DNA from: Anodontia alba
Lineage: Eukaryota; Mollusca; Bivalvia; Lucinida; Lucinidae
Direction: 5' to 3'
Length of the DNA stretch: 64,000 nt
Assembly: GCA_964016985.1 (NCBI GenBank)
Contig: OZ024824.1
Location: 124,532,803-124,596,802, forward strand
Both the position numbers and the translations under genes were made by a program. Below, in pieces: positions 1-64,000 of this stretch; within the stretch, counting starts at the first letter, position 1, and each line of letters opens with the position of its first letter. A model generated the notes under the pieces. The model had not been told where the DNA came from, ran no database searches, and saw nothing but the letters and a program-made list of their open reading frames with translations.

Positions 1-540
1 CGTAGAAACACTGTCACCGTCGCCACAACTCCGGAAAGTACACAGCGTCGTAATAATAATATCATTTTAACCTCGCCACGAGTCGAGCAAACATACAATG
101 TAGTAACAACAGCAACGACAGCAGCCAATATACAATAGCGTAATAGAGTCATCTGAACGTCATCTAAACATCGGCACGACGCCAGCAAAAACACAACGTC
201 GTAACGACGTGATTTAACATCACCACGATGCCAGCAAACACACAACGTAGTAACAATGTCATCTAAACATCGCCTCGAGGCCAGCAAAAACACAATGTAG
301 TAACAACGTCATCTAAGCAGTGCCACAACGCCAGAAAGTACTCAACGTCGTAATAAAAATATCATTTGAACGTTGCAACAACGCAAGCATACAACGCCGT
401 AACACTTTCATTAAATATCGCTTCCACGCTAACAACTACACACCGTCATATGACGTAATAGTGTCATTTCAACGTTATCACAACGCCACCAAACATACAA
501 CATCGTTTCAAAGTAATTTAGCGTCGCTGTTTGCTGCGTG
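1..540. repeat. 50-bp minisatellite, runs off left edge
   Basis: About eleven diverged head-to-tail units of roughly 50 bp. The clearest spacing is the GTAGTAAC motif at 247 and again at 297. A unit reads roughly 'GTAGTAACAACGTCATCTAA', then 'ACATCGCCACGACGCCAGCA', then 'AACACACAAC'. The array starts before the window. A 73-residue open frame in it is a by-product of the repeat. Confidence 0.85.
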
Positions 541-771
541 ACGTCGCTCTGATTTTCAAATTATGTGTCGCCGTAACCTATTCAAAATCTGGGAATATTA
601 TGCTTTTTAAGGGATGAATGCACAACCAAGGGCGGATCTCTCTGATCTGAAGTACTTGTTTCACATTTCAAAGGGGTCACTCTTAATGGGATGAATTTGC
701 ACCCCCTACTCCATGATAAAATGCATCCGTATTAGAGTAGCCTCTTTGAAAAATGTTTCTGTACCAACCAA

Positions 772-863
772 GCAGGCACACAACGTCGATACAACATTGG
801 TTCAACGTCATGGCGTTGAATCAATGTTGTATCGACGTTGTTTTAAGGTTGTGTGCCCGCTGA
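772..863. repeat. Palindromic MITE-like element, family S copy 1
   Basis: A single large hairpin. The left arm runs from GCAGGCACACAACGTCGATA to GGTTCAACGTCA, and the right arm returns through TGGCGTTGAATC to GTTGTGTGCCCGCTG. It shares its outer GGGCACAC/GTGTGCCC ends and ACAACGTCGAT words with the palindromes at 2751 and 3802. Confidence 0.7.
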
Positions 864-1134
864 GGGACGCAAACTCTTCTCCGGTGGAGTTGTCTCCGTT
901 TGAAAAAGGGAGACAAATATAGCTAGCTTATCACCTTTACCAGAGAATTTAATCCGATAACACTGAGAGACTAGAGTATCGATGTTAAAACATTGTAAGG
1001 TCGAAAATACTTGGATTACAGAAATGACTGTTGAACAGGAATGTACATATCATCTAAGTGCAGGAAATTACATATCAGTTAGACGCAGATTCTCATCTTT
1101 AGATCTTAAAGAGCCCATCACACTGCAGCAGACG

Positions 1135-1268
1135 TCATTATGAAACATTTATGTGACAGAGAAAATGCGGCTTGACACTTCATGTGAATTATCTGTACAG
1201 TAAAGCAGATCCACATGAAATGCCAAGCCGATCCACATGAAATGCCAAGCCGCATTTTCTCTGAAAGA
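1135..1268. repeat. Palindromic repeat, family R (relic)
   Basis: Inverted arms share AGAGAAAATGCGGCTTG and its reverse complement near 1247-1262. CCACATGAAATGCCAAGCCG is repeated directly inside the right part. It belongs to a group of hairpins whose arms contain 'TTTCATGTGAATT' and whose outer parts contain CAGCAGACG. Confidence 0.55.
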
Positions 1269-1386
1269 TAATAGTAAAGAAATAGACTGTCGTCTGCCGC
1301 AATTTTGATTGCCGCTTTAAGGGATGATAAACGTTCATAAGACTATATATAGACCAAGCAGCACGGTCGTCAACTCATTAAACCTT

Positions 1387-1531
1387 TAACACTCTCTTGG
1401 CTAATTCAGCAGACGATAACTTGATGATATTTTTCCCCAGAAAACATTGTTCATTGGAGACAATTTGCATGACATGTCAAAACCTTTTTCTGGGAAAAAT
1501 TAGAAAAATATTTCGGCGTGTCGTCTGCTAG
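1387..1531. repeat. Palindromic MITE, family R copy 2
   Basis: The left end has TTCAGCAGACGATAACTTGATG and the right end has GTCGTCTGCTAGG. The arms carry 'CCCAGAAAACATTG' and 'GACATGTCAAAACC...TCTGGGAAAAAT'. The same outer CAGCAGACGA/TCGTCTGCTG ends recur at 3.1, 3.4, 9.4 and 9.8 kb. Confidence 0.6.
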
Positions 1532-1537
1532 GAAAAT

Positions 1538-1700
1538 CAGCAGATGAAAATTTCAATTATTTTCTTGTTTTACCAGAAGAAAAAAAAAAAGAATCTGAAA
1601 TTTCATGCAAATTAATTTATATGAAATGTCAGGGCCTTTTTTTCTGGGAAAAAAAAAGAAAAAAAAAAAAGCATCATCAGTTTGTCGTCTGCTGTATCTT
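1538..1700. repeat. Palindromic MITE, family R copy 3
   Basis: It starts next to CAGCAGATGAAAATTTC and ends with CAGTTTGTCGTCTGCTG. The central part holds AAATTTCATGCAAATTAATT and ATGAAATGTCAGGGCC, the arms typical of the family. A-rich runs interrupt both arms. Confidence 0.55.
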
Positions 1701-1834
1701 CCTAGAGAATGGTAAGGTTAACAGGCGCGTTTACAATTTACAATTTAACTGAACACAGAGACACATTTAGATTTCCTAAAATCCACTTCAAACACTTGGT
1801 TTAGAGTATTCTAATAATATTAACATATACACTT

Positions 1835-2060
1835 TGTTACGACCGAGCACTCCTACCTTCGATTATCTGCCTTGGCAGATTACGCATAGCATCTAAGTAT
1901 ATATTCAATCTCTGACAACTGCGTCAGAGAGTCGACTCTTTGGCTCAGTGGTTAGAGCATTGGATTTTTATCCGGGAGGACCCGTGTTCGATTCCCACGA
2001 AAGGCGGAATATTTTTTCAGCTATGCTTCATTCCTTTGTTACGAATTTCATGTCGTAAGA
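1835..2060 (+). repeat. 5' LTR of the miniature element
   Basis: Begins TGTTACGACCGAGCACTCC and ends TGTCGTAAGA. It is identical to the second LTR over most of its length; differences sit in the tRNA-like region and the last 20 bases. The sequence TCTGACAACTGCGTCAGAGA, just upstream of the tRNA-like part, is itself a short hairpin. Confidence 0.85.
1934..2006 (+). tRNA. tRNA-Lys-like sequence inside 5' LTR (pseudo-tRNA)
   Basis: Contains an A box TGGCTCAGTGG that matches the Pol III consensus and a B box GTTCGATTCC. The D stem GCTC/GAGC is intact. The anticodon arm is imperfect, with a T-rich loop, and the T arm has one extra base compared with the downstream copy. A T6 run at 2012-2017 would serve as a Pol III terminator. 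The acceptor stem pairs only partly, so I do not call it a functional tRNA gene. Confidence 0.6.
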
Positions 2061-2078
2061 TGGGGGCTCGTCCGGGAT
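2061..2078 (+). promoter_or_regulatory. Primer binding site, tRNA-Pro type
   Basis: TGGGGGCTCGTCCGGGAT lies directly after the first LTR. It equals the well-known 18-nt complement to the 3' end of tRNA-Pro used as minus-strand primer by some LTR elements. Position and exact length make chance unlikely. Confidence 0.85.
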
Positions 2079-2130
2079 TGGACTTTATACGCCGAAAATG
2101 GCTTCACATCATCATAAATGATGACTTCCT

Positions 2131-2155
2131 TGAAGAGGAGGTGGGGGGGGGGGTG
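2131..2155 (+). promoter_or_regulatory. Polypurine tract before 3' LTR
   Basis: GAAGAGGAGG followed by a T and a long G run sits immediately upstream of the TGTTAC start of the second LTR. This is where the plus-strand primer of an LTR element is expected. Confidence 0.75.
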
Positions 2156-2380
2156 TGTTACGACCGAGCACTCCTACCTTCGATTATCTGCCTTGGCAGA
2201 TTACGCACAGCATCTAAGTATATATTCAATCTCTGACAACTGCGTCAGAGAGTCGACTCTTTGGCTCAGTGGTTAGAGCATTGGATTTTTAACCGGGAGG
2301 ACCGGGTTCGATTCCCAGGAAAGACGGAATATTTTTTCAGCTATGCTTCATTCCTTTGTTACGGCTTTAATGTAGTAAGA
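2156..2380 (+). repeat. 3' LTR of the miniature element
   Basis: A direct repeat of 1835-2060, beginning TGTTACGACC and ending TGTAGTAAGA, followed at once by ACTT. The differences from the first LTR are mostly single substitutions plus one single-base indel in the tRNA-like part. Confidence 0.85.
2255..2326 (+). tRNA. tRNA-Lys-like sequence inside 3' LTR (pseudo-tRNA)
   Basis: The better preserved of the two copies, and it folds as a 72-nt cloverleaf. Acceptor GACTCTT pairs with GAAAGAC (five of seven counting one G-T). The D stem GCTC/GAGC is perfect, and the T arm CCGGG-TTCGATT-CCCAG pairs four of five. The 7-base anticodon loop TTTTTAA puts TTT (Lys) at 34-36, but the stem has two mismatches. 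A box TGGCTCAGTGG and B box GGTTCGATTCC match the Pol III consensus exactly. T6 at 2332-2337 is a potential terminator. It could be a captured tRNA or a promoter module derived from one. Confidence 0.65.
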
Positions 2381-2496
2381 ACTTCAAAAAGAAATCGCTC
2401 TAAACTTACTGTTTCTGTCGCTTTGTTCAATGAAAAATCAGTCCAGCTAAAAAATGCCTTTGCAGGTATACGAAGCTTTTTAAATGGGAGCTATTC

Positions 2497-2725
2497 TTAA
2501 CCTTGTCTTGCTGAACCCGGATATATCCTGCCTTTGCAAACAGTGTAGATCCAGATCAGTTGACTTCCTAATAGATCCAGATCTTAGGAAGCCATCTGAT
2601 CTCGATCTGCACTGTTTGTTATTAAGTATGTGAATTTATGTCAACAATCCGGATTGAGTAATCTGATTGACTATCAATCAGAAATGTGTGTGGCATCTTA
2701 ATTTATTCAGCATGACAAGGGTTAA
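2497..2725. mobile_element. MITE with TTAACCCTTGTCATGCTGAA ends
   Basis: Left end TTAACCTTGTCTTGCTGAA and right end TTCAGCATGACAAGGGTTAA are inverted repeats. CCGGAT lies inside both arms. Within it, 2536-2618 is a hairpin of the 'CAAACAGTGTAGATCC...CTGCACTGTTTG' type. A second, partial copy in the other orientation lies at 46775-46905. Confidence 0.75.
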
Positions 2726-2750
2726 AGGAAAGAATCTGCTCCCAAAGGGG

Positions 2751-2858
2751 CCCAGCGGGCACATGACGTTAATACAACGTCGCCTCAACGTCGATGCAAC
2801 GTCATGACGTTGCATCGACGTTGAGCCGACGTTGTATAAACGTCATGTGCCCGCTGGG
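2751..2858. repeat. Near-perfect 108-bp palindrome, family S copy 2
   Basis: Two 54-base arms with no spacer and only two mismatches, running from CCCAGCGGGCACATGACG to CGTCATGTGCCCGCTGGG. The inner words ACAACGTCG and AACGTCGATGCAACGTCA are shared with copies at 772 and 3802. Weaker inverted similarity continues outward (AAAGGAAAGAATCTG against AATCTTTCTTTA), so the element may be longer. Confidence 0.85.
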
Positions 2859-3064
2859 TGGTGGGGGGAATCTTTCTTTAAAGAGTACCCACCTAACTCT
2901 GAGATAAAAGGGAGGCAAATATTTCCAGGACAGGGTGAGTTGTCTTCGAAGTGTATCAATTCAGTTTAAAGCATACAACAATCAAAGCACTGACAGCACT
3001 AGTGGGTCGAATGTCTCTGAGTGTAGGCTGGGAAAATGGTCCCTAACAGGGATTTAGGCCTGTT

Positions 3065-3285
3065 TCACTTACCCCTTAACTTCATGTAATTTAACAGCCG
3101 ACACTTTGAAATATTTCCTTAGTTTTCCCAGTAAACAGAATTTGACATTTCATACAAATTACCTCAAGTGGGAACAATCTGCATGAAATGTGAAGTCCTA
3201 ATATTTGGGGAAAAATGATAATAATAAATGTTACGAATTTGTTGTCGTCTGCTGAATTTGCCCAGAGAGTAGTAAAGGTTAACCT
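3065..3285. repeat. Palindromic MITE, family R copy 4
   Basis: Left part CCAGTAAACAGAATTTGACATTTCATACAAATT and right part GCATGAAATGTGAAGTCC are inverted. It ends near TTTGTTGTCGTCTGCTGAAT. CACTTACCCCTTAACTTC on the left matches the outer flank of other copies only loosely. Confidence 0.55.
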
Positions 3286-3382
3286 TCTTAGCTCTCAAAC
3301 TGAGAATTTTCCTACAGAAACATTTTACAAGTGTATGTGGTCAGACAGATTGATGTTTTATTGGCGCTTTGTGTAATAACAC

Positions 3383-3585
3383 TTACGATTCTCTAGGCAG
3401 ATTCAGCAGACAACAAATTGATGAGAATTTTTCTTATTTTTCCCGGAAAGTGGTAAGGTTTAGTATTTCATGCAATTTGTCTCCCAAGGAGAGAATTTAT
3501 ATTAAATGTTAAATCTTATTTTCTGGTAAAAATAAGAAAAAAATGTAATTGTCGTCTGCTGAAACAGGCAAAGTGTTAAGAATTT
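3383..3585. repeat. Palindromic MITE, family R copy 5
   Basis: Left end AACACTTACGATTCTCTAGG with ATTCAGCAGACAACAAATTG. Right end TGTAATTGTCGTCTGCTGAA followed by AGTGTTAAG. The arms hold TTTCCCGGAAAG and TTTCATGCAATTTGTCTCCC, opposed by GGAGAGAATTTATATTAAATG. This is one of the clearest full-length members. Confidence 0.65.
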
Positions 3586-3801
3586 TTGAAAGGCATTATC
3601 TGGCTAGGGTATATATATATTGGTTTTCTTTTTTCCCTAGTAGGTTTTCTAAGAGAAGCTCATTTTCGTAAAAGAAGTAAAAATCTATTTTGGTAAAACA
3701 AATAAGAAAAAGAAATATTTCAAAATACTGTCTGCTAAAATTTGTACTAATTTCTGTTACTGATAATTTAATCCAGGATTATTATCAGCGCTGCTTCTGC
3801 A

Positions 3802-3908
3802 CCCAGTGGGCACGCAACGCTGAGACAACGTCGCATCAACGTCGATGCAACGTCATTACGTTGCATCGACGTTGATGTGGCGTTGTATATGTGGCATATG
3901 TCCGCTGG
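3802..3908. repeat. Palindromic element, family S copy 3
   Basis: Runs from CCCAGTGGGCACGCAACG to TGGCATATGTCCGCTGG, with the inner GCATCAACGTCGATGCAACG opposed by CGTTGCATCGACGTTGATG. The inner arms are nearly perfect and the outer arms have decayed. Confidence 0.8.
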
Positions 3909-4694
3909 ACAGTTTTTGTATTAGAAACTGTTATCGTAGAGAATAGCCATTCATAAATGAGAAAATAACGCGGTTATAGAGATATCTTGACTAATTCTTG
4001 AACAGCATATGGTGTATGTAAAATAAGTGGTTGTTACTGTTTTATTCCTTATGTTGCTGCTTGCTGTCATATTTGTTTTATTGTTTTTAAAATAAAGCAC
4101 ATGGCTCACAGTAAACATCACAGTCCATGAAACTTGGAAAAAATAAACATGGAGGTGAAATGTTTTTGTTTTTTTTTGTTTTTTTTTTTGTTTGGTCTGT
4201 TTTTGTTTTTTGTTCATTTTGTTTGTTTGTTTGTTTGTTTTTTGTTGTTGTTGTTGTTTTTTTTATTTTTTTTTTTTTTTGTTTTTTTGTTTGTTTGTTT
4301 TTTTGTTTTGTTTTTATGAACACAGCGCTAAACCCATTCAAAGCATCCCACATCGAGCTATGTAAACAGTTTATATAGTGTAACATTGATCAAACGCCAA
4401 AAAATACAGTGTCTGATCACTGTGTGCGCTGTTTGCCATGATATTTGCTTTTAAGAATCTGGATCTTGCACTTTAAACCGCCAAATTTCTAAATACTATC
4501 CTTTCCCTTTAACCCCTTTCTGTGTCACAGACAAAAATAAGACTATTTTGCTGTTGGACATTCAGTGTTTGTAATTTAGAAGCAACAGATAGCTTGTTAA
4601 AAAAAAAATGTAGACGACCATTTCCAACTGAAATTTCACTCCATGATTAATCCTTATAAGCTTGAACTACCCATTTCAAGAACAAATGTCTATG
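3909..4694. other. AT-rich stretch with T/G low complexity
   Basis: No gene seen. From 4158 to 4314 the + strand is almost pure T with single G interruptions; open frames on both strands there are artefacts of composition. Around 4325-4440 lies a weak trace of the 'GTAAACAGT...CTGATCA' hairpin repeats. The rest is unremarkable. Confidence 0.7.
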
Positions 4695-4966
4695 CATCAC
4701 GGAAACATGCCTATATAATTTTAACCCCCTTAAACCCCACTTTTATATAGTAAAACTGGGGTTTACATATATTATTTTTCTTATTTTTGCTCAAAAAACA
4801 TAGATTGTTGGTACTCGTTAGAACCGCCTCGCCGAGGCGGTTCGAACGAGTACCAACAATCTATGTTTTGAGCAGAAATATGAAAAATATCACAAATTTT
4901 TATCTGACATTTTTCAGTTTTTGGAGGTGAAGTTTTCTATATTTGAATAGGCGTGTTTTCGTAATG
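4695..4966. mobile_element. Palindromic MITE, family P copy 1
   Basis: Family P elements are about 275 bp with terminal inverted repeats CATCACGAAAACATGCCTAT / ATAGGCGTGTTTTCGTAATG. One arm has its own small hairpin (AACCCCACTTTTATATAG / GTAAAACTGGGGTT). The centre is a long palindrome around GTTAGAACCGCCTCGCC. This copy has all three parts. The orientation (AACCCC arm first) is the same as in most copies. Confidence 0.85.
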
Positions 4967-5084
4967 GTTCTAGATACGTTCGAGCCACTTAAGTTCGACT
5001 TTGCTTTTTTTTTTTTTTTTTTTTGTTCTCTGATGTTATTTCACCCATTTTAGTCTAGAGACCCCCAAAACGGTAACTGGCAAA

Positions 5085-5150
5085 CAGTGCAGACCAAGAT
5101 CAAACGCCATAGAAAGCAGTGTCTGATCAGGATCTACATTATTTGATTTA
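5085..5150. repeat. Hairpin of the CAGTGTAGACC...CTGATC type
   Basis: GGCAAACAGTGCAGACCAAG is followed by ATCAAACGCC and an inverted GTCTGATCAGGATCTACATT. Decayed core of the family M MITE (see 11422). Confidence 0.5.
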
Positions 5151-5155
5151 ACTAG

Positions 5156-5689
<534 letters not shown>

Positions 5690-6811
5690 TACTAAAAGTC
5701 TAAAAGATTGCCTTTTGAAACAAAAAATACATATAGATAGAAAATGGGAGGAGTCTCAGTTTTGTTGAGACTCTTCATAAGCAGTAATAAAGTTTGCAAC
5801 ACTGCTTACGCCCTCTAGCGTATACATGAGGAGAACTCCATTTCCAAAGATACCATAATAGACCCAATGATCCCAAAGGAAATGAAATACAATCTGCACG
5901 ATGGTGAAGTACGAAGAGACGTTCGCAACATGGCACTAACATCAGCTGCAGTGAGGTAAAATAAAATTCTAAAAGATAGCCTTTGGAAACAAAGAACAAA
6001 CAAAGAACACACTGCAGACTAGAAAATGGAAGTCTCGGTTATATTGAGACTCTTCATAAGCAGTAATGAAGTTTGCAGCACTGCTTACGTTCTCTAGCGT
6101 ATACATGAGCAGAATTCCATTTCCAAAGATACCATAATGGACCCAATGAAACCTAAGGAAATGAAAACATCATGAAAACATGCCTATTTAATTTTGACCC
6201 CCTTAAACCCCACTTTTATATAGTAAAACTGGGGTTTACAGGGGTATATATCATTTTTCTTATTTCTGCTCAAAAACATGGATTGTGGGTACTCGTTAGA
6301 ACCGCCTCGCCGAGGAGAATATGAAAAATATGATTTTTTTTATCTGAAAAATTGTCAGTTTTTGGAAGTGAAATTTTCTATATACTGGAATAGGCATGTT
6401 TTCGTAATGTATAATCTGCACTATGATGAAGTACGAGGAGACGTTCGTAACATGACACTAACATCAGCTGCAGTGAGATAAAATAAAAGTCTAAAAGATA
6501 GCTTTTTGGAAACAAAGAACACATTGCAGACTAGAAAATGGGAGTCTCGGTTTTATTGAGACTCTTCATAAGCAGCAATGAAGTTTGCAGCACTGCTTAC
6601 GCCCTCTAGCGTATACATGAGCAGAACTCCATTTCCAAAGATACCATAATGGACCCAATGAGCCAAAGGGAAATGAAAATATAATCTGCACTATGGTGAA
6701 GCATGGGGAGACGTTCTACGGCCGCCACACGGCACTAACAGCAGCTGCAGTGAGGTAAAATAAAAGTCTAAAAGGTGCCTTTAGAAACAAAGAACAACTT
6801 ACAGATAGAAA
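5690..6811. repeat. Tandem ~275-bp repeat, family W, with a nested P element
   Basis: Three to four head-to-tail units. Markers are AAATGGGAGTCTCGGTTTTA (5742, 6025, 6536), AAGTTTGCAGCACTGCTTAC, CCCTCTAGCGTATACATGAG, TCCAAAGATACCATAATGGA, and GAAGTACGAGGAGACGTTCG. Spacing is 283 bp, then 511 bp; the second interval contains a ~242-bp P element, leaving about 269. Fragments of the same unit occur at 18.95, 20.8, 22.1, 41.8, 46.3 and 62.2 kb, so this is a dispersed family as well. Open frames here are chance. Confidence 0.8.
6168..6409. mobile_element. Palindromic MITE, family P copy 2 (broken centre)
   Basis: The left end CATCATGAAAACATGCCTAT and right end TAGGCATGTTTTCGTAATG are present. The central palindrome is cut: CGTTAGAACCGCCTCGCCGAGG runs straight into AGAATATGAAAAATATG, so the right stem is missing. 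It sits inside the family W array and is therefore younger than it. Confidence 0.85.
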
Positions 6812-6818
6812 ATGAGCA

Positions 6819-7098
6819 CATTACGAAAACACGCCTATTCAAATACACTGAACATTTTACCACCAAAAAATAGCAATTTTTTCACCCAAAAAAATCTGAT
6901 ATTTTCCATGTTTCTGCTCAAAACATAGGTTGTGGGTACTCGTTAGAACCGCCTCGTCGAGGCGGTTCTAACGAGTACCACAATCTATGTTTTTGAGCAG
7001 AAATAACAAAAATAATGTATACCCCTGGAAACCCCAGTTTTACTATATAAAAGTGGGGTTTAAGGGGGTCAAATTTATATAGGTATGTTTTCTTGATG
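6819..7098. mobile_element. Palindromic MITE, family P copy 3 (reverse orientation)
   Basis: Starts CATTACGAAAACACGCCTAT and ends TAGGTATGTTTTCTTGATG. The AACCCC hairpin arm is on the right, so it is inverted relative to copy 1. The central palindrome around AACCGCCTCGTCGAGGCGGTT is intact. Confidence 0.85.
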
Positions 7099-7189
7099 GA
7101 ACTCAATTTCCAAAGATACCACAATCGACCCAATGATCACAAAGGAAACAAAAATATAATCTACACTAAAACTTCTTTCTTAAATGAAA

Positions 7190-7503
7190 TTTACGAAGCA
7201 AACAGTGGACATTTTTAGACTACAAGCAACATTACAAGTGGTCTTTTTTACGCTGCACGCAACAGTTTAAGTGGTCTTTTTATGCCGCACGCAGCACTAT
7301 TGATGTAAGTGGTCATTTTTATGTTACACGCAATATTATAAGTAGTCTTTTTACGGTACACGCGTAAGTATAAGTGGTCATTTTATGCTACACGGAACAT
7401 TATAAGTGGTATTTTACACTACACGCAATATTATAAATGGATTTTTTATGCTACACGCAACATTATAAATGTGTTTTTTTTTTTTTTTTTTTGTTTTTTT
7501 TTT

Positions 7504-7536
<33 letters not shown>

Positions 7537-8762
7537 GTTTGCGTCTTTTCACATTTTAAGTGGTCTTTTAATGCTACACGCAACATTTTAAATGGTCTTT
7601 CTTTGCTACTCGCAACATTAGAAGTTTGCTTTTTATTACTATATGCAGCATTTTAAGTGGTCTTTCTTTTGCTACACGCAACATTATAAGTTGTCTTATT
7701 TTAATGCACACGTAGCATTATAAGTAGTTTTTATTACACAACAGCAACACTATAAGTGGTCTTTTTATGCTACATGCAACATTTACAGTGTTTTTTTTGT
7801 TGTTTTTTTTTGTTTTTTGTTTTGTTTTTTTTTTGCTACACGCAACATTATTAATGATCTTTTTAATGCTACAGATAACATTATAAGCGGTCTTTTTTAC
7901 GCTTAATCTATTTTTAAGTGATCTATGCTATGCTACTGGAATCATTGTAAGAGGTCACTTTTATGCTACAGGCAACATTATAGGCGGTCTTTAAATTCGC
8001 TACACGCATCATTTTAAGTGGTCTTTTTTTATGTTACATGCAACATTTTAAGTGCTTTTTTATTCAACATGCAACAATATTAGTTGGCTTTCTTATGGTA
8101 AATGCTGCGTTTAAGTGGTCTTTTTTAATGCTACATGCAACATTATAAGTGATTTTTTTATGCTACATGCAACATTATATTGGCCTTTTTATGCTACACA
8201 CAACATTAGAACAAAATGGTCTTTTTATGCTACACGCAACATTGTAAATGGTCTTTTATATGCTACCCGCAACATTACAAATGATCTTTTTTAATGCTAT
8301 AAGTATAATTTTAGTGGTCTTTTTATGCTGCATGCAACATTTAATTACATGCAACGTTATAACTGATCGTTGCTACATGTAACATTTTAAGCGGTCTTTT
8401 TATGCTTCATGCAACATTATAAGTGGTCTTTTATATGTTACACGCAACATTATAAGAGAGTTGTTATGCTATACGCAAAATTTTAGTGGTCTTTTTTAGC
8501 GACATGCAACATAACAAGTGGGCTTTTTTAAGCTACACGCAACATTATAAGTGACCTTTTTATGGTACACGCAACATGTTACGCGGTCTTTTTAATGCTA
8601 CACACATTATGTGATCTTTTTTTATGCTACATTCAATGCTACATTCAACATAATAATAAATAGTCTTTTATATGCTTTTATATGCTTCATGCAACATTAT
8701 AAGTGGTCTTTTTCATGCTACATGCAACATCAGAAGTGTTACTTTTATGATACATGCAACAT
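7190..8762. repeat. ~33-bp minisatellite with embedded poly-T
   Basis: About 45 diverged units of 'TATGCTACACGCAACATTAT' plus 'AAGTGGTCTTTT', spacing mostly 31-36 bp. Poly-T/G blocks at 7471-7535 and 7785-7835 interrupt the array and look like expansions of the T-run inside the unit. The array ends directly at an ATAATA microsatellite. Open frames at 7471 and 8611 are artefacts. Confidence 0.88.

Positions 8763-8809
<47 letters not shown>
8763..8809. repeat. (TAA)n microsatellite
   Basis: About fifteen TAA units, beginning inside the last CATTATAATAA of the 33-bp minisatellite, so it probably grew from that unit. Confidence 0.95.
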
Positions 8810-9171
8810 GACAAGTATTATTATTTCAACAGACATGCAAAGTTCGTATTACCGCGAAATGTATCGACATTTTTGTTTTGGTTGCAACTAATATATAAGT
8901 AACAAATAGATACTTATACTGTTGCAGTAAACAAATAGATAACTATTACAGTAATACATTTAGTCGCCCTTATTACTTTTTCTACGAACTTATACGCTAA
9001 CAGCATAAATTACATTTATTTTAATAGAATGGCAGTGATACGTATATATTCTTATGTTTTATACTGTATATGTATGTCTTATTGTGTACACTGGCGAATT
9101 AAGAATAAACATACTCGTACTAGGTGACTAATTTAATTTGCATTGTTCATTATAATCGATAAGCTTATTCC
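8810..9171. other. Unassigned AT-rich stretch
   Basis: No gene or clear repeat. AACAAATAGATA occurs twice (8900 and 8930). Confidence 0.5.
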
Positions 9172-9240
9172 CAGCGGGCACATGGCGTTTATACAACGTC
9201 GGCTCCACGTCGATGCAACGACGCAACGTTGTATCAGAAT
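9172..9240. repeat. Family S palindrome, left half only
   Basis: CCCAGCGGGCACATGGCG, then ACAACGTCGG and CGTCGATGCAACGACG, match the left arm of the copy at 2751. The right arm stops after ACGCAACGTTGTATC, so most of it is missing. Confidence 0.7.
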
Positions 9241-9377
9241 GTTCTTTTTGAAAGTCAAACAAAAACAAATAAATAGATAACAGAAAAAAACAACAATAAT
9301 TACCAGATAACTTTTTAGCGCCAATGCTATTCGCAAAGGTGGCACTTTCTGCACTGGCAAAGACTTTAAATACGTAA

Positions 9378-9438
9378 CTCATCACTCTGCTGGATAAATA
9401 TTTCAGCAGACGACATTTTTTTTTAAATATGTTTTCTC

Positions 9439-9469
<31 letters not shown>

Positions 9470-9615
9470 GTTCCAGAAACTAGGCTTTGAAACTTCATGC
9501 AAATTTGTCCCCTTTGTGTGAAATGCTCAAGCTTATTTTCTGGAAAAAAATAAATAAATAAAAAAATATCATCAATTTGTCGTCTGCTAAATAAGTCCAG
9601 ACAATGGGTAAGGTT
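9378..9615. repeat. Palindromic MITE, family R copy 6
   Basis: Left CTCTGCTGGATAAATATTTC with CAGCAGACGACA, right CATCAATTTGTCGTCTGCTAAA then CAGACAATGGGTAAGG. The middle has a 29-base T run and GCTTTGAAACTTCATGCAAA opposed by GTGTGAAATGCTCAAGC. A 124-residue minus-strand open frame over this region is an artefact. Confidence 0.6.
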
Positions 9616-9674
9616 ACTAACGTATTACCTGTCTTGTCTTCCAGAACTTGGGATTAGAGAACTCTCATTGAAAA

Positions 9675-9677
<3 letters not shown>

Positions 9678-9706
<29 letters not shown>
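9678..9706. repeat. (AAAT)n microsatellite
   Basis: Seven to eight AAAT units. Confidence 0.9.
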
Positions 9707-9799
9707 AAAGAAAACAAATGAAAGAAAAAAGCGCCAGACAATGAATACCAGATAACGTTTTATTTCCGACAGTATTCATAGAGGTGGGGGTAATTTCCG

Positions 9800-9965
9800 C
9801 TCTGCATACTGGGTATACATTTCAGCAGACGATATGTTTTTAAATATTTTTCCTGGAAAATAAGCTTTGACATTTCATGAAAATTGTCTCTATTTTCTAG
9901 GGAAAAAAAAGAAAACTAGCATCCATCTCTCGTCTGCTGAATTAACCCAGAGAGTGGGAAAGTTA
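9800..9965. repeat. Palindromic MITE, family R copy 7
   Basis: Left CTCTGCATACTGGG with ATTTCAGCAGACGATATG. Right CATCTCTCGTCTGCTGAATTAACCC then AGAGAGTGGGAAAG. The arms carry CCTGGAAAATAAGCTTTGAC. Confidence 0.6.
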
Positions 9966-10681
9966 ATATTGTATTACCTGTAGAGAGTTACTTAAGGTAT
10001 TCCAGTCGTACAGTAAATATTAAATCAATACAGCGATCGGTATATATCTTCCAAAACAAAAAAAAAATGTTTTATCCTGAACACAGAATTATCACGGATT
10101 ATTATCCTCTTGTGAGGCTTCCGTTTACTTATGACGCCAGAGAAGAAACAGAAAGCTTTGTCTCACGTGCCACTGTGATAAACCAAGCTAGCTTTAAATG
10201 AGGTGTAAAATCCAATAACTTCGCAGAGGAACTTGCGTCAACTCTGGTCTGTAGCAGAAGACAATTAACGGACAGAATGTAGCCTTGTAGTTCCGATTTT
10301 CCTGAAAGCAGAGTTGAGGATTTATATCATTGAAAATATCTAATATGAGAGAATTCGATTAAATGTGAACACATATATGTTTACTATTTTAAAATGTGTA
10401 TACCTACTAAGCTCTGAAAAAACAAAAGCTATGCAGATGATATTAACAGGTATTTTTTTATTTAAGATTTTTGTTTTTTTCTGGAAAGCAGGTCTTCGCA
10501 TGTGAATAAATGTTGTTTTAAGTATATTTTTTGTTCTTGTTGTTGTTTATTCGGAAAATATGTACTGATTATTCATGTGATTATTTTCATTACATTAATA
10601 CACCTACTAGTATGAAATATCCATAGCTCTAAATAAACCATTTTTAATAATATATAGTGTTTATTTGGTTGTTTTGCTCGA
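9966..10681. other. Unassigned stretch
   Basis: No supported feature. The segment 10080-10330 is of more balanced composition than its surroundings but has no long open frame or splice-like structure that I can defend. Confidence 0.4.
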
Positions 10682-10794
10682 TAATGGAGAAATAAGTCAC
10701 TAGTGTTCTAAGGTTTGCGCGTAAAAACGAGTGAGCGAAGCGAACGAGTTTTTTACAAGCAAACCTTAGAACACGAATGAATTATTTCTCCATT
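10682..10794. repeat. Palindromic MITE-like element, family U
   Basis: Arms AATGGAGAAATAA and TTATTTCTCCATT are perfect at the ends. GTGTTCTAAGGTTTG and CAAACCTTAGAACAC are perfect further in. The centre GAGTGAGCGAAGCGAACGAG is an imperfect hairpin. Only one copy is in the window. Confidence 0.75.
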
Positions 10795-10930
10795 GGACAC
10801 TACAGAATGTATCAATGGAAAGCAAAAGCCCGGGTGAGACTGCGTATGCGTGGGATGAATCTGAATCTTTGTATTTCGCGCATGCTCGAAGACACTTTAT
10901 CGCATAGCGCGACCCATATTTTCTAGACTA
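10795..10930. repeat. Dispersed segment also found at 41462
   Basis: AGAATGTATCAATGGAAAGC, then a CGCGCATGCTCGA and TATCGCATAGCGCGACCCAT tail, resemble AGAATGTATCAATAGATAAC and GCGCTTGCTCGACTGTATCG / GACGCGGCCCAT at 41462-41595. It lies directly beside the family U palindrome here but not at 41 kb. Confidence 0.5.
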
Positions 10931-11048
10931 TCAATATTTGGGTACTGCCATTAGAAGAGTCCTTATCAGAAAGTCCGAAATCAGCCTACGCATCCGCACT
11001 GTATCCCATATTTCCCTATAATATACAGTGAAAATACAGGTTTATAGG

Positions 11049-11087
11049 CGGGGAGGGGGGGGGGGGGGGGGGGGGGGGGAAGGGGGG
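11049..11087. repeat. Poly-G tract
   Basis: Almost uninterrupted G for nearly 40 bases, a candidate for assembly or sequencing error and for G-quadruplex folding. Confidence 0.9.
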
Positions 11088-11421
11088 TATGCATGATAAA
11101 GTGGTATTTTTCAGATTCTTTCCTCAGCTTTTAAAACTCTGTTCAGTTTGTTCTGATATTTCTATCAATCTTTCATACTGCACAAACACTAGTAATATTT
11201 AATCTTAACAACCGATTCCACATTTGCTTCGTATTATACAATGGAATAAATCATGGCTTACATACGTCTAGATAAGAAAGATTATCGGATAAATATTGTT
11301 TTCATTTCTCCACGAAAACATATGTTGTTGGTACTCATCAGAAGCGCCTCGGTGATATGGCTGAAAACCAAAATGCTTTAGAAAGCGCGATGGCTTTAAC
11401 TATACATTTTACATAGCTGTG

Positions 11422-11632
11422 TTAACCCATTTATACCGAATGAACTCTTCTACCACTCTCTTTGGACAAGTCCATTTCCAATTTAAGTGGTGACTGGTTT
11501 TGGTGTTAGTATTATTTATCATAGAAATGCCTGCACTTAATGCAAACTGTGTAGACCCTGATCAGACGCCGCATTGTGCGGCGTCTGATCAGGGTATACA
11601 CTGTTCGCAAATGTCCCTTTTAAATTGGTTAA
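11422..11632. mobile_element. MITE, family M copy 1
   Basis: Family M elements are ~210-225 bp with inverted ends TTAACCCATTTATGCC / GGCATAAATGGGTTAA, GGACTCTTCTACC near the left end, and an inner hairpin GTGTAGACCCTGATCAGACG / CGTCTGATCAGGGTCTACAC. Here the hairpin at about 11541-11605 is nearly perfect (GCCGCATTGTGCGGC at its tip). The right end has decayed to AAATTGGTTAA. Confidence 0.75.
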
Positions 11633-11729
11633 TTTAATGAGATCAGGACATTCGTTGTTCACTTTTTATAAACGTTTAGCTGGATACGGTATTATATAGC
11701 AGAATGCGGTATTGCTTGTTTGTGTTGAG

Positions 11730-11890
11730 GTTTTACGGCCCAGTCAACCCAATGGGGTCATGTCGAGCGCGGTAAGTTAACCTAACCACACGTTTACTGG
11801 GCAGGCTTAGTCCTCTAAGCGGTTAACCAGTATTGTGCACATTCTTTCGCCAGAAACTGACAACTGCCCTTAACTGGATACGGTATTATA
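11730..11890 (+). repeat. Dispersed repeat, family K (three copies in window)
   Basis: GTTGAGGTTTTACGGCCCAG, GGTCATGTCGAGCGCGGT, CTCTAAGCGGTTAACCAGTA and ACTGACAACTGC recur in the same order at 51640-51780, and in reverse orientation in part at 29872-29968. No inverted ends seen; it could be a SINE-like or Helitron-like fragment. Confidence 0.6.
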
Positions 11891-12159
11891 TATTGACGAA
11901 CAGCCAAAATTCTGATCATACAGCACATGTTGCTCAGATATCATCTTAAGCATTTTTCTCATGTTCAGAATCATTTGCACGTAATAATGTCACGTCATTT
12001 GTAAGATTCATTAAACTTGCGACCCGAGAAGTGTGTTTTGGGGCAAGTGAGTGCGTCCTGTGTTAGCAATTGGTGTCTAATTAACTACCAACAAGTAATT
12101 GTCTAAAACAATTTGATCCACTGTTTCGTTCGGTCTCATTGCCAAACGGTAGTCCTGAA

Positions 12160-13965
12160 TAATAATAATAACAGAAACTGAAAGATTTGTAACAAGATAG
12201 TGAAAATATTCACAGGCTTGTGAGACGTGGGAGAAACTGAAAGCCATTAAGAGAAACTGAAAGACGTTTAGCAAGATAGTTATAGCATATAAAGGGCTGA
12301 GAAACTTGGGAAAATGTTCTCCGGCCGTTAAGAGAAAGTAAAAGTCTTGTAACAAGGTAGTGACGGTATAGACAGGGCTGTGAAATTTGGGAGAAACTGG
12401 GTTAATAAGGGAAAGTGAAAGACGTGCAACAATACAGCGATATTATAAAAAAGGGCTGTGAAATCGAGAGAATGTTCTCCAGCCATTACGAGAAACTGAA
12501 TAACGCGTAACAAGATAGTGATAGTATTCGCAGGGCTGTGAATCGTAAAAAATGTTCTCCAGCCATTAAAATGAAACTGAAAGACGTGTAACAAGATAAT
12601 GATAGTATCCACAGTGCCGTGAAATTTGGGAGAATGTTATCCAGCCATTACGAGAAACCGAATAACATGTAACAAGATAGTGAAAGTAGTCACAGGGCTG
12701 TGAAGCGAACACTTGAGAGGATGTTAACCAGCCATTACGAGAAACTGAATAACATGTAACAAGATAGTGAAAGTAATCACAGGGCTGTGAAGCAAACACT
12801 TGAGAGGATGTTAACCAGCCATTACGAGACACTGAATAACCTGTAACAAGATAGTGAAAGTAATCACAGGGCTGTGAAGCAAACACTTGAGAGTATGTTA
12901 ACCAGCCATTACGAGAAATTGAATAACATGTAACAAGATAGTGAAAGTAATCACAGGGCTGTGAAGCAAACACTTGAGAGGATGTTAACCAGCCATAACG
13001 AGAACCTGAATAACATGTAACAAGATAGTGAAAGTAATCACAGGGCTGTGAAGCAAACACTTGAGAGGATGTTAACCAGCCATAACGAGAAACTGAATAA
13101 CATGTAACAAGATAGTGAAAGTAATCACAGGGCTGTGAAGCAAACACTTGAGAGGATGTTAACCAGCCATAACGAGTAACTGAATAACATGTAACAAGAT
13201 AGTGAAAGTAATCACATGGCTGTGAAGCAAACACTTGAGAGGATGTTAACCAGCCATAACGAGAAACTGAATAACATGTAACAAGATAGTGAAAATATTC
13301 ACAGGCTGTGAAGTGAACACTTGGAAGACTGCTATCCAGCCATTATGAGAAATTGAAAAGTCTTGTGACAAGATAATGATAGTATTCACATGACTGTGAA
13401 ACTTGGGTGAATGATCTCTGCCCATTATGAGAAACTGAAAGACATGTAACAAAATAGTGATAGACTTCACAGGGCCCTGATACTTTGGAGAAACTGAAAT
13501 GCATTTGAAGAAAACGACAGACATGTCAGAAGATAGTCATAGTATTCACAGGTCTGTGAAGAATAGGAGGATGATCTCCAGCCATTAAGATAAACTTAAA
13601 GACGTGTAAGAAGATAGTGATCGTACTTACAGGGCTCTGAAACTTCTGAGAATGTTCTCCGGCCATCAAGCGAAACTGAAAGACGTGTAACCATTTAATG
13701 CTTTTATTCACATGGCTGTGAACCTTGGGAGAATGTTCTCCGTTAATTAGGAGAAACTGTAAAATGTGTTACAAGATAGTGATAGCATATACAGGGCTGT
13801 GAAACTTTGGAAAATGTTCTCCGACCATTGAGGGAAACTGAAAGACGTGTTACAAGATAGTAATAGTATATATAGGTAAATGAAACATGGGAGAAACTTA
13901 AAGCCATTAAGTGAAACGACGTAGAATAAAATAACGATAGTATTCACAGGTCTGCATTTATCAGT
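12160..13965. repeat. 80-87 bp minisatellite with homogenised 87-bp core
   Basis: About 21 units. The core has ACTTGAGAGG-type starts at 12711, 12798, 12885, 12972, 13059, 13146 and 13233, exactly 87 bp apart, then 86 to 13319. Flanking units are ~80-82 bp and much more diverged (ATGTTCTCCAGCCATTA... AACAAGATAGTGATAGTATT... CACAGGGCTGTGAA). Since 87 is divisible by three, the minus strand stays open as a 222-residue frame (12566-13234) with a 29-residue repeat. That frame closes where the unit length changes, so I treat it as non-coding. Confidence 0.92.
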
Positions 13966-14122
13966 GAGTTATAAAGGTTCAATGAGGATGTGTGCAAGTG
14001 ATAATTGTGGAAATACAGACTTGTTAAAAACAGCTGTGATGCTGCGATACACACACGTGTCATGATCTGCGAGTAACCAACTTACACTATTATTATTTTA
14101 ATATAATCTATCATGTCTATTC

Positions 14123-14342
14123 GAGCCGGGACACAGTATTTCTTACAAGATTGTATGTGCGCCCAGCGAAGACTCAGATCATCTCGCGCTTCCGCAGGAC
14201 ACTCTGTAGATACATGTAGCCAATGATGCTATGCGTCTTCGTGCGAACAGCGAAGACTCTGATCAGCCTGCGTATCCGCGCAGGCTGATCAGAGTCTTCA
14301 CTGGGCGCACAAGTAATCTTGTAGAAAGGCTGTGTCCCGGCT
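14123..14342. mobile_element. MITE, family Q copy 1
   Basis: Family Q elements are ~220 bp with inverted ends GAGCCGGGACACAG / CTGTGTCCCGGCTC, followed by ACAAGATT and GTGCGCCCAGCGAAGACTC / GAGTCTTCACTGGGCGCAC. Near the right end this copy has the hairpin CTCTGATCAGCCTGCG / CGCAGGCTGATCAGAG. Termini and hairpin are well preserved. Confidence 0.85.
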
Positions 14343-14766
14343 CATTTTCAATTTTGAAACTCGTATCAAGACCTATTGATTGATACCATTATCGCCTTCA
14401 CACTTGGGTAAAACAAATGATTTTATTCAAATCGCTGGTGAGAAAACAACAAAGAGAACCAGCAATGTTTGTCAGTGTCGCTCCGTAAAAATAGATCTAT
14501 GGCATATGTGACCACCATAGTCTGATCAGGATCTCCTCTGAACGTTAACAGTATGAACTTTAAGAATATTTTGGCGAACAGCTGAGACCTTGATCAGACT
14601 GCGCTGATGTGCCTGTTGATTTGGGTTTCAGCTGGCCACATAATTATGTCATAAGGTCTTTTTTTCTATGCGGAGAGCTCCTTCATGAGTCTTCATAGTC
14701 AACATTTGTGCGTATATGGATGCGGTCATCGAACACCAAGGATATATAGGAAGCGACTTCATATAT

Positions 14767-15018
14767 GAGCCGCTACGTCAGAAAACGTACCTACGGATAC
14801 ACGCGCCCTGCAAATATACAGATCAGCATGCACATACGCACAGTCTGCCCAGAATCTTCACTGGGCACATTTGGAACAGCCAAGGACGTAGTATAGTTTC
14901 TTCATGCGGACAACCAAGATTACAACGAAGATTCTGACCAGATTGCGTAGATGCGCAGGCTGATTTGAGTCTTCGTTAGGCGCACATCAAAAGCTACCTT
15001 TTGTCACGCTACGGCTCA
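14767..15018. mobile_element. MITE, family Q copy 2 (diverged)
   Basis: Left GAGCCGCTACGTC, right ACGCTACGGCTC. Inner CAGATCAGCATGCACATACG and CAGATTGCGTAGATGCGCAG mark the hairpin arms. Longer than other copies and with many substitutions. Confidence 0.65.
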
Positions 15019-15354
15019 TATGCATGTACTCGGATACGAGTCCGGGTCCGGTTTGTTGACCAATATAGAGAAATGGTACATGTAAGCCGCAAGCTATGTG
15101 AAGCATTCGCACCCGTGTATATCGATTTCTACGGATACTGATAATATGTTCTATCAAACAGGGATTCTAGTCATCCACACTTTTGTTTTTCTTCATTGTT
15201 GTCTTCTTTCCTAGAATATTTACGTGTTTGAGCAGTTATCACCATTATATCTGAGAGATCATATATGAGAATCCTAGATATTTGAGTTCATTAACGACTC
15301 TCCAATTTGTTTATGAATGTTTAGATGACGCATTGTTACAACGCATAAACCCAA

Positions 15355-15560
15355 ATAAACCCATTTAAGCCGAATGGACTTTTCTACCATAACTCGTTGG
15401 ACCGGTCCGTTTCCAATAGAAGGGGCTTTATGGAAATGCATGTTTTTAATGCAAACGGTGTAGACCCTGATTAGACGCCACGTTCTGTGGCGTCTGATCT
15501 GGGTCTATACTGTTTGCATATGTTCCATTTATGGGACACTAGACATAAGTAGGTTTAGAT
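15355..15560. mobile_element. MITE, family M copy 2
   Basis: CCCATTTAAGCCGAATGGAC at the left, GGGACACTAGACATAAGTAGG at the right. The inner hairpin is GTAGACCCTGATTAGACGCC / GGCGTCTGATCTGGGTCTAT. Confidence 0.75.
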
Positions 15561-15785
15561 AGAAAAAAATACTGAACAATATACTGACATGTTCAAATAT
15601 CAGTAAAATTCTTAGGAAATGCCTAAATCAGGTAGTGTTGGGAATCGGTCAGAATTTCATAGTCGATCATCGGTTTTGTAAAACCGACTGATCATCGATT
15701 AATAATCGACGTGTAGAAAATATATTCACTCTTAATTTAGGTACTTATTTATCCAGATCAATAAGAGGGATATCCAGATAATATT

Positions 15786-15896
15786 TTCTTATTTCTCCAT
15801 GAAAATATGTTATGTGTACTCATTAGAAGCGCCTCATAGAGGCGCTTCTAACGAGTACCCACAACATATGTTTTCATGGAGAAATAAGAAAAATAT
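15786..15896. repeat. Palindrome related to the family P centre
   Basis: TTATTTCTCCATGAAAATATG and CATATGTTTTCATGGAGAAATAA enclose ACTCATTAGAAGCGCCTC / GAGGCGCTTCTAACGAGTAC. It has the P 'ACTCGTTAGAACCGCCTC' logic but different flanks and GAAGCG in place of GAACCG. A half copy lies at about 11305-11350. It is a sister family rather than a decayed P copy. Confidence 0.75.
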
Positions 15897-16183
15897 CTGT
15901 ACTTTTCGGTTGACCTATTTACAGCTATTTTATCTTTTTTTTTTTTCACTTTTATTGACCATAAATCTAATCCAAATAAAGAGATTTGAATTACATTTCT
16001 TTATAACTTGCCTATAAAAATAAAACGTTAGAAAATATGTTTCTAAAAATAGAATTTTCCTTTTAGTCGACTATAAAAAAATCTTTCCGATCATCAGTCA
16101 CAAGAGGCAAAAGTGACTCATGATCGAGTATAATCGAGCAGCAGTGACAACACTACCACAATCAGGAGCAGAGCCTTTCTGTG

Positions 16184-16460
16184 CATTACGAAAACATGCC
16201 TATTCAAATATATAGAAGATTTCAACTCCAAAAACTCAAAAATTTTCAGATAAAACCCCCGATATTTTTCATGCTTCTGGTCAGAACATAGATTGTGGGG
16301 ACTCGTTAGAATTGCCTCGGCGAGGCGGTTCTAACGAGTACCACAATCTATGTTTTTTAGCAAAATAAGAAAAATAATGTATACCCCTGTAAACCCCAGT
16401 TTTACGATATAAAAGTGGGATTGAAGGGGGTCAAATTTATATAGGCGTATTTTCGTGATG
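16184..16460. mobile_element. Palindromic MITE, family P copy 4 (reverse orientation)
   Basis: CATTACGAAAACATGCCTAT to ATAGGCGTATTTTCGTGATG. The central palindrome carries one substitution (AATTGCCTCGG in place of AACCGCCTCGG on the left stem). The AACCCC hairpin arm lies on the right. Confidence 0.87.
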
Positions 16461-17639
16461 GACTCCGAGAGAAGAAGGGATTCGAATCAAACGATGCCAA
16501 GACAAAACAGAACCCTTGCAATAATCGACATACACAGAATAACTGAAACAGAGGAACCCCCAGAACTGCCAGACCAAATACAAAAATATCTGTGTTTAGA
16601 GTAAGTCTTCCCTACCTAATTTTCCTGGTGAAACCTAGCATTTCTTTCTCTTTTTTTTTTTCTTTTTTTTCATGTTTTCTCAAAGAAAGGTATTACTCGG
16701 ATAAAATATTAATGCTAAATATTTAGACAGGTAGGTATGAGCAAACAGTGTAGACCCAGATCAAACTGCTCGTATAAGAGCAGTTTAATCAGGGTTACAC
16801 TGTTTGCCATTCTATCAGTATTTTTAGACACATCAACGGACAGTCTCACAGACTTGATAAAGTTTTATGTGAATTATGGTGCTTAGTCCAAATATATCTA
16901 GTAATTATGGTATAATTCTACAAAAAATATGTAATAAAATATAAGAGTTCCTACCTACCCTTTCTATTTTTCTAACATGTCACCCTAAACACATATATAT
17001 TTTTTTTTATTTGGCAAAAACTGTTATACTACTACTGCGGGCTTAAACTAGTTTAATTCAGACGCAGCTCAAAATTACATATACACGTATGTGTAAGACA
17101 CATATTCGATAAGGCTGAGATGTGTTTAACACATTTTTCCGTTTTTGGTGTAGCATTTCTCTTATCATTTCAATTAAGATTGTAATCAGGCGAGGCTACT
17201 GCTTTCCCTTGCAGATATAGTTGACATTAAAACTTCATTACGATAGTAACTACTAGTTTCAGATTTGGCCATTGAACATCACCGTGCAAAATTATTAAAA
17301 ACGCTAAGCTCTAAAGCCCCTATTGCTATGATGTTACTTATATCTTACTTGGTCTAATTTTTTCAAGTTTAAATCTAACCGTAAAACTTTCCTTCAAGCG
17401 AGAAGAATCATGTGACAGTCCTGCTAAACAATGGTATGCTCGAATGGCCACCTGGCTCTCCTGGCTCTGTTACAATAAATAAGTTTTACCTTTTTGTTTT
17501 TGAGTTGAGGTTTTCACCTATTTTGTATGTGGCTTTTTTGTTCTCCATATTTTTCTCTCATAACTGACCAAAGTGGTTCCTCTGTTGCAGTTCTTCTTTG
17601 TTTGTGAGTCTGTGGTTTAATATGTGGCGTTTGTGTTGT
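16461..17639. other. Gene-free stretch with one family M hairpin
   Basis: 16741-16808 is a hairpin GCAAACAGTGTAGACCC...GGGTTACACTGTTTGC with a GAGCAGTTT inner arm, a family M core without its ends. Nothing else is recognisable. Confidence 0.5.
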
Positions 17640-17913
17640 CATTACGAAAACACGCCTATTCAAATATATTGAAAATTTCACCACCAAAAACTGAAAGTTT
17701 TTAGATAAAATTTTGATATTTTTCATATGTCTGCTCAAAACATTGATTATTGGTACTCGTTTGAACCGCCTCGGCGAGGCGGTTCTAACGAGTACCCACA
17801 ATCTATGTTTTGAGCAGAAATAAGAAAATAATGTATACCCCTGTAAACCCCAGTTTTACTGTTTAAAAATGGGTTTAAGGGGGTCAAAATTATATAGGCA
17901 TATTTTCATGATG
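17640..17913. mobile_element. Palindromic MITE, family P copy 5 (reverse orientation)
   Basis: CATTACGAAAACACGCCTAT to ATAGGCATATTTTCATGATG. Central AACCGCCTCGGCGAGGCGGTT intact. Confidence 0.87.
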
Positions 17914-18256
17914 CCTTATTTATTCTTTAGCTCTCCTTCTTTTTAGTGCCTCGACAGAGATGTTTTATAATGTTAAATAAAATGTACTTGTTGACATCTT
18001 AAACATTAAAAAGAAAAAAAAACTGCGAATTTTAATTTAACCAATTGGAAACTCTGTCTTTAGCCTCACTGTTTTCTCCTCTAGTGTTACCTGTTTACGT
18101 ATATGTAGGTATAAAATTAACCCATAAAACTAGGTCTGTAGTTTTGGCAAAGCTTCATGAAAAGATTAGGCCATTCATTATAAAACAAAATGATACTTCC
18201 AATTTATTCCGTACTGAAGAAATATGAGCTCAATGGAGAGCACATTAAAGAAGATT

Positions 18257-18535
18257 CATCACGAAAACATGCCTATATACTTTTGACCCCCTTAAACCCC
18301 ACTTTTATACAGTAAAACCGGGGTTTACAGGGGTATACATTATTTTTCTTATTTCAGCTCAAAAACATAGATTGTGGGTACTCGTTAGAACCGCCTCGGC
18401 GAGGCGGTTCTAACGAGTACCCACAATCTATGTTTTAATCAGAAATATGAAAAATATCAGAATTTTTTATCAGATAATTTTCATTTTTTGGTGGTAAAAT
18501 TTTCAGTATATTTGAATAGGCGTGTTTTCGTAATG
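18257..18535. mobile_element. Palindromic MITE, family P copy 6
   Basis: CATCACGAAAACATGCCTAT to AATAGGCGTGTTTTCGTAATG. The central stem, CATAGATTGTGGGTACTCG / CGAGTACCCACAATCTATG around AACCGCCTCGGCGAGGCGGTT, is perfect. This is a good reference copy for the family. Confidence 0.9.
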
Positions 18536-18694
18536 GAACAAGTGAATGCGCATAAGCTGAATTATTTATACAATGACATGTGGCTTCTGGTTACTCAGTT
18601 ATCAACTTTAAATCTTGAATACTCAGTCACATCAGTGATCCTCATAAAGATTTCTAAAAATCCAGGACTGGATTCAATGATGAAAAAAAAGACC

Positions 18695-18940
18695 AGGGCC
18701 CAGTTGTTCAAAGCTAACGACATCGTTAGTTAACGATTCGTTAAAATTTACATGGAGTGGTACGCAAATATGCTGAAATTTTTTGCTGAAAAAATGTGAG
18801 TAGCTTTTGCAGTGCAAAAGCTACTCACATTTTTTCAGCAAAAAATATCAGAATATTGTGTATTGAATCCCCTAGAACAGTTAACGAAATGACCCTTAAC
18901 GAGCTCGTTAAGCTAACGACGCTTTGAACAACTGGGCCCA
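18695..18940. mobile_element. MITE with GGGCCCAGTTGTTCAAAGC ends
   Basis: Left GGGCCCAGTTGTTCAAAGC and right GCTTTGAACAACTGGGCCC are perfect inverted repeats; GCTAACGAC and GTTAACGA words lie inside both. The centre (18779-18845) is a second perfect hairpin, CTGAAAAAATGTGAGTAGC / GCTACTCACATTTTTTCAG, with a one-base loop. It looks like a MITE into which another palindrome was inserted, or a two-tier foldback. Confidence 0.85.
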
Positions 18941-18949
18941 GGAAAATAT

Positions 18950-19028
18950 AAACTACATGACTGTGAAGTACGAGGAGACGTTTTACGGCCACCAGAGGGC
19001 ACTTACCAGCTTTAATTAAGATAAAATT
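18950..19028. repeat. Family W fragment
   Basis: CTGTGAAGTACGAGGAGACG and the following GGCACTTACCAGC...AAGATAAAAT match the 'GAAGTACGAGGAGACGTTCG ... GGTAAAATAAAA' part of the 5.7-6.8 kb repeat. Confidence 0.6.
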
Positions 19029-19259
19029 GCGCCAGCGCACGACAACACCTACAATAAAACATGTGTTACCAACAAAGAACAGCCTGCATATCTACCCAGT
19101 GAGGCAAGTGTTGTTGTTCATCCCTCTTTGGATAGCTCGAAGGCTGTAGAAGGCACATGCGATCAGCGAAGACCCTGATCAGACTGCGCGAATAAGCAGG
19201 CTGATCTGAGTCTTCGCTGGTCGCACAAGTCTTATTGTAGGTTTTATTGTGCGCTGGTT
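19029..19259. mobile_element. MITE, family Q copy 3
   Basis: Ends GCCAGCGCACGACAACACC and CCTACAATAAAACATGTG, against CACAAGTCTTATTGTAGG and TTATTGTGCGCTGGT. Inside is AGACCCTGATCAGACTGCGC / GCAGGCTGATCTGAGTCTTC. Confidence 0.75.
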
Positions 19260-20005
19260 CAAATAGTTTCGAAAAGCATTGACCCTTGAGTACAATTGAC
19301 ACACTCACAAAACGAAGCAAACCCGTTTTCTACATAAGTTTAGACCGGAAGTCGTAGGCTGAATTTGGTACAGAAATAATTTATGCGACATTTGATGATA
19401 TAGTTAAAATGCTAGTTTATTTGTAGAATGTCATTTTTTCTCCGACGCTGCTGGTTCAATCATGCATGCAGGCATTTTTTCTCATTCACAAAGATTCATA
19501 ATGAAACGTATTGGGGGAATCAGAAGCCGACATTGCGAGTCGGTAGGACGCATCTGTCCATCAAAGACATTTGATTGAATGATGTCCCGTCTGTTGGCTG
19601 CTTAAATGTATCAGGTCAAAAGTCACAACCGTCCAGTAAAATCACTAACTTGTTCGTACATGTACGACTGGCATCCATCCCACTGTTATCATGTCTGTAT
19701 GTATGCGCAAAAGTACTAAATTCAAAGGCCAATAACTGATAAAACATAATTAAAATCATAGCAAAACACTGCGTAATGCGCCGCCACTGGTTACTAGAAG
19801 ACGTCACACTCTTTTTAAAAGGACAATCTACGTTTACCATCACTGTTTGGGGCAGTAAATTTTGACAGTGAATAAATTTTAATTCCTTGAAAATGTATGC
19901 TATGTGTATGCTTCCTTCATTCATTTCATTTTATTTTTCTATGTTGTTGTCTTCTAAAAATTCTGTGTGTGTTGAAATAACCCTCAGATTTTACAAATCG
20001 ACTTG

Positions 20006-20007
<2 letters not shown>
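19260..20007. other. Unassigned stretch
   Basis: A 102-residue minus-strand open frame (19616-19924) has no recognisable domain and no supporting neighbours; I do not call it. Confidence 0.4.

Positions 20008-20065
<58 letters not shown>
20008..20065. repeat. (CT)n microsatellite
   Basis: About 29 uninterrupted CT units. Confidence 0.97.
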
Positions 20066-20068
<3 letters not shown>

Positions 20069-20136
20069 GTTGGTGTGGGCGCAATCATACGTGCTCACTT
20101 CTTTAATTTCACTTTTAAACGAACGATAGACCTGTA

Positions 20137-20416
20137 CATCACGAAAACACGCCTGTATAATTTTGACCCCCCTTAAACCCCACTTTTATATATGGTAAAG
20201 CTGGTGTTTACAGGGGTGTACATTATTTTTCTTATTTTGCTAAAAACATAGATTGTGGGTACTCGTTAGAACCGCCTCGCTGAGGCGGTTGTAACGAGTA
20301 CCACAATCTATGTTTAGAGCAGAAATATGAAAATATCATTTTTTTTTTTATCTGAAAATTTTTCTTTTTTGGTTGTAAACTTTTCAAGATATTTTAATAG
20401 GCGTGTTTTCGTAATG
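20137..20416. mobile_element. Palindromic MITE, family P copy 7
   Basis: CATCACGAAAACACGCCTGT to TAATAGGCGTGTTTTCGTAATG. The central stem has one substitution (GCGGTTGTAACG). Confidence 0.87.
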
Positions 20417-20439
20417 ACAGTTTAAAAATATATAGTCAT

Positions 20440-20680
20440 TAACTACAGTAAAACTCCAATGACTCGAACGCCGATGGCTCGTTTACCGTGGCATATTGGA
20501 AGTAGTTTTTCTGAGTCACTAGGAAGTGTTTTCAATAGCTCAAGAAAAACTAATATTTAGGGTTATTTTTTTGGAAGTTTTCTTACTTTATCTTAAAAAA
20601 TGTATGCTGCATGTACCCATTAGAATACACTTAACTACCATAATTTTTATAGAAGTTCGAAAAGACGTCCTTCAATTATC
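20440..20680 (+). repeat. Possible pogo/Tigger-type end (one side)
   Basis: ACAGTAAAACTCCAATGACTCGAACGCC has the look of the 'ACAGTAAAACCTCGATAACTCGAAC' ends of pogo-like DNA elements. I cannot find a matching inverted end, so it is at most a truncated relic. Confidence 0.35.
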
Positions 20681-20854
20681 CACGTTTGCCTCCTGACGGC
20701 GCTTTGATTAACCCTCAGCGGTTTGAACTACCCGTGTCTAGAACATTTTTTATGCTTCCAAATATGTTCGAGCCATTAAATAGATGTCAAAACGATTGCC
20801 TTTGGAAACAAAGAACACACTACAGATCAGAAAATGGGAATCTCGGTTTTATTG

Positions 20855-22092
20855 ACAAAAAAGGTAAGAGAAAAGTCCAGGGAGTAACACAATCACAAAC
20901 CGCAGCCCTTCCCAGACAACAAGAGGAAAAGGAAACCGACAAATCCAAACAAGCACAAATCGATCAAACATATGAAAAGCATTAAGATTAGCTCTATCTT
21001 TCCCAAGCGAGGTAATTGCATGCTAAAAGGACTGAAAAACACAAGAACAAAATAGCACAAGGTAAGACATACAACAAATCACCTCGTAGAATAAACCACA
21101 AAGCACCAAAGAGTAAGACTAACACCGGGACCACCGCCTTAGAACGGTCAGTAAAGTAAACCACCGGGGGTGGGGGTGGGGGTGGGGGTAGGGGTTGGAA
21201 AGGGGTTTAAAGCAGTTTTACAGCTAGTCAACTTCACCCTGGATCCCGATGCAACTCTTAGTATAGAAATATATAAAATTCGGGTCGCATAAAGGCTCAC
21301 AACTCAGTCAATGCATCAAAGCGAAAACATAAAAATCAAATTAATCACTATGATAAACAAAGACGAGTACTCATGGCTAATTCTATTGTATGCCAGAGTA
21401 AATGAAAACCAATAGCTGAACCACGGCGGACCAAGCCAAAGACATATCGTCAAGCCCCAACCCACTGGTTAAAGTTTTACGAAGAGGCCGTCATTGAGTC
21501 TGAGGCCCGAACCGTCGTCGTGCAATTAAAGAGTGAAGCATAGACATCAACAATGATTGGGTAGACAACTAGGCATGCAGCGTGCCGCATAATATCCACG
21601 GTATAGCCAATTCTTTTGTAACGGTTAATAAGTTTTCTGAATTGCTCCGAAAAGTTAGATTTACCTACATTTTTTTAAAAATCTGTACACTAAGTAACCG
21701 TAAAATTCTGGTTCCGCTATACCTTGTTGCAGAAGTGTTTTCAGACTGACGCTATATTTTTCTAACAAGGCACTGTGTCTGCGATAAAATTTCGAAATCG
21801 CCTAAAGACGTTTAAAATAACGATAGCGCTGCCTAAGAAGTTTGGCAGTAAGAGCTTTATTACGGTAGTTAAAGTCATTAGGATTTGAAGAAGCTCTGGC
21901 GAATCTAATAAGTTGAGATATTTATACCCCATATGAGGTACGCCGAGGGACATCGCCATCCAGAAAAGGGAAATTGACTATATCAAAATCAAAATCGTCA
22001 CGTTTATCATAAATTTTGGTGGAAACTGTACCATTAGATATACATAGATTCAAATCCAAAAAAGGTGCCTCGGTATCGGAAGAATTTGCTCT
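20855..22092 (-). mobile_element. 5'-truncated Penelope-like retroelement (tail type A) inside a W unit
   Basis: Read on the minus strand, the copy starts within the RT region (residues SNRANSSDTEAPFLDLNL, IYDKRDDFDFDIVNFPFLDG, YGVYISQL across 22090-21870). It continues through a decayed RT C-terminus to a long 3' tail ending CTGGACTTTTCTCTTACC and T6 at 20855. The tail contains 'ACCGTTCTAAGGCGGTGGTC' and a hydrophobic open frame seen in all type A tails. The left flank (20800-20854, AATGGGAATCTCGGTTTTATTGA) and the right flank (from 22093, CTCTTCATAAACAGTAACGAAG) are adjacent parts of the family W unit, so the boundaries are set by the interrupted host repeat. The RT has stops between motifs and is inactive. 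I place it with Penelope-like elements from the YLDD-type RT seen in sister copies; the GIY-YIG domain was not found. Confidence 0.7.
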
Positions 22093-22125
22093 ATTACTCT
22101 TCATAAACAGTAACGAAGTTTGCAA
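21762..22125 (-). pseudogene. RT C-terminal fragment (Penelope-like, group 1)
   Basis: Minus-strand residues SSDTEAPFLDLNLCISNGTV, then KIYDKRDDFDFDIVNFPFLD, then an overlapping frame with YKYLNLLDSPELLQILMTLT replacing the expected 'YISQLIRFAR' block. A frameshift lies at about 21940. These segments match, from memory, a widespread invertebrate RT family in which they follow the YLDD catalytic box. Confidence 0.65.
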
Positions 22126-22311
22126 TACTTCGATTTAGTTTGACTTAGTCTGTATTCCATATATGCGAATCTTGAAAACAAAAATCATCAATTATCATCC
22201 AGAAACTACCACATTTGTACTTTTTGCACATGGAATGGTCGAACATCGCCTTGACTGAAACCACTGTATAGCGATTGCGAATTGTGAAAAACGTGCATTT
22301 TATATAGGAAT

Positions 22312-22826
22312 TGAAAGGAAGGTAATGATCAGAAATCGATACAGTTACCTAACACTTTCCTTCCAAGACACCCAAGGGAAAGAAGGATGCACTTAAAGCA
22401 AGGCACCACAATCAAAACACTACAAGCAGAAAGCCAAAAGGATAGTTTCTTTTTTAAAAAAAATGGCCAAACGACTATCCAAAATAACAATTTTACTAGA
22501 ACATGCATGCAAAAAAAGACAATCAATGACAGAAATAGTAAACCACAGCAGAAGCACCGCCTTTAACAGTCAGTAAAAATATTACTGGGGGTTTAAATCG
22601 ATTCTATTTGACTACAAGCCTCGCCCTTAGTTCATCCGTGGTATACACGACTTTTGTTTAATCCGCGCGACGGGTTTCTAACTCATCAGTGCAACATCCC
22701 CTAGAACATAAAAATCAAACGAATACAGAGATGAAACAACCATAGGGACTTGACTGCAAGAAATAACTGAAATGCTGAAGCAAAAGAAAACCAACAGTAG
22801 GACACTGGTGGACCGGACCAGAGCAA
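22312..22826 (-). mobile_element. Penelope-like 3' tail, type B
   Basis: Markers, given as + strand: GGAAGGTAATGATCAGAAAT, AAAGCAAGGCACCACAATC, AAACCACAGCAGAAGCACCG, TTACTGGGGGTTTAAATCGA, TCTAACTCATCAGTGCAACA and ACTGGTGGACCGGACCAGAG. The same order is found at 52437-53000 and partly at 24379-24610, 48250-48405, 58985-59155 and 62035-62165. It has no coding capacity that I trust; the RT part is missing. Confidence 0.65.
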
Positions 22827-23019
22827 TGAGGAAGCTGTTTTGCCGTGAATATCAAAATACTGACAAAACAATTATGTAAAATGTGTAAATATGTCAACTA
22901 CGTATACATTTAGTATCTAAACCACTAAAAAGGTACAGAAGTATGATTTACTGGGATTTGATTATATTTTATAAGTATTCATTTAGTATTTTATGTTAAA
23001 GCTTTAAGAATATCTAAGT

Positions 23020-23318
23020 AAAAAAGGTAAGCGAAAAGTCCAGGGAATGCCACAATCACAAACCGCAGCCCTTCCCAGACACCAAGAGGAAAAGGAAACC
23101 TACAAAACCAAACAAGTACAAATCGAACAAACGTACGAAAAGCACCAAGATTAGCCCTCTCTTCCCCAAGCGAGGTAATCGCTATGCTAAAAAGACTGAA
23201 AAACACAAGAACAAAATAACACAAGGTAAGACATAAAACAAATCGCCTCGTAGAATAAACCACAAAGCAACAAAGAGTAAGACTTACACCGGGACCACCG
23301 CCTTAGAACGGTCAGTTG
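23020..23318 (-). mobile_element. Penelope-like 3' end, type A (tandem copy 1)
   Basis: Minus strand: from CCGTTCTAAGGCGGTGGTCC through a ~90-residue hydrophobic frame (22991-23263) to CTGGACTTTTCGCTTACC and T6. It directly abuts a second type A 3' end starting at 23319, giving two 3' ends in tandem. Confidence 0.7.
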
Positions 23319-24378
23319 AGTAAAAAAAAAAACAGCATGAGAAAAGTCCAGAGAGTGCCACAATCACAAACTGCAGCCCTTCCCAGACACCAAGAGGAAG
23401 AGGAAACCGACAAATCCAAACATGCACAAATCGAACAAACGTACTAAAAGCCATAAGATTAGCTCTCTCTTCCCCAAGCGAGGTAATCGCAATGCTAAAA
23501 TGACTGAAAAAATACAAGAGCAAAATGACACGAGGTAAGGCATAAAACAGGTCGCCTCCTAGAATAAACCACAAAGCAAAAAACGGGTAAGACTAACACC
23601 GGGACCACCGCCTTAGAAAAGTCAGTAGAGTAAACCACCGGGTGGTTAAAGCACTTTTACAGCTAGCCAACTTTACCCTGGGTCCCGATGCTACTCTTAA
23701 TACGGAAATACATAAAAACTCGGTTCGCATAAAGGCTTCCAACTCAGTCAATGCATCAAAGTAGTTGCGGTCATGGTACCAAAGCCGTAATTCAAAATCA
23801 TAAATCCATAAACGAATGACGAATCAGAATGTTCAGACCAACAGACATGGACCCCAGAACAAAGGGTGTAATCAGGCGTCCGCGGATAGTAAGCATTACT
23901 TGGTAAGCAAGCTTCGCCCACCATGCCCATGGGCCTGAACGAAGGAAATATCGGTAGAAGCGTATGTCCGGGATTTGGGAAGTCTACTTATGGCGCGTCA
24001 CTGGCAAAAACATCAGAAACAATTCTGGAAACTGCCACATTGTAGGGATTGACTAGATCATGATGTCTCCCATAGAACTTCTTAAGTGTTGCTACCAGTT
24101 TGGTTTTTTGAAACCCCTGGCTCAACAACTTTTGAGTGAGCACTTTCCCACGCTCCATGAAGTCCTGATAATTTGAACAAGTTCTGGCATAACGGATTAA
24201 CTGTGAAACGTAAACGCCGTATGCTGGTGCAGAAAATATAAAAATCAAAGCGAAAATATAAAAATCAAATTAATCACTATAATAAACAAAGACGAGTACT
24301 CATGGCTAATTCTACTGTATGCCAGAGTAAATGAAAACCATTAGTTGAACCACGGCGGGCCAAGCCAAAGACATATCG
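23319..24378 (-). mobile_element. Penelope-like 3' end, type A (tandem copy 2), interrupted
   Basis: Minus strand: the tail from ATATGTCTTTGGCTTGGCCC (24370) to TCTGGACTTTTCTCATG at about 23340. It is split by a 482-bp insertion at 23762-24243. On both sides of the split the type A sequence is continuous with other copies (TCAATGCATCAAAG / ATCAAAGCGAAAA). Confidence 0.7.
23762..24243 (-). mobile_element. Nested RT fragment (group 2) with 7-bp target duplication
   Basis: Minus-strand residues YGVYVSQLIRYARTCSNYQD, FMERGKVLTQKLLSQGFQKT, KLVATLKKFYGRHHDLVNPY and NVAVSRIVSDVFASDAP, a stop, then in another frame MGMVGEACLPSNAYYPRTPD. This is the C-terminal end of a second, related RT lineage. ATCAAAG is found on both sides (23755-23761 and 24244-24250), and the flanks are parts of one type A tail. 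The fragment is heavily 5'-truncated. Confidence 0.75.
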
Positions 24379-25517
24379 TGAGCCTTATTTTCTGCCATTT
24401 CAATTACATTGTGCCGCGGGTATACACGACATTTGTTCAGTCCGCTTGAAGGGTTCCTAACTCATCAGTGCAACATCTCCGAGAACATGAGAAATCAAAC
24501 AAGTATAGAGTTGAAAGAACGATGAGGACTCGACAGCAAGAAATAACAGAAATGCCGAAGTAAAAGAAAACCAACTGTTGTGTCTGGTTGGCCCGACCAG
24601 AGCCAGAGCATCAGACATCAACCGACTTACTTAAAAGTCTTTAGGCCGGAGCCGTCATTGAGTCTGAAGCCCGACCCGCCAGCGTGCAACCAAAAAGGAA
24701 AGCAAAATTATTAACCGAGATTGGGTTAAATCATGATTAATAACTACTATGCATGTAGTCTGTCGTATTACATTTATTTTGTACCCAATCTTTATATATC
24801 GAAGAATGATTTTACGAAATTGAGTGCTAAAACATTGCAAGCATATATTTTTCTGTATTTATATACTAAGTCCCCATAAAATTAAGGTTCCGATAGGCCT
24901 TGTTGCAGAAGCGATTTATGTCCAAAATTGAATTTTGAAATTAAATCGAAATGAAGTCTATAAAATTTACAAAAAAGGCTTTGCGAGGTTTTTGGTACCG
25001 ATAGTCATTATTTAGAAGTTTAGCAGTTAACGATTTCTTTCGAGTGTTGAAGTCAGAAACATGACTAGACACTCTGGCGAACCGAATGAGTTGCGAGATA
25101 TGAACACCGCAGGAACCTCGACGCGGAACTTCCCCAGCCAAATAAGGAAAATTTACAACTTTAAAATCAAAATCATCGCTTTTATCATAAATTTTGCATA
25201 AAATAAACCCATCTAAAATAGACAAATGCAAATCCAAAAACGGGGCTTTAGTTTCAGAAAAAAATTGCCTTATTTATTTGAAGCTCGGAAGGATAAATTC
25301 GACTAATCAAACTAGCGAAGTACTTATTATCAATATTTAATAAATCGTCCAAATATCTAGACGTCGTGCTGAAACCTTTAAAAACTTCAGATTGCTTTTC
25401 TTCAGGAAAAAGAAAGTTTGCTATGCAGTGGTTTCGTGTAAAGCAAAGAGTGTTCTTCAGATTTATACTATAACAAATTGTGGTACTTTTAGGGTAATTC
25501 TTTATTTGTTTTTTCAT
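24379..25517 (-). pseudogene. Penelope-like RT (group 1) with type B tail
   Basis: Minus strand, in order: EEKQSEVFKGFSTTSRYLDD (25517-25254) with the YLDD catalytic box intact. Then MDLHLSILDGFILCKIYDKS, FDFKVVNFPYLAGEVPRRGS and HISQLIRFARVSSHVSDFNT (25237-24941), then FRKIILRYIKIGYKINVIRQ (24840-24655). The three blocks are in different frames or separated by stops. A type B tail follows to 24379. The upstream RT motifs are missing, so the copy is 5'-truncated at about 25520. Known relatives are annotated only as 'reverse transcriptase'. Penelope-like (perhaps Naiad) is my inference. Confidence 0.7.
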
Positions 25518-26112
25518 TGGGGCCCAGCTTAACTGTACTGAAATTCAACAAATGAAATTGGCACATAGAAAGGCCGCTCCTACCTTAGCCAATCTGACGA
25601 GTTAAGCTTTAAGTACAAAAATAAATACGGATATTCCCAGAAGAAGCTATAATCACGGAAGACAACCCTGCCAAGGTACCGGATAAGGGTTTAGAGACAT
25701 GAAAAGACCGTTACTGAGTATGTCTAAGCAAAGATCGATTATCAATAAAACCGTAGCCAACTGATAATTAAAGGCACCGCATCATTAGGAAATATGCCTT
25801 TAAGATATGTTCTGAGAAGTTCCGAGCAAACCGATCAGAGCATAAGCTGTCCTCTTACAAAACCATTGGATACTGTAGATTATACTGATGTATAATAGAG
25901 ACTCTGTAATCGGCCGTGTGGATTTATAGGTATTATGGATCTTTGATGTTTTCATATGCCCCAAAGACTACATTTTCGCTTGACGTGAGCCTAAGTACGT
26001 TTGCTTGTGCAATCGTCCCATAATAAGACGACGGACGAGCATGTATTTCAAATAACAGGATTAATTGTTGACGTTGATTAGATTATTTTGAATGTCAGAA
26101 AACTGCTTAGTA
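25518..26112. other. Unassigned stretch between RT relics
   Basis: No motif recognised. It lies between a group 1 RT and the open frame at 26113 and could be non-coding sequence of either element. Confidence 0.4.
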
Positions 26113-26415
26113 TTAATGTAATAAATAGTCAACACAAGTCATCTCAAGTACATAACGGTCAAAGACTACTAAATCTCTGATGACACCGGTTACGGATCTA
26201 TACGAATGTAGTTCCTTAATAAAGAATCCTAGGATGTTTGTCTCTTGCTGAAGTTTTTTTAATGTGTTGATGCCAGAGTGGGTGAAAATGTGTAAATCAG
26301 ACAGTTCTGCAAATTTGTAGGTCTTGAATGGTGGCCTTGAAAATAAAACTAGACGATTATCTGGAGTAAATATTGCCTTAAACCGGTCGAAAAGTGGTAA
26401 AAGATATGGGGTCAC
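26113..26415 (-). CDS. Open frame of unknown function beside group 2 RT tail
   Basis: 100 residues with balanced composition (LPLFDRFKAIFTPDNRLVLF, FAELSDLHIFTHSGINTLKK, ETNILGFFIKELHSYRSVTG), unlike the low-complexity shadows elsewhere. Its start overlaps by a few bases, in another frame, the end of the group 2 tail frame (SYSNLQCLQSK). It could be an exon or ORF linked to that element, or a host exon remnant. I do not recognise a family. Confidence in real coding is modest. Confidence 0.35.
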   Translation of the reverse strand: MTPYLLPLFDRFKAIFTPDNRLVLFSRPPFKTYKFAELSDLHIFTHSGINTLKKLQQETNILGFFIKELHSYRSVTGVIRDLVVFDRYVLEMTCVDYLLH

Positions 26416-26429
26416 TTACTTTGAAGGCA

Positions 26430-26880
26430 CTGAAGGTTACTATATGAAGTTGCGGTCATGGTACCTAAGCCGTAATCCAAACTCATAAATCCATGAACAA
26501 ATGACGAATCAGAATGTTCAGACCAACAGACATTGACCTCAGAATAAAGGGTGTAATCAGGCGTCCGCGGATAGTAAGCATTACTTGGTAAGCAAGCTTC
26601 GCCCACCATGCCCATAGGCCTGAACGAAGGAAATATCGGTAGAAGCGTATGTCCGGGATTTGGGAAATCTACTTATGGCGCGTCACTGGTAAAAACATCA
26701 GAAACTGCCACATTGTAGGGATTGACCAGATCATGATGTCTCGTATAGAACTTCTTAAGTGTTGCTACCAGTTTGGTTTTTTGATACCCCTGGCTCAACA
26801 ACTTTGTAGTGAGCACTTTCCCACGCTCCATGAAGTCCTGATAATTTGAACATGTTATATAACCTGCCATACCATTCTGG
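26430..26880 (-). mobile_element. Group 2 RT fragment, second copy
   Basis: Minus strand: CSNYQDFMERGKVLTTKLLS, QGYQKTKLVATLKKFYTRHH, DLVNPYNVAVSDVFTSDAP, then MGMVGEACLPSNAYYPRTPD and HSDSSFVHGFMSLDYGLGTM in the downstream frame. Nearly colinear with 23762-24243 but lacking 'SRIV' in the RT part. The RT side is flanked by a TTTC-rich tract at 26885-26925. Confidence 0.7.
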
Positions 26881-27156
26881 TCTTTGTTTTTTTTTCTTTC
26901 TTTCTTTTCTTTTCTTTTTCAGAGGAGTTACTGTCAGTCAGGTAGATACTAAAGTTCTAGCCTTTAAAAGTGAAGCAAAAACAGTCTATGGAATTAAAAC
27001 GTATATAATATAAATAGAAAAAAATAACGGTAGTCTTCCTTCTGTAATGCTCGAGCATATACAGCTCATCGCAATAGAAATGTTGCAAGAATTAGACGTA
27101 AGCAGTATCTTATCATACTACGAACTCTAACGTGAATAATAAGGAGCATGTTCTAC

Positions 27157-27467
27157 ATAGTTGACCTCGCTTATCTCGAATAACCGCTTATCTCAAAGTG
27201 AAAATCTGGCCCCTGCCTAAACATGAAAAAATAACAACATGTAAAAATATTGTGGAGAAGAGGAGAAATTGCTCCTAAGGAGCAATTTCTCCTCTTTCCC
27301 ACAATATTTTCAATATATCTCTAACTTCAAGAGTTCAGTTACACATATATTTGTTAAATGCAGTTAATCGAATTAATCGAATTAATCGAAATCTGATATG
27401 TCGAAGTACGGATATCTCGAAGTATTTCAGAGTCCCTTGGAATTCGAGATAACGAGAGTCAACTGTA
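27157..27467. mobile_element. pogo/Tc1-type MITE with internal hairpin
   Basis: Left AGTTGACCTCGCTTATCTCGAAT and right ATTCGAGATAACGAGAGTCAACT are inverted repeats; TATCTCAAAG and TATCTCGAAG occur further in. At 27244-27310 a near-perfect hairpin, AGAGGAGAAATTGCTCCT / AGGAGCAATTTCTCCTCT, sits in the middle. The right end is followed by G and TA; the left TA is not certain. Confidence 0.75.
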
Positions 27468-27483
27468 TTACCATTAATTTCCT

Positions 27484-27562
27484 CTGCCTTTTGGTGTCTG
27501 GGAAGGGCTGCGGCTTGTGATTGTGGTACGTACTCCCTGGACTTTTCTCTTACCTTTTTTAC
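27484..27562 (+). mobile_element. Penelope-like type A 3' terminus (short)
   Basis: GGTGTCTGGGAAGGGCTGCG, GCTTGTGATTGTGG and CTGGACTTTTCTCTTACC with T6 match the last 80 bases of type A tails. Very short, as expected of severe 5' truncation, and in the opposite orientation to its neighbours. Confidence 0.75.
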
Positions 27563-28148
27563 GAATCATTTTGTAATTTTAACGTAGCCGTGTGGTGTTA
27601 CGCGATAGCCTACCTTGCAAAACATTTCGATTTATTTAATTGTCAGAATTCAAGTGTTCAATAATTGTATGCATATTGGGACTTTAATAATCATTTTATA
27701 TATGTCTCCACATTTCATGTACGTTCGGTATTTAACAGTGGAGTAATATTCATCTTCAGTTTGTCTCATATTACATAAAATGCATTGTCTTTTGCAATGG
27801 TTATCTGCATTTAACTTTGCTTAAATTATAGGAATATGCGTGATTTAGATGATCAGTTTCATAATTCTGCACTGACAACAGGTTTTAAGACATGTAGCAA
27901 ATTCTGAACTGTGCATAAATTTTCCAGCTCAAGATAGTGACGTACAAAACATAAATCTTTTCGCCATTTTTTTAATAAACATGTATCTTAACCCATTGAT
28001 GACCAGCGTGTCATAAAAGGGAAATTTTAGAGTTTAAAGCATGATCAGACACAACAGAATGCGGCTTCTGATCACCGTTGGCACTAAATTTTGGATTTTT
28101 GTTTTATAACACATGGCATAAAACATGGCATAAAACATGGCAATAAAT
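27563..28148. other. Gene-free stretch
   Basis: Nothing recognised except a weak hairpin GATCAGACACAACAGAATGC / GCGGCTTCTGATC (28043-28078), a probable family M relic. Confidence 0.5.
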
Positions 28149-28411
28149 AACAAGAGGACCATGAGGTCCCCTATAGCTCACTAGAGTTCAAGTCATTGAC
28201 AATGAAAACAAGTTCTACATTGTGTTTAACCTTTTGTACATGTGTAACTATATGTATTTACGCACACGGTATAGATGGTACTGTATAATGTATATACGCA
28301 CACTGTATAGATGGTACTGTATAATGTATATACGCACACGGTATAGATGGTACTGTATAATGCATATACATAGTACTGTATAAGCTTTCTTTTACTGCCG
28401 TAAAATGTGTG

Positions 28412-28445
<34 letters not shown>

Positions 28446-28854
28446 GGACGCAAAGATTGCAAATAGATCTGATATCATTTGTTAGTAGATTCTGCATATC
28501 TTTTTGATAAGCTGAAGATTTGCTCTAAGTTTCAAGAAAAAAACTCCTAAGGGTTAAGAGGATAAGCAGATAAAAAATTACCATAGTTACAGGCCATGTG
28601 TTCTGGGTCATTGGAATGCAATTTAATTCTCCAGTCCAATGTATATAACTTCAATGATCTTAGCAGCCGCAAAGAAAAAGAAGTTTGAACATGTGCATTC
28701 CTATTAACTTTAGACCAAGTCAATGAATGACCCTGACCTTTGACATTCATAGAGGTTCTTGTAGTATCTACTTTCATATCATAGACTATAGCAGATTTGG
28801 CAAAATGCAGTGTTTTACCTTTTTCCCTTTCAAAAGCCTAAGAGACCTAATTTG
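28149..28854 (-). mobile_element. Relic with AACAAGAGGACCATG end (family V, reverse)
   Basis: AACAAGAGGACCATGAGGTCC then TATAGCTCAC is the reverse complement of the right end of the element at 59160-61957 (hairpin AGGACCATCATGGTCCT then CTTGTTT). The body differs from that copy. It holds a 36-bp tandem (28258-28375) and a poly-A tract (28410-28443), then CTCTAAGTTTCAAGAAAAA and GACCAAGTCAATGAATGACC. A P element is inserted at 28855; similar sequence may continue after it to about 29215. Confidence 0.55.
28258..28375. repeat. 36-bp tandem repeat, about 3.3 units
   Basis: Unit CACACGGTATAGATGGTACT plus GTATAATGTATATACG, nearly identical in each copy. Confidence 0.93.
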
Positions 28855-29134
28855 CATTACGAAAACATGCCTATTCGAATATACTGAAAATTTTACCATC
28901 AAAAAATGAAATTTTTCAGATAAAAGAAATCTGATATTTTTCATATTTCTGCTCAAAACATAGACTGTGGATACTCGTTAGAACCGCCTCGACGAGGCGG
29001 TTCTAACGAGTACCCACAATCTATGCTTTTGAGCAGAAATAAGAAAAATAATGTATACCCCTGTAAACCTCACTTTTACTATATAAAAGTGGGGTTTAAG
29101 GGGGTCAAAATTATATAGGCATGTTTTCGTGATG
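28855..29134. mobile_element. Palindromic MITE, family P copy 8 (reverse orientation)
   Basis: CATTACGAAAACATGCCTAT to ATAGGCATGTTTTCGTGATG. Central stem intact (AACCGCCTCGACGAGGCGGTT). The small hairpin arm lies on the right. Confidence 0.9.
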
Positions 29135-29593
29135 GACTCTGTCGTAACATAGGTCAAGGCCAACCTAGAGTCAGCATTGGTAGTACTTTGCAACCTTATG
29201 CCACATGTCAAATTTCAGCGGACAACCCTTTTAAAGATTACACAATGTTACACATGTAAATAACCCAGGGACAAGATCAGTTAATCCCCGAGGAACAAAA
29301 CAGAATTTGTATTGTACCTATTGTTGGCATTTTCATACGTACTAGTAGAAAAAATTTCATGCTCAGCTATGTTTTTGCCAGAAAAAAATTGCAGTTTTTA
29401 GTAATTTGGAATTTATCAGAATTAAAACACTGACAGCACTGCTAGGTCCTGAACGGAAATTTAAGACTGTTTCATTTAACCTTAACTTCCTGTAATTTAA
29501 GCAAACAATGCAGACCCCGTTTCCTGATTCAAGAAGGGCAGTGGTCAGTCTCTGGTGAAAGAACGTGCACACAGTACTGTTTAAAAGCTCAGA
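29135..29593. other. Gene-free stretch with shared dispersed segment
   Basis: AAAACACTGACAGCACTGCT ... GACTGTTTCATTTAACCTTAAC resembles AAAGCACTGACAGCACTAGT ... CTGTTTCACTTACCCCTTAAC at 2990-3080, and weakly 47915, so an old repeat family is present. No gene. Confidence 0.5.
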
Positions 29594-29871
29594 CATCGCG
29601 AAAACATACCTATATAATTTTGACCCCCATAAACCCCACTTTTACATAGTAAAACTGGGGTTTACAGGGGTATACATTATTTTTCTTATTTTTTGTTAAA
29701 AACATAGATTATGGGTACTCGTTAGAACCGCCTCGCCGAGGCGGTTCTAACGAGTACCCACAATCTATGTTTTGAGAAGAAATGTGTAAAATATCAGATT
29801 TTTTTATCTGAAAATTTTCCTATTTTGGTTGTAAAATTTTCAATATAACTGAATAGGCATGTTTTCGTAAG
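29594..29871. mobile_element. Palindromic MITE, family P copy 9
   Basis: CATCGCGAAAACATACCTAT to AATAGGCATGTTTTCGTAAG. Central palindrome perfect. Confidence 0.88.
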
Positions 29872-29968
29872 AAGGACAGCCTGCCCAGTAAAAGTGTGGT
29901 AAGGTAACTGACCGCGCTCGACATGATACCATGGGGTCGCCTCGGCCGTAAAACTTCAACACAAAACA
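29872..29968 (-). repeat. Family K fragment
   Basis: GCCTGCCCAGTAAAAGTGTG, ACCGCGCTCGACATGATACC, GGCCGTAAAACTTCAACAC: reverse complement of the left part of the repeat at 11730. Confidence 0.65.
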
Positions 29969-30741
29969 AAAAATATATATATAAGGAAAAATCTGATGTC
30001 ATATTGACAAGAATAGCGCGGCTATAAATAAACGTTTCCTGGATTTCGTACAAACGTGTGATTTGATTTCATTGCCCAATGATAATCACGTGGACAACAA
30101 CCTTAAGAAAATTTGGCGTATGTATACATTGGCTCGATTGTAAACTATCGATCCAAAACTGTTAAATTTTACTTTTACAAGGATATTTAGCTCTTTTGCG
30201 TAATTTAAACAGACATGGATCCAACATAATCATTCTTACAAAATAAGGATGTCAGACGTTACTAAAGAAATCAGACTTTTTTTAATGTAAAGCTAACCTA
30301 CGTTATGAAAAGGTCCATACATATATTTGCTATTGACAGTCATTTGTCACTAGCCATTTATCTATTTATTTTATTCGTTTATTTATTTATATATTTATTT
30401 ATTTTAAGGTTTTTAAAACGCCAAAGAAAAAAACGGTCCTTATGATATATAATACCAGTGCAGGTCCAGATCAGCATGCGCATGCACCAAATCTGAACAG
30501 AGTCTACCCTCTTGGCTAATTAAATGAAGTGTCCTATTATTAAGAATGTTCCAATATACATTGTCTGTTCTTGAACAAGGATTACATGAGCTATTTATAT
30601 GTTTCTTATACAGTTTAATATAGTACATAACATTACCAAATTTTGATTTATGTACTGAAAGAGGCCTTTTCCGCATAAACTTGGTTGCTGCTGCAGTCGT
30701 ATTTTATTTAATTTATGTTTTTTTTTTTTGTTTGTTTGTTT

Positions 30742-30777
<36 letters not shown>

Positions 30778-31072
30778 TTTTTTTGTTTTTTGTTTTTTAC
30801 TTTATTTTCTGATACCTCTTTTTCATGAATTTCATTTACGACTTTTTATAGACTCGATCATACTCAAGTGTAGTGGAAAAAAGCTAGCCTATAAATCACT
30901 AATTAACAGATCATTCGATTTATTTATTTCCTCGGATAAAATGATCACATGCGAAACACGTACGTCATACTTATATAGAGCAGATTTGTAGTAAATGAAA
31001 ACAAAAGGTACTGTATTTACGCTAAATGTTCGCACAGACAGGCCTGAGCCAACAGCGCAAGTCAAGATCAGA
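29969..31072. other. Gene-free, AT-rich stretch
   Basis: 30362-30405 is TTTA-rich, 30721-30775 is a poly-T/TTTG tract with a spurious open frame. 30455-30520 carries CCAGATCAGCATGCGCATGC, a possible family Q trace. No gene. Confidence 0.5.
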
Positions 31073-31351
31073 CATTACGAAAACACGCCCATTCAAATAT
31101 ATAGAAAATTTCACTTCCAAAAAATGAAAATTTTCAGATAAAAAACTATGATATTTTTCATATTTCTGCTCAAAACATAGATTGTGGGTACTCGTTAGAA
31201 CCGCCTCTGTGAGGCGGTTCTAACGAGTACCCACAATCTATGTTTTTGAACAGAAACGATAAGAAAAAAGTATACCCCTGTAAACCCCAGTTTTACTATA
31301 TAAAAGTGGGTTTTAAGGTGGTCAACATTATATAGGCATGTTTTCGTGATG
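31073..31351. mobile_element. Palindromic MITE, family P copy 10 (reverse orientation)
   Basis: CATTACGAAAACACGCCCAT to ATAGGCATGTTTTCGTGATG. AGA is found on both sides (before CATTACG and after GTGATG), a possible but weak target duplication. Confidence 0.88.
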
Positions 31352-32775
31352 AGAGTCATTGTTTAATACTCATCTAGCAGTGATCTTTTTTAGGACGAGT
31401 ATGATAGGGAAGTAACCTGTCCGAGTATTAAGTGTAAATATGATAGTGCCGGTGTATGTATCGTTTCTTTTGTGGGCAAGTATATACGGCGAGGATCCTC
31501 TCTTTGCTGACGAGCAAGTTGTTAACTGAGGCGTCTCACAAGTCATATACATGCAAAACTGCAGGGTTTGTCTGACAACCCTTGCATAAGCTAGATAATC
31601 TACGCGCGTGCTTTATCAACACCGTAATTACCCGAATATTCGACCAACTTACAACCTTACCATAAATATTCTAAAATTTAAACCAGTCCATTTTACTACT
31701 TGTTAATGTGTTTTAACCTCATAAATGAGAGGCAAACAGTGCATTCTGCGGCGTCTGACCTTGGTCTACACTATTTGCTCGAGCCTGTATATCAGAATAA
31801 TTAGAGTATATGCGGCACCTGCGGAAATCTGAAATGTGAATATTGATTTGAAATGTCAGATCGAGACGGCATGTCTGGAACGTGACATTTGTTTCCTAAG
31901 AACTCCAGCTACGACAAATGAGATCACCCAATCAGAAATCGACCTTATCATATCTTCGACCACCGCACACCTCCATCAGCCGGCGCTTCCACATAGTCTG
32001 ATGACAATCTGCGCTGTTCGTTTAAAGCATCTTTAAGGGGAATACATACACTTTCAAAAGAAAATAACCCTTTTACATTTTGTCCCTTTCGGAGTAAACT
32101 CTTGCTTTATAGAATAGAACCATTTTCAGAAGGGGATTGATGTGCGCAAAAGGAACAGAAAAACACAAAATGTTGTTGTCTCCATGGTGAAAGCATTGCA
32201 TCTAATTTCCCGGTGTATCCGTTTACCTTCACCTTTCACACCTAAGTGTCTGAAATGGACTTTTCCGTCCTTGAATTTGGACATGTCCATCGATGCAAAG
32301 AGGTGTTTCAGTCTAAAATCGAAAACAGAATGGCAAATAGTATAGATACTGATGAGATGGCTCGTAACGAACCGTCTCAACTGGATCTCATTGTTTGCAA
32401 AGGTATATGATTTGGTCTGCAGGGTTGAAAGAATTAAGTAAATTCTGAAAAGGGGAACCTTTGTAAGCTAAATTCTGAAAAGGGGAACCTTTGTAAGCTG
32501 CAAGACATATAAAAAAGTTTAAAGTTGCAGCCTCGGTTTTACTGAGATTTTTTTTTATAATAATTGATGCAAGATTGCATCACAAAATGTTAGTGAACAG
32601 GGTAGAATCAGATCAAACCGTGCTAAGACACAGACTGATCTGCGTCTGAGCCGGTCACATGTATCTTTAGGTCGTTTTCTATTTTAAGTGGCTGAAACGG
32701 CTGCTGGCAAGTGATCTCTGTCTCATCATATTTGACATGTTGGTGTGGATAGGTCATATCACTTGCCAGTCATTC
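31352..32775. other. Gene-free stretch with small repeats
   Basis: 31732-31780 is a short family M relic. 32444-32502 holds two direct copies of AATTCTGAAAAGGGGAACCT plus TTGTAAGCT. 32215-32300 (minus) shares a ~50-bp segment with 55912-55965 (see findings). Open frames on both strands overlap at 32126-32380 and neither is convincing. Confidence 0.45.
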
Positions 32776-33055
32776 CATTATGAAAACACACCTATTCAAA
32801 TATATTGTACAGTTCACCTCAAAAAACTGAAATTTTTCAGATAAAAAAAATTCTGATATTTTTCATGCTTCTCTTCAAAATATAGATTGTGGGTACTCAT
32901 TAGAACCGCCTCGACGAGGCGGTTCTAACGAGTACCCATAATCTGTATTTTGAGCAGAACTAAGAAAACTAATGTATACCCCTGTAAACCCCAGTTTTAC
33001 TATATAAAAAGGGGGTTTAAGGGGGTCAAAATTATATAGGTATGTTTTCATGATG
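32776..33055. mobile_element. Palindromic MITE, family P copy 11 (reverse orientation)
   Basis: CATTATGAAAACACACCTAT to ATAGGTATGTTTTCATGATG. Central palindrome perfect; one stem reads CTCATTAGAACC. Confidence 0.87.
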
Positions 33056-33851
33056 TATATCCTCAGACTGTGAAATACCCGTTTTTTTTATTGAAAAAAA
33101 AAGAGCTGAACATTATTGCTATTATTATTTTATGTATATATTTGAATTAATATATGTTCGACTATTACTTATGTGTTAGATAACTATTGGTAGTACTGGA
33201 TTTGGAACGGTAGATTGTGGCTATTTCTGTTCAAGATGAGTCTTGCATAAGCAGGAAAGAATGAGGGACGTGCTGTCTGAACATTGGTCCGCCACATTCT
33301 CCCTATATCACTGAGTTCCCAAAGATACGTTTGGCAAGACACGGCTAGTGTAGCCGGGTTTGATCACAACCTACTCTTCTAATATGCTGATTTTCCTAAT
33401 TTTTGAGGTGTCATCTTCTCCACATAATGTTAATTAATTATATCCACAACGTATTTGATTTTGTATAATTAAAGCATGTTTTTCAGGTAATAACATAGAG
33501 AATGACTTTGTATGCATATTGATTCTCTCACATTTCACCTAATGTCTGTATTATATTCTCATGGGCTTTAATGCCTACTGGAATTTTCAAATAAAATATA
33601 TTCTATTCTATTCTATTCCTTTTATACACATTTGTTAAAATGGACAAACCCTCACCGGAATGTTTATCTTCGAACCTATAATTTGATTTAAGACCGCACT
33701 TTTCGCGGAATACAAAACTTAATTCTCGGTACACACTCATATGCGCCCTCATTCTTCGGAAAGATAGGTCAGATAAAACAACAGTGTAGACCCAGATCAG
33801 ATGCGGCATCTGTTCAGGGTTTATATTTTGTTACGCATACAGGGGGGTCTA
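33056..33851. other. Gene-free stretch
   Basis: 33600-33618 is a TCTAT-type microsatellite. 33782-33832 has a short ACAGTGTAGACCCAGATCAG hairpin relic. Nothing else seen. Confidence 0.5.
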
Positions 33852-34050
33852 GTTTAACTATATGGCCGAATTCATTTCCAATATAAGGAGTGTTTGGTTA
33901 GTTGTTATTGTTACCATGTTTTACAGCAATTGCTTTCCCCTTAATGCAAAGAGTGTAGACCCTGATCAGACGCCGCATAACGAGGCGTCTGATTTGGGTC
34001 TACACTATTTGCCAGTGTCCCTGTTATAGGACGCCAGGCATAAATGGGTC
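33852..34050. mobile_element. MITE, family M copy 3
   Basis: The inner hairpin GTAGACCCTGATCAGACGCC / AGGCGTCTGATTTGGGTCTA is strong. Right end ACGCCAGGCATAAATGGGTC intact, left end decayed. Confidence 0.75.
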
Positions 34051-34932
34051 AAATAGTTGCTTTTTCTTTAAAATGTTATCAACATTGTTTTTAAAATAAA
34101 ATGTCACCAATAATTGAAAGGGCTTAAAAGTTGTTGCTTGTCTTTTTTTTTTTTTTTTTTTTTTTCAGGGCTGTTTTCCTTTATATTTGTATTTCACTAT
34201 TTGAAGTTTTGTTTGCTTTTTTTACCTTTATATAAATATTTTAGACTTTGTTTTGAACTTTTAGGCCCTCATTTTTATTAATTTAAAATTCGTTTAGCCA
34301 TTTTTTCCTAATGACAAAAAAACAATGTCCACATTTTAATCAGAAAACCCCATTCAGACCCTCAAAGATCTCTTGTTGAGTAAATGCGTGGTAGATCTCA
34401 AATTAATTAGTCTTGATCGGAAAAGTAAAATAATGTCCATGCTTTATTGAGCTTTTCCAACGTTAGAAACGCAAATCTTCATTTTATTTATTGGCCGCGC
34501 TGAGGGTAAAAAAAAATGCTTTCAAGCATGCGAAAAATGTGCAGATCCACATCATTCTGCGCATACGCAAAATATCATCCGGGCCTTTGCTCTCTGTTGA
34601 TATATCCAATAATTCTGTTAGCGGGGAGTCAAGGCCCTGATCAGATTGCGTGGATTGCGCAGGCTGATCTGGACCTTCATTATTTGTTCGTATAAAGGGG
34701 TTTATTTTGCCCAAACCACTTATCATCATATGTCAGTCGGGTTTGTTATTTTACACTTCTTAGAAGTCGTTATAAGTTAGAACGTCACATTGTTCTCCAC
34801 ATTGTTATTGTTTCTGCGTAAAAGTCGGAAACTGGAGAATCATGTTGACAAATTAGATCACTCTCTACAATGTACTCTTCGTCACACCCAAGGGCGGCCA
34901 AGACGAAGAGAGAGTGACTTCTATTTGACTAA
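34051..34932. other. Gene-free stretch
   Basis: A T run at 34142-34166. 34540-34700 contains GATCAGATTGCGTGGATTGC / GCGCAGGCTGATCTGGACC, a family Q relic. 34855-34920 has an imperfect hairpin, CACTCTCTACAATGTACTCT / ACGAAGAGAGAGTG. Confidence 0.5.
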
Positions 34933-35343
34933 GTTAACCCCGGTTTTACTATTCACAAGTGGGGCTTAAGGGGTCAAAATTACATAGGTATGTTTTCGTG
35001 ATGGGTGAAATTCTCCGCACTCGGTTGGGCGATGCCATACTGTACCACTGCATAGAGACTCTTACCAAGTTAGAATTTTTTACATGTTTTTAACATATGT
35101 TATTTATAACATATAATCACAATAACATTAAATACAAAGATACCTGCAATTCTCTTCGCGTCGGCCTCGGCAAAGTACATAGCACGATCGGAGACTGTAT
35201 TGATTTATACCTTGATTAATTAAGTCGTTTTGACAACCAGTTTAATCCCAACCGAGTGCGGAGAATTTCGCCCATCACGAAAACATACCTATGCAATTTT
35301 GACCCCTTAAACCCAACTTGTGAATAGTAAAACCGCGGTTAAC
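34933..35343. repeat. 97-bp inverted repeat spanning a P element end
   Basis: Arms 34933-35029 and 35247-35343 are equal in length, inverted, and differ at five positions. Each arm has about 70 bp of the P family AACCCC arm with its CATCACGAAAAC terminus, plus 27 bp of unrelated flank (CCCAACCGAGTGCGGAGAAT...). The 217-bp spacer has no inverted structure. Since flank is included, this is a duplicated-inverted segment rather than two independent P insertions. Confidence 0.88.
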
Positions 35344-35648
35344 AGGGGTATATATCATTATTTATTTTTATTTATTTATTCTTTTTTCTTTCAAAAAATA
35401 TAGATTGTGGGTACTCGTTAGAACTGCATCGATGAGGCGGTTCTAACGAGTACTCAATATTTATATTTTGAGGAGATATTTTTTTCTGAAAATTTTCCTT
35501 TTTTGGTTGTAAAATTATTGGAATAGGCGTGTACCCATAATCTATGGTTTAAGCAGAAATATGAAAAATATCGGAATTTTTATCTGACAACTTTCAGTTT
35601 TGGGTGGATAAATTTTCATAATATATGTAAAGGCGTGTTTTCGTAATA
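35273..35648. mobile_element. Palindromic MITE, family P copy 12, with partial internal duplication
   Basis: CATCACGAAAACATACCTAT starts the element; the central stem has decayed (AACTGCATCGATGAGGCGGTT). At about 35535 the right end AATAGGCGTGT runs into CCCATAATCTATGG, a second copy of the right half, which ends GGCGTGTTTTCGTAATAC. Confidence 0.8.
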
Positions 35649-36184
35649 CGTGCCGATGTGATAAGAAAGCCCTTCCCCCTTAACACTAACTATCTCATAG
35701 AGTTATTAAGGCCTTTTTTCGCAAGTCGCGAGGTATTTTCCCCACAGAATTTCCGAGACGTCTTCCCGATGTCTGGTCATATTCTAGGATTTTTTCTATG
35801 ATACAGTAACTGTGGTTCTTAGCGCGTTACTTAGGAATTTTCAGTAACACAACTAAGTTTTATTTCACTTTCAGCACTTTGGTTGTACTTAGAATTTCGC
35901 TCGTTGAACTTGAAACTTATTTCCTTTTTTAAACAATTAGGACTTTTAGGTGGTGAGGACTTTTAGGTGGTGATTACTGGTTCACTGACACATCTAGCTT
36001 TCTAGCGGAAAAGGTCAGTAGTAATGTCCATGAAGTAACTTTCTCTGATACCTTTGGGTCGTCGCCATGGGAAACACATTGGAAGGGCTTATCTATAAGA
36101 AAACGAACCTAATAACTATACAATTCTACAAAAACAAAAGATGAAGCTTCCTATTACTATTCTACTCTATTATTCTACAATGAC
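35649..36184. other. Gene-free stretch
   Basis: GGACTTTTAGGTGGTGA is directly repeated at 35940 and 35957. No other structure seen. Confidence 0.5.
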
Positions 36185-36790
36185 GATGGACCAGTCTGCA
36201 ATTGATCATCGACCAGTCGCCGACTCATCGCTGCTCGATCGGTGATTCGTCGGCGACTGGTCGACGACTAGTCGGCGATCAGTTGCAAATCATTTTCAAG
36301 CGTGTAACGTGCCGTTTCAGCGTTTGTAGGCATCACCCAGTCATTTCGTCAGATTCTCATTATCCTCAAACTATGTTCTTCTTGTGACCCAAGGTACTGT
36401 CTTCGCCTCCAGTACTGTCTTTGCCTCCGTCGTCTCAGCTGCTTGTAAACTACCATGATAACAACCGCAGTCTTTTGTGCTCACCCGTTGAATGTTCACA
36501 AATTAAAGCACTGCTGCTACCATGCTGAGACCTATAAAATCATGACTTGCTTCTAGAAAGCATACAAGTTACTTTATGCTTATGTTTCGACCGGCAATCT
36601 ATCGGCGATGACTCGCCAATCAGACTCCGTCAGTTGCAACTAATTGCCCAAGAGTAGCAAAGTAAAAGCCGACTAGTCTCAGGCTTGTCGCCGCTTCGGC
36701 GACCACTCGCCGATCGATTGCCAGTTAATCCCCAACAATTTGCATAATCTATCGCCGACTGATCGGCGGTCTGTCGATCATTGCCTATAT
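36185..36790. repeat. Two GTCGGCGACT-type palindromic blocks
   Basis: 36185-36300 and 36585-36790 are rich in mutually complementary words such as CGACCAGTCGCCGACT, GTCGGCGACTGGTCGACGAC, ACTCGCCGATCGATTGCC and CGCCGACTGATCGGCGG. The 285 bp between them have none. They may be the two ends of one foldback element, or two hairpin insertions. Confidence 0.6.
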
Positions 36791-36930
36791 ATCACGTGAC
36801 TATAACAGTAAGGCGGTGTTTCTGTCGCTTGTTTTTTGTTGTTGTTTTTTTTTTTTCTGAATTTTTGCTGGATATAAGAATTCAAACGGCCTATGTTGCT
36901 CGACGAGGACCAAGGACAAGAGGAGGGTCT

Positions 36931-37898
36931 ATGTCAAGAAGCAGAAACAGTGGTTTCGTTTCGCAGTATTCGAGAAGTGGCCTTAATTTGTTTACTGTGC
37001 TATCTATCAACACACAAAATGGTGGCAGCGGTTCTAGTGATTGTGAGGACCTATTTTCGGATGGTCAGAATGTTGAACCTGAATATCAAACTGTTGAATG
37101 TAGACGCTATAAGAGACGTCGTCAAAATACTGAAAACTCCTGGTAAAGAAAATCATGTGAATGTTGAAGAAAATATTGACTATGAATCGCTGGGGTCCGA
37201 GGAAAAATTAACATTAATTCTCACAAAGGTATCATTCAATGAGAATCGTTTTAGAAGCATTGAAGGTAAATTTGACATTGCAATACAGAATCAGAAAAGA
37301 CTTATGTCTATTGAGAAGGTCCTACGATCGTATGAAGACCGAATTATGCTCTCGGAATACAAATCCATAGACACAGAGGCGAGGGGTCGGCGTAATAACC
37401 TACTGTTTTATGGGTTTGACGAACAGCGAAATGAAGACTGCAGAGACAAAATTGCCCGGTTTGTGTGACAAATTAAATATACCCCATGAAACTGTTGTGA
37501 TTGAAAGAGCCTACCGGGTTCGTAAATTTAATATTGGCAAGGCCCCGCCCAGACCCATAATAGCTGCGTTCATGGACTATACTACAACAGAAAACATCAT
37601 GTCAAAGGGTCGCATATTGAAAGTGCGAACAAACCCTAGCACTAACTGGAGCATCAACACTGACGTCGAACCAATGCAGCAGGGCCCGAAGGTGAATACT
37701 GCTTCGACCGAATCAGCTTCCAGACCGCTTTCTAAGTCTGAGCAGACTACACAACTTTCTAATAAATCAAGGCCTAATGATCCAATACATGGATGTTCTA
37801 TCACTAGAGGGTTATCTCGTCATTCAAGTAGATCGATATCACGCTCCAGAGATAAGACTGCGCAGCCTCTCTCACAAAATATAAACACACTGAAATAG
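36931..37898 (+). pseudogene. LINE ORF1 (two frameshifts)
   Basis: The likely start ATG at 36931 gives MSRSRNSGFVSQYSRSGLNL with a Ser/Arg/Gly-rich N-terminus. A frameshift near 37140 moves to a frame with a helical, coiled-coil-like stretch (EKLTLILTKVSFNENRFRSI, RLMSIEKVLRSYEDRIMLSE) and RRNNLLFYGFDE. A second frameshift at about 37450 leads to LNIPHETVVIERAYRVRKFN and PRPIIAAFMDYTTTENIMSK, the conserved RNA-binding part of ORF1 proteins. A Ser-rich tail ends at 37898. Role in the family: RNA-binding chaperone of the retrotransposon particle. Confidence 0.75.
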
Positions 37899-37941
37899 GA
37901 TATACGGGGAGCAGACAACCAAACTCACCCTGTAAATTTAA

Positions 37942-38426
37942 TCAAAATAGCTACTTTAAATGTATGTGGCCTACGAAAACGCTCCAACTATCCAGATGTT
38001 TTTGAATGTTTGGATAACTATGATATGGTACGTTTCACTGAAGCCAAAATTAATGCAACTGGCATAATTTCATTTCCTGGATTTACTGCTTTTCAACAAC
38101 CGCGCAAACAAACATTTGCAAGGAGATCGGGCGGTATCATCATTATGTGAAGCATAAGTTAGCCAAATTTGTGTCCAAAATTGAAACTGAATCTGACTAT
38201 GTCCTTTGGTTATCTTTGGATAAAAATCTACTATAGTCAGACGAACAGTGTATACTGTAGTTTATATTCCACCTGAAAACTCCATTTTCTATAATGATGA
38301 TGATATAATGCAATACGAATCTGAGGTGACCTCATTTTGTAGCTCATCCCCATATATTATGTTAACAGGTGATTTTAATTCCCGTACCTCGATGCAGATT
38401 ATATACAAACTGATGAGTTCCTCTCT

Positions 38427-38459
<33 letters not shown>
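37942..38459 (+). pseudogene. LINE ORF2 endonuclease domain
   Basis: IATLNVCGLRKRSNYPDVFE holds the N-terminal Asn of the fold. FTEAKI corresponds to the catalytic Glu block, and YIMLTGDFNSRT to the GDFN catalytic block. Stops at about 38148 and 38235 and frame changes break it. A 30-base T run (38430-38459) lies within the reading frame before EFDSETLEF. Confidence 0.75.
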
Positions 38460-38699
38460 AGTTTGACTCTGAAACACTGGAATTTTCAGTCATAAAAATA
38501 AACTTGAAAATTTAAATATACCAAACAAATAGGGCTTTTCAAGATAGACAGATAAACAACAACGGGTAAGTTACTTGAATTATGCAAAAAATAATTACTT
38601 ATTCATTGCTAATGGTCGTATAGGCAGAGATAAATTAGTGGGTAGGCATTCTTTTAGAAATGTATCGAAATGGATTACACAATTGCTTCTGCTAGTTTG

Positions 38700-40085
38700 T
38701 TTAAGCTGTTAGCAAATTTTGAAATTGTTGAAAAGTTGATTCTCTATTCAGCGATGGACACCGTATGCTTTGTACATCTCTGCGTACATCAGCCTCTTCC
38801 GAACGTGAAACTAATGAGTTAAAAATGACAGACGCATTCCGATCCGAAGTGGTATGAAAGATATTCATTTCGGAGTTTTATAAATATAGACAGTATCAAC
38901 GACATTCATAGGTTATTATCAGAGAATGCTCACAATAAAGTAATAGTAAATCAAGCAATTGATATTTTAGGTAATATATTCCAGGAAGCACGTATAAAAG
39001 CTTTCTCTAGAAAACGCTCCAACTTGAGGTACTAAGGATCATACAAAAAAAAGCAAACCTTGGTATGGGCCCCAATGCAAAACGGCAAGTATCATGTAGC
39101 TAAAAAATGATATAACCAAATTAAAAGCCTTGCTGGTAAAAATAATTTGATTTATTTCAGTAAAGAATATAAGAAGACAATGGATAAATTTATTTCTAAA
39201 TATAAAACAGATACTGAATAAAAGTTGAGGAAAATGCATCTTCAAAACCTAAAGACTACTGGAAATTACTACGTAGTTTAAAATCGCACTCGACAAAAAA
39301 ATACACCGAGCATAGATGAATTTTTGGAACATTTTAAATTAATTAACCAAACACATCATGATGAATAAGAAACAATTAATTTTGAATCAGAGTATGATAA
39401 TGAATTTTTAAATGCTAGAATAACAAGAGATGACATTCTGAGAAGTGCTAATAAATTGAAAAATGGGAAGGCATCCGGCTATGAATCTGTATTAAACGAA
39501 TATATTAAATCAACAAAACAAGTTTTGCTTCCAGTATATGAAACTTTATTTAATATTATATTTGACACGGGCTTTTTCCCCAAACAGTTAACAATAGGCA
39601 TTATAAAGCCGATTTACAAAAATAAGGGTGATATATAAATGACGTTGCTAATTTTCTACCAATTACAATTCTTAGCTGTCTGGGAAAATTATTTACGTCT
39701 ATTCTAAATGATCGTCTTACTAATTATCTGGAGGAAGCGATGCTTTTATCAGAAAACCAAACGGGTTTTAGAAAACTGTATTCAACACTTGACCTCATAT
39801 TTTCACTTAATGCAATTATTGAAATTTTGAAACATCGGAATAAGTTGTTTTGCTACTTTGTGGAATTTTCCTCTGCTTTCGACTCTGTACGAAGGGCAGG
39901 TCTATGGCAAAAAATACTAAAATCTGACATTAATGGTAAGATCTTTAAGGTGATTTATAACATGTATAATGATATTAAATCTTGTATATCCCAATAGGGA
40001 TGTTTCAGCCTTTTTTGAAAGGTCATGTGGGACAAGATTTTGAAAACCTCTCTCCTGTGTCTTTTTTTCGATTTACTTGAACGAC
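38700..40085 (+). pseudogene. LINE ORF2 linker and reverse transcriptase
   Basis: The linker (INDIHRLLSENAHNKVIVNQ...) is broken by several stops. RT blocks are clear: NARITRDDILRSANKLKNGK ASG, GIIKPIYKNKGDI, ITILSCLGKLFTSILNDRLT, ENQTGFRKLYSTLDLIFSLN, FVEFSSAFDSVRRAGLWQKI, then a decayed DVSAFFERSCG block. In motif A the first Asp, usually in 'DFSKAFD', is Glu. The YxDD motif is not reached. Inactive. Confidence 0.85.
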
Positions 40086-40214
40086 CTTGAAACTTTCTTT
40101 TGGCTAATACGGGCTTAGATAAAAATAGTTTAAGTGAGAAAAATATGTTGTATTAGAAAATTGGTACCCCATTCCAATAAAAAAGGTCTTCTCTACTCAG
40201 CTTTTACTGAGAAA

Positions 40215-40435
40215 TGAGCCAGCGCATGACATAACCTACAAAATAGCATGTGCGCCCAGCGAAGACTCAGATCAGCCTGGGCATCCGCCAATTCAGATCG
40301 GAGTCTTCGCTGTATGCTCAATGGGTAGCTCATGCTGACAGCAAAGACTCTGATCAGACTGGGCGGATTCCCAGGCTGATCTGAGTGTTCGCTGGGCGCA
40401 CATGCCATTTTGTAGGTGTTGTCATACGCTGGCTC
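40215..40435. mobile_element. MITE, family Q copy 4
   Basis: GAGCCAGCGCATGACATAAC / GTTGTCATACGCTGGCTC ends. ATGTGCGCCCAGCGAAGACTC and GAGTGTTCGCTGGGCGCACAT form the next arms. Well preserved. Confidence 0.87.
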
Positions 40436-41461
40436 AGATTATCTGCACTACACTTGTTTCTGATCTGAATCTCAGCAAGCAAGAGTGATGCTCTACTGAC
40501 TTTTTGCTTAAAAATAAGTATACCTGTATAAAGCTACTGTATGGAAACCATCAAAACCTATCAATCTATTTTACCAGACAACACACTTATATTAGGCAAT
40601 ATAAACGAATATGTACTTTGCTTAAATGCATAAGTTTAAATCTATATTTAATACCTTAATTAGTATTTTAAATCCCAATCAACCATCGAATTGTCTAGCT
40701 GGCTGTTACAAGCGAGCTTTCACTGAAGACAGTGGCACTAGAGACCTTTCACTGGTGATAGCTGGCTGTCAATAGCGGGCGCCTTCTATTTTTTTTCCTA
40801 AGCGCTTCAATTCAACCTCAATTGAGAACTGCGTAATTGTTGCATAAGAACCTTGTATGCATGGTCCTAAAAAGGTGAGTTGTAAAAAGCTTAAGTATCC
40901 CAGTATTTTCTTTGTTTGACTGTTTCAAGCTGGACTCGCTGTTGCAGAACTTTGTTTTTTTTTTTTTTTTTTTGTTTTTGTTTTTTTTTTTTTTTTTTTT
41001 TTTTTTTTTGTTATTGCTTCTTCGTAATGTTTTCTTGTTTCGGCTCATTGGGAAGGCTGTGCTTCGTAATTTGTGCCTTTCCTGGGTAACATCATTAAAC
41101 TATTTCCACTTCTAGCTCATAGGACTCAAAGTAAATTACTACATCATATGCACGCATTGACTGGCTTACATACTCTCTGTTCTCGTCTTTTAGATTTTTT
41201 TTCGTCTGTGTTTTGTCAGGGATGACAGATGAGGTCTGATGTACTGATAATAATTTTTAGGACAACATAAAAGTAGATAACATGAAATTATGTCGTAGTG
41301 TGTGTACTTTGAGATCACTGAGCTCAGTTAGATTTATTTGTTAAGGATATCCTCAAACCCAAACGAAGACTGGTATTTCTAAAAAGCATGTTTTCGGGCA
41401 TTTACGGACACCGAAGGCCCAGAGCAGATCCGCACAGTCTAATCAGGGCCTGCGCTGTCCG
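40436..41461. other. Gene-free stretch with T tracts
   Basis: 40953-41010 is poly-T with a few G, the source of spurious frames on both strands. No gene or clear repeat otherwise. Confidence 0.5.
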
Positions 41462-41595
41462 CTGCCAGAATAACTGATACAATAGAATGTATCAATAGAT
41501 AACAAAGGTCCGGATGATACCTTGCACAAGCGCAGGTTGATGTGACGCCACAAATTTTGCGCTTGCTCGACTGTATCGCTTGACGCGGCCCATTT
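41462..41595. repeat. Dispersed segment also found at 10795
   Basis: See 10795-10930: AGAATGTATCAATAGATAAC ... GCGCTTGCTCGACTGTATCG ... GCGGCCCAT. No further features. Confidence 0.5.
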
Positions 41596-41823
41596 GACGG
41601 GTTTCTTGCTTCCAAAGGTCGCGTTTAATCAGACTACATTCTATATGACATCATTTTGCAGCATTCTGCATGAAACCATGGATACACATGAGGGTGCAAT
41701 TATGGTAAATGTTCTAAAATTTCGAGCACTTCATTCTCTGATCTGGGTCTGCACTGTTTGGATATGCCATTTTGTCAGAAATACTATTTTCTACAATATT
41801 GCAAGTGCACCCAGGGAAATAAA

Positions 41824-41995
41824 AATCTAAATGTTTGCCTTTGGAAACAAAGAGCACAAAAAAGAACGAATATCGGAGACGGTTTCATTAGGTCTAATCA
41901 TATACAACAATGTAGTTTGCAAGACTGTATTCGCACCCCTTCCTTTTCCTGGCAACGGATTAAGCGGTATTCGATTTTCAAAGACTCACAGCCGC
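41824..41995. repeat. Family W fragment
   Basis: TTTGCCTTTGGAAACAAAGA, ACGAATATCGGAGACGG, ACAATGTAGTTTGCAAGAC and AAGCGGTATTCGATTTTCAAA recur in this order at 46345-46500 and partly at 62160-62260. Confidence 0.65.
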
Positions 41996-42975
41996 GCGAG
42001 CCGATCAGTCTTCGCTCACCACCTGAAGACGCTTTGATTACCCATAGAGTGTCCTGCGAAGACTCTGATCAGACTGTTGTTACGAGCCAGGCATATCAAG
42101 AAAAAAATGAAAGTGAAACCAGCAACAAGCTTTAAATTATTAACAATATTTATTCACAAAAAAAAAGACAAGATAATTAAACAGTACCTTTCAGGGTTAT
42201 GTCCTCAGACATAATGCGCAAGAATTTATTAAACAAATCCTTTAAATAGCAGTTTCTGATCCCAATTCCCGAATTCAGAATTTAATTCCAGAATGAATAA
42301 AATATTAAAAGTAATCCAGTATAGAATAATTTCCGATGAAAGTATACAAAGATGCCCATATGAAAATCTTTTCTCCTTATATAATATCAAAGAACGTTCT
42401 AGAAAAAGAATTTACTACAGGCATCTCTTATTTTCCAGGTTCAGTCAAGAAACTTCTAAATATTCTATGACATGCCAAAATAACTCAGTCCAGACTCAAG
42501 GACATAAACAACCTGTTATTGTAAATAAAGTTATTAATGGAAACATAGTAAACATGATGCTTAAAATAATTGAACATCCTATATATAACACTGTGCGAAC
42601 GCGCAGGTTGATCCGCGTCTTTACTTGACGCACATGCAGTCTTATAGGAAATGCTGTGCCACGGATCTATTGCTTTTTGTTATGTTCTTACTAAGTATGG
42701 CTAATTTTTTAGCTTAAGAAAGACTGCTAAAAAGTAATCCTGTACATTGTTGGTCTATTTTAATTTATCATCGGAATCAGTGGTTTTGCTTCAAAGCACC
42801 ATTCATGTAAGTACATATAAGCCAACACATGAGTAAAGGGAACTTATCACATACATTTGTAGGCGATTTGCAAAAGCTCAGGCGAGCCTGCGCATAAGCG
42901 CAGTCTCGCCAGAGCCTTTGCTGTTCGCAGACATGTAGATCTAGTAGAGACCTTGAAAGCCCAATTGCAAATGAA
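41996..42975. other. Gene-free stretch with hairpin relics
   Basis: 42000-42080 and 42590-42665 contain family Q pieces (GAAGACTCTGATCAGACTG; GCGCAGGTTGATCCGCGTC). 42868-42930 is a hairpin, AAAAGCTCAGGCGAGCCTGCG / CGCAGTCTCGCCAGAGCC. A 111-residue open frame at 42293 has no recognisable domain. Confidence 0.5.
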
Positions 42976-43082
42976 CCCAGCTACCATTCTTTATAAATCT
43001 ATAGCGGGTCGTTACCGGCCCGTTAGCTACCCTGACGGGCCGATAACGGCCCGCTATAGGTTTATAAAGAATGCTTACTGGG
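42976..43082. repeat. Palindrome, family T copy 1
   Basis: CCCAGCTACCATTCTTTATA to TATAAAGAATGCTTACTGGG, with inner TAGCGGGTCGTTACCGGCCC / GGGCCGATAACGGCCCGCTA. Arms of about 50 bp and a 5-base turn. Confidence 0.85.
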
Positions 43083-43222
43083 ATACTAAGGAGGTTACCC
43101 AGGAAAGGTCGTGATCATGAATCACATACTACCCGAGGCACCAAAAGGATATGGCATGAAGAGACATGAAGACAGAATAAGGACAAAAACGACTTAAAAT
43201 AAATCATTTGGGTAAGAACAAA

Positions 43223-43224
<2 letters not shown>

Positions 43225-43260
<36 letters not shown>
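43225..43260. repeat. Poly-A tract
   Basis: About 33 A. A T/G low-complexity block with two near-identical 66-base parts follows at 43360-43495. Confidence 0.95.
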
Positions 43261-43691
43261 AAAGAAAGAACTACAGTAGAGAGATACATTTACATTAGAA
43301 TACGCACATTTTCCGTATCAATACAAAAAATAATAGTTGTTTTTGTTTGTTTGCGTGTGTGGTTGTTTTTTTTTTTTTGTTTTTTTTTTTTTTTTTTGTT
43401 TAGTTTTGTTTTTTGTTTTGTTCATTTTTTTTTTTTTTTTTGTTTAGTTTTGTTTTTTGTTTTGTTCATTTTTTTTTTTTTTTTTTTTTTTGTTGCTTTT
43501 TTATGTAAAATGTGCCTCCGACACAGTCAATAAATCAGTATACTGGTATTTCTAAACCACCGACATCGGTAAAGGACAAATGAATAAATAGAATTGATTT
43601 TTGTCCTATCAGAATTACAGGAAACACAGAAACCTGCAAGCGAAAGAACCATTCAGTAAAATTGCTTTGACTTATTCCCCCGTGACCGTGT

Positions 43692-43918
43692 TTAACCAAT
43701 TTATGCCTAGTGGACTCTTCTACCTAAACTTCATTTACAGCTCTACTTCCAAGTAAAAAGTACCTGATTACTTTTACTATTACCAGTTTTATAGAAATTC
43801 TTGTACATAAATCAAACAGTGTGGATCCTGATCAGACACCGCTCTCTGCAGCGTTTGATCTGGACCTGCGTTGTTTGCCAATGTCCCTTTTATGGGACGC
43901 TAGGCATAAATGGGTTAA
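43692..43918. mobile_element. MITE, family M copy 4
   Basis: TTAACCAATTTATGCCTAGTG / CGCTAGGCATAAATGGGTTAA ends are nearly perfect. Inner GTGTGGATCCTGATCAGACAC / GTTTGATCTGGACCTGCG. Confidence 0.85.
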
Positions 43919-44499
43919 TAGTTTGTACTGACAGGTCATAGCAAAACCTTCCACGTTAAATGCCGCATTAGAAGAGACAGATGGATAGTAGCGAAAATTT
44001 GTCATCAATTTATAACAGCACTCGGCAAATGTTACTGGACATCGCAAAATTATTTTTTAAACCTTGATATGTTCAACTGAACAGAAACCATCTTTTGTCG
44101 TTAATGACTAGCTACAAGCAATACAAACAAAATCAAACCCTGACCATTTACGGATCTAATATCAGTTATCATTACGAAGCAATCAGTAAAATAAGACATT
44201 GTCTCAAAAGTTCCTTTCTATCACAAACACAATTCCCATGAGTCTGTTATTGGGAATAAATGAAATGACGTTCTTTGAATTGTGTTCATCATCTGCAAAT
44301 ATTTGATGTTTGTAGGGCATAGTAAATACTTATGAAAAGATGACACATATTTTATGCCCTGTTCTCTACACTTCCATAATGTATACTGTACGGAAAAAGA
44401 AACTCAGGGTAAACATTTATGCCGAATTAAAATAATGTTATCAAAGGCAACTGAAATATTTCATATGATTATAAAGCAGCATCTTCATTTAATAAATTT
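43919..44499. other. Gene-free stretch
   Basis: Nothing recognised. Confidence 0.5.
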
Positions 44500-45310
44500 C
44501 AAAAAATTCTTTAGTTTGTGACAAAAAAAGGAAGTGCATTGGAGGGGTACCTACACCCCCACCCATAACTGTAACTGACTTTGGTGGTCAGTCGAGTGAG
44601 AATTTGCCATAACTTTCTGGCTAACCATAACATGTTATGGTTAGCCAGAAAGTTATGGCAAATTCTGGGTACGTGGAGCCGGGCATTATCATGGTGTAAA
44701 ATCAATTACCATTGCTGCACAAGAGGACTGTAAAGTAGCGAAGGATTTCATCCCTGCATCTGACTGCTGTTAAATTGCCCAATATGACAATCAATTATGA
44801 TTTTACACCATGAGAAAAGACTCCCGAGACAGGACCTATATCTAAATATATCCCTCTCGACAACGCAAGCGTCGGCGAAGCGCTCCCATCGACATCGGTT
44901 ATCGCGACGTAAAAAGGACCCGTCTCCACTGCCTCATCGAAAATCCTTGTGGGGCATCTGTCATCAAACACACCATACGACGCATACGACGCCTGTGGCG
45001 TGCCTGACTCTGGGGCGGACCGAGATATGGCCAGAGTACCGACTAGCCTCGCGCAGTCATTTTCTCACAGTTTCGGTTTGAACGGGGTGTTAATTAGTAC
45101 CAACGGTAGTGAGGGCAGTTTTGGTGGCAGTTAATTGACGATTGCGCAAGTGCGAGAGGATAATAGCCATGTCACGCGTAGACGTCAAAGACCGCGGTTG
45201 GTTGGCAACACGTCCTGTCCCGCTTAAACGTCTGACAAGACATTCAGTAGTGGAGACTTTACCCCAAAATGATATGCAACTTCTCTGCCTCTGACCCTGC
45301 ATCAGAACAA
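44500..45310 (-). pseudogene. Tc1/mariner-type transposase pseudogene
   Basis: Minus strand, in order: VRRLSGTGRVANQPRSLTST and RDMAIILSHLRNRQLTATKT then ALTTVGTN (45302-45090), the helix-turn-helix region. Then, with frame breaks, RWERFADACVVERDIFRYRS (about 44890-44830) and CHIGQFNSSQMQG. Then ILHHDNARLHVPRICHNFLA NHNM (44705-44640), the block with the second catalytic Asp. The normal continuation 'LPWPAxSPDLNPIEHLWD' is missing; the frame runs into a 54-bp perfect palindrome. Family role: cut-and-paste DDE/D transposase. No terminal inverted repeats found. Confidence 0.85.
44609..44662. repeat. 54-bp perfect palindrome in transposase pseudogene
   Basis: GCCATAACTTTCTGGCTAAC ... CATAACATGTTATG ... 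GTTAGCCAGAAAGTTATGGC, no spacer. AATTTGCC and GGCAAATT extend it slightly. It lies exactly where the transposase similarity ends. Confidence 0.9.
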
Positions 45311-45431
45311 AACTTTACCCTGCGTTTCTTTTTTTTACTTCAGTATTTATATTTGTTTTATTCAATTACAAGCATAAAATAATGATTTTCGAACTAACGT
45401 TTGTTACATTTTCTATAAGAGTACATGTACA

Positions 45432-45610
45432 CCTAGCAAAAAACTCAGCTCAGCCGGCGCATCCGTACAGTCTCATCAGAGTCTTTACGAGACACTGTTC
45501 GGGTACCAAAGGCTCTAAATCATCTTCAGGCGGACAGCGAAAGAATCTTTTATCAGCCTTTGAGAATGCTGATCTAAGTTTTCGCTGGGCGCACGCAATC
45601 TTGTAGGAAA
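45432..45610. mobile_element. Family Q relic
   Basis: AGCTCAGCCGGCGCATCCG, CGGACAGCGAAAGAATC, GCTGATCTAAGTTTTCGCTG, GGCGCACGCAATCTTGTAGG: right half of a Q element, left end unclear. Confidence 0.65.
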
Positions 45611-45615
45611 TACTT

Positions 45616-45722
45616 CCCAGTCAGTATTCTACGTAAATCTATATCGGGCCGTCATCGGCCCGTCAGGGTAGCTGACGGGCCGATGACGGCCCGATGTAGA
45701 TTTACGTAGAATGCTAGCTGGG
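45616..45722. repeat. Palindrome, family T copy 2
   Basis: CCCAGTCAGTATTCTACG to CGTAGAATGCTAGCTGGG. Inner TAAATCTATATCGGGCCGTC / GACGGCCCGATGTAGATTTA and CATCGGCCCGTCA / TGACGGGCCGATG. About 50-bp arms around GGGTAGC, with four mismatches. Confidence 0.88.
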
Positions 45723-46099
45723 TTTGTCCCGGCGCATTTATTTATATTAAATATAATGGTTATAAGGGTAAAGTTTAGTATATTATAAGGAATTTAGACA
45801 AATACGCATGCACGAACTCCATGCAAATCACCTGTAAATGTTAATATTAACCCTTCTCTTGCTGAACATGACATGCTATTTCTGCGTATATGTCAATTGT
45901 TCTTAAGCCCATTCCTTTTATACTATATTTATCTTCACTGGGGTTAGTGCCGAGTGGCGACCGTCAAACGTCTTCCTGTACTTCACTATAGTGCAGTTTA
46001 TATTTTCTGGTCTTTCGTGAACATTGAGACCATTCTGCGATTTTTTGAAAATCTAAAACTAAAACTGGCTAAACTGAAAACTTAGACATTCCAGCAATC
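45723..46099. other. Dispersed segment shared with 51170-51260
   Basis: GGGGTTAGTGCCGAGTGGCG, CGTCTTCCTGTACTTCACTA, TAGTGCAGTTTATATTTTCT resemble GGTTTTAGTGCTGTATGTCG, CGTCTTCCTGTTCTTTACTA, TAGCATAGTTTATATTTACT at 51 kb. No gene. Confidence 0.55.
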
Positions 46100-46330
46100 C
46101 ATCACGAAAACATGCCTATATAAGTTTGACCCCCTTAACCCCAATTTTTATATAGTAAAACTGGGGTTTACAGGGTATACATTATTTTTTTTCTTATTTC
46201 TGCTCAAAAAGATAAATTGTGGGTACTCGTTAGAACCGCCTCGGCGAGGCGGTTCTAGCAAGTAAATCTAACCGCCTCGGCGTTCTAACGAGTACCCACA
46301 ATCTATGTTTTGACCAGAAATATGAAAGAA
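46100..46330. mobile_element. Palindromic MITE, family P copy 13 (rearranged, right end lost)
   Basis: CATCACGAAAACATGCCTAT starts it. The centre has AACCGCCTCGGCGAGGCGGTT, then CTAGCAAGTAAATCT, then a partial second AACCGCCTCGGCG before TTCTAACGAGTACCC. It breaks off at ACCAGAAATATGAAAG, where a family W fragment follows. Confidence 0.82.
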
Positions 46331-46344
46331 CTAACGTAACATAA

Positions 46345-46640
46345 AAGTTAAAAAATGACTGCCTTTTGGAAACAAAGAACTCACAAAATCACGAAAATCG
46401 GAGACTCGGTCTGATTGAGTCTCTTCATATTTAACAATGTAGTTTGCGAGGATGCATACGCCCCCTAGCGCCGGCTTAAGCGGTATTCGATTTTCAAAAT
46501 AACCTGGATGGGCTCAATGATCCCAAAGGAAACAAAATACAACCTGCATTATGATGATGTACGTGCAGACTTTTTACGGGCGCCACACGGCCACCACACG
46601 GTGCAACACCAGCTAGAGTAGAGTAAAATAAAACTAAAAA
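46345..46640. repeat. Family W unit (diverged)
   Basis: TGCCTTTTGGAAACAAAGAA, GGAGACTCGGTCTGATTGAG, TCTCTTCATATTTAACAATG, CCCCTAGCGCCGGCTTAAGC, TGATCCCAAAGGAAACAAAA, AGTAGAGTAAAATAAAAC. Near full length. Confidence 0.7.
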
Positions 46641-46774
46641 AGGTCTTAACATGAAAAAATTGTATCTGAGAAGCAAACAGCCAAAAAGAAAAATAAATCA
46701 CCTCCACTGATGGATTTCGAAGCCTACTCCTATGATATGATGTAAAATATTTCTACACACTTAGATACATAACC

Positions 46775-46905
46775 CTTGTCATGCTGAATAGATTAAGATG
46801 CCACGCCCACTTCTAATTTCCAGCCAATCAGATTACTTGATCCGGGTTTTTGATAGAAATTCACATATTTAATGACAAAAAGGGCAGATCCAGCTAAGAC
46901 AGGGT
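46775..46905. mobile_element. MITE of the 2497 type, partial
   Basis: ACCCTTGTCATGCTGAATAG, TTAAGATGCCACGCCCAC, CCAATCAGATTACTTGATCC are the reverse complement of the right half of 2497-2725. The left half is missing. Confidence 0.7.
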
Positions 46906-46961
46906 CTACTGGCCTGAACGGGCTTGTCTGGCCAAGAAATCTTAGACTCTCAAGCCTCATC

Positions 46962-47240
46962 CATCACGAAAACACGCCTATATAATTTTGACCCTCTTAA
47001 ACCCCACTTTTATATAGTAAAACTGGGGTTTACAGGGGTATACATTATTTTTCTTATTTCTGCTCAAAACATAGATTGTGGGTACTCGTTAGAACCGCCT
47101 CGCCGAGGCGGTTCTAACGAGTACCCACAATCTATGTTTTTGAGCAGAAATATGAAAAAATATCAGAGTTTTTATCTGAAAATTTTCAGTTTTAGGAGGT
47201 GAAATTTTCTATATTTTCGAATAGGCGAGTTTTCCTAATG
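46962..47240. mobile_element. Palindromic MITE, family P copy 14
   Basis: CATCACGAAAACACGCCTAT to ATAGGCGAGTTTTCCTAATG. All arms intact, central stem perfect. Confidence 0.9.
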
Positions 47241-47269
47241 TCAGTGACCCTCATATAAATTTTGACAAA

Positions 47270-47890
47270 GCCGGAAATGGGCTCAATAACCACAAAGGAC
47301 CAAAGATATAACTACACTTCAGTAAAGTACAGGGAGGCAAAGGACCAGTGATATAACTACAATATAATAAAGCACGGAGGAGACAATGACCAGGGATATA
47401 ACTACACTAAAGTAAAGTACGAGAAGAAAATAAAATACCAGATATAACTACACTATTGTGAAGTACGGGGAGACAAAGAACCAGAGATATTACTACACTA
47501 TAGTGAAGTAAACAGAAGCTGTCTTAACTGATCATTCATTTCTTCTGTATTTGCCTTAAATAGTCGAACACCTTACCTTTATACCTTACTTGTAAAATAA
47601 AACTAAAAAAAAGGTCTTAACACGAAAAAATTGTATCTGAGAAGCAAACAGCCAAAAAGAAAAATAAATCACCTCCACTGATGGGTTTCGAATCCTACTC
47701 CTATGGTATGATATATAATACCAGATATGACTACACTATTGTGAAGTACGGGGAGACAAAGGACCAGAGATATTACTACACTATAGTGAAGTAAACAGAA
47801 GCTGTGTAAACTGATCATTAATTTCTTCTGTATTTGCCTTAAATAGTCGAACACCTTACCTTTATACCTTACTTGTACTAACAATTGAAC
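47270..47890. repeat. ~45-bp tandem plus a duplicated ~100-bp segment
   Basis: 47290-47520 holds five to six units like ACCAGAGATATAACTACACT plus ATAGTGAAGTACGGGGAGACAAAGG. The stretch ending GTGAAGTAAACAGAAGCTGT ... ACCTTATACCTTACTTGTA occurs at 47500-47595 and again at 47785-47880. AAGGTCTTAACACGAAAAAA to CACCTCCACTGATGG is also duplicated, at 46640-46720 and 47610-47690, so a larger block was copied and then interrupted. Confidence 0.85.
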
Positions 47891-48249
47891 TAGTCCATTT
47901 TATTACCTTCACTGTGTCTGAAACACTGCTAGGTGACTGATAAAAATTTAGACTTTATCAAACGCCGCGTTCTGTAGCATCTGATCTGCGTCTACACTAT
48001 TTGCTCAGGCTTGTCTATCCTAATATTTAATGTATATATAGTTTTCAAATATTTGTGTGCAAACTTAAGAATCTTAACTATATAACTGTACGGTCTGCCG
48101 GTTTCGGAAATCCTGATTGGCCAAACGTTTCAGTTTTAGCATTAAATACATTATAGAGCAAATTTAACCGAGACTTGGGATCCTGTACATGTCAAAAACT
48201 ACGAAAGCATTTGGCCGCCCCATCTTAAACATGTCTTCGAGTATATGCA

Positions 48250-48405
48250 AATAGAAAGGAAGGCAATGGTCAGGAATCGGTACAATTACCTAAACCTTCC
48301 GTCCAAGACGCAAAAGGAACAACAGGACGCACTTAAAGCAAAGGCACCACATTTAAAACATTACAAGCAGAAAGCCAAAAGGACAGTCAAACAAACATCT
48401 TGTCA
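48250..48405 (-). mobile_element. Penelope-like type B tail fragment
   Basis: GGAAGGCAATGGTCAGGAAT, CTTCCGTCCAAGACGCAAAA, AAGCAAAGGCACCACATTT, ACAAGCAGAAAGCCAAAAGG match the 22312 copy. A T run (48411-48439) and the 54-bp minisatellite follow. Confidence 0.7.
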
Positions 48406-48444
48406 ACTCTATTTTTTTTTTTTTTTTTTTTTTTTTTTTGTCCG

Positions 48445-51030
48445 TTTTAAGCAAGAAAGCGATACGTCATCAATATCTACATCGACGGTTTATCATTATT
48501 TCAAACAAGAAAATCATACGTCAGCTTTATCTACATCAAAGGGTTTTCATTGTTTTAAGCAAGAAAGTCATACGCCAGCTTAATCTACATCAATGATTTA
48601 TCATTGCTTTAAGCAGGGCTGCGATACGTCAACTTAATTGACATCTATGTTTTAATGTCATTTTCAGCAAGAAAGTGATATATCAGCTCAATCAACGTCA
48701 GTGGTTTATCAGTGACAGTCTCTTCGTAAGACTTTAACCAGTGGGTTGGGACTTGACGGTATGTCTTTGGCTTGGCCCGCCGTGGTTCAACTATTGGTTT
48801 TCATTTACTCTGGCATACAGTAGAATTAGCCATGAGTACTCGTCTTTGTTTATTATAGTGATTGATTTGATTTTTATGTTTTGATTTTTATGTTTGATGT
48901 ATTGACTGAGTTGGGAGCTTTTATGCGAACCGAATTTTTATATATTTCTGTAATAAGAGTAGCGACGGGACCCAGGGTGAAATTGGCTAGCTGTAAAAGT
49001 GCTTTAAACTCCCCGGTAGTTTGTTCTACTGATGTGTTAAGGCGGTTGTCCTGGAGTTGATCTTACTCTTTGTAGCTTTGTGGTTCCCGCATTGCTTTCT
49101 GTGTTTCTCTTATTACGTTTATTACGTGTTGTGATGCTAGAATTGTGGCCACCGTCTTCAATAACTGCATACTTTGCTTTCTGTTTTACTAGTTGTGTTG
49201 TTGTGCTAGCATTTTGGTTACCTTCAACAGCTGCCTATTTAGCTTCCTGTTTTACTAGTTGTGATTAAGAGATGCATCGGGACCCAGGGTGAAGTTGGCT
49301 GGCCGTAAAAGTGTTCTTAACCCCGCTCCCCTGCCCGCCCCCCCCCCCCCCACCCCCACGGTTGTTTACTCTACTGACCGTTCTAAGGCGGTGATCCCGG
49401 TGTTAGTCTTACTCTTTGTTGCTTTGTGGTTTATTCTACAAGGCGATTTGTTTTATGTCTTACCGTATTTCATTTTGTTCTTGTGTTTTTCAGTCCTTTT
49501 AGCATTGCGATTACCTCGCTTGGGGAAGAGAGAGCTAATATTAGTGCTTTTCGTACGTTTGTTGGATTTGTGCTTGTTTGGATTTGTCGGTTTCCTCTTC
49601 CTCTTGAGAAGGGCTGCGGTTTGTGATTGGAGCACTCCCTGGACTCTTGCCTTTTGTTTTATCATTTTTCTACATCAATTGTTAATCATGATTTAAAGCA
49701 AGAAAGCGATACATCAGTTTGAGATACAACAATGGTTTATCATTGTTTAAAACAGGACAGTAATATGTAAGCTTAATCTACATCAATGGTTTATCATTGT
49801 TTTAAGCAAGAAAGTGATACGTCATCTTAAATTTTATCAATGGTTTATCCTTGTTTAAACAAGAAAGTGAAGCGTCTGCTTGATCTACACCAATGGTTTA
49901 TAATTGCTTAAATCAAGAAAGTAATGCGTCAGCTTAACCTACATCAATGTTTATCATTCTTCTACATCAACGGTGAATCATTATTTTAAGCAAGAAATTC
50001 ATACGTCAATTTAATCTACATCAGTGGTTGGTCATTCTTCTACATCAATGGTGTATCATGATTTAAGGCAAGAAAGCGACACTTCAGTTTAGTATACAAC
50101 AGTGGTTTATCATTGTTCAAAACAGGAAAGGGATATATCAGCTTACTGGATCAATGGATTAGTATCGTTAAACAAGAAAGTGATGCATCTGCTTAATATA
50201 CGTCAATGGTTTATAATTGTTTTAAGCAAGGAAGTGATGCGCCAGCTTAATCTACATCAATTATTTATATCATTCTTCTACAACATTGGTTTGAAAAAAG
50301 ATGTTACATAAGCTTTATCTACATCAAAGGTTTACCATTATCCTAAGCAGATAAGACATTTAAGTAAGACGTCAGCTATATCTACATCAAACGTTTGTCA
50401 TTGTTTTAAGGAATTGAATCATACGTAAGTTTAATCAACAACAATGGTTTATCATTCTACTGACGGCAACAAATGATACGCCGTCTTAATCTTCATCAAT
50501 GGTTCATCAATATTTTAAACAAGTGCGTCATACGTCAGCTTTATCTACACAATGGTTTATCATTATTTTAAGCAAGTGTGTCATACATCAGCCTGATGTG
50601 GATCTGATTGTATCAGCTCCTGAGTTCACTTATGTACTCTATTTAATCTACAAAATGGTTTGTCATTATTTAAAGCAAGAAAGTCGTCAAGAAAGGTTTA
50701 TCATTATCTAAAGTTAGTCATACGTCAGCTTTATCTACATTAAAGGCGGTCTTTGTTTGGTCCTTCTTTGTTCTTCATTTTTCCTTCTTTTGGTGCTTCG
50801 GGAGCGCTGTGCTGTGTGAGTGTTTCACTTCCTGAGTATTTATCTTCATTACAGGTTTACCAGTATTAAGCAAGAAAATAACCGAGTCTCCGATTTTCGT
50901 TCTTTTGTGTGTGTGTGTAGATATTATTTCTTGATTTAGCTCTACATCAAGGGTTTATTACTATTTCAAACAAAAAAGAAATACGTCAAATTTATCTACA
51001 TCGAATGTTTGTCATTTCTTAAAGCAGCAC
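48445..51030. repeat. ~54-bp minisatellite, split by a Penelope-like insertion
   Basis: Units such as CATCAATGGTTTATCATTGT plus TTTAAGCAAGAAAGTGATAC plus GTCAGCTTAATCTA, spacing 54-58 bp, for example 49785 to 49839. The array spans 48445-48715 and 49680-51030; the gap holds a type A Penelope-like tail. A short 'GTCCTTCTTTGTTCTTCATT' block near 50760 and a W trace at 50880 also interrupt it. Confidence 0.88.
48716..49676 (+). mobile_element. Penelope-like type A tail inserted in the minisatellite
   Basis: Begins AGTCTCTTCGTAAGACTTTA, includes GTATGTCTTTGGCTTGGCCC, GTTTATTATAGTGATTGATT, GGACCCAGGGTGAAATTGGC, the hydrophobic frame (LWFILQGDLFYVLPYFILFL, 49289-49696), and ends near CTCCCTGGACTCTTGCC. 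The terminal part has TTTTGTTTTATC where others have TTACC-T6. An inner direct repeat of ~115 bp (TGCTAGAATTGTGGCCACCG / TGCTAGCATTTTGGTTACC) precedes a second GGGACCCAGGGTGAAGTTGG, so the tail is internally duplicated. Confidence 0.75.
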
Positions 51031-52436
51031 AGATGGAGTTTCGACTACAATGCGAAGACCAGAGCAAACGAAAAACACTAATATGCCCACAGCCAACCCG
51101 ATCACAAACGAGTAAATTCAGTTGCGAGCCATTTGTATTAAAGGCTTAGTTTACCTTAATACAGCTGGTTTTAGTGCTGTATGTCGTCCGTAAAACGTCT
51201 TCCTGTTCTTTACTATAGCATAGTTTATATTTACTTGTCCTTTATAATTACTGAACTCATTCCGGGATTTTCTTAAAATTTAAGGACTATCACTGATTAG
51301 GTCTAATTGGCCGAAAGTAATTAGTCTGGCCCAGAATACTTGACACTTCAGCAATTTCGAGTTTATAAGATTTGCTTCTCTTTAACACTAATTGCAAATA
51401 ACTCATCAGGGGATGTCAGAATGTAATTTTGCGACTACCAAGTTCCTTTTCCAATGTATCAATATAATGGAGCCGTTAAAAAAGTTCAATTCTTTTTACG
51501 TTCTTTTTTTTTTTTTTTTTTTTTTTTGTAGGGTCCAAAACTTTGGAAGTGTTAGATACCTTTTTTCGGTGGCGAAAGAAAAAAAAAACAGGTTAAAGAA
51601 GAGAAAGGTTTTAACTTGTATGCTTGTTTCAAACTGAGGTTTTATGGCCCAGAAAATCCATTATGGTCATGTTAATCGCGGTCTGTCAACAAAAATTGCT
51701 CCTTAGCCCTCTAAGCGATTTACCAGTATTTCTGCCCATTGTTGCGTCAATAATTGACAACTGCTCTTCTTGAATCAACGGAAGGGGAAATGGTCGTTGA
51801 AGTTATTTTATCATGCGGCCGAGCTAGATTTCGAGCTACATGTAGTGACCCCCTGTATCTGCAGTCAGCCGCGGTACCGACTGCGTTGTGTATCCCAGCT
51901 TTGAATTTGTAGAATACAACGAAATACGTTTGTCTACTTTTTTATATATGCTTTATTCTTAATTTGAATCCGCCAGGTACTCCAAACACCTCCTAATGAG
52001 TATTACATGGAGTGCATTCGCAAAATTAAAGACTATGAAAAATAAACAGATTAATCAGGGGACGGATCGGCGTTGTACAATCAGCATAACATTCAGTAAT
52101 ATGATGATAAGATGAATGATGATAGCTGATGCTTTTCTTTAACTGAGAGGTTTTAGGAGCCCTGCTCGGAAAGATCTGACGTCTGAGCTGTACATGTCCG
52201 GTGAAAGGTTGCTCTAGAGTCTGGCTGAGCTTGGGAATAATGAGTATTTATGGTCAATAATTTTAAATTTGCTGGATGTATTTTTTTTTCGCCAGGGATC
52301 CAAAACTGTCGCAGCGTATTCCGCTAGGGGGTGGGGCTGGCGAACACATGTTTTGTATGCAATCTCTTTTAACTTGAGATTATTAGTCTGATCGCTCCGT
52401 TCGTTCAGAGTATTGCTGGTTATAGTTGTGATTATT
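51031..52436. other. Gene-free stretch
   Basis: 51170-51260 shares a segment with 45950-46030. T run at 51504-51528. Family K copy at 51640-51780 (GAGGTTTTATGGCCCAG, TGGTCATGTTAATCGCGGT, CCTCTAAGCGATTTACCAGT). No gene seen. Confidence 0.55.
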
Positions 52437-53780
52437 CTTGTAAAACAGAAAGAAAGGCAATGATCAGGAATCGATAGAATTATCCCATACCTCCCATCAG
52501 AGACATCAAAGGGAAAGAAACACAAACACAAAATAACAGGACCCTAATGGAAACATCACTAGCAGAAAGTCAAACAAACAGTTACTTTCCCACAAAGTGG
52601 CCAAATGGATATCCAAAACAAAAAGATGTAAGCGACACACACATTCAAAGACGAACTATAACAAAAATAAACCATGACAGAAGAACCGCCTTGGAACGGT
52701 CAGTGAAAGGTATTTCACTGGGAGGGGAGGGGGCGCTTAAATCGATTTTACGTGGCCACAATCCTCGCCCTTACTTCTGCGGCGGTTTAGACACATAATT
52801 TTTTCAGTCCGCATGAAGGCTTTTTAACTCATCAGTGCTACAACTCCGAGAACACAAAAAATCATCAAATTACAGAGATGAAACAACAATGAGGACTCGA
52901 CAGCACGAAATAACTGAAATGCTAGAGTAAAAGAAAACCAACAGTAAGACTCCGGTGGGCCGGACCAAAGATAGAGCATCAAGTACCAACCAACATTACC
53001 CAAAATCAAATTTCAAGTAAGCCTTTACGCTGAAACATTCATAGAATCTGAGGCCTAACCCGTTATTAACCGTGAGTGGGTTAACAACCATGCATGCAGT
53101 CTGTCGTATAACATTTCTGTTGTACCCAGTCTTTTTATATCGTAGAATGATTTTACGAAATTGGGTACTGAAGTCATTGCAAATATATATTTTTCTGAAT
53201 TTATATACTAAGTCACCATAAAATTTGGGTTCCGGTAGGCCTTGTTAAAGCCCAACATTGAATTAGAAACTAAATCGGCATGACGTCTATAAAACTTAGA
53301 AAAGGCTGTACGTAGTTTATGATACCGATAACCCTGATTAAGAAGTTTAGTAGTTAGCAATTTTATTACGAGTGTTGAAAAAAAAAGTAAGAGAAAAGTC
53401 CAGGGAGTGCCAAAATCACAAACCGCAGCCCTTCCCAGACCCCAAGAGGAAGAGGAAATCGACAAATCTAAACAAGCACAAACCGAACAAACGTACGAAA
53501 AGCACTAAGATTAGCTCTCTCTTCCCCAAGCGAGGTAATCGCAATACTAAAAGGACTGAAAAACACAAGAACAAAATGACACACGGAAAGACATACAACA
53601 AATCGCCTCAGTTACATGACTAGATACTCTGGCAAATCGAATTAATTGTGAAATATACACACCGTAGGATGCCGCACGAGGAACATCACCATCCAAGAAA
53701 GGAAAATTTTCAATCTCAAAATCAAAATCATTGCGTTTATCATAAAATTTTGCAGGAAACAAACCCATCTACAATAGATA
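52437..53780 (-). mobile_element. Penelope-like element (group 1 RT, type B tail) with nested insert
   Basis: Minus strand: KFYDKRNDFDFEIENFPFLD, GDVPRAASYGVYISQLIRFA, RVSSHV (53768-53612). Then an insertion (53372-53611), then TKLLNQGYRYHKLRTAFSKF YRRHADLVS (53370-53260), then the decayed RT C-terminus and the type B tail to 52437 (AGCCTTTGATGTC-type end). The YLDD block is missing at the 5' side. Stops and the insert make it inactive. Confidence 0.75.
53372..53611 (-). mobile_element. Type A tail fragment nested in an RT
   Basis: Minus strand: GGCGATTTGTTGTATGTCTT, then the hydrophobic frame (VILFLCFSVLLVLRLPRLGK), then CTGGACTTTTCTCTTAC and a T run. Both flanks belong to one RT (SSHV before, TKLL after), the same strand as the host. 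About ten bases of the host RT are missing at the junction. Confidence 0.75.
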
Positions 53781-53819
53781 TATGTTAACCTGCAGCAATT
53801 CCTTCCAGACATAAGTTGA

Positions 53820-54260
53820 CAAAAAGGTAAAAGAACAGTCCAGGGAATGCTACGATTAAAAAAAAGGTAAGAAGAAAGAAAGTCCAGGAAGTGCTACAGT
53901 CACAAGCCGTAGCCCTTCACAGACACCAAGAGGAAGAGAAAACAGACAAACCCAAACAAGCGCGAATCGAACAAACGTACGAAAAGTACTAAGATTAGCT
54001 CTCTCTTCCCTAAGCGAGGTAATCGCAATGCTTTAAAGATTGAAAATCATAAGAACAAAAATCACAAGGCAAGACTTAAAACAAATCGCCTCGTAGAATA
54101 GACCACAAAGCAACAAAGAGAAGATTAACACCGCGACCACAGCCTTAGAACGGCCAGGAAAATAAACTACCCGGGGCTGCGGTGGGGAGGGGTGCGGGTG
54201 TTAAAGCTCTTTTACAGCCGACTTACTTCACCCTGGGTGTCACTCTTAATCACAACTAGT
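53820..54260 (-). mobile_element. Type A tails, one short and one longer, in tandem
   Basis: AAAAAGGTAAAAGAACAGTCC followed 45 bases on by AAAAAAAGGTAAGAAGAAAG: two 3' ends next to each other. The second continues through GCCCTTCACAGACACCAAG, CTAAGCGAGGTAATCGCAAT, ACCACAGCCTTAGAACGGCC to CACCCTGGGTGTCACTC at 54245, then CACAACTAGTAAAACTGAAA. Confidence 0.7.
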
Positions 54261-54522
54261 AAAACTGAAAGCGAAAAGGCAGCTGTTAAAGGTGACCAAA
54301 AGCCGCAGGCTTCCCCAAGTCACAACGAATTTCATGTATGACGCGCTTGATTTCGCGCATGACTCGAGTGATTTTGTGTCTGTTGAAATCATAAATGATA
54401 TTAGCGTATTTTTGTCTCTAACAATATATTGCCATTTTATATATTTTAATTTCAAGTTATATCATCTGTTTATCATGATTATACACGTTGTTTATTCTTG
54501 ATGCTTGTTATAATTACCATCA

Positions 54523-54798
54523 CATCACGAAAACACGCCTATATAATTTTGACCCCCTCAAACCCCACTTTTATAGTAAATCTGGGGTTTACACGGGTAT
54601 ACATTATTGTTCTTATTTCTGCTCAAAACATAGATTATGTGTACTCGTTAGAACCGCCTCGCTGAGGCGGTTCTAACGAGTACCCACAATCTATGTTTTG
54701 AGCAAAAATAAAAAAAAATTCAGAGTTTTTTTTTCTGAAAATGTTCAGTTTTTGGAGGTGAAATTGTCTATATACTTAAATAGGCGTGTTTCTTAATG
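54523..54798. mobile_element. Palindromic MITE, family P copy 15
   Basis: CATCACGAAAACACGCCTAT to ATAGGCGTGTTTCTTAATG. Central palindrome perfect (AACCGCCTCGCTGAGGCGGTT). Confidence 0.88.
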
Positions 54799-55324
54799 AG
54801 ATGTCACATATATACAGCGCCTCCCATAAGGCTGAGTTGACATGTAAACAACTTCTTTTCATTATCGGCCCGAGAGGAATCTTGTCGGCTGAAAATGGTT
54901 CAATATAGATTTAAGCAGAATGCTAGTTGTGTATTGACTGCTTGATGCAACACTCCATTTATCTGATGCTCATTTTGATGGTGATGTTTTCGTTTTTCGA
55001 CAAACAATGCTCAACTGAATGTTTTTGCTGTTCTTTTGTACTTTATTAACATTTTTATTGACATCTTTTAGCATATAAGGTTCTTCTTTGAACCAGCTGC
55101 AAAATATATTGTAATTTGCAAACAGCTGTGACTGTTATTGATACTTCACTGGCACTTGAGAAAAATAAAAGATAGGAACACGTCAATGAAACATAAAAGT
55201 GTCAAGAGGTTTCCTGGAACGTATCTTACACCAATTTGATGTCAATGACATATCGGTAATTGACGCGTCACTGGAACAACTGCAGAACGTGATACGCTAA
55301 ATAGAACCGTTCAAAGGATTCCCT
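54799..55324. other. Gene-free stretch
   Basis: 54865-54935 is a decayed family T arm (CGGCCCGAGAGG ... TAGATTTAAGCAGAATGCTAG). Nothing else. Confidence 0.5.
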
Positions 55325-55520
55325 ACAAGGTTGCATAGGCGCCCAGATAAGACTCAGATCAGCCTGCGCATTTTACCATTTTGATCATGGTTTCTCATGG
55401 CACTTTGTGGGTAGCCAAGGATACAAACCGTCTTCAGCGGACAACAAAATTTGATCAGACTGCATGGATGCTCAGGCAGATCTTAGACTACGCTGGGCGA
55501 ACATTCAATCTTGTGGGGAC
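55325..55520. mobile_element. Family Q relic
   Basis: GGCGCCCAGATAAGACTCAG, ATCAGCCTGCGCATT, CAGACTGCATGGATGCTCAG, CTACGCTGGGCGAACATTC. Ends weak (CTACAAGGTTGCAT / AATCTTGTGGGGAC). Confidence 0.65.
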
Positions 55521-56314
55521 TCCTGGCACAATTAAAATGTAGTAGTCTTGGCAGGACTGATGCTTACTACATCATTATGCTGTTTCCATATAGTTTCCGT
55601 CCGTGCGACCAATTGAATATCTGGTTCGACTGGATTGGGCGGGTCTTCCCTGTTGTCATATGGCATGAAGCGCTTTCTCAGATCGCAGTCAGTATAATTG
55701 TATTTGTTAACTTAGTAAATCGATTCATTCATTGGTGTCGATCAATGTAAATTATCCTTTTCAGCCCTGCAGACTAAAGCTGATATCTTTGAGAAACTGT
55801 GTAGGTCCAGATGACAAGGCTCATAATGAGCTATCGCATTTGGAGCTCACTGTTTGTCATTCTGTTTTGGTTTTGACAGAGATCCCTGTCTGTAATAAAG
55901 GATAGTTTGAAATTCAAAGATGGAAGAGCGAACTTTCGAAACTCAGGGGTGAAAGAGATAACCAGTCAGCTTCTCGAAATCTGCTATTTGGTGGTCATTT
56001 CAAGATTTGCAAATGATGCATAGTGTTTTTTGTATGCTTATAATCTCAAACACTGCGTTGCGTTCTGTTCCGCAAGAGTTCTAGAAAATCTAGCCAAGAG
56101 TTTGAACTCTGATTACTTTGTTTTTCAGCCCAGTTTTCAGTTTTCAGTATTTTCTTTTCTAAGTGTTTTCAGCGAGGATCTTTTCCATCTTTGATAGAAT
56201 TGTCTCACATGAAAATGTAAGTTTTTTTTTCTTAATTGCATCCATAGAAAATTACTGATAGACTGACTATAATACCTAAGAAAGCGTTTTAGAACACTTT
56301 AGTTACAACTATAG
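55521..56314. other. Gene-free stretch with a cryptic conserved segment
   Basis: 55912-55965 (TTTGAAATTCAAAGATGGAA ...) resembles the reverse complement of 32230-32285. A 79-residue open frame (55511-55750) has no recognisable domain. Confidence 0.4.
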
Positions 56315-56354
56315 TATTGGGAGTGTCTGTGATGACTTAACATGATGAAATCGG

Positions 56355-56686
56355 AATTGGGAGTTATTGTGATGACTTAGTCTTACCCGATGTCAGTCTT
56401 ACTCTTTGTTGCTTTGTGTTTCATTCTGCGGGGCGATTTGTTTTAAGTCTTGTCTTGTGTTATTTTGTTCTTGTGTTGTTTTTTTTTTCGGTCCTCTTAG
56501 CATTGCGCTGACCTGGCTTGGGGAAGAGAGAGCTAATCTTAGTGCTTTTCGTACGTTTGTTCGATTTGCGCTTGTTTGGTTTTGTCTGTTTCCTCTTCCT
56601 CTTGGTGTCTGTGAAGGGCTGCGGCTTGCGGCAATTCCTGGACTTTTTTCTTACCTTTTTACAAGTCATCACAGTAACTCCCAATT
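56355..56686 (+). mobile_element. Type A tail flanked by 24-bp inverted repeats
   Basis: 56379-56662 is a + strand type A 3' end (TCAGTCTTACTCTTTGTTGC ... CTGGACTTTTTTCTTACC). It is flanked by AATTGGGAGTTATTGTGATG ACTT (56355-56378) and its reverse complement with one mismatch (56663-56686). Target duplications should be direct, so this is unusual. Confidence 0.75.
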
Positions 56687-57433
56687 TATTACAGTAAACA
56701 CCCGTTATCGCAATAATTTCCTATGCATCACAGTTAACTTCCAAGTATATTTAAATCAAATTTCTTGCACTACAAAACATTTAGAATGATGTAGCACCTG
56801 GAACATCACCATATAAGAAAAGCAGGCTTACCATTTCGAAATAAAAATTATCTTTTATGGATCTCTTCATATATATTTAGACGATATTATTCTCTTGAAT
56901 TTTCTAAGATAAACGTCCAAAACGCTCTTAGGAATAAAACATATTTAGTTTGTTTACCTGAAGATCTTTAGCAACATTCAGATTAATTATTTGTTCCAAA
57001 AGCAACCATTATCGGTATCAACAAATGATGCAAGCCCTGCTTTTATTCATAGTTTCTCATTTTGGTATTATAGAGAATCTTCACATACACAAGTATTGAT
57101 AAAAGGTTCTACAAATAATCGAGAATTGAGAACTGTACTTTACTATTTATGGTATTTATGTATATTTCTATCCTGTTAATAAATACATACCTAGTGTAGC
57201 TAACTGGAGAGAACAATATGGAGAGATTACAGAAAAAATTACATCATTGTTCTGAGCTTTATCAGTTAAATGAATTTGTTAATACAACCCCGTAAAATAA
57301 AATAAATCTTTAAGGTTTCCTACAAAAGCAAAGAACATACGAAAAAAAGAAAATAGGAGATGGGTTCACCATTCAGCCACCGAGTTTGCTGTAAGTGTAA
57401 AAGAAGGCCGAGATAAGCTTCCTACGTTATATT
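56687..57433. other. Gene-free stretch
   Basis: GCATCACAGTTAACTTCCAA near 56722 continues the inverted theme of the preceding flank. 56790-56870 (GATGTAGCACCTGGAACATC ACC) resembles, weakly, the 'GATGTTCC' part of group 1 RT. 57310-57400 has W-like AAAGCAAAGAACATACG. No gene. Confidence 0.45.
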
Positions 57434-57512
57434 GCCCAGTCAGCATTCTACGTCAGGGTAGCTGACGGGCCGATGACGGCCCGATGTAGATTTACGTAGA
57501 ATGCTAGCTGGG
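57434..57512. repeat. Palindrome, family T copy 3 (one arm deleted)
   Basis: CCCAGTCAGCATTCTACG is followed directly by TCAGGGTAGCTGACGGGCCG and the full right arm to GCTAGCTGGG. About 30 bp of the left arm (the TAAATCTA...GGCCCG part) are missing compared with 45616-45722. Confidence 0.85.
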
Positions 57513-57699
57513 ATATTGGTTGCCTAAACGTCACAAAAGACAATACAAAGCACGGTTTATTGCAATTTCAAACTCTTGTACCACTACCGAGCTTTCTTAA
57601 TCGTTGACTTCGTGTCTTACTGCCAGAAAGCATATAATTAAATATTGCGACAAGGTCTATGAACGATTAGGTAAGAATGTGTTTTGGTCCATTTAACAT

Positions 57700-58262
57700 T
57701 CGGGTAAAAAAGGTAAGAGAAAAGTCCAGGGAGTGCCACAATCACAAACCGCAGCCCTTCCCAGACCCCAAGAGGAAGAGGAAACCGACAAATCTAAACA
57801 AGCACAAACCGAACAAACGTACGAAAAGCACTAAGATTAGCTCTCTCTTCCCCAAGCGAGGTAATCGCAATACTAAAAGGACTGAAAAACACAAGAACAA
57901 AATGACACACGGAAAGACATACAACAAATCGCCTTGTAGAATAAACCACAAAGCAACAAAGAGTAAGACTAACACAGGGACCACCGCCTTAGAACGGTCG
58001 GTAGAGCAAACCACCGCGGGGTTTAAAGCACTTTTACAGCTAACTAACTTCACCCTGGGTCCCGATGCTACTCTTAATACAGAAATACATAAAAATTCGG
58101 TTCGCATAAAGGCTCCCAACTCAGTCAATGCATCAAAGCAAAAACATAAAAATCAAATTAATCACTATAATAAACAAAGACGAGTACTCATGGCCTAATT
58201 CTACTGTATGCCAGAGTAAATGAAAACCAACAGTTGAACCACGGCGGGCCAAGCCAAAGACA
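57700..58262 (-). mobile_element. Penelope-like type A tail, head-to-head with the next element
   Basis: Minus strand from ATATGTCTTTGGCTTGGCCC to CTGGACTTTTCTCTTACC and T6 at 57707. It has the longest clean copy of the hydrophobic frame (57742-58128, 128 residues: VVCSTDRSKAVVPVLVLLFV ... GFLFLLGSGKGCGL). At 58263-58272 it meets a + strand RT. Confidence 0.78.
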
Positions 58263-58269
58263 TATATAG

Positions 58270-59155
58270 ACATAAAGTTTTGAGTAAATTAGAATCCAGA
58301 AGTTTTCGTGCATCAAGTCTGTCTACGTATGATTTTTCCACGCTTTACACTACACTACCTAAATATCTTATAAAAGAAAAAAGTTAATGATTTAATTGAA
58401 TGGACATTTAATAGAGGTGGTTCCCTCTATATTGCATGTAACGGTAGAAAAGCTTTTTTTTCACTTCCGAAAAGCATAGAAATATACCTTATGGTCGTAT
58501 CAGAAAATGTGTGAAACTCTCACTTTTCTACTTAACAATATTTATATAAGATTTGATACTAAGCTATTTAGACAAATTGTGGGTATTCGATGGATACGAA
58601 TTGCGTACTGCTTGTGGTTGATTTGTTCTTGTTCTGTTATGAAAGAGACTTCATGATGTCTCTTTCTGAAACAAAGCAATCTGAAGTTATTGGAATGTTC
58701 AGCTCGACGTCTAGATATTTGGTCGATTTTTTTAATATTGATCATAAGTACTTCGATGGTTTAATTATCCTTTCGAGCTTCAAGTGAATAAAGCAAATTC
58801 TTCTGAAACTGAAACCTCGTTTCGAAATTTGCATTTGCTATTTTAGATGAGTTTATTTCATGCAAAATTTATGCTAAACGCGATGATTTTAACTGTGGGA
58901 TTATGAAGTTTCCTTACTTGGATTGGGATGTTCCTCGTCGAGCATCCTATGGTGTTAATGACTCGCAACTTATTCCTTCACGCAGACTAAACAAATGTCT
59001 TGTGTATACCACGGCAGAACTAACGGTAGGGGTTGTTGCCACGTAAAATCGATTTAAGCCCCCAGTAATGTTTTACTGACTGTTCCTAGGCAGTGATTCT
59101 GCTGTGGTTCACTAATTCTGTTATTGTGTGTCTATGCATGTATATCTTGGTGATT
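58270..59155 (+). pseudogene. Penelope-like RT (group 1), most complete copy, type B tail
   Basis: Plus strand: LSKLESRSFRASSLSTYDFS TLYTTLP (motif A with its Asp), NDLIEWTFNRGGSLYIACNG, a broken stretch, TFLLNNIYIRFDTKLFRQIV GI, then a block with the GTNC-type motif B frameshifted. Then FCYERDFMMSLSETKQSEVI and SSTSRYLVDFFNIDHKYFDG (58590-58787), where the expected YLDD is YLVD. Then, frameshifted, the KIYDKRDDF-type and YLDGDVPRRASYG-type region to 58980. The tail (TAAAATCGATTTAAGCCCCC, CTGACTGTTCCTAGGCAGTG) is type B. Loss of a catalytic Asp and several stops show it is dead. Confidence 0.78.
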
Positions 59156-61958
59156 TTTAGCTCACCTGAGCCGAAGGCTCATGGTGAGCAATTGTAATCA
59201 CTCACCGTCCGTCGTCGTCGTCGTCGTTGTCGTTGTCGTCGTCGTCGTCGTCGTCGTCCGGATGTCCGTCTGTCCACAATCTTAAACAACATCTCCTCCT
59301 ACACCGCTGATGGGAATTTGACGAAACTTCACAGGAATGATCCTTGGTTGATTCTCTTTCAAAGTTGTTCAAATGGTTTCGGTTCATTGCATATCTAGGT
59401 CACAGGAGCTAAAAATAGATTTTTAATAAAAAAAAAACTTAAAAAATCTTCTTGTCCGATACCACTGGACCGATTTCAATATAATTTTGCAATAATGTTC
59501 CTTTGGTGATCCTCTAACCAGATTGTTCAAGCCATCTGGATTCGTCAAAAAACATGGCCGCCAGGGGGCGGGGCTTATTTTCCGCATATATCTATATAGA
59601 AAACTTTAAAAATCTTCTTGTCCGAAACCACTGGACCGAATTCAATATAATTTTGCAAAAATGTTCCTTTGGTGATCCTCTACCAAGATTGTTCAAGCCA
59701 TTTGGATTCGTCAAAACAGGGCCGCCAGGGGGCGGGGCTTATTTTCCCTATATATCTACATAGAAAACTTTAAAAATCTTCTTGTCAGAAACCATTGGAC
59801 CGATTTCCATATTATTTTGCAAAAATGTTCCTTTGGTGATCCTCTTGCAAGATTGTTCAAGCCATCTGGATTCGTCAAAAAAAAATGGCCGCCAGGGGGC
59901 GGGGCTTATTTTCCGTATATATCTATATAGAAAACTTTAAAAATCTTCTTGTGAGAAACCACAAGACCGATTTCAGTACAATTTTGCAGAAATGTTCCTT
60001 TGGTGATCCTCTACCAAGATTGTTCAAGCTATTTGGATTGGTAAAAAAAACATGGCCGCCAGTGGGCGGAGCTTATTTTCTCTATATAGCTACATAGAAA
60101 ACTTAAAAAATCTTCTTGTCAGAAACCACTGGACTGATTACCATATAATTTTGCAGAAATGTTCCTTTGGTGATCCTCTACCAAGATTTTTCAAGCCATT
60201 TGGATTCGTCAAAAAACATAGCCGCCAGGGGGTGGTGGGGCTTATTTTCCCTATATATCTATATAGAAAACTTAAAAAATCTTCTTGTCAGAAACCACTG
60301 GAACGATTGCAGTATAATGTGGCAGAAATGTTCCTTTGGTGATACTCTACCAAGATTATTCAAGCCATTTGGATTAGTCAAAAAACATGGCCGCCAGGGG
60401 GCGGGGCTTATTTTCCCTATATATCTATATAGAAAAACTTGAAAAATCTTCTTGTTAAGAAACCACTGGACCGATTTCATTATAATTTGGCAAAAATGTT
60501 TCCTTGGTGACCCTCTACCAAGATTGTTCAAGTAATCATGATTTGTCAAAAAACATGGCCGCTAGGGGGTGGAGCTTATTTTCCGTATATATCTATATAG
60601 AAAACTTGAAAAAATCTTCTTGTCAGAAACCACTGGACCGATTTCAATATACCTTGGCAGAAATGTTTCCTTGATGACCCTTTACCCAGATTGTTCAAGC
60701 CGTCATGATTTGTCAAAAAATATGGCTGGTAGGGGCGGGGCTTATTTTCCCTATATATATCTATATAGATAACTTGAAAAAATCTTCTTGTCAGAAACCA
60801 CTTGATCGATTTTGAATATAACTTGGCAGATATGTTTCCTTGGTGACCCTTTACCAAGATTGTTCAAGCTATCATGATTTGTCAAAAAACATGGCTGGTA
60901 GGGGGCGGGGCCTATTTCCCCCGTATATCTACATAGAAAACTTCAATGATCTTCTTGATTGATTTCAATTTAACATTGCAGAAATGTTTCTTATGTAACC
61001 CTCTATCAAGGTTATGCAAGCCGTCATGATTCATCAAAAAACAGGGCTGCCAGGGGGCGGGGCTTATTTTCCCTATATATCTATATAGAAAAACTTTAAA
61101 AGTCTTCTTTTCAGAAACCACAGGACCGATTTCATTACAACTTGGCAAAAATGTTTCCTTGGTGACCCTCTACCAAGATTGTTCAAGTAATCATGATTTG
61201 TCAAAAAACATGGCTGCTAGTGGGTGGGGCTTATTTTCCCTATATATCTATATAGAAAACTAAAAAATCTTCTTGTCAGAAACCAATGGACTGATTTCAA
61301 TATGTTTCTTTGGTGACCTTCTACCAAGGTTGTTCAAGCTGTCATGATCATCAAAAAACATGACCGCTAGGGGGGCGGGGCTTATTTTTCCCTATATGAC
61401 TATATAAAAAAAACTTTAAAAATCTTCTCGTAAGAAACCGTTGGACTGAGCTCAATGTAGCTTGGCAAGAATGTTGCTGTTGTGATCCTCTACCAGGATG
61501 GTTCAAGCCTTCATGATACGTTAAAAAACATGGCCTCCAGGGGGCGGGGCTTATTTTCGGTATATATCTGTATAGAAAACTTTAAAATGCTTCTTGTCAA
61601 ATACATCCTGACCAATTTCAATAATGCTTTGGTGACCCTTTAATAAGGATGTTCAAGCAATCCTGATTTGTCAAAAACCATGCCTGCTAGGGGGTGGGGA
61701 TTATTTTCCCTCTACATCTAAATAGAAAACTTTAAAAATCTTCTTGTCAGAAACCACTGAACCAATTTTAGTTTAACTTGGCAGGAATGTTCTCTGGTTA
61801 CCCTCTACCAAGTTTGTTCAAGCTGTCATGATTCGTCGTGGTTATAAAATTTATACATAAATCTTAGAGCAGTGAACTTGGCTGAAACTTCAACATTCAG
61901 TACGCAAATCTGTTTGCACAGGTGAGCGATATAGGACCATCATGGTCCTCTTGTTTTT
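59156..61958 (+). mobile_element. Hairpin-ended element with ~165-bp tandem array, family V
   Basis: The left end is a hairpin, GCTCACCTGAGCC-GAA-GGCTCATGGTGAGC (59160-59189). A GTC-rich microsatellite (59208-59270) follows. Then come about 14 tandem units of 160-167 bp (see next entry), a non-repeated tail (TGGTTATAAAATTTATACAT ... GCACAGGTGAGCGATATAGG), and a terminal hairpin AGGACCAT-C-ATGGTCCT (61933-61949) followed by CTTGTTT. A relic of the same right end lies at 28149. No coding capacity; open frames follow the repeat. The type of transposition is unknown. Confidence 0.7.
59550..61850. repeat. ~165-bp tandem array
   Basis: Unit markers: ATGGCCGCCAGGGGGCGGGG, CTTATTTTCCCTATATATCT, AAATCTTCTTGTCAGAAACC, ACTGGACCGATTTCAATATA, AAATGTTCCTTTGGTGATCC, CTACCAAGATTGTTCAAGCC. 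Starts of GGCCG at 59556, 59720, 59887 and 60054. Units near the right end are more diverged and some are shortened. Frames repeating 'NLLVRNHWTD' come from this unit. Confidence 0.93.
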
Positions 61959-62034
61959 TTTTTTTTATTTGTTTTTTTTTTTTTTTTTGTTTTTTTTTTT
62001 TTTTGGGGGGGGGGGGTGGGGGGGTGGGGGAAGA
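61959..62034. repeat. Poly-T then poly-G low complexity
   Basis: T runs broken by A or G, then about 30 G with three T. Likely hard to sequence; length is uncertain. Confidence 0.9.
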
Positions 62035-62165
62035 AACTGTCCTTTTGGTTTTATGCTTGCTGTTATTTTAAGTGCGTCCTTCTTTCCCTTTGGTGGAACG
62101 GAAGGTGTTAGATAATTGTATCGATTCCTGATGATTGCCTTCCTTTCAATTTATTCTCTTCATAT
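62035..62165 (+). mobile_element. Penelope-like type B terminus
   Basis: ACTGTCCTTTTGGTTTTATG, TTTAAGTGCGTCCTTCTTTC, TTAGATAATTGTATCGATTC, CTGATGATTGCCTTCCTTTC: the last ~130 bp of type B, plus orientation. Confidence 0.7.
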
Positions 62166-62312
62166 ACGAGAAAACTATGTAGCTTGCGAGGCTGTATACG
62201 CCCCTCCACCTTTACCCTTCTAGCGCCGATTTAAGCGGTTTTTGATTTTCAAAGTAAGCAGGGTGGGCTCGAGGAAGCAAAAGGAAATGAAAATAAAATC
62301 TGCACTATTAAG
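62160..62312. repeat. Family W fragment
   Basis: TGTAGCTTGCGAGGCTGTAT, CTAGCGCCGATTTAAGCGGT, TTGATTTTCAAAGTAAGCAG, AAGGAAATGAAAATAAAATC. A short family S-like run (AACGTCGAAGGAACGTCGCT, 62319-62365) follows. Confidence 0.65.
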
Positions 62313-62552
62313 TAGTAACGTCGAAGGAACGTCGCTTCGACGTCGACGCGACATCACGACTCCTCAGCAACGTCGAAATAATATATCGAGACTCGACTTG
62401 CTAATCTGAGATTTTGCGGCGACCCCTGTTAACGTGAGTATAATAATTATCAATTTGATATTTCATGTCAGTTGTCTCCAAATGCTGAAAGTTTTACCCA
62501 GCGTGCTATGCACTGATGAGATCAAACTAAGCTGCATCAGAAAACAATGACC

Positions 62553-62752
62553 GAGCCGGGGCATAGCATGTCCTATAAGAAAGCATGTGCAACCATCGAC
62601 GGCTTAGATCAGCCTGTTAGATCAGTCTCCGCTATCCGCTTGAAGGCGCTTTGGATCCCTCGTTGCCCACAGAGTGCTTTGCGAAGACTCTCTGATCTGA
62701 GACTTCGCTGGGCGCACATGTAATCTAGTAGGAAATGTTGTGCCCAGGCGCA
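62553..62752. mobile_element. MITE, family Q copy 5
   Basis: GAGCCGGGGCATAGCATG / ATGTTGTGCCCAGGCGC ends. AGAAAGCATGTGCAACCATC and GACTTCGCTGGGCGCACATG arms; inner GCTTAGATCAGCCTG / CTCTGATCTGAGAC. Confidence 0.75.
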
Positions 62753-63094
62753 TTATTATTGTGTCTTCGAGCATAAGCGTAATAACCAGACACGGATTAA
62801 TCAGAGCCTTTGATCTCCACCGATATGAAAATATAGTATAACCAGAGCTCCAGATAAGATAGAGTAAAGGGTATTTCAGCATATAATTTTTGAAAATCAG
62901 CATTGGAATTTAATGTTAGGGGGTAAAATACTCAGTGAAATTTTGGATTTCAACATTGAAATCTAGTTTCAGGGGTAAAACCTCTCAGTGAACTTTACAT
63001 CTTTTCAAATGTGTGAGCAGTAGCAGTAAACTAGATCAGAAAGGGTGTGTCCCTTAATGCACCAGCGAAAATGTATGCATTCTTAGTTGTTTTG

Positions 63095-63195
63095 CTGTTT
63101 TTGTTTTTCAGAGAAACTTAAGCTTGGCATTTTATGTGAATTGTCTGCTTAGCAGACAATTCACATGAAATGCCAAGCTATATTCTCTCTGAAAA
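63095..63195. repeat. Palindrome, family R-related
   Basis: AGAGAAACTTAAGCTTGGCATTT ... AATTGTCTGCTTAGCAGACAATT ... AAATGCCAAGCTATATTCTCTCT. The arms GCTTGGCATTTTATGTGAATT / AATTCACATGAAATGCCAAGC differ by one base. Same arm words as 1135-1268. Confidence 0.8.
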
Positions 63196-63788
63196 AAAAA
63201 AGGAATTTTATATGCTACACTTATGCTTTGTGCTTTAAGAGTTAAGCATTGCTAATGGGCATTTAAATATTAAGCTTTAAAGGAGAGGGTTAAATACTCG
63301 TTGTTCTAAAACCTTTTCTTAAGCACTGACATAATAATATCCAATTCTGTTATATCCAATGACTCCACTTTACGTACAATTCGGACACCCTAACATCAAA
63401 CCAACCATTGCCTAACATTTTAACTAACTGCATGCTGTATTTGCCTACGTTCTGAAAAGCGATCTCCCCTTAAAGGAAATAATATGCTCCCCTGGTTTAG
63501 GGGAAGAACAATTTTGCCAGAGTTACTTCCGTTGAAAGTGAATTAATTTCCCATTAAGGACGCTATTTTAGTCTTAAATAGGTCGTATTAGTGGACGCAG
63601 CTGTGACGAAAGTCATAAGCAGCAGAAATGACGTAACTAACTATCAATGAAATTATTTTTTCTAAGTATGTGTCCAACTATTTTGGTAACTGCGTATTAT
63701 CAAAAAAAAAAAAAAAATAGCTGTATTTATTATCAGTTTACTGAGCATATGGGATTGGGATTCAATCTGACAAGGATACTGATTCAGT
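63196..63788. other. Gene-free stretch
   Basis: Nothing recognised. Confidence 0.5.
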
Positions 63789-64000
63789 CATCACGAAAAC
63801 ATGCCTATATAATTTTGACCCCCTTAAACCCCACTTTTATATAGTAAAACTGGGGTTTACAGGGGTATGCATTATTTTTCTTACTTTTGTTCAAAAACAT
63901 AGATTGTGGGTACTCGTTAGAACAACCTCGCCGGGGAACCGCCTCGCTGAGGCGGTTCTAACGAGTACCCAAAATCTATGTTTTGAGCAGAAATATGAAA
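63789..64000. mobile_element. Palindromic MITE, family P copy 16, cut by window end
   Basis: CATCACGAAAACATGCCTAT and the AACCCC hairpin arm are present. The centre has a short disturbance: AACAACCTCGCCGGGG precedes AACCGCCTCGCTGAGGCGGTT. The right half continues beyond 64000. Confidence 0.85.

What the first reader, a model, noticed from the sequence alone, without database searches (positions are those of the whole stretch)
1831..2384. Miniature LTR element whose LTRs carry a tRNA-like Pol III unit
Seen: LTRs of 226 and 225 bp, TG..GA ends, 4-bp direct duplication ACTT, an 18-nt tRNA-Pro-type primer site with no gap, a purine tract, and a 95-bp interior. In each LTR there is a tRNA-Lys-like sequence with exact A box TGGCTCAGTGG, a B box (exact consensus in the 3' LTR) and a T6 run 6 bases after it. 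Known: plant Cassandra TRIMs carry 5S rRNA in their LTRs, a Pol III promoter inside an LTR. I know of no animal element with a tRNA in the LTR. Inference: this is an independently evolved TRIM type with tRNA-driven LTR transcription, or one formed by fusion of a SINE head to an LTR. A Pol III transcript starting and ending within the LTR could not template a full element, so the module may act in another way (pseudo-R region, insulator, or tRNA-derived RNA source).
Basis: partly seen in the sequence, partly recalled or inferred. Interest (0 to 1): 0.92.

Follow-up and report, generated by a model that had tools for sequence, protein, structure and literature searches.

The report
Helenus-type mini LTR element with tRNA
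This is a 546-base, gene-less mobile element whose two repeated ends each carry a tRNA-like sequence; it matches a kind published in 2024 as Helenus, and the tRNA-like part likely serves as its own RNA polymerase III promoter.

Summary
It is a family, not one copy: three protein searches listed 230 proteins that are chance translations of related copies. Of 9 copies with both flanks readable, 6 fit a 4-bp target duplication, against 8 of 72 swapped pairs (1 of 20,000 permutations).

Two things I add. A 63-nt hairpin (z -6.4) in each LTR pairs the tRNA 5' half with an inverted near-copy just upstream, and is largely kept in closer relatives. The two LTRs of this copy carry two different family haplotypes, so it is a mosaic.

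Most likely mechanism (inferred): Pol III starts in the 5' LTR, sometimes reads through the first T6 and ends at the second, giving a template with a tRNA-like R region for Gypsy-type machinery.

The parts
1831..1834 (.). target site duplication ACTT, left
   Evidence: In related copies 6 of 9 readable flank pairs fit a 4-bp duplication.
1835..2060 (+). 5' LTR, 226 bp, TGTTACG...GTAAGA
1898..1903 (+). TATA-like motif in the 5' LTR (2219 in the 3' LTR)
   Evidence: Pattern match only
1903..1965 (+). 63-nt hairpin in the 5' LTR; right arm is the tRNA 5' half, left arm an inverted near-copy
   Evidence: -32.5 kcal/mol, z -6.40, 0 of 200 shuffles as good; inverted match also
1938..2003 (+). tRNA-like sequence of the 5' LTR, A box at 1941, B box with one mismatch at 1985
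   Evidence: Rfam RF00005 20.3 bits, below the gathering score; motifs
2012..2017 (+). T6, predicted Pol III terminator of the 5' LTR
2061..2078 (+). primer binding site of tRNA-Pro type, directly after the 5' LTR
   Evidence: tRNA-Pro identity recalled; primer-site motif in either of two frames in up to 119 of 230 related proteins by loose pattern, exact MGARPG in 57
2061..2155 (+). interior, 95 bp, no room for genes
2132..2155 (+). polypurine tract region at the end of the interior
   Evidence: Read directly
2156..2380 (+). 3' LTR, 225 bp
2224..2286 (+). 63-nt hairpin in the 3' LTR, same sequence as in the 5' LTR
   Evidence: -32.5 kcal/mol, z -6.40
2255..2326 (+). tRNA-like sequence of the 3' LTR, A box 2262, exact B box 2305-2315
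   Evidence: Rfam RF00005 31.3 bits; ARAGORN, type undefined
2332..2337 (+). T6, predicted Pol III terminator of the 3' LTR and end of the predicted full template
2381..2384 (.). target site duplication ACTT, right

Best explanation
This is a Helenus-type TRIM, a 546-bp gene-less LTR element with a tRNA-derived sequence in both LTRs, predicted to be transcribed by RNA polymerase III and likely moved by the proteins of a Gypsy-type element. Inferred cycle: Pol III uses the A and B boxes of the 5' LTR and starts near 1930. Most transcripts would stop at the T6 of the same LTR (about 88 nt). A minority would read through and stop at the T6 of the 3' LTR (about 408 nt), so that the RNA begins and ends with the same tRNA-like R region. 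A tRNA, probably tRNA-Pro, then primes reverse transcription at 2061, the R repeats allow the strand jump, the purine tract primes the second strand, and a borrowed integrase inserts the copy with a 4-bp duplication. Shown here: anatomy, family, LTR ends, 4-bp duplications. Inferred: Pol III use, start site, read-through, Gypsy partner, primer identity.
For: Complete LTR anatomy with duplication. tRNA model match and A-B-T modules in both LTRs. Family in three protein searches: 47 of 230 proteins hold a tRNA-part motif, a primer-site motif and the interior end joined to an LTR start (regular expressions, order not enforced). 4-bp duplications 6 of 9 against 8 of 72 swapped. Conservation of translated positions in the 120 proteins: A-box side 2054 of 2449, B box 848 of 1417, T6 580 of 840, but only 413 of 1113 between B box and T6. 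No AATAAA or ATTAAA in the element. The published features of animal Helenus agree. Read-through of T6 terminators is described as frequent (PMC5356446, passages).
Against: No RNA data. T6 is not kept better than the rest of the LTR 3' end (U5 2530 of 3425 against T6 580 of 840), so its conservation alone does not show function. A T5 run in the anticodon region of both LTRs could stop Pol III early, and a TATA-like motif would also suit Pol II. The tRNA score of the 5' LTR, the one that must act as promoter, is below the gathering score and its B box has a mismatch. 3 of 9 copies do not fit a 4-bp duplication. No Gypsy partner was seen, and the genome search did not complete.
Confidence: 0.75

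Rival explanations
1. Same element, but the template RNA is made by Pol II from the TATA-like motif upstream of the tRNA-like part, and the tRNA-like sequence is a passenger left by a SINE.
For: TATA-like motif at 1898 and 2219, about 30 bases before the predicted start; the 5' LTR tRNA-like part scores only 20.3 bits.
Against: No AATAAA or ATTAAA in the element. A-box side kept (2054 of 2449) while the acceptor stretch is not (413 of 1113), as expected of a promoter, not a passenger. The TATA block is less well kept than the arm next to the A box in the second protein group (59 of 126 against 111 of 144).
Confidence: 0.17
2. The LTR unit mainly makes a short structured RNA (hairpin or tRNA-derived fragment) that acts in the host, and full-length mobilisation is secondary.
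For: Strong 63-nt hairpin, z -6.40; its left arm is kept in two protein groups.
Against: If Pol III starts near 1930, most of the left arm of the 5' LTR lies outside the transcript. Primer site and interior end are kept, which mobilisation explains and this does not. The mir-885 match (E 0.77, 18.2 bits, gathering score 66) is at chance level.
Confidence: 0.04
3. A plain tandem duplication of a tRNA-like repeat that imitates an LTR element.
For: Two direct repeats 321 bases apart.
Against: Single-LTR copies occur: four of the six fitting flank pairs have one LTR. At most 35 different left flanks and at most 34 right flanks join at the same ends. Duplications of 4 bp and no other tested length: 3 bp 0 of 9, 5 bp 2 of 9.
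Confidence: 0.01

Closest known systems
Helenus (TRIMp3; Kojima 2024, PMC10886601), animal and especially bivalve families
   Same: TRIM of similar size, tRNA-derived sequence with A and B boxes in both LTRs, primer site and purine tract, 4-bp duplications; tRNA-Pro is among the reported primers of bivalve families and tRNA-Lys-TTT is the tRNA they were aligned with.
   Different: Cannot be matched to a named family, since the consensus set is in supplements and Repbase, not available here. The LTR hairpin is not described in the main text held ('hairpin' and 'inverted' occur 0 times; supplements not seen).
Cassandra (plant TRIM with 5S rRNA in the LTRs)
   Same: Pol III promoter and terminator inside the LTR; LTR self-complementarity is predicted for its RNA (PMC7215508, passages).
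   Different: 5S rRNA, not tRNA; plants.
Ajax (nemertean TRIM with part of 5S rRNA in the LTRs)
   Same: Same plan with another small RNA.
   Different: 5S-derived; 5-bp duplications.
biv-TRIM of bivalves (Satovic 2019, PMC6934838)
   Same: TRIM in bivalves, single terminal repeats occur (abstract and passages).
   Different: No canonical primer site was found there; 'polymerase III' occurs 0 times in its main text. Sequences were not compared.
tRNA-derived SINE (SINE2)
   Same: tRNA-derived Pol III promoter; the proposed source of the LTR unit.
   Different: SINEs have no LTRs, primer site or integrase-type duplication (general knowledge).

Membership tests
Helenus | TRIM: two LTRs, short, no proteins (311-1263 bp reported) | tested here: met
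   546 bp, LTRs 226/225, interior 95 bp; range
Helenus | tRNA-derived sequence in the LTRs with boxes A and B | tested here: met
   Rfam 31.3 bits in the 3' LTR, 20.3 bits (below the gathering score) in the 5' LTR; boxes
Helenus | primer site next to the 5' LTR, complementary to a tRNA | tested here: met
   Position read directly; tRNA-Pro complementarity recalled, no tRNA set searched
Helenus | polypurine tract before the 3' LTR | tested here: met
Helenus | 4-bp duplication in animals | tested here: met
   ACTT; 6 of 9 related copies fit, 3 do not
Helenus | multi-copy family with solo LTRs | tested here: met
   230 listed proteins; single-LTR copies with both flanks. Seen through chance translations only
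Helenus | sequence match to a named Helenus consensus | not testable with these tools
   Supplements and Repbase not available
Helenus | Gypsy partner sharing the primer site | not tested
   The genome search did not complete; 9 chosen window ORFs gave no Gypsy domain
Helenus | Pol III transcription (expected, not validated in the paper either) | not testable with these tools
   No RNA data; motifs only
Cassandra / Ajax | 5S rRNA sequence in the LTR | tested here: not met
   Rfam lists tRNA and no 5S rRNA in 1700-2500 up to E 5
SINE | no LTRs, no primer site | tested here: not met

The most novel reading that the evidence does not exclude
The LTR hairpin is a position switch. Pol III would start inside its left arm, so the tRNA-like sequence at the 5' end of the RNA lacks a partner arm. 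In the 3' LTR the whole upstream arm is transcribed and locks the tRNA 5' half into a hairpin, hiding that end of the template from tRNA-processing enzymes. This would explain how a tRNA-promoted LTR element keeps its RNA from being cut as a tRNA.
Probability: 0.13. Interest if true: 0.55.

Novelty: new member of a known kind. Interest (0 to 1): 0.3.

Why it matters
The striking anatomy is real and already has a name. What can now be tested in any Helenus-bearing animal: a hairpin that covers the tRNA 5' half, and a concrete read-through model for how an element with a Pol III terminator in both LTRs can still make a template. Elements of this kind inflate tRNA gene counts (reported in the Helenus paper) and are stored as predicted proteins in public data, as the 230 listed hits show.

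Tried and rejected
Copies inside the window: none besides the two LTRs by blastn. Exact 32-mer of the tRNA-like core in viral contigs: 0. Other RNA families in 1700-2500: besides tRNA only matches far below their gathering scores. Functional tRNA: not favoured; the predicted short transcript folds no better than shuffles (z 0.43, -0.52 and -0.00) and ARAGORN gives no type. Gypsy partner in the window: among 9 chosen ORFs the only Pfam match above its cut-off is RVT_1 at 39632-39994, which I take for a LINE remnant (judgement). LTR divergence as a clock: rejected, because at four linked sites the 5' LTR has the haplotype of 4 related LTRs and the 3' LTR that of 13 others, of 31 classified. That a 5'/3' LTR difference recurs as a rule was considered and dropped: the reading frame that an ORF must keep biases which copies are seen.

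Limits of the counts. The sorting of 230 proteins into groups (59 and 5 set by eye, the remaining 166 as group 1) is mine. One search used the 120 proteins and can count a copy against both LTRs. For one search, one search listed 11 candidates; I dropped 4 (P0050, P0051, P0060, P0073), whose left side is element interior, and added 2 by eye (P0076, P0175), making 9. One search used 188 matches in 165 of 230 proteins, picked by likeness to the arms, so its pairing figures lean towards the hairpin; group 3 (26 of 51 decided cells, best slid version 0.46) does not support it.

Full report
Observation. The window holds a complete short LTR element at 1835-2380 with ACTT on both sides. LTRs are 226 and 225 bp and 95.6% identical. 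The interior is 95 bp; its first 18 bases are a primer site of tRNA-Pro type (identity recalled) and its end is a purine tract. Each LTR has an A box, a B box starting 43-44 bases further on, and a T6 run. Rfam's tRNA model matches at 31.3 bits in the 3' LTR and at 20.3 bits, below the gathering score, in the 5' LTR. By one fixed A-B-T4 pattern no other such module occurs in the window on either strand.

Is it a family? The genome could not be searched (ten unanswered requests). I searched the protein database with a chance ORF through the element (121 hits, 120 listed) and with two proteins so found. Together 230 different proteins were listed, none with a name from its source. By interior and LTR motifs I set apart by eye a second group of 59 (48 of them listed with two contigs) and a distant group of 5; the remaining 166 are group 1. 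47 of 230 hold a tRNA-part motif, a primer-site motif and the interior end joined to an LTR start (regular expressions, order not enforced). One search lists 37 left and 36 right flank strings; at least P0071 and P0090, and P0083 and P0204, are element interior, so at most 35 and 34 are true flanks.

Target duplications. For 9 proteins both flanks of a copy can be read (choice told under Tried and rejected). Enumerating codons, 6 of 9 own pairs allow an identical 4-mer, against 8 of 72 swapped pairs; 1 of 20,000 permutations reaches 6. For 3 bp it is 0 of 9, for 5 bp 2 of 9. Of the six, four have one LTR and two have two (my reading). P0141, P0153 and P0175 do not fit.

What is kept. In the 120 proteins, identical translated codons are 2054 of 2449 on the A-box side, 848 of 1417 at the B box, 580 of 840 at T6, but 413 of 1113 between B box and T6. 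Other parts are also well kept: 1171 of 1303 at LTR positions 29-48 and 2530 of 3425 in U5. So T6 does not stand out from U5, and the 29-48 block is unexplained. The contrast between A-box side and acceptor stretch fits a promoter better than a working tRNA, as the Helenus paper also concludes.

Known kind. Kojima (2024, PMC10886601; I read parts 1-4 of 6 of the text, the figure and table section, the Conclusions and passages) named TRIMs with tRNA-derived sequence in the LTRs Helenus. Animal Helenus make 4-bp duplications; bivalve families were aligned with tRNA-Lys-TTT, use tRNA-Pro among other primers, and share primer sites with Gypsy elements. The features that could be tested here are met. 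The host of the window is not identified; a pteriomorph bivalve would fit that paper but is a guess. In the held library, 'Helenus' with retrotransposon gave 3 papers and 'TRIMp3' 4 papers. Apart from Kojima's paper, one is a 2026 meeting report that mentions Helenus in passing (passages); the others, judged by their titles, are unrelated.

Mechanism. Passages of a Pol III review (PMC5356446) say that read-through is common, averages about 10% on yeast tRNA genes, and that of genes with over 25% read-through more than 60% have 6T as their longest signal. A T6 in both LTRs would thus allow a short product (about 88 nt if the start is near 1930, which is assumed) and a template ending at the T6 of the 3' LTR (about 408 nt), with the tRNA-like sequence as R. 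No AATAAA or ATTAAA is present. A T5 in the anticodon region and a TATA-like motif are complications. There are no RNA data.

Hairpin. LTR positions 69-131 fold into 27 pairs at -32.5 kcal/mol (z -6.40, 0 of 200 shuffles). The right arm is the tRNA 5' half with the A box; the left arm is an inverted near-copy just upstream. In the second group the eight codons before the A box are kept (111 of 144) while the block further upstream is not (27 of 143); in group 1 the contrast is small in one frame (594 of 664 against 752 of 880) and larger in the other (303 of 440 against 166 of 436). Decided pairs formed are 1509 of 1716 in group 1 (slid versions 0.23-0.58), 157 of 204 in group 2 (0.28-0.55) and 26 of 51 in group 3 (0.31-0.46, not convincing). 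The main text of the Helenus paper has no 'hairpin'. Cassandra RNA is predicted to be self-complementary in its LTRs (PMC7215508, passages). The function of the hairpin is open; the switch in the novel case is a proposal.

Mosaic. Of 31 LTRs classified at four linked sites, 13 have the haplotype of this copy's 3' LTR, 4 that of its 5' LTR, and 4 more differ from the latter at one site; the other 10 have further combinations. Nine of the ten differences between the two LTRs lie in the last 90 positions. Since the two LTRs of a new insertion are identical (general knowledge), gene conversion or recombination between copies is the likely cause, and the 4.4% difference should not be used to date the insertion.

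Verdict. A true, well-formed, multi-copy element of a kind published in 2024.

Noticed in passing
protein hits P0001-P0230: Chance translations of this element family are stored as predicted proteins in public data; they are not genes, and their flanks can be used to read target duplications.
   Followed up: yes
LTR positions 29-48 (window 1863-1882 and 2184-2203): A short palindrome (ATCTGCC TT GGCAGAT) in the 5' part of the LTR lies in the best-kept block of group 1 (1171 of 1303 codons); its role is unexplained.
   Followed up: no
e.g. 4692-4966, 6819-7100, 17640-17913, 18257-18535, 28855-29136, 31073-31351, 46960-47240, 54523-54798: A dispersed repeat of about 280 bp in both orientations, roughly 84-93% alike between copies in the self-comparison.
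   Followed up: no
12174-13876 and 59434-61837: Two tandem arrays, units of about 87 bp and 167 bp.
   Followed up: no
7551-8631: Tandem array of a 33-bp unit, about 33 copies, 65% matches.
   Followed up: no
39632-39994: Reverse transcriptase fragment (Pfam RVT_1, E 7.9e-11), taken for a LINE remnant.
   Followed up: partly
2537-2618: Inverted repeat, arms 35 nt, 89% complementary, 12 nt apart, just downstream of the element; could be a small foldback element.
   Followed up: no
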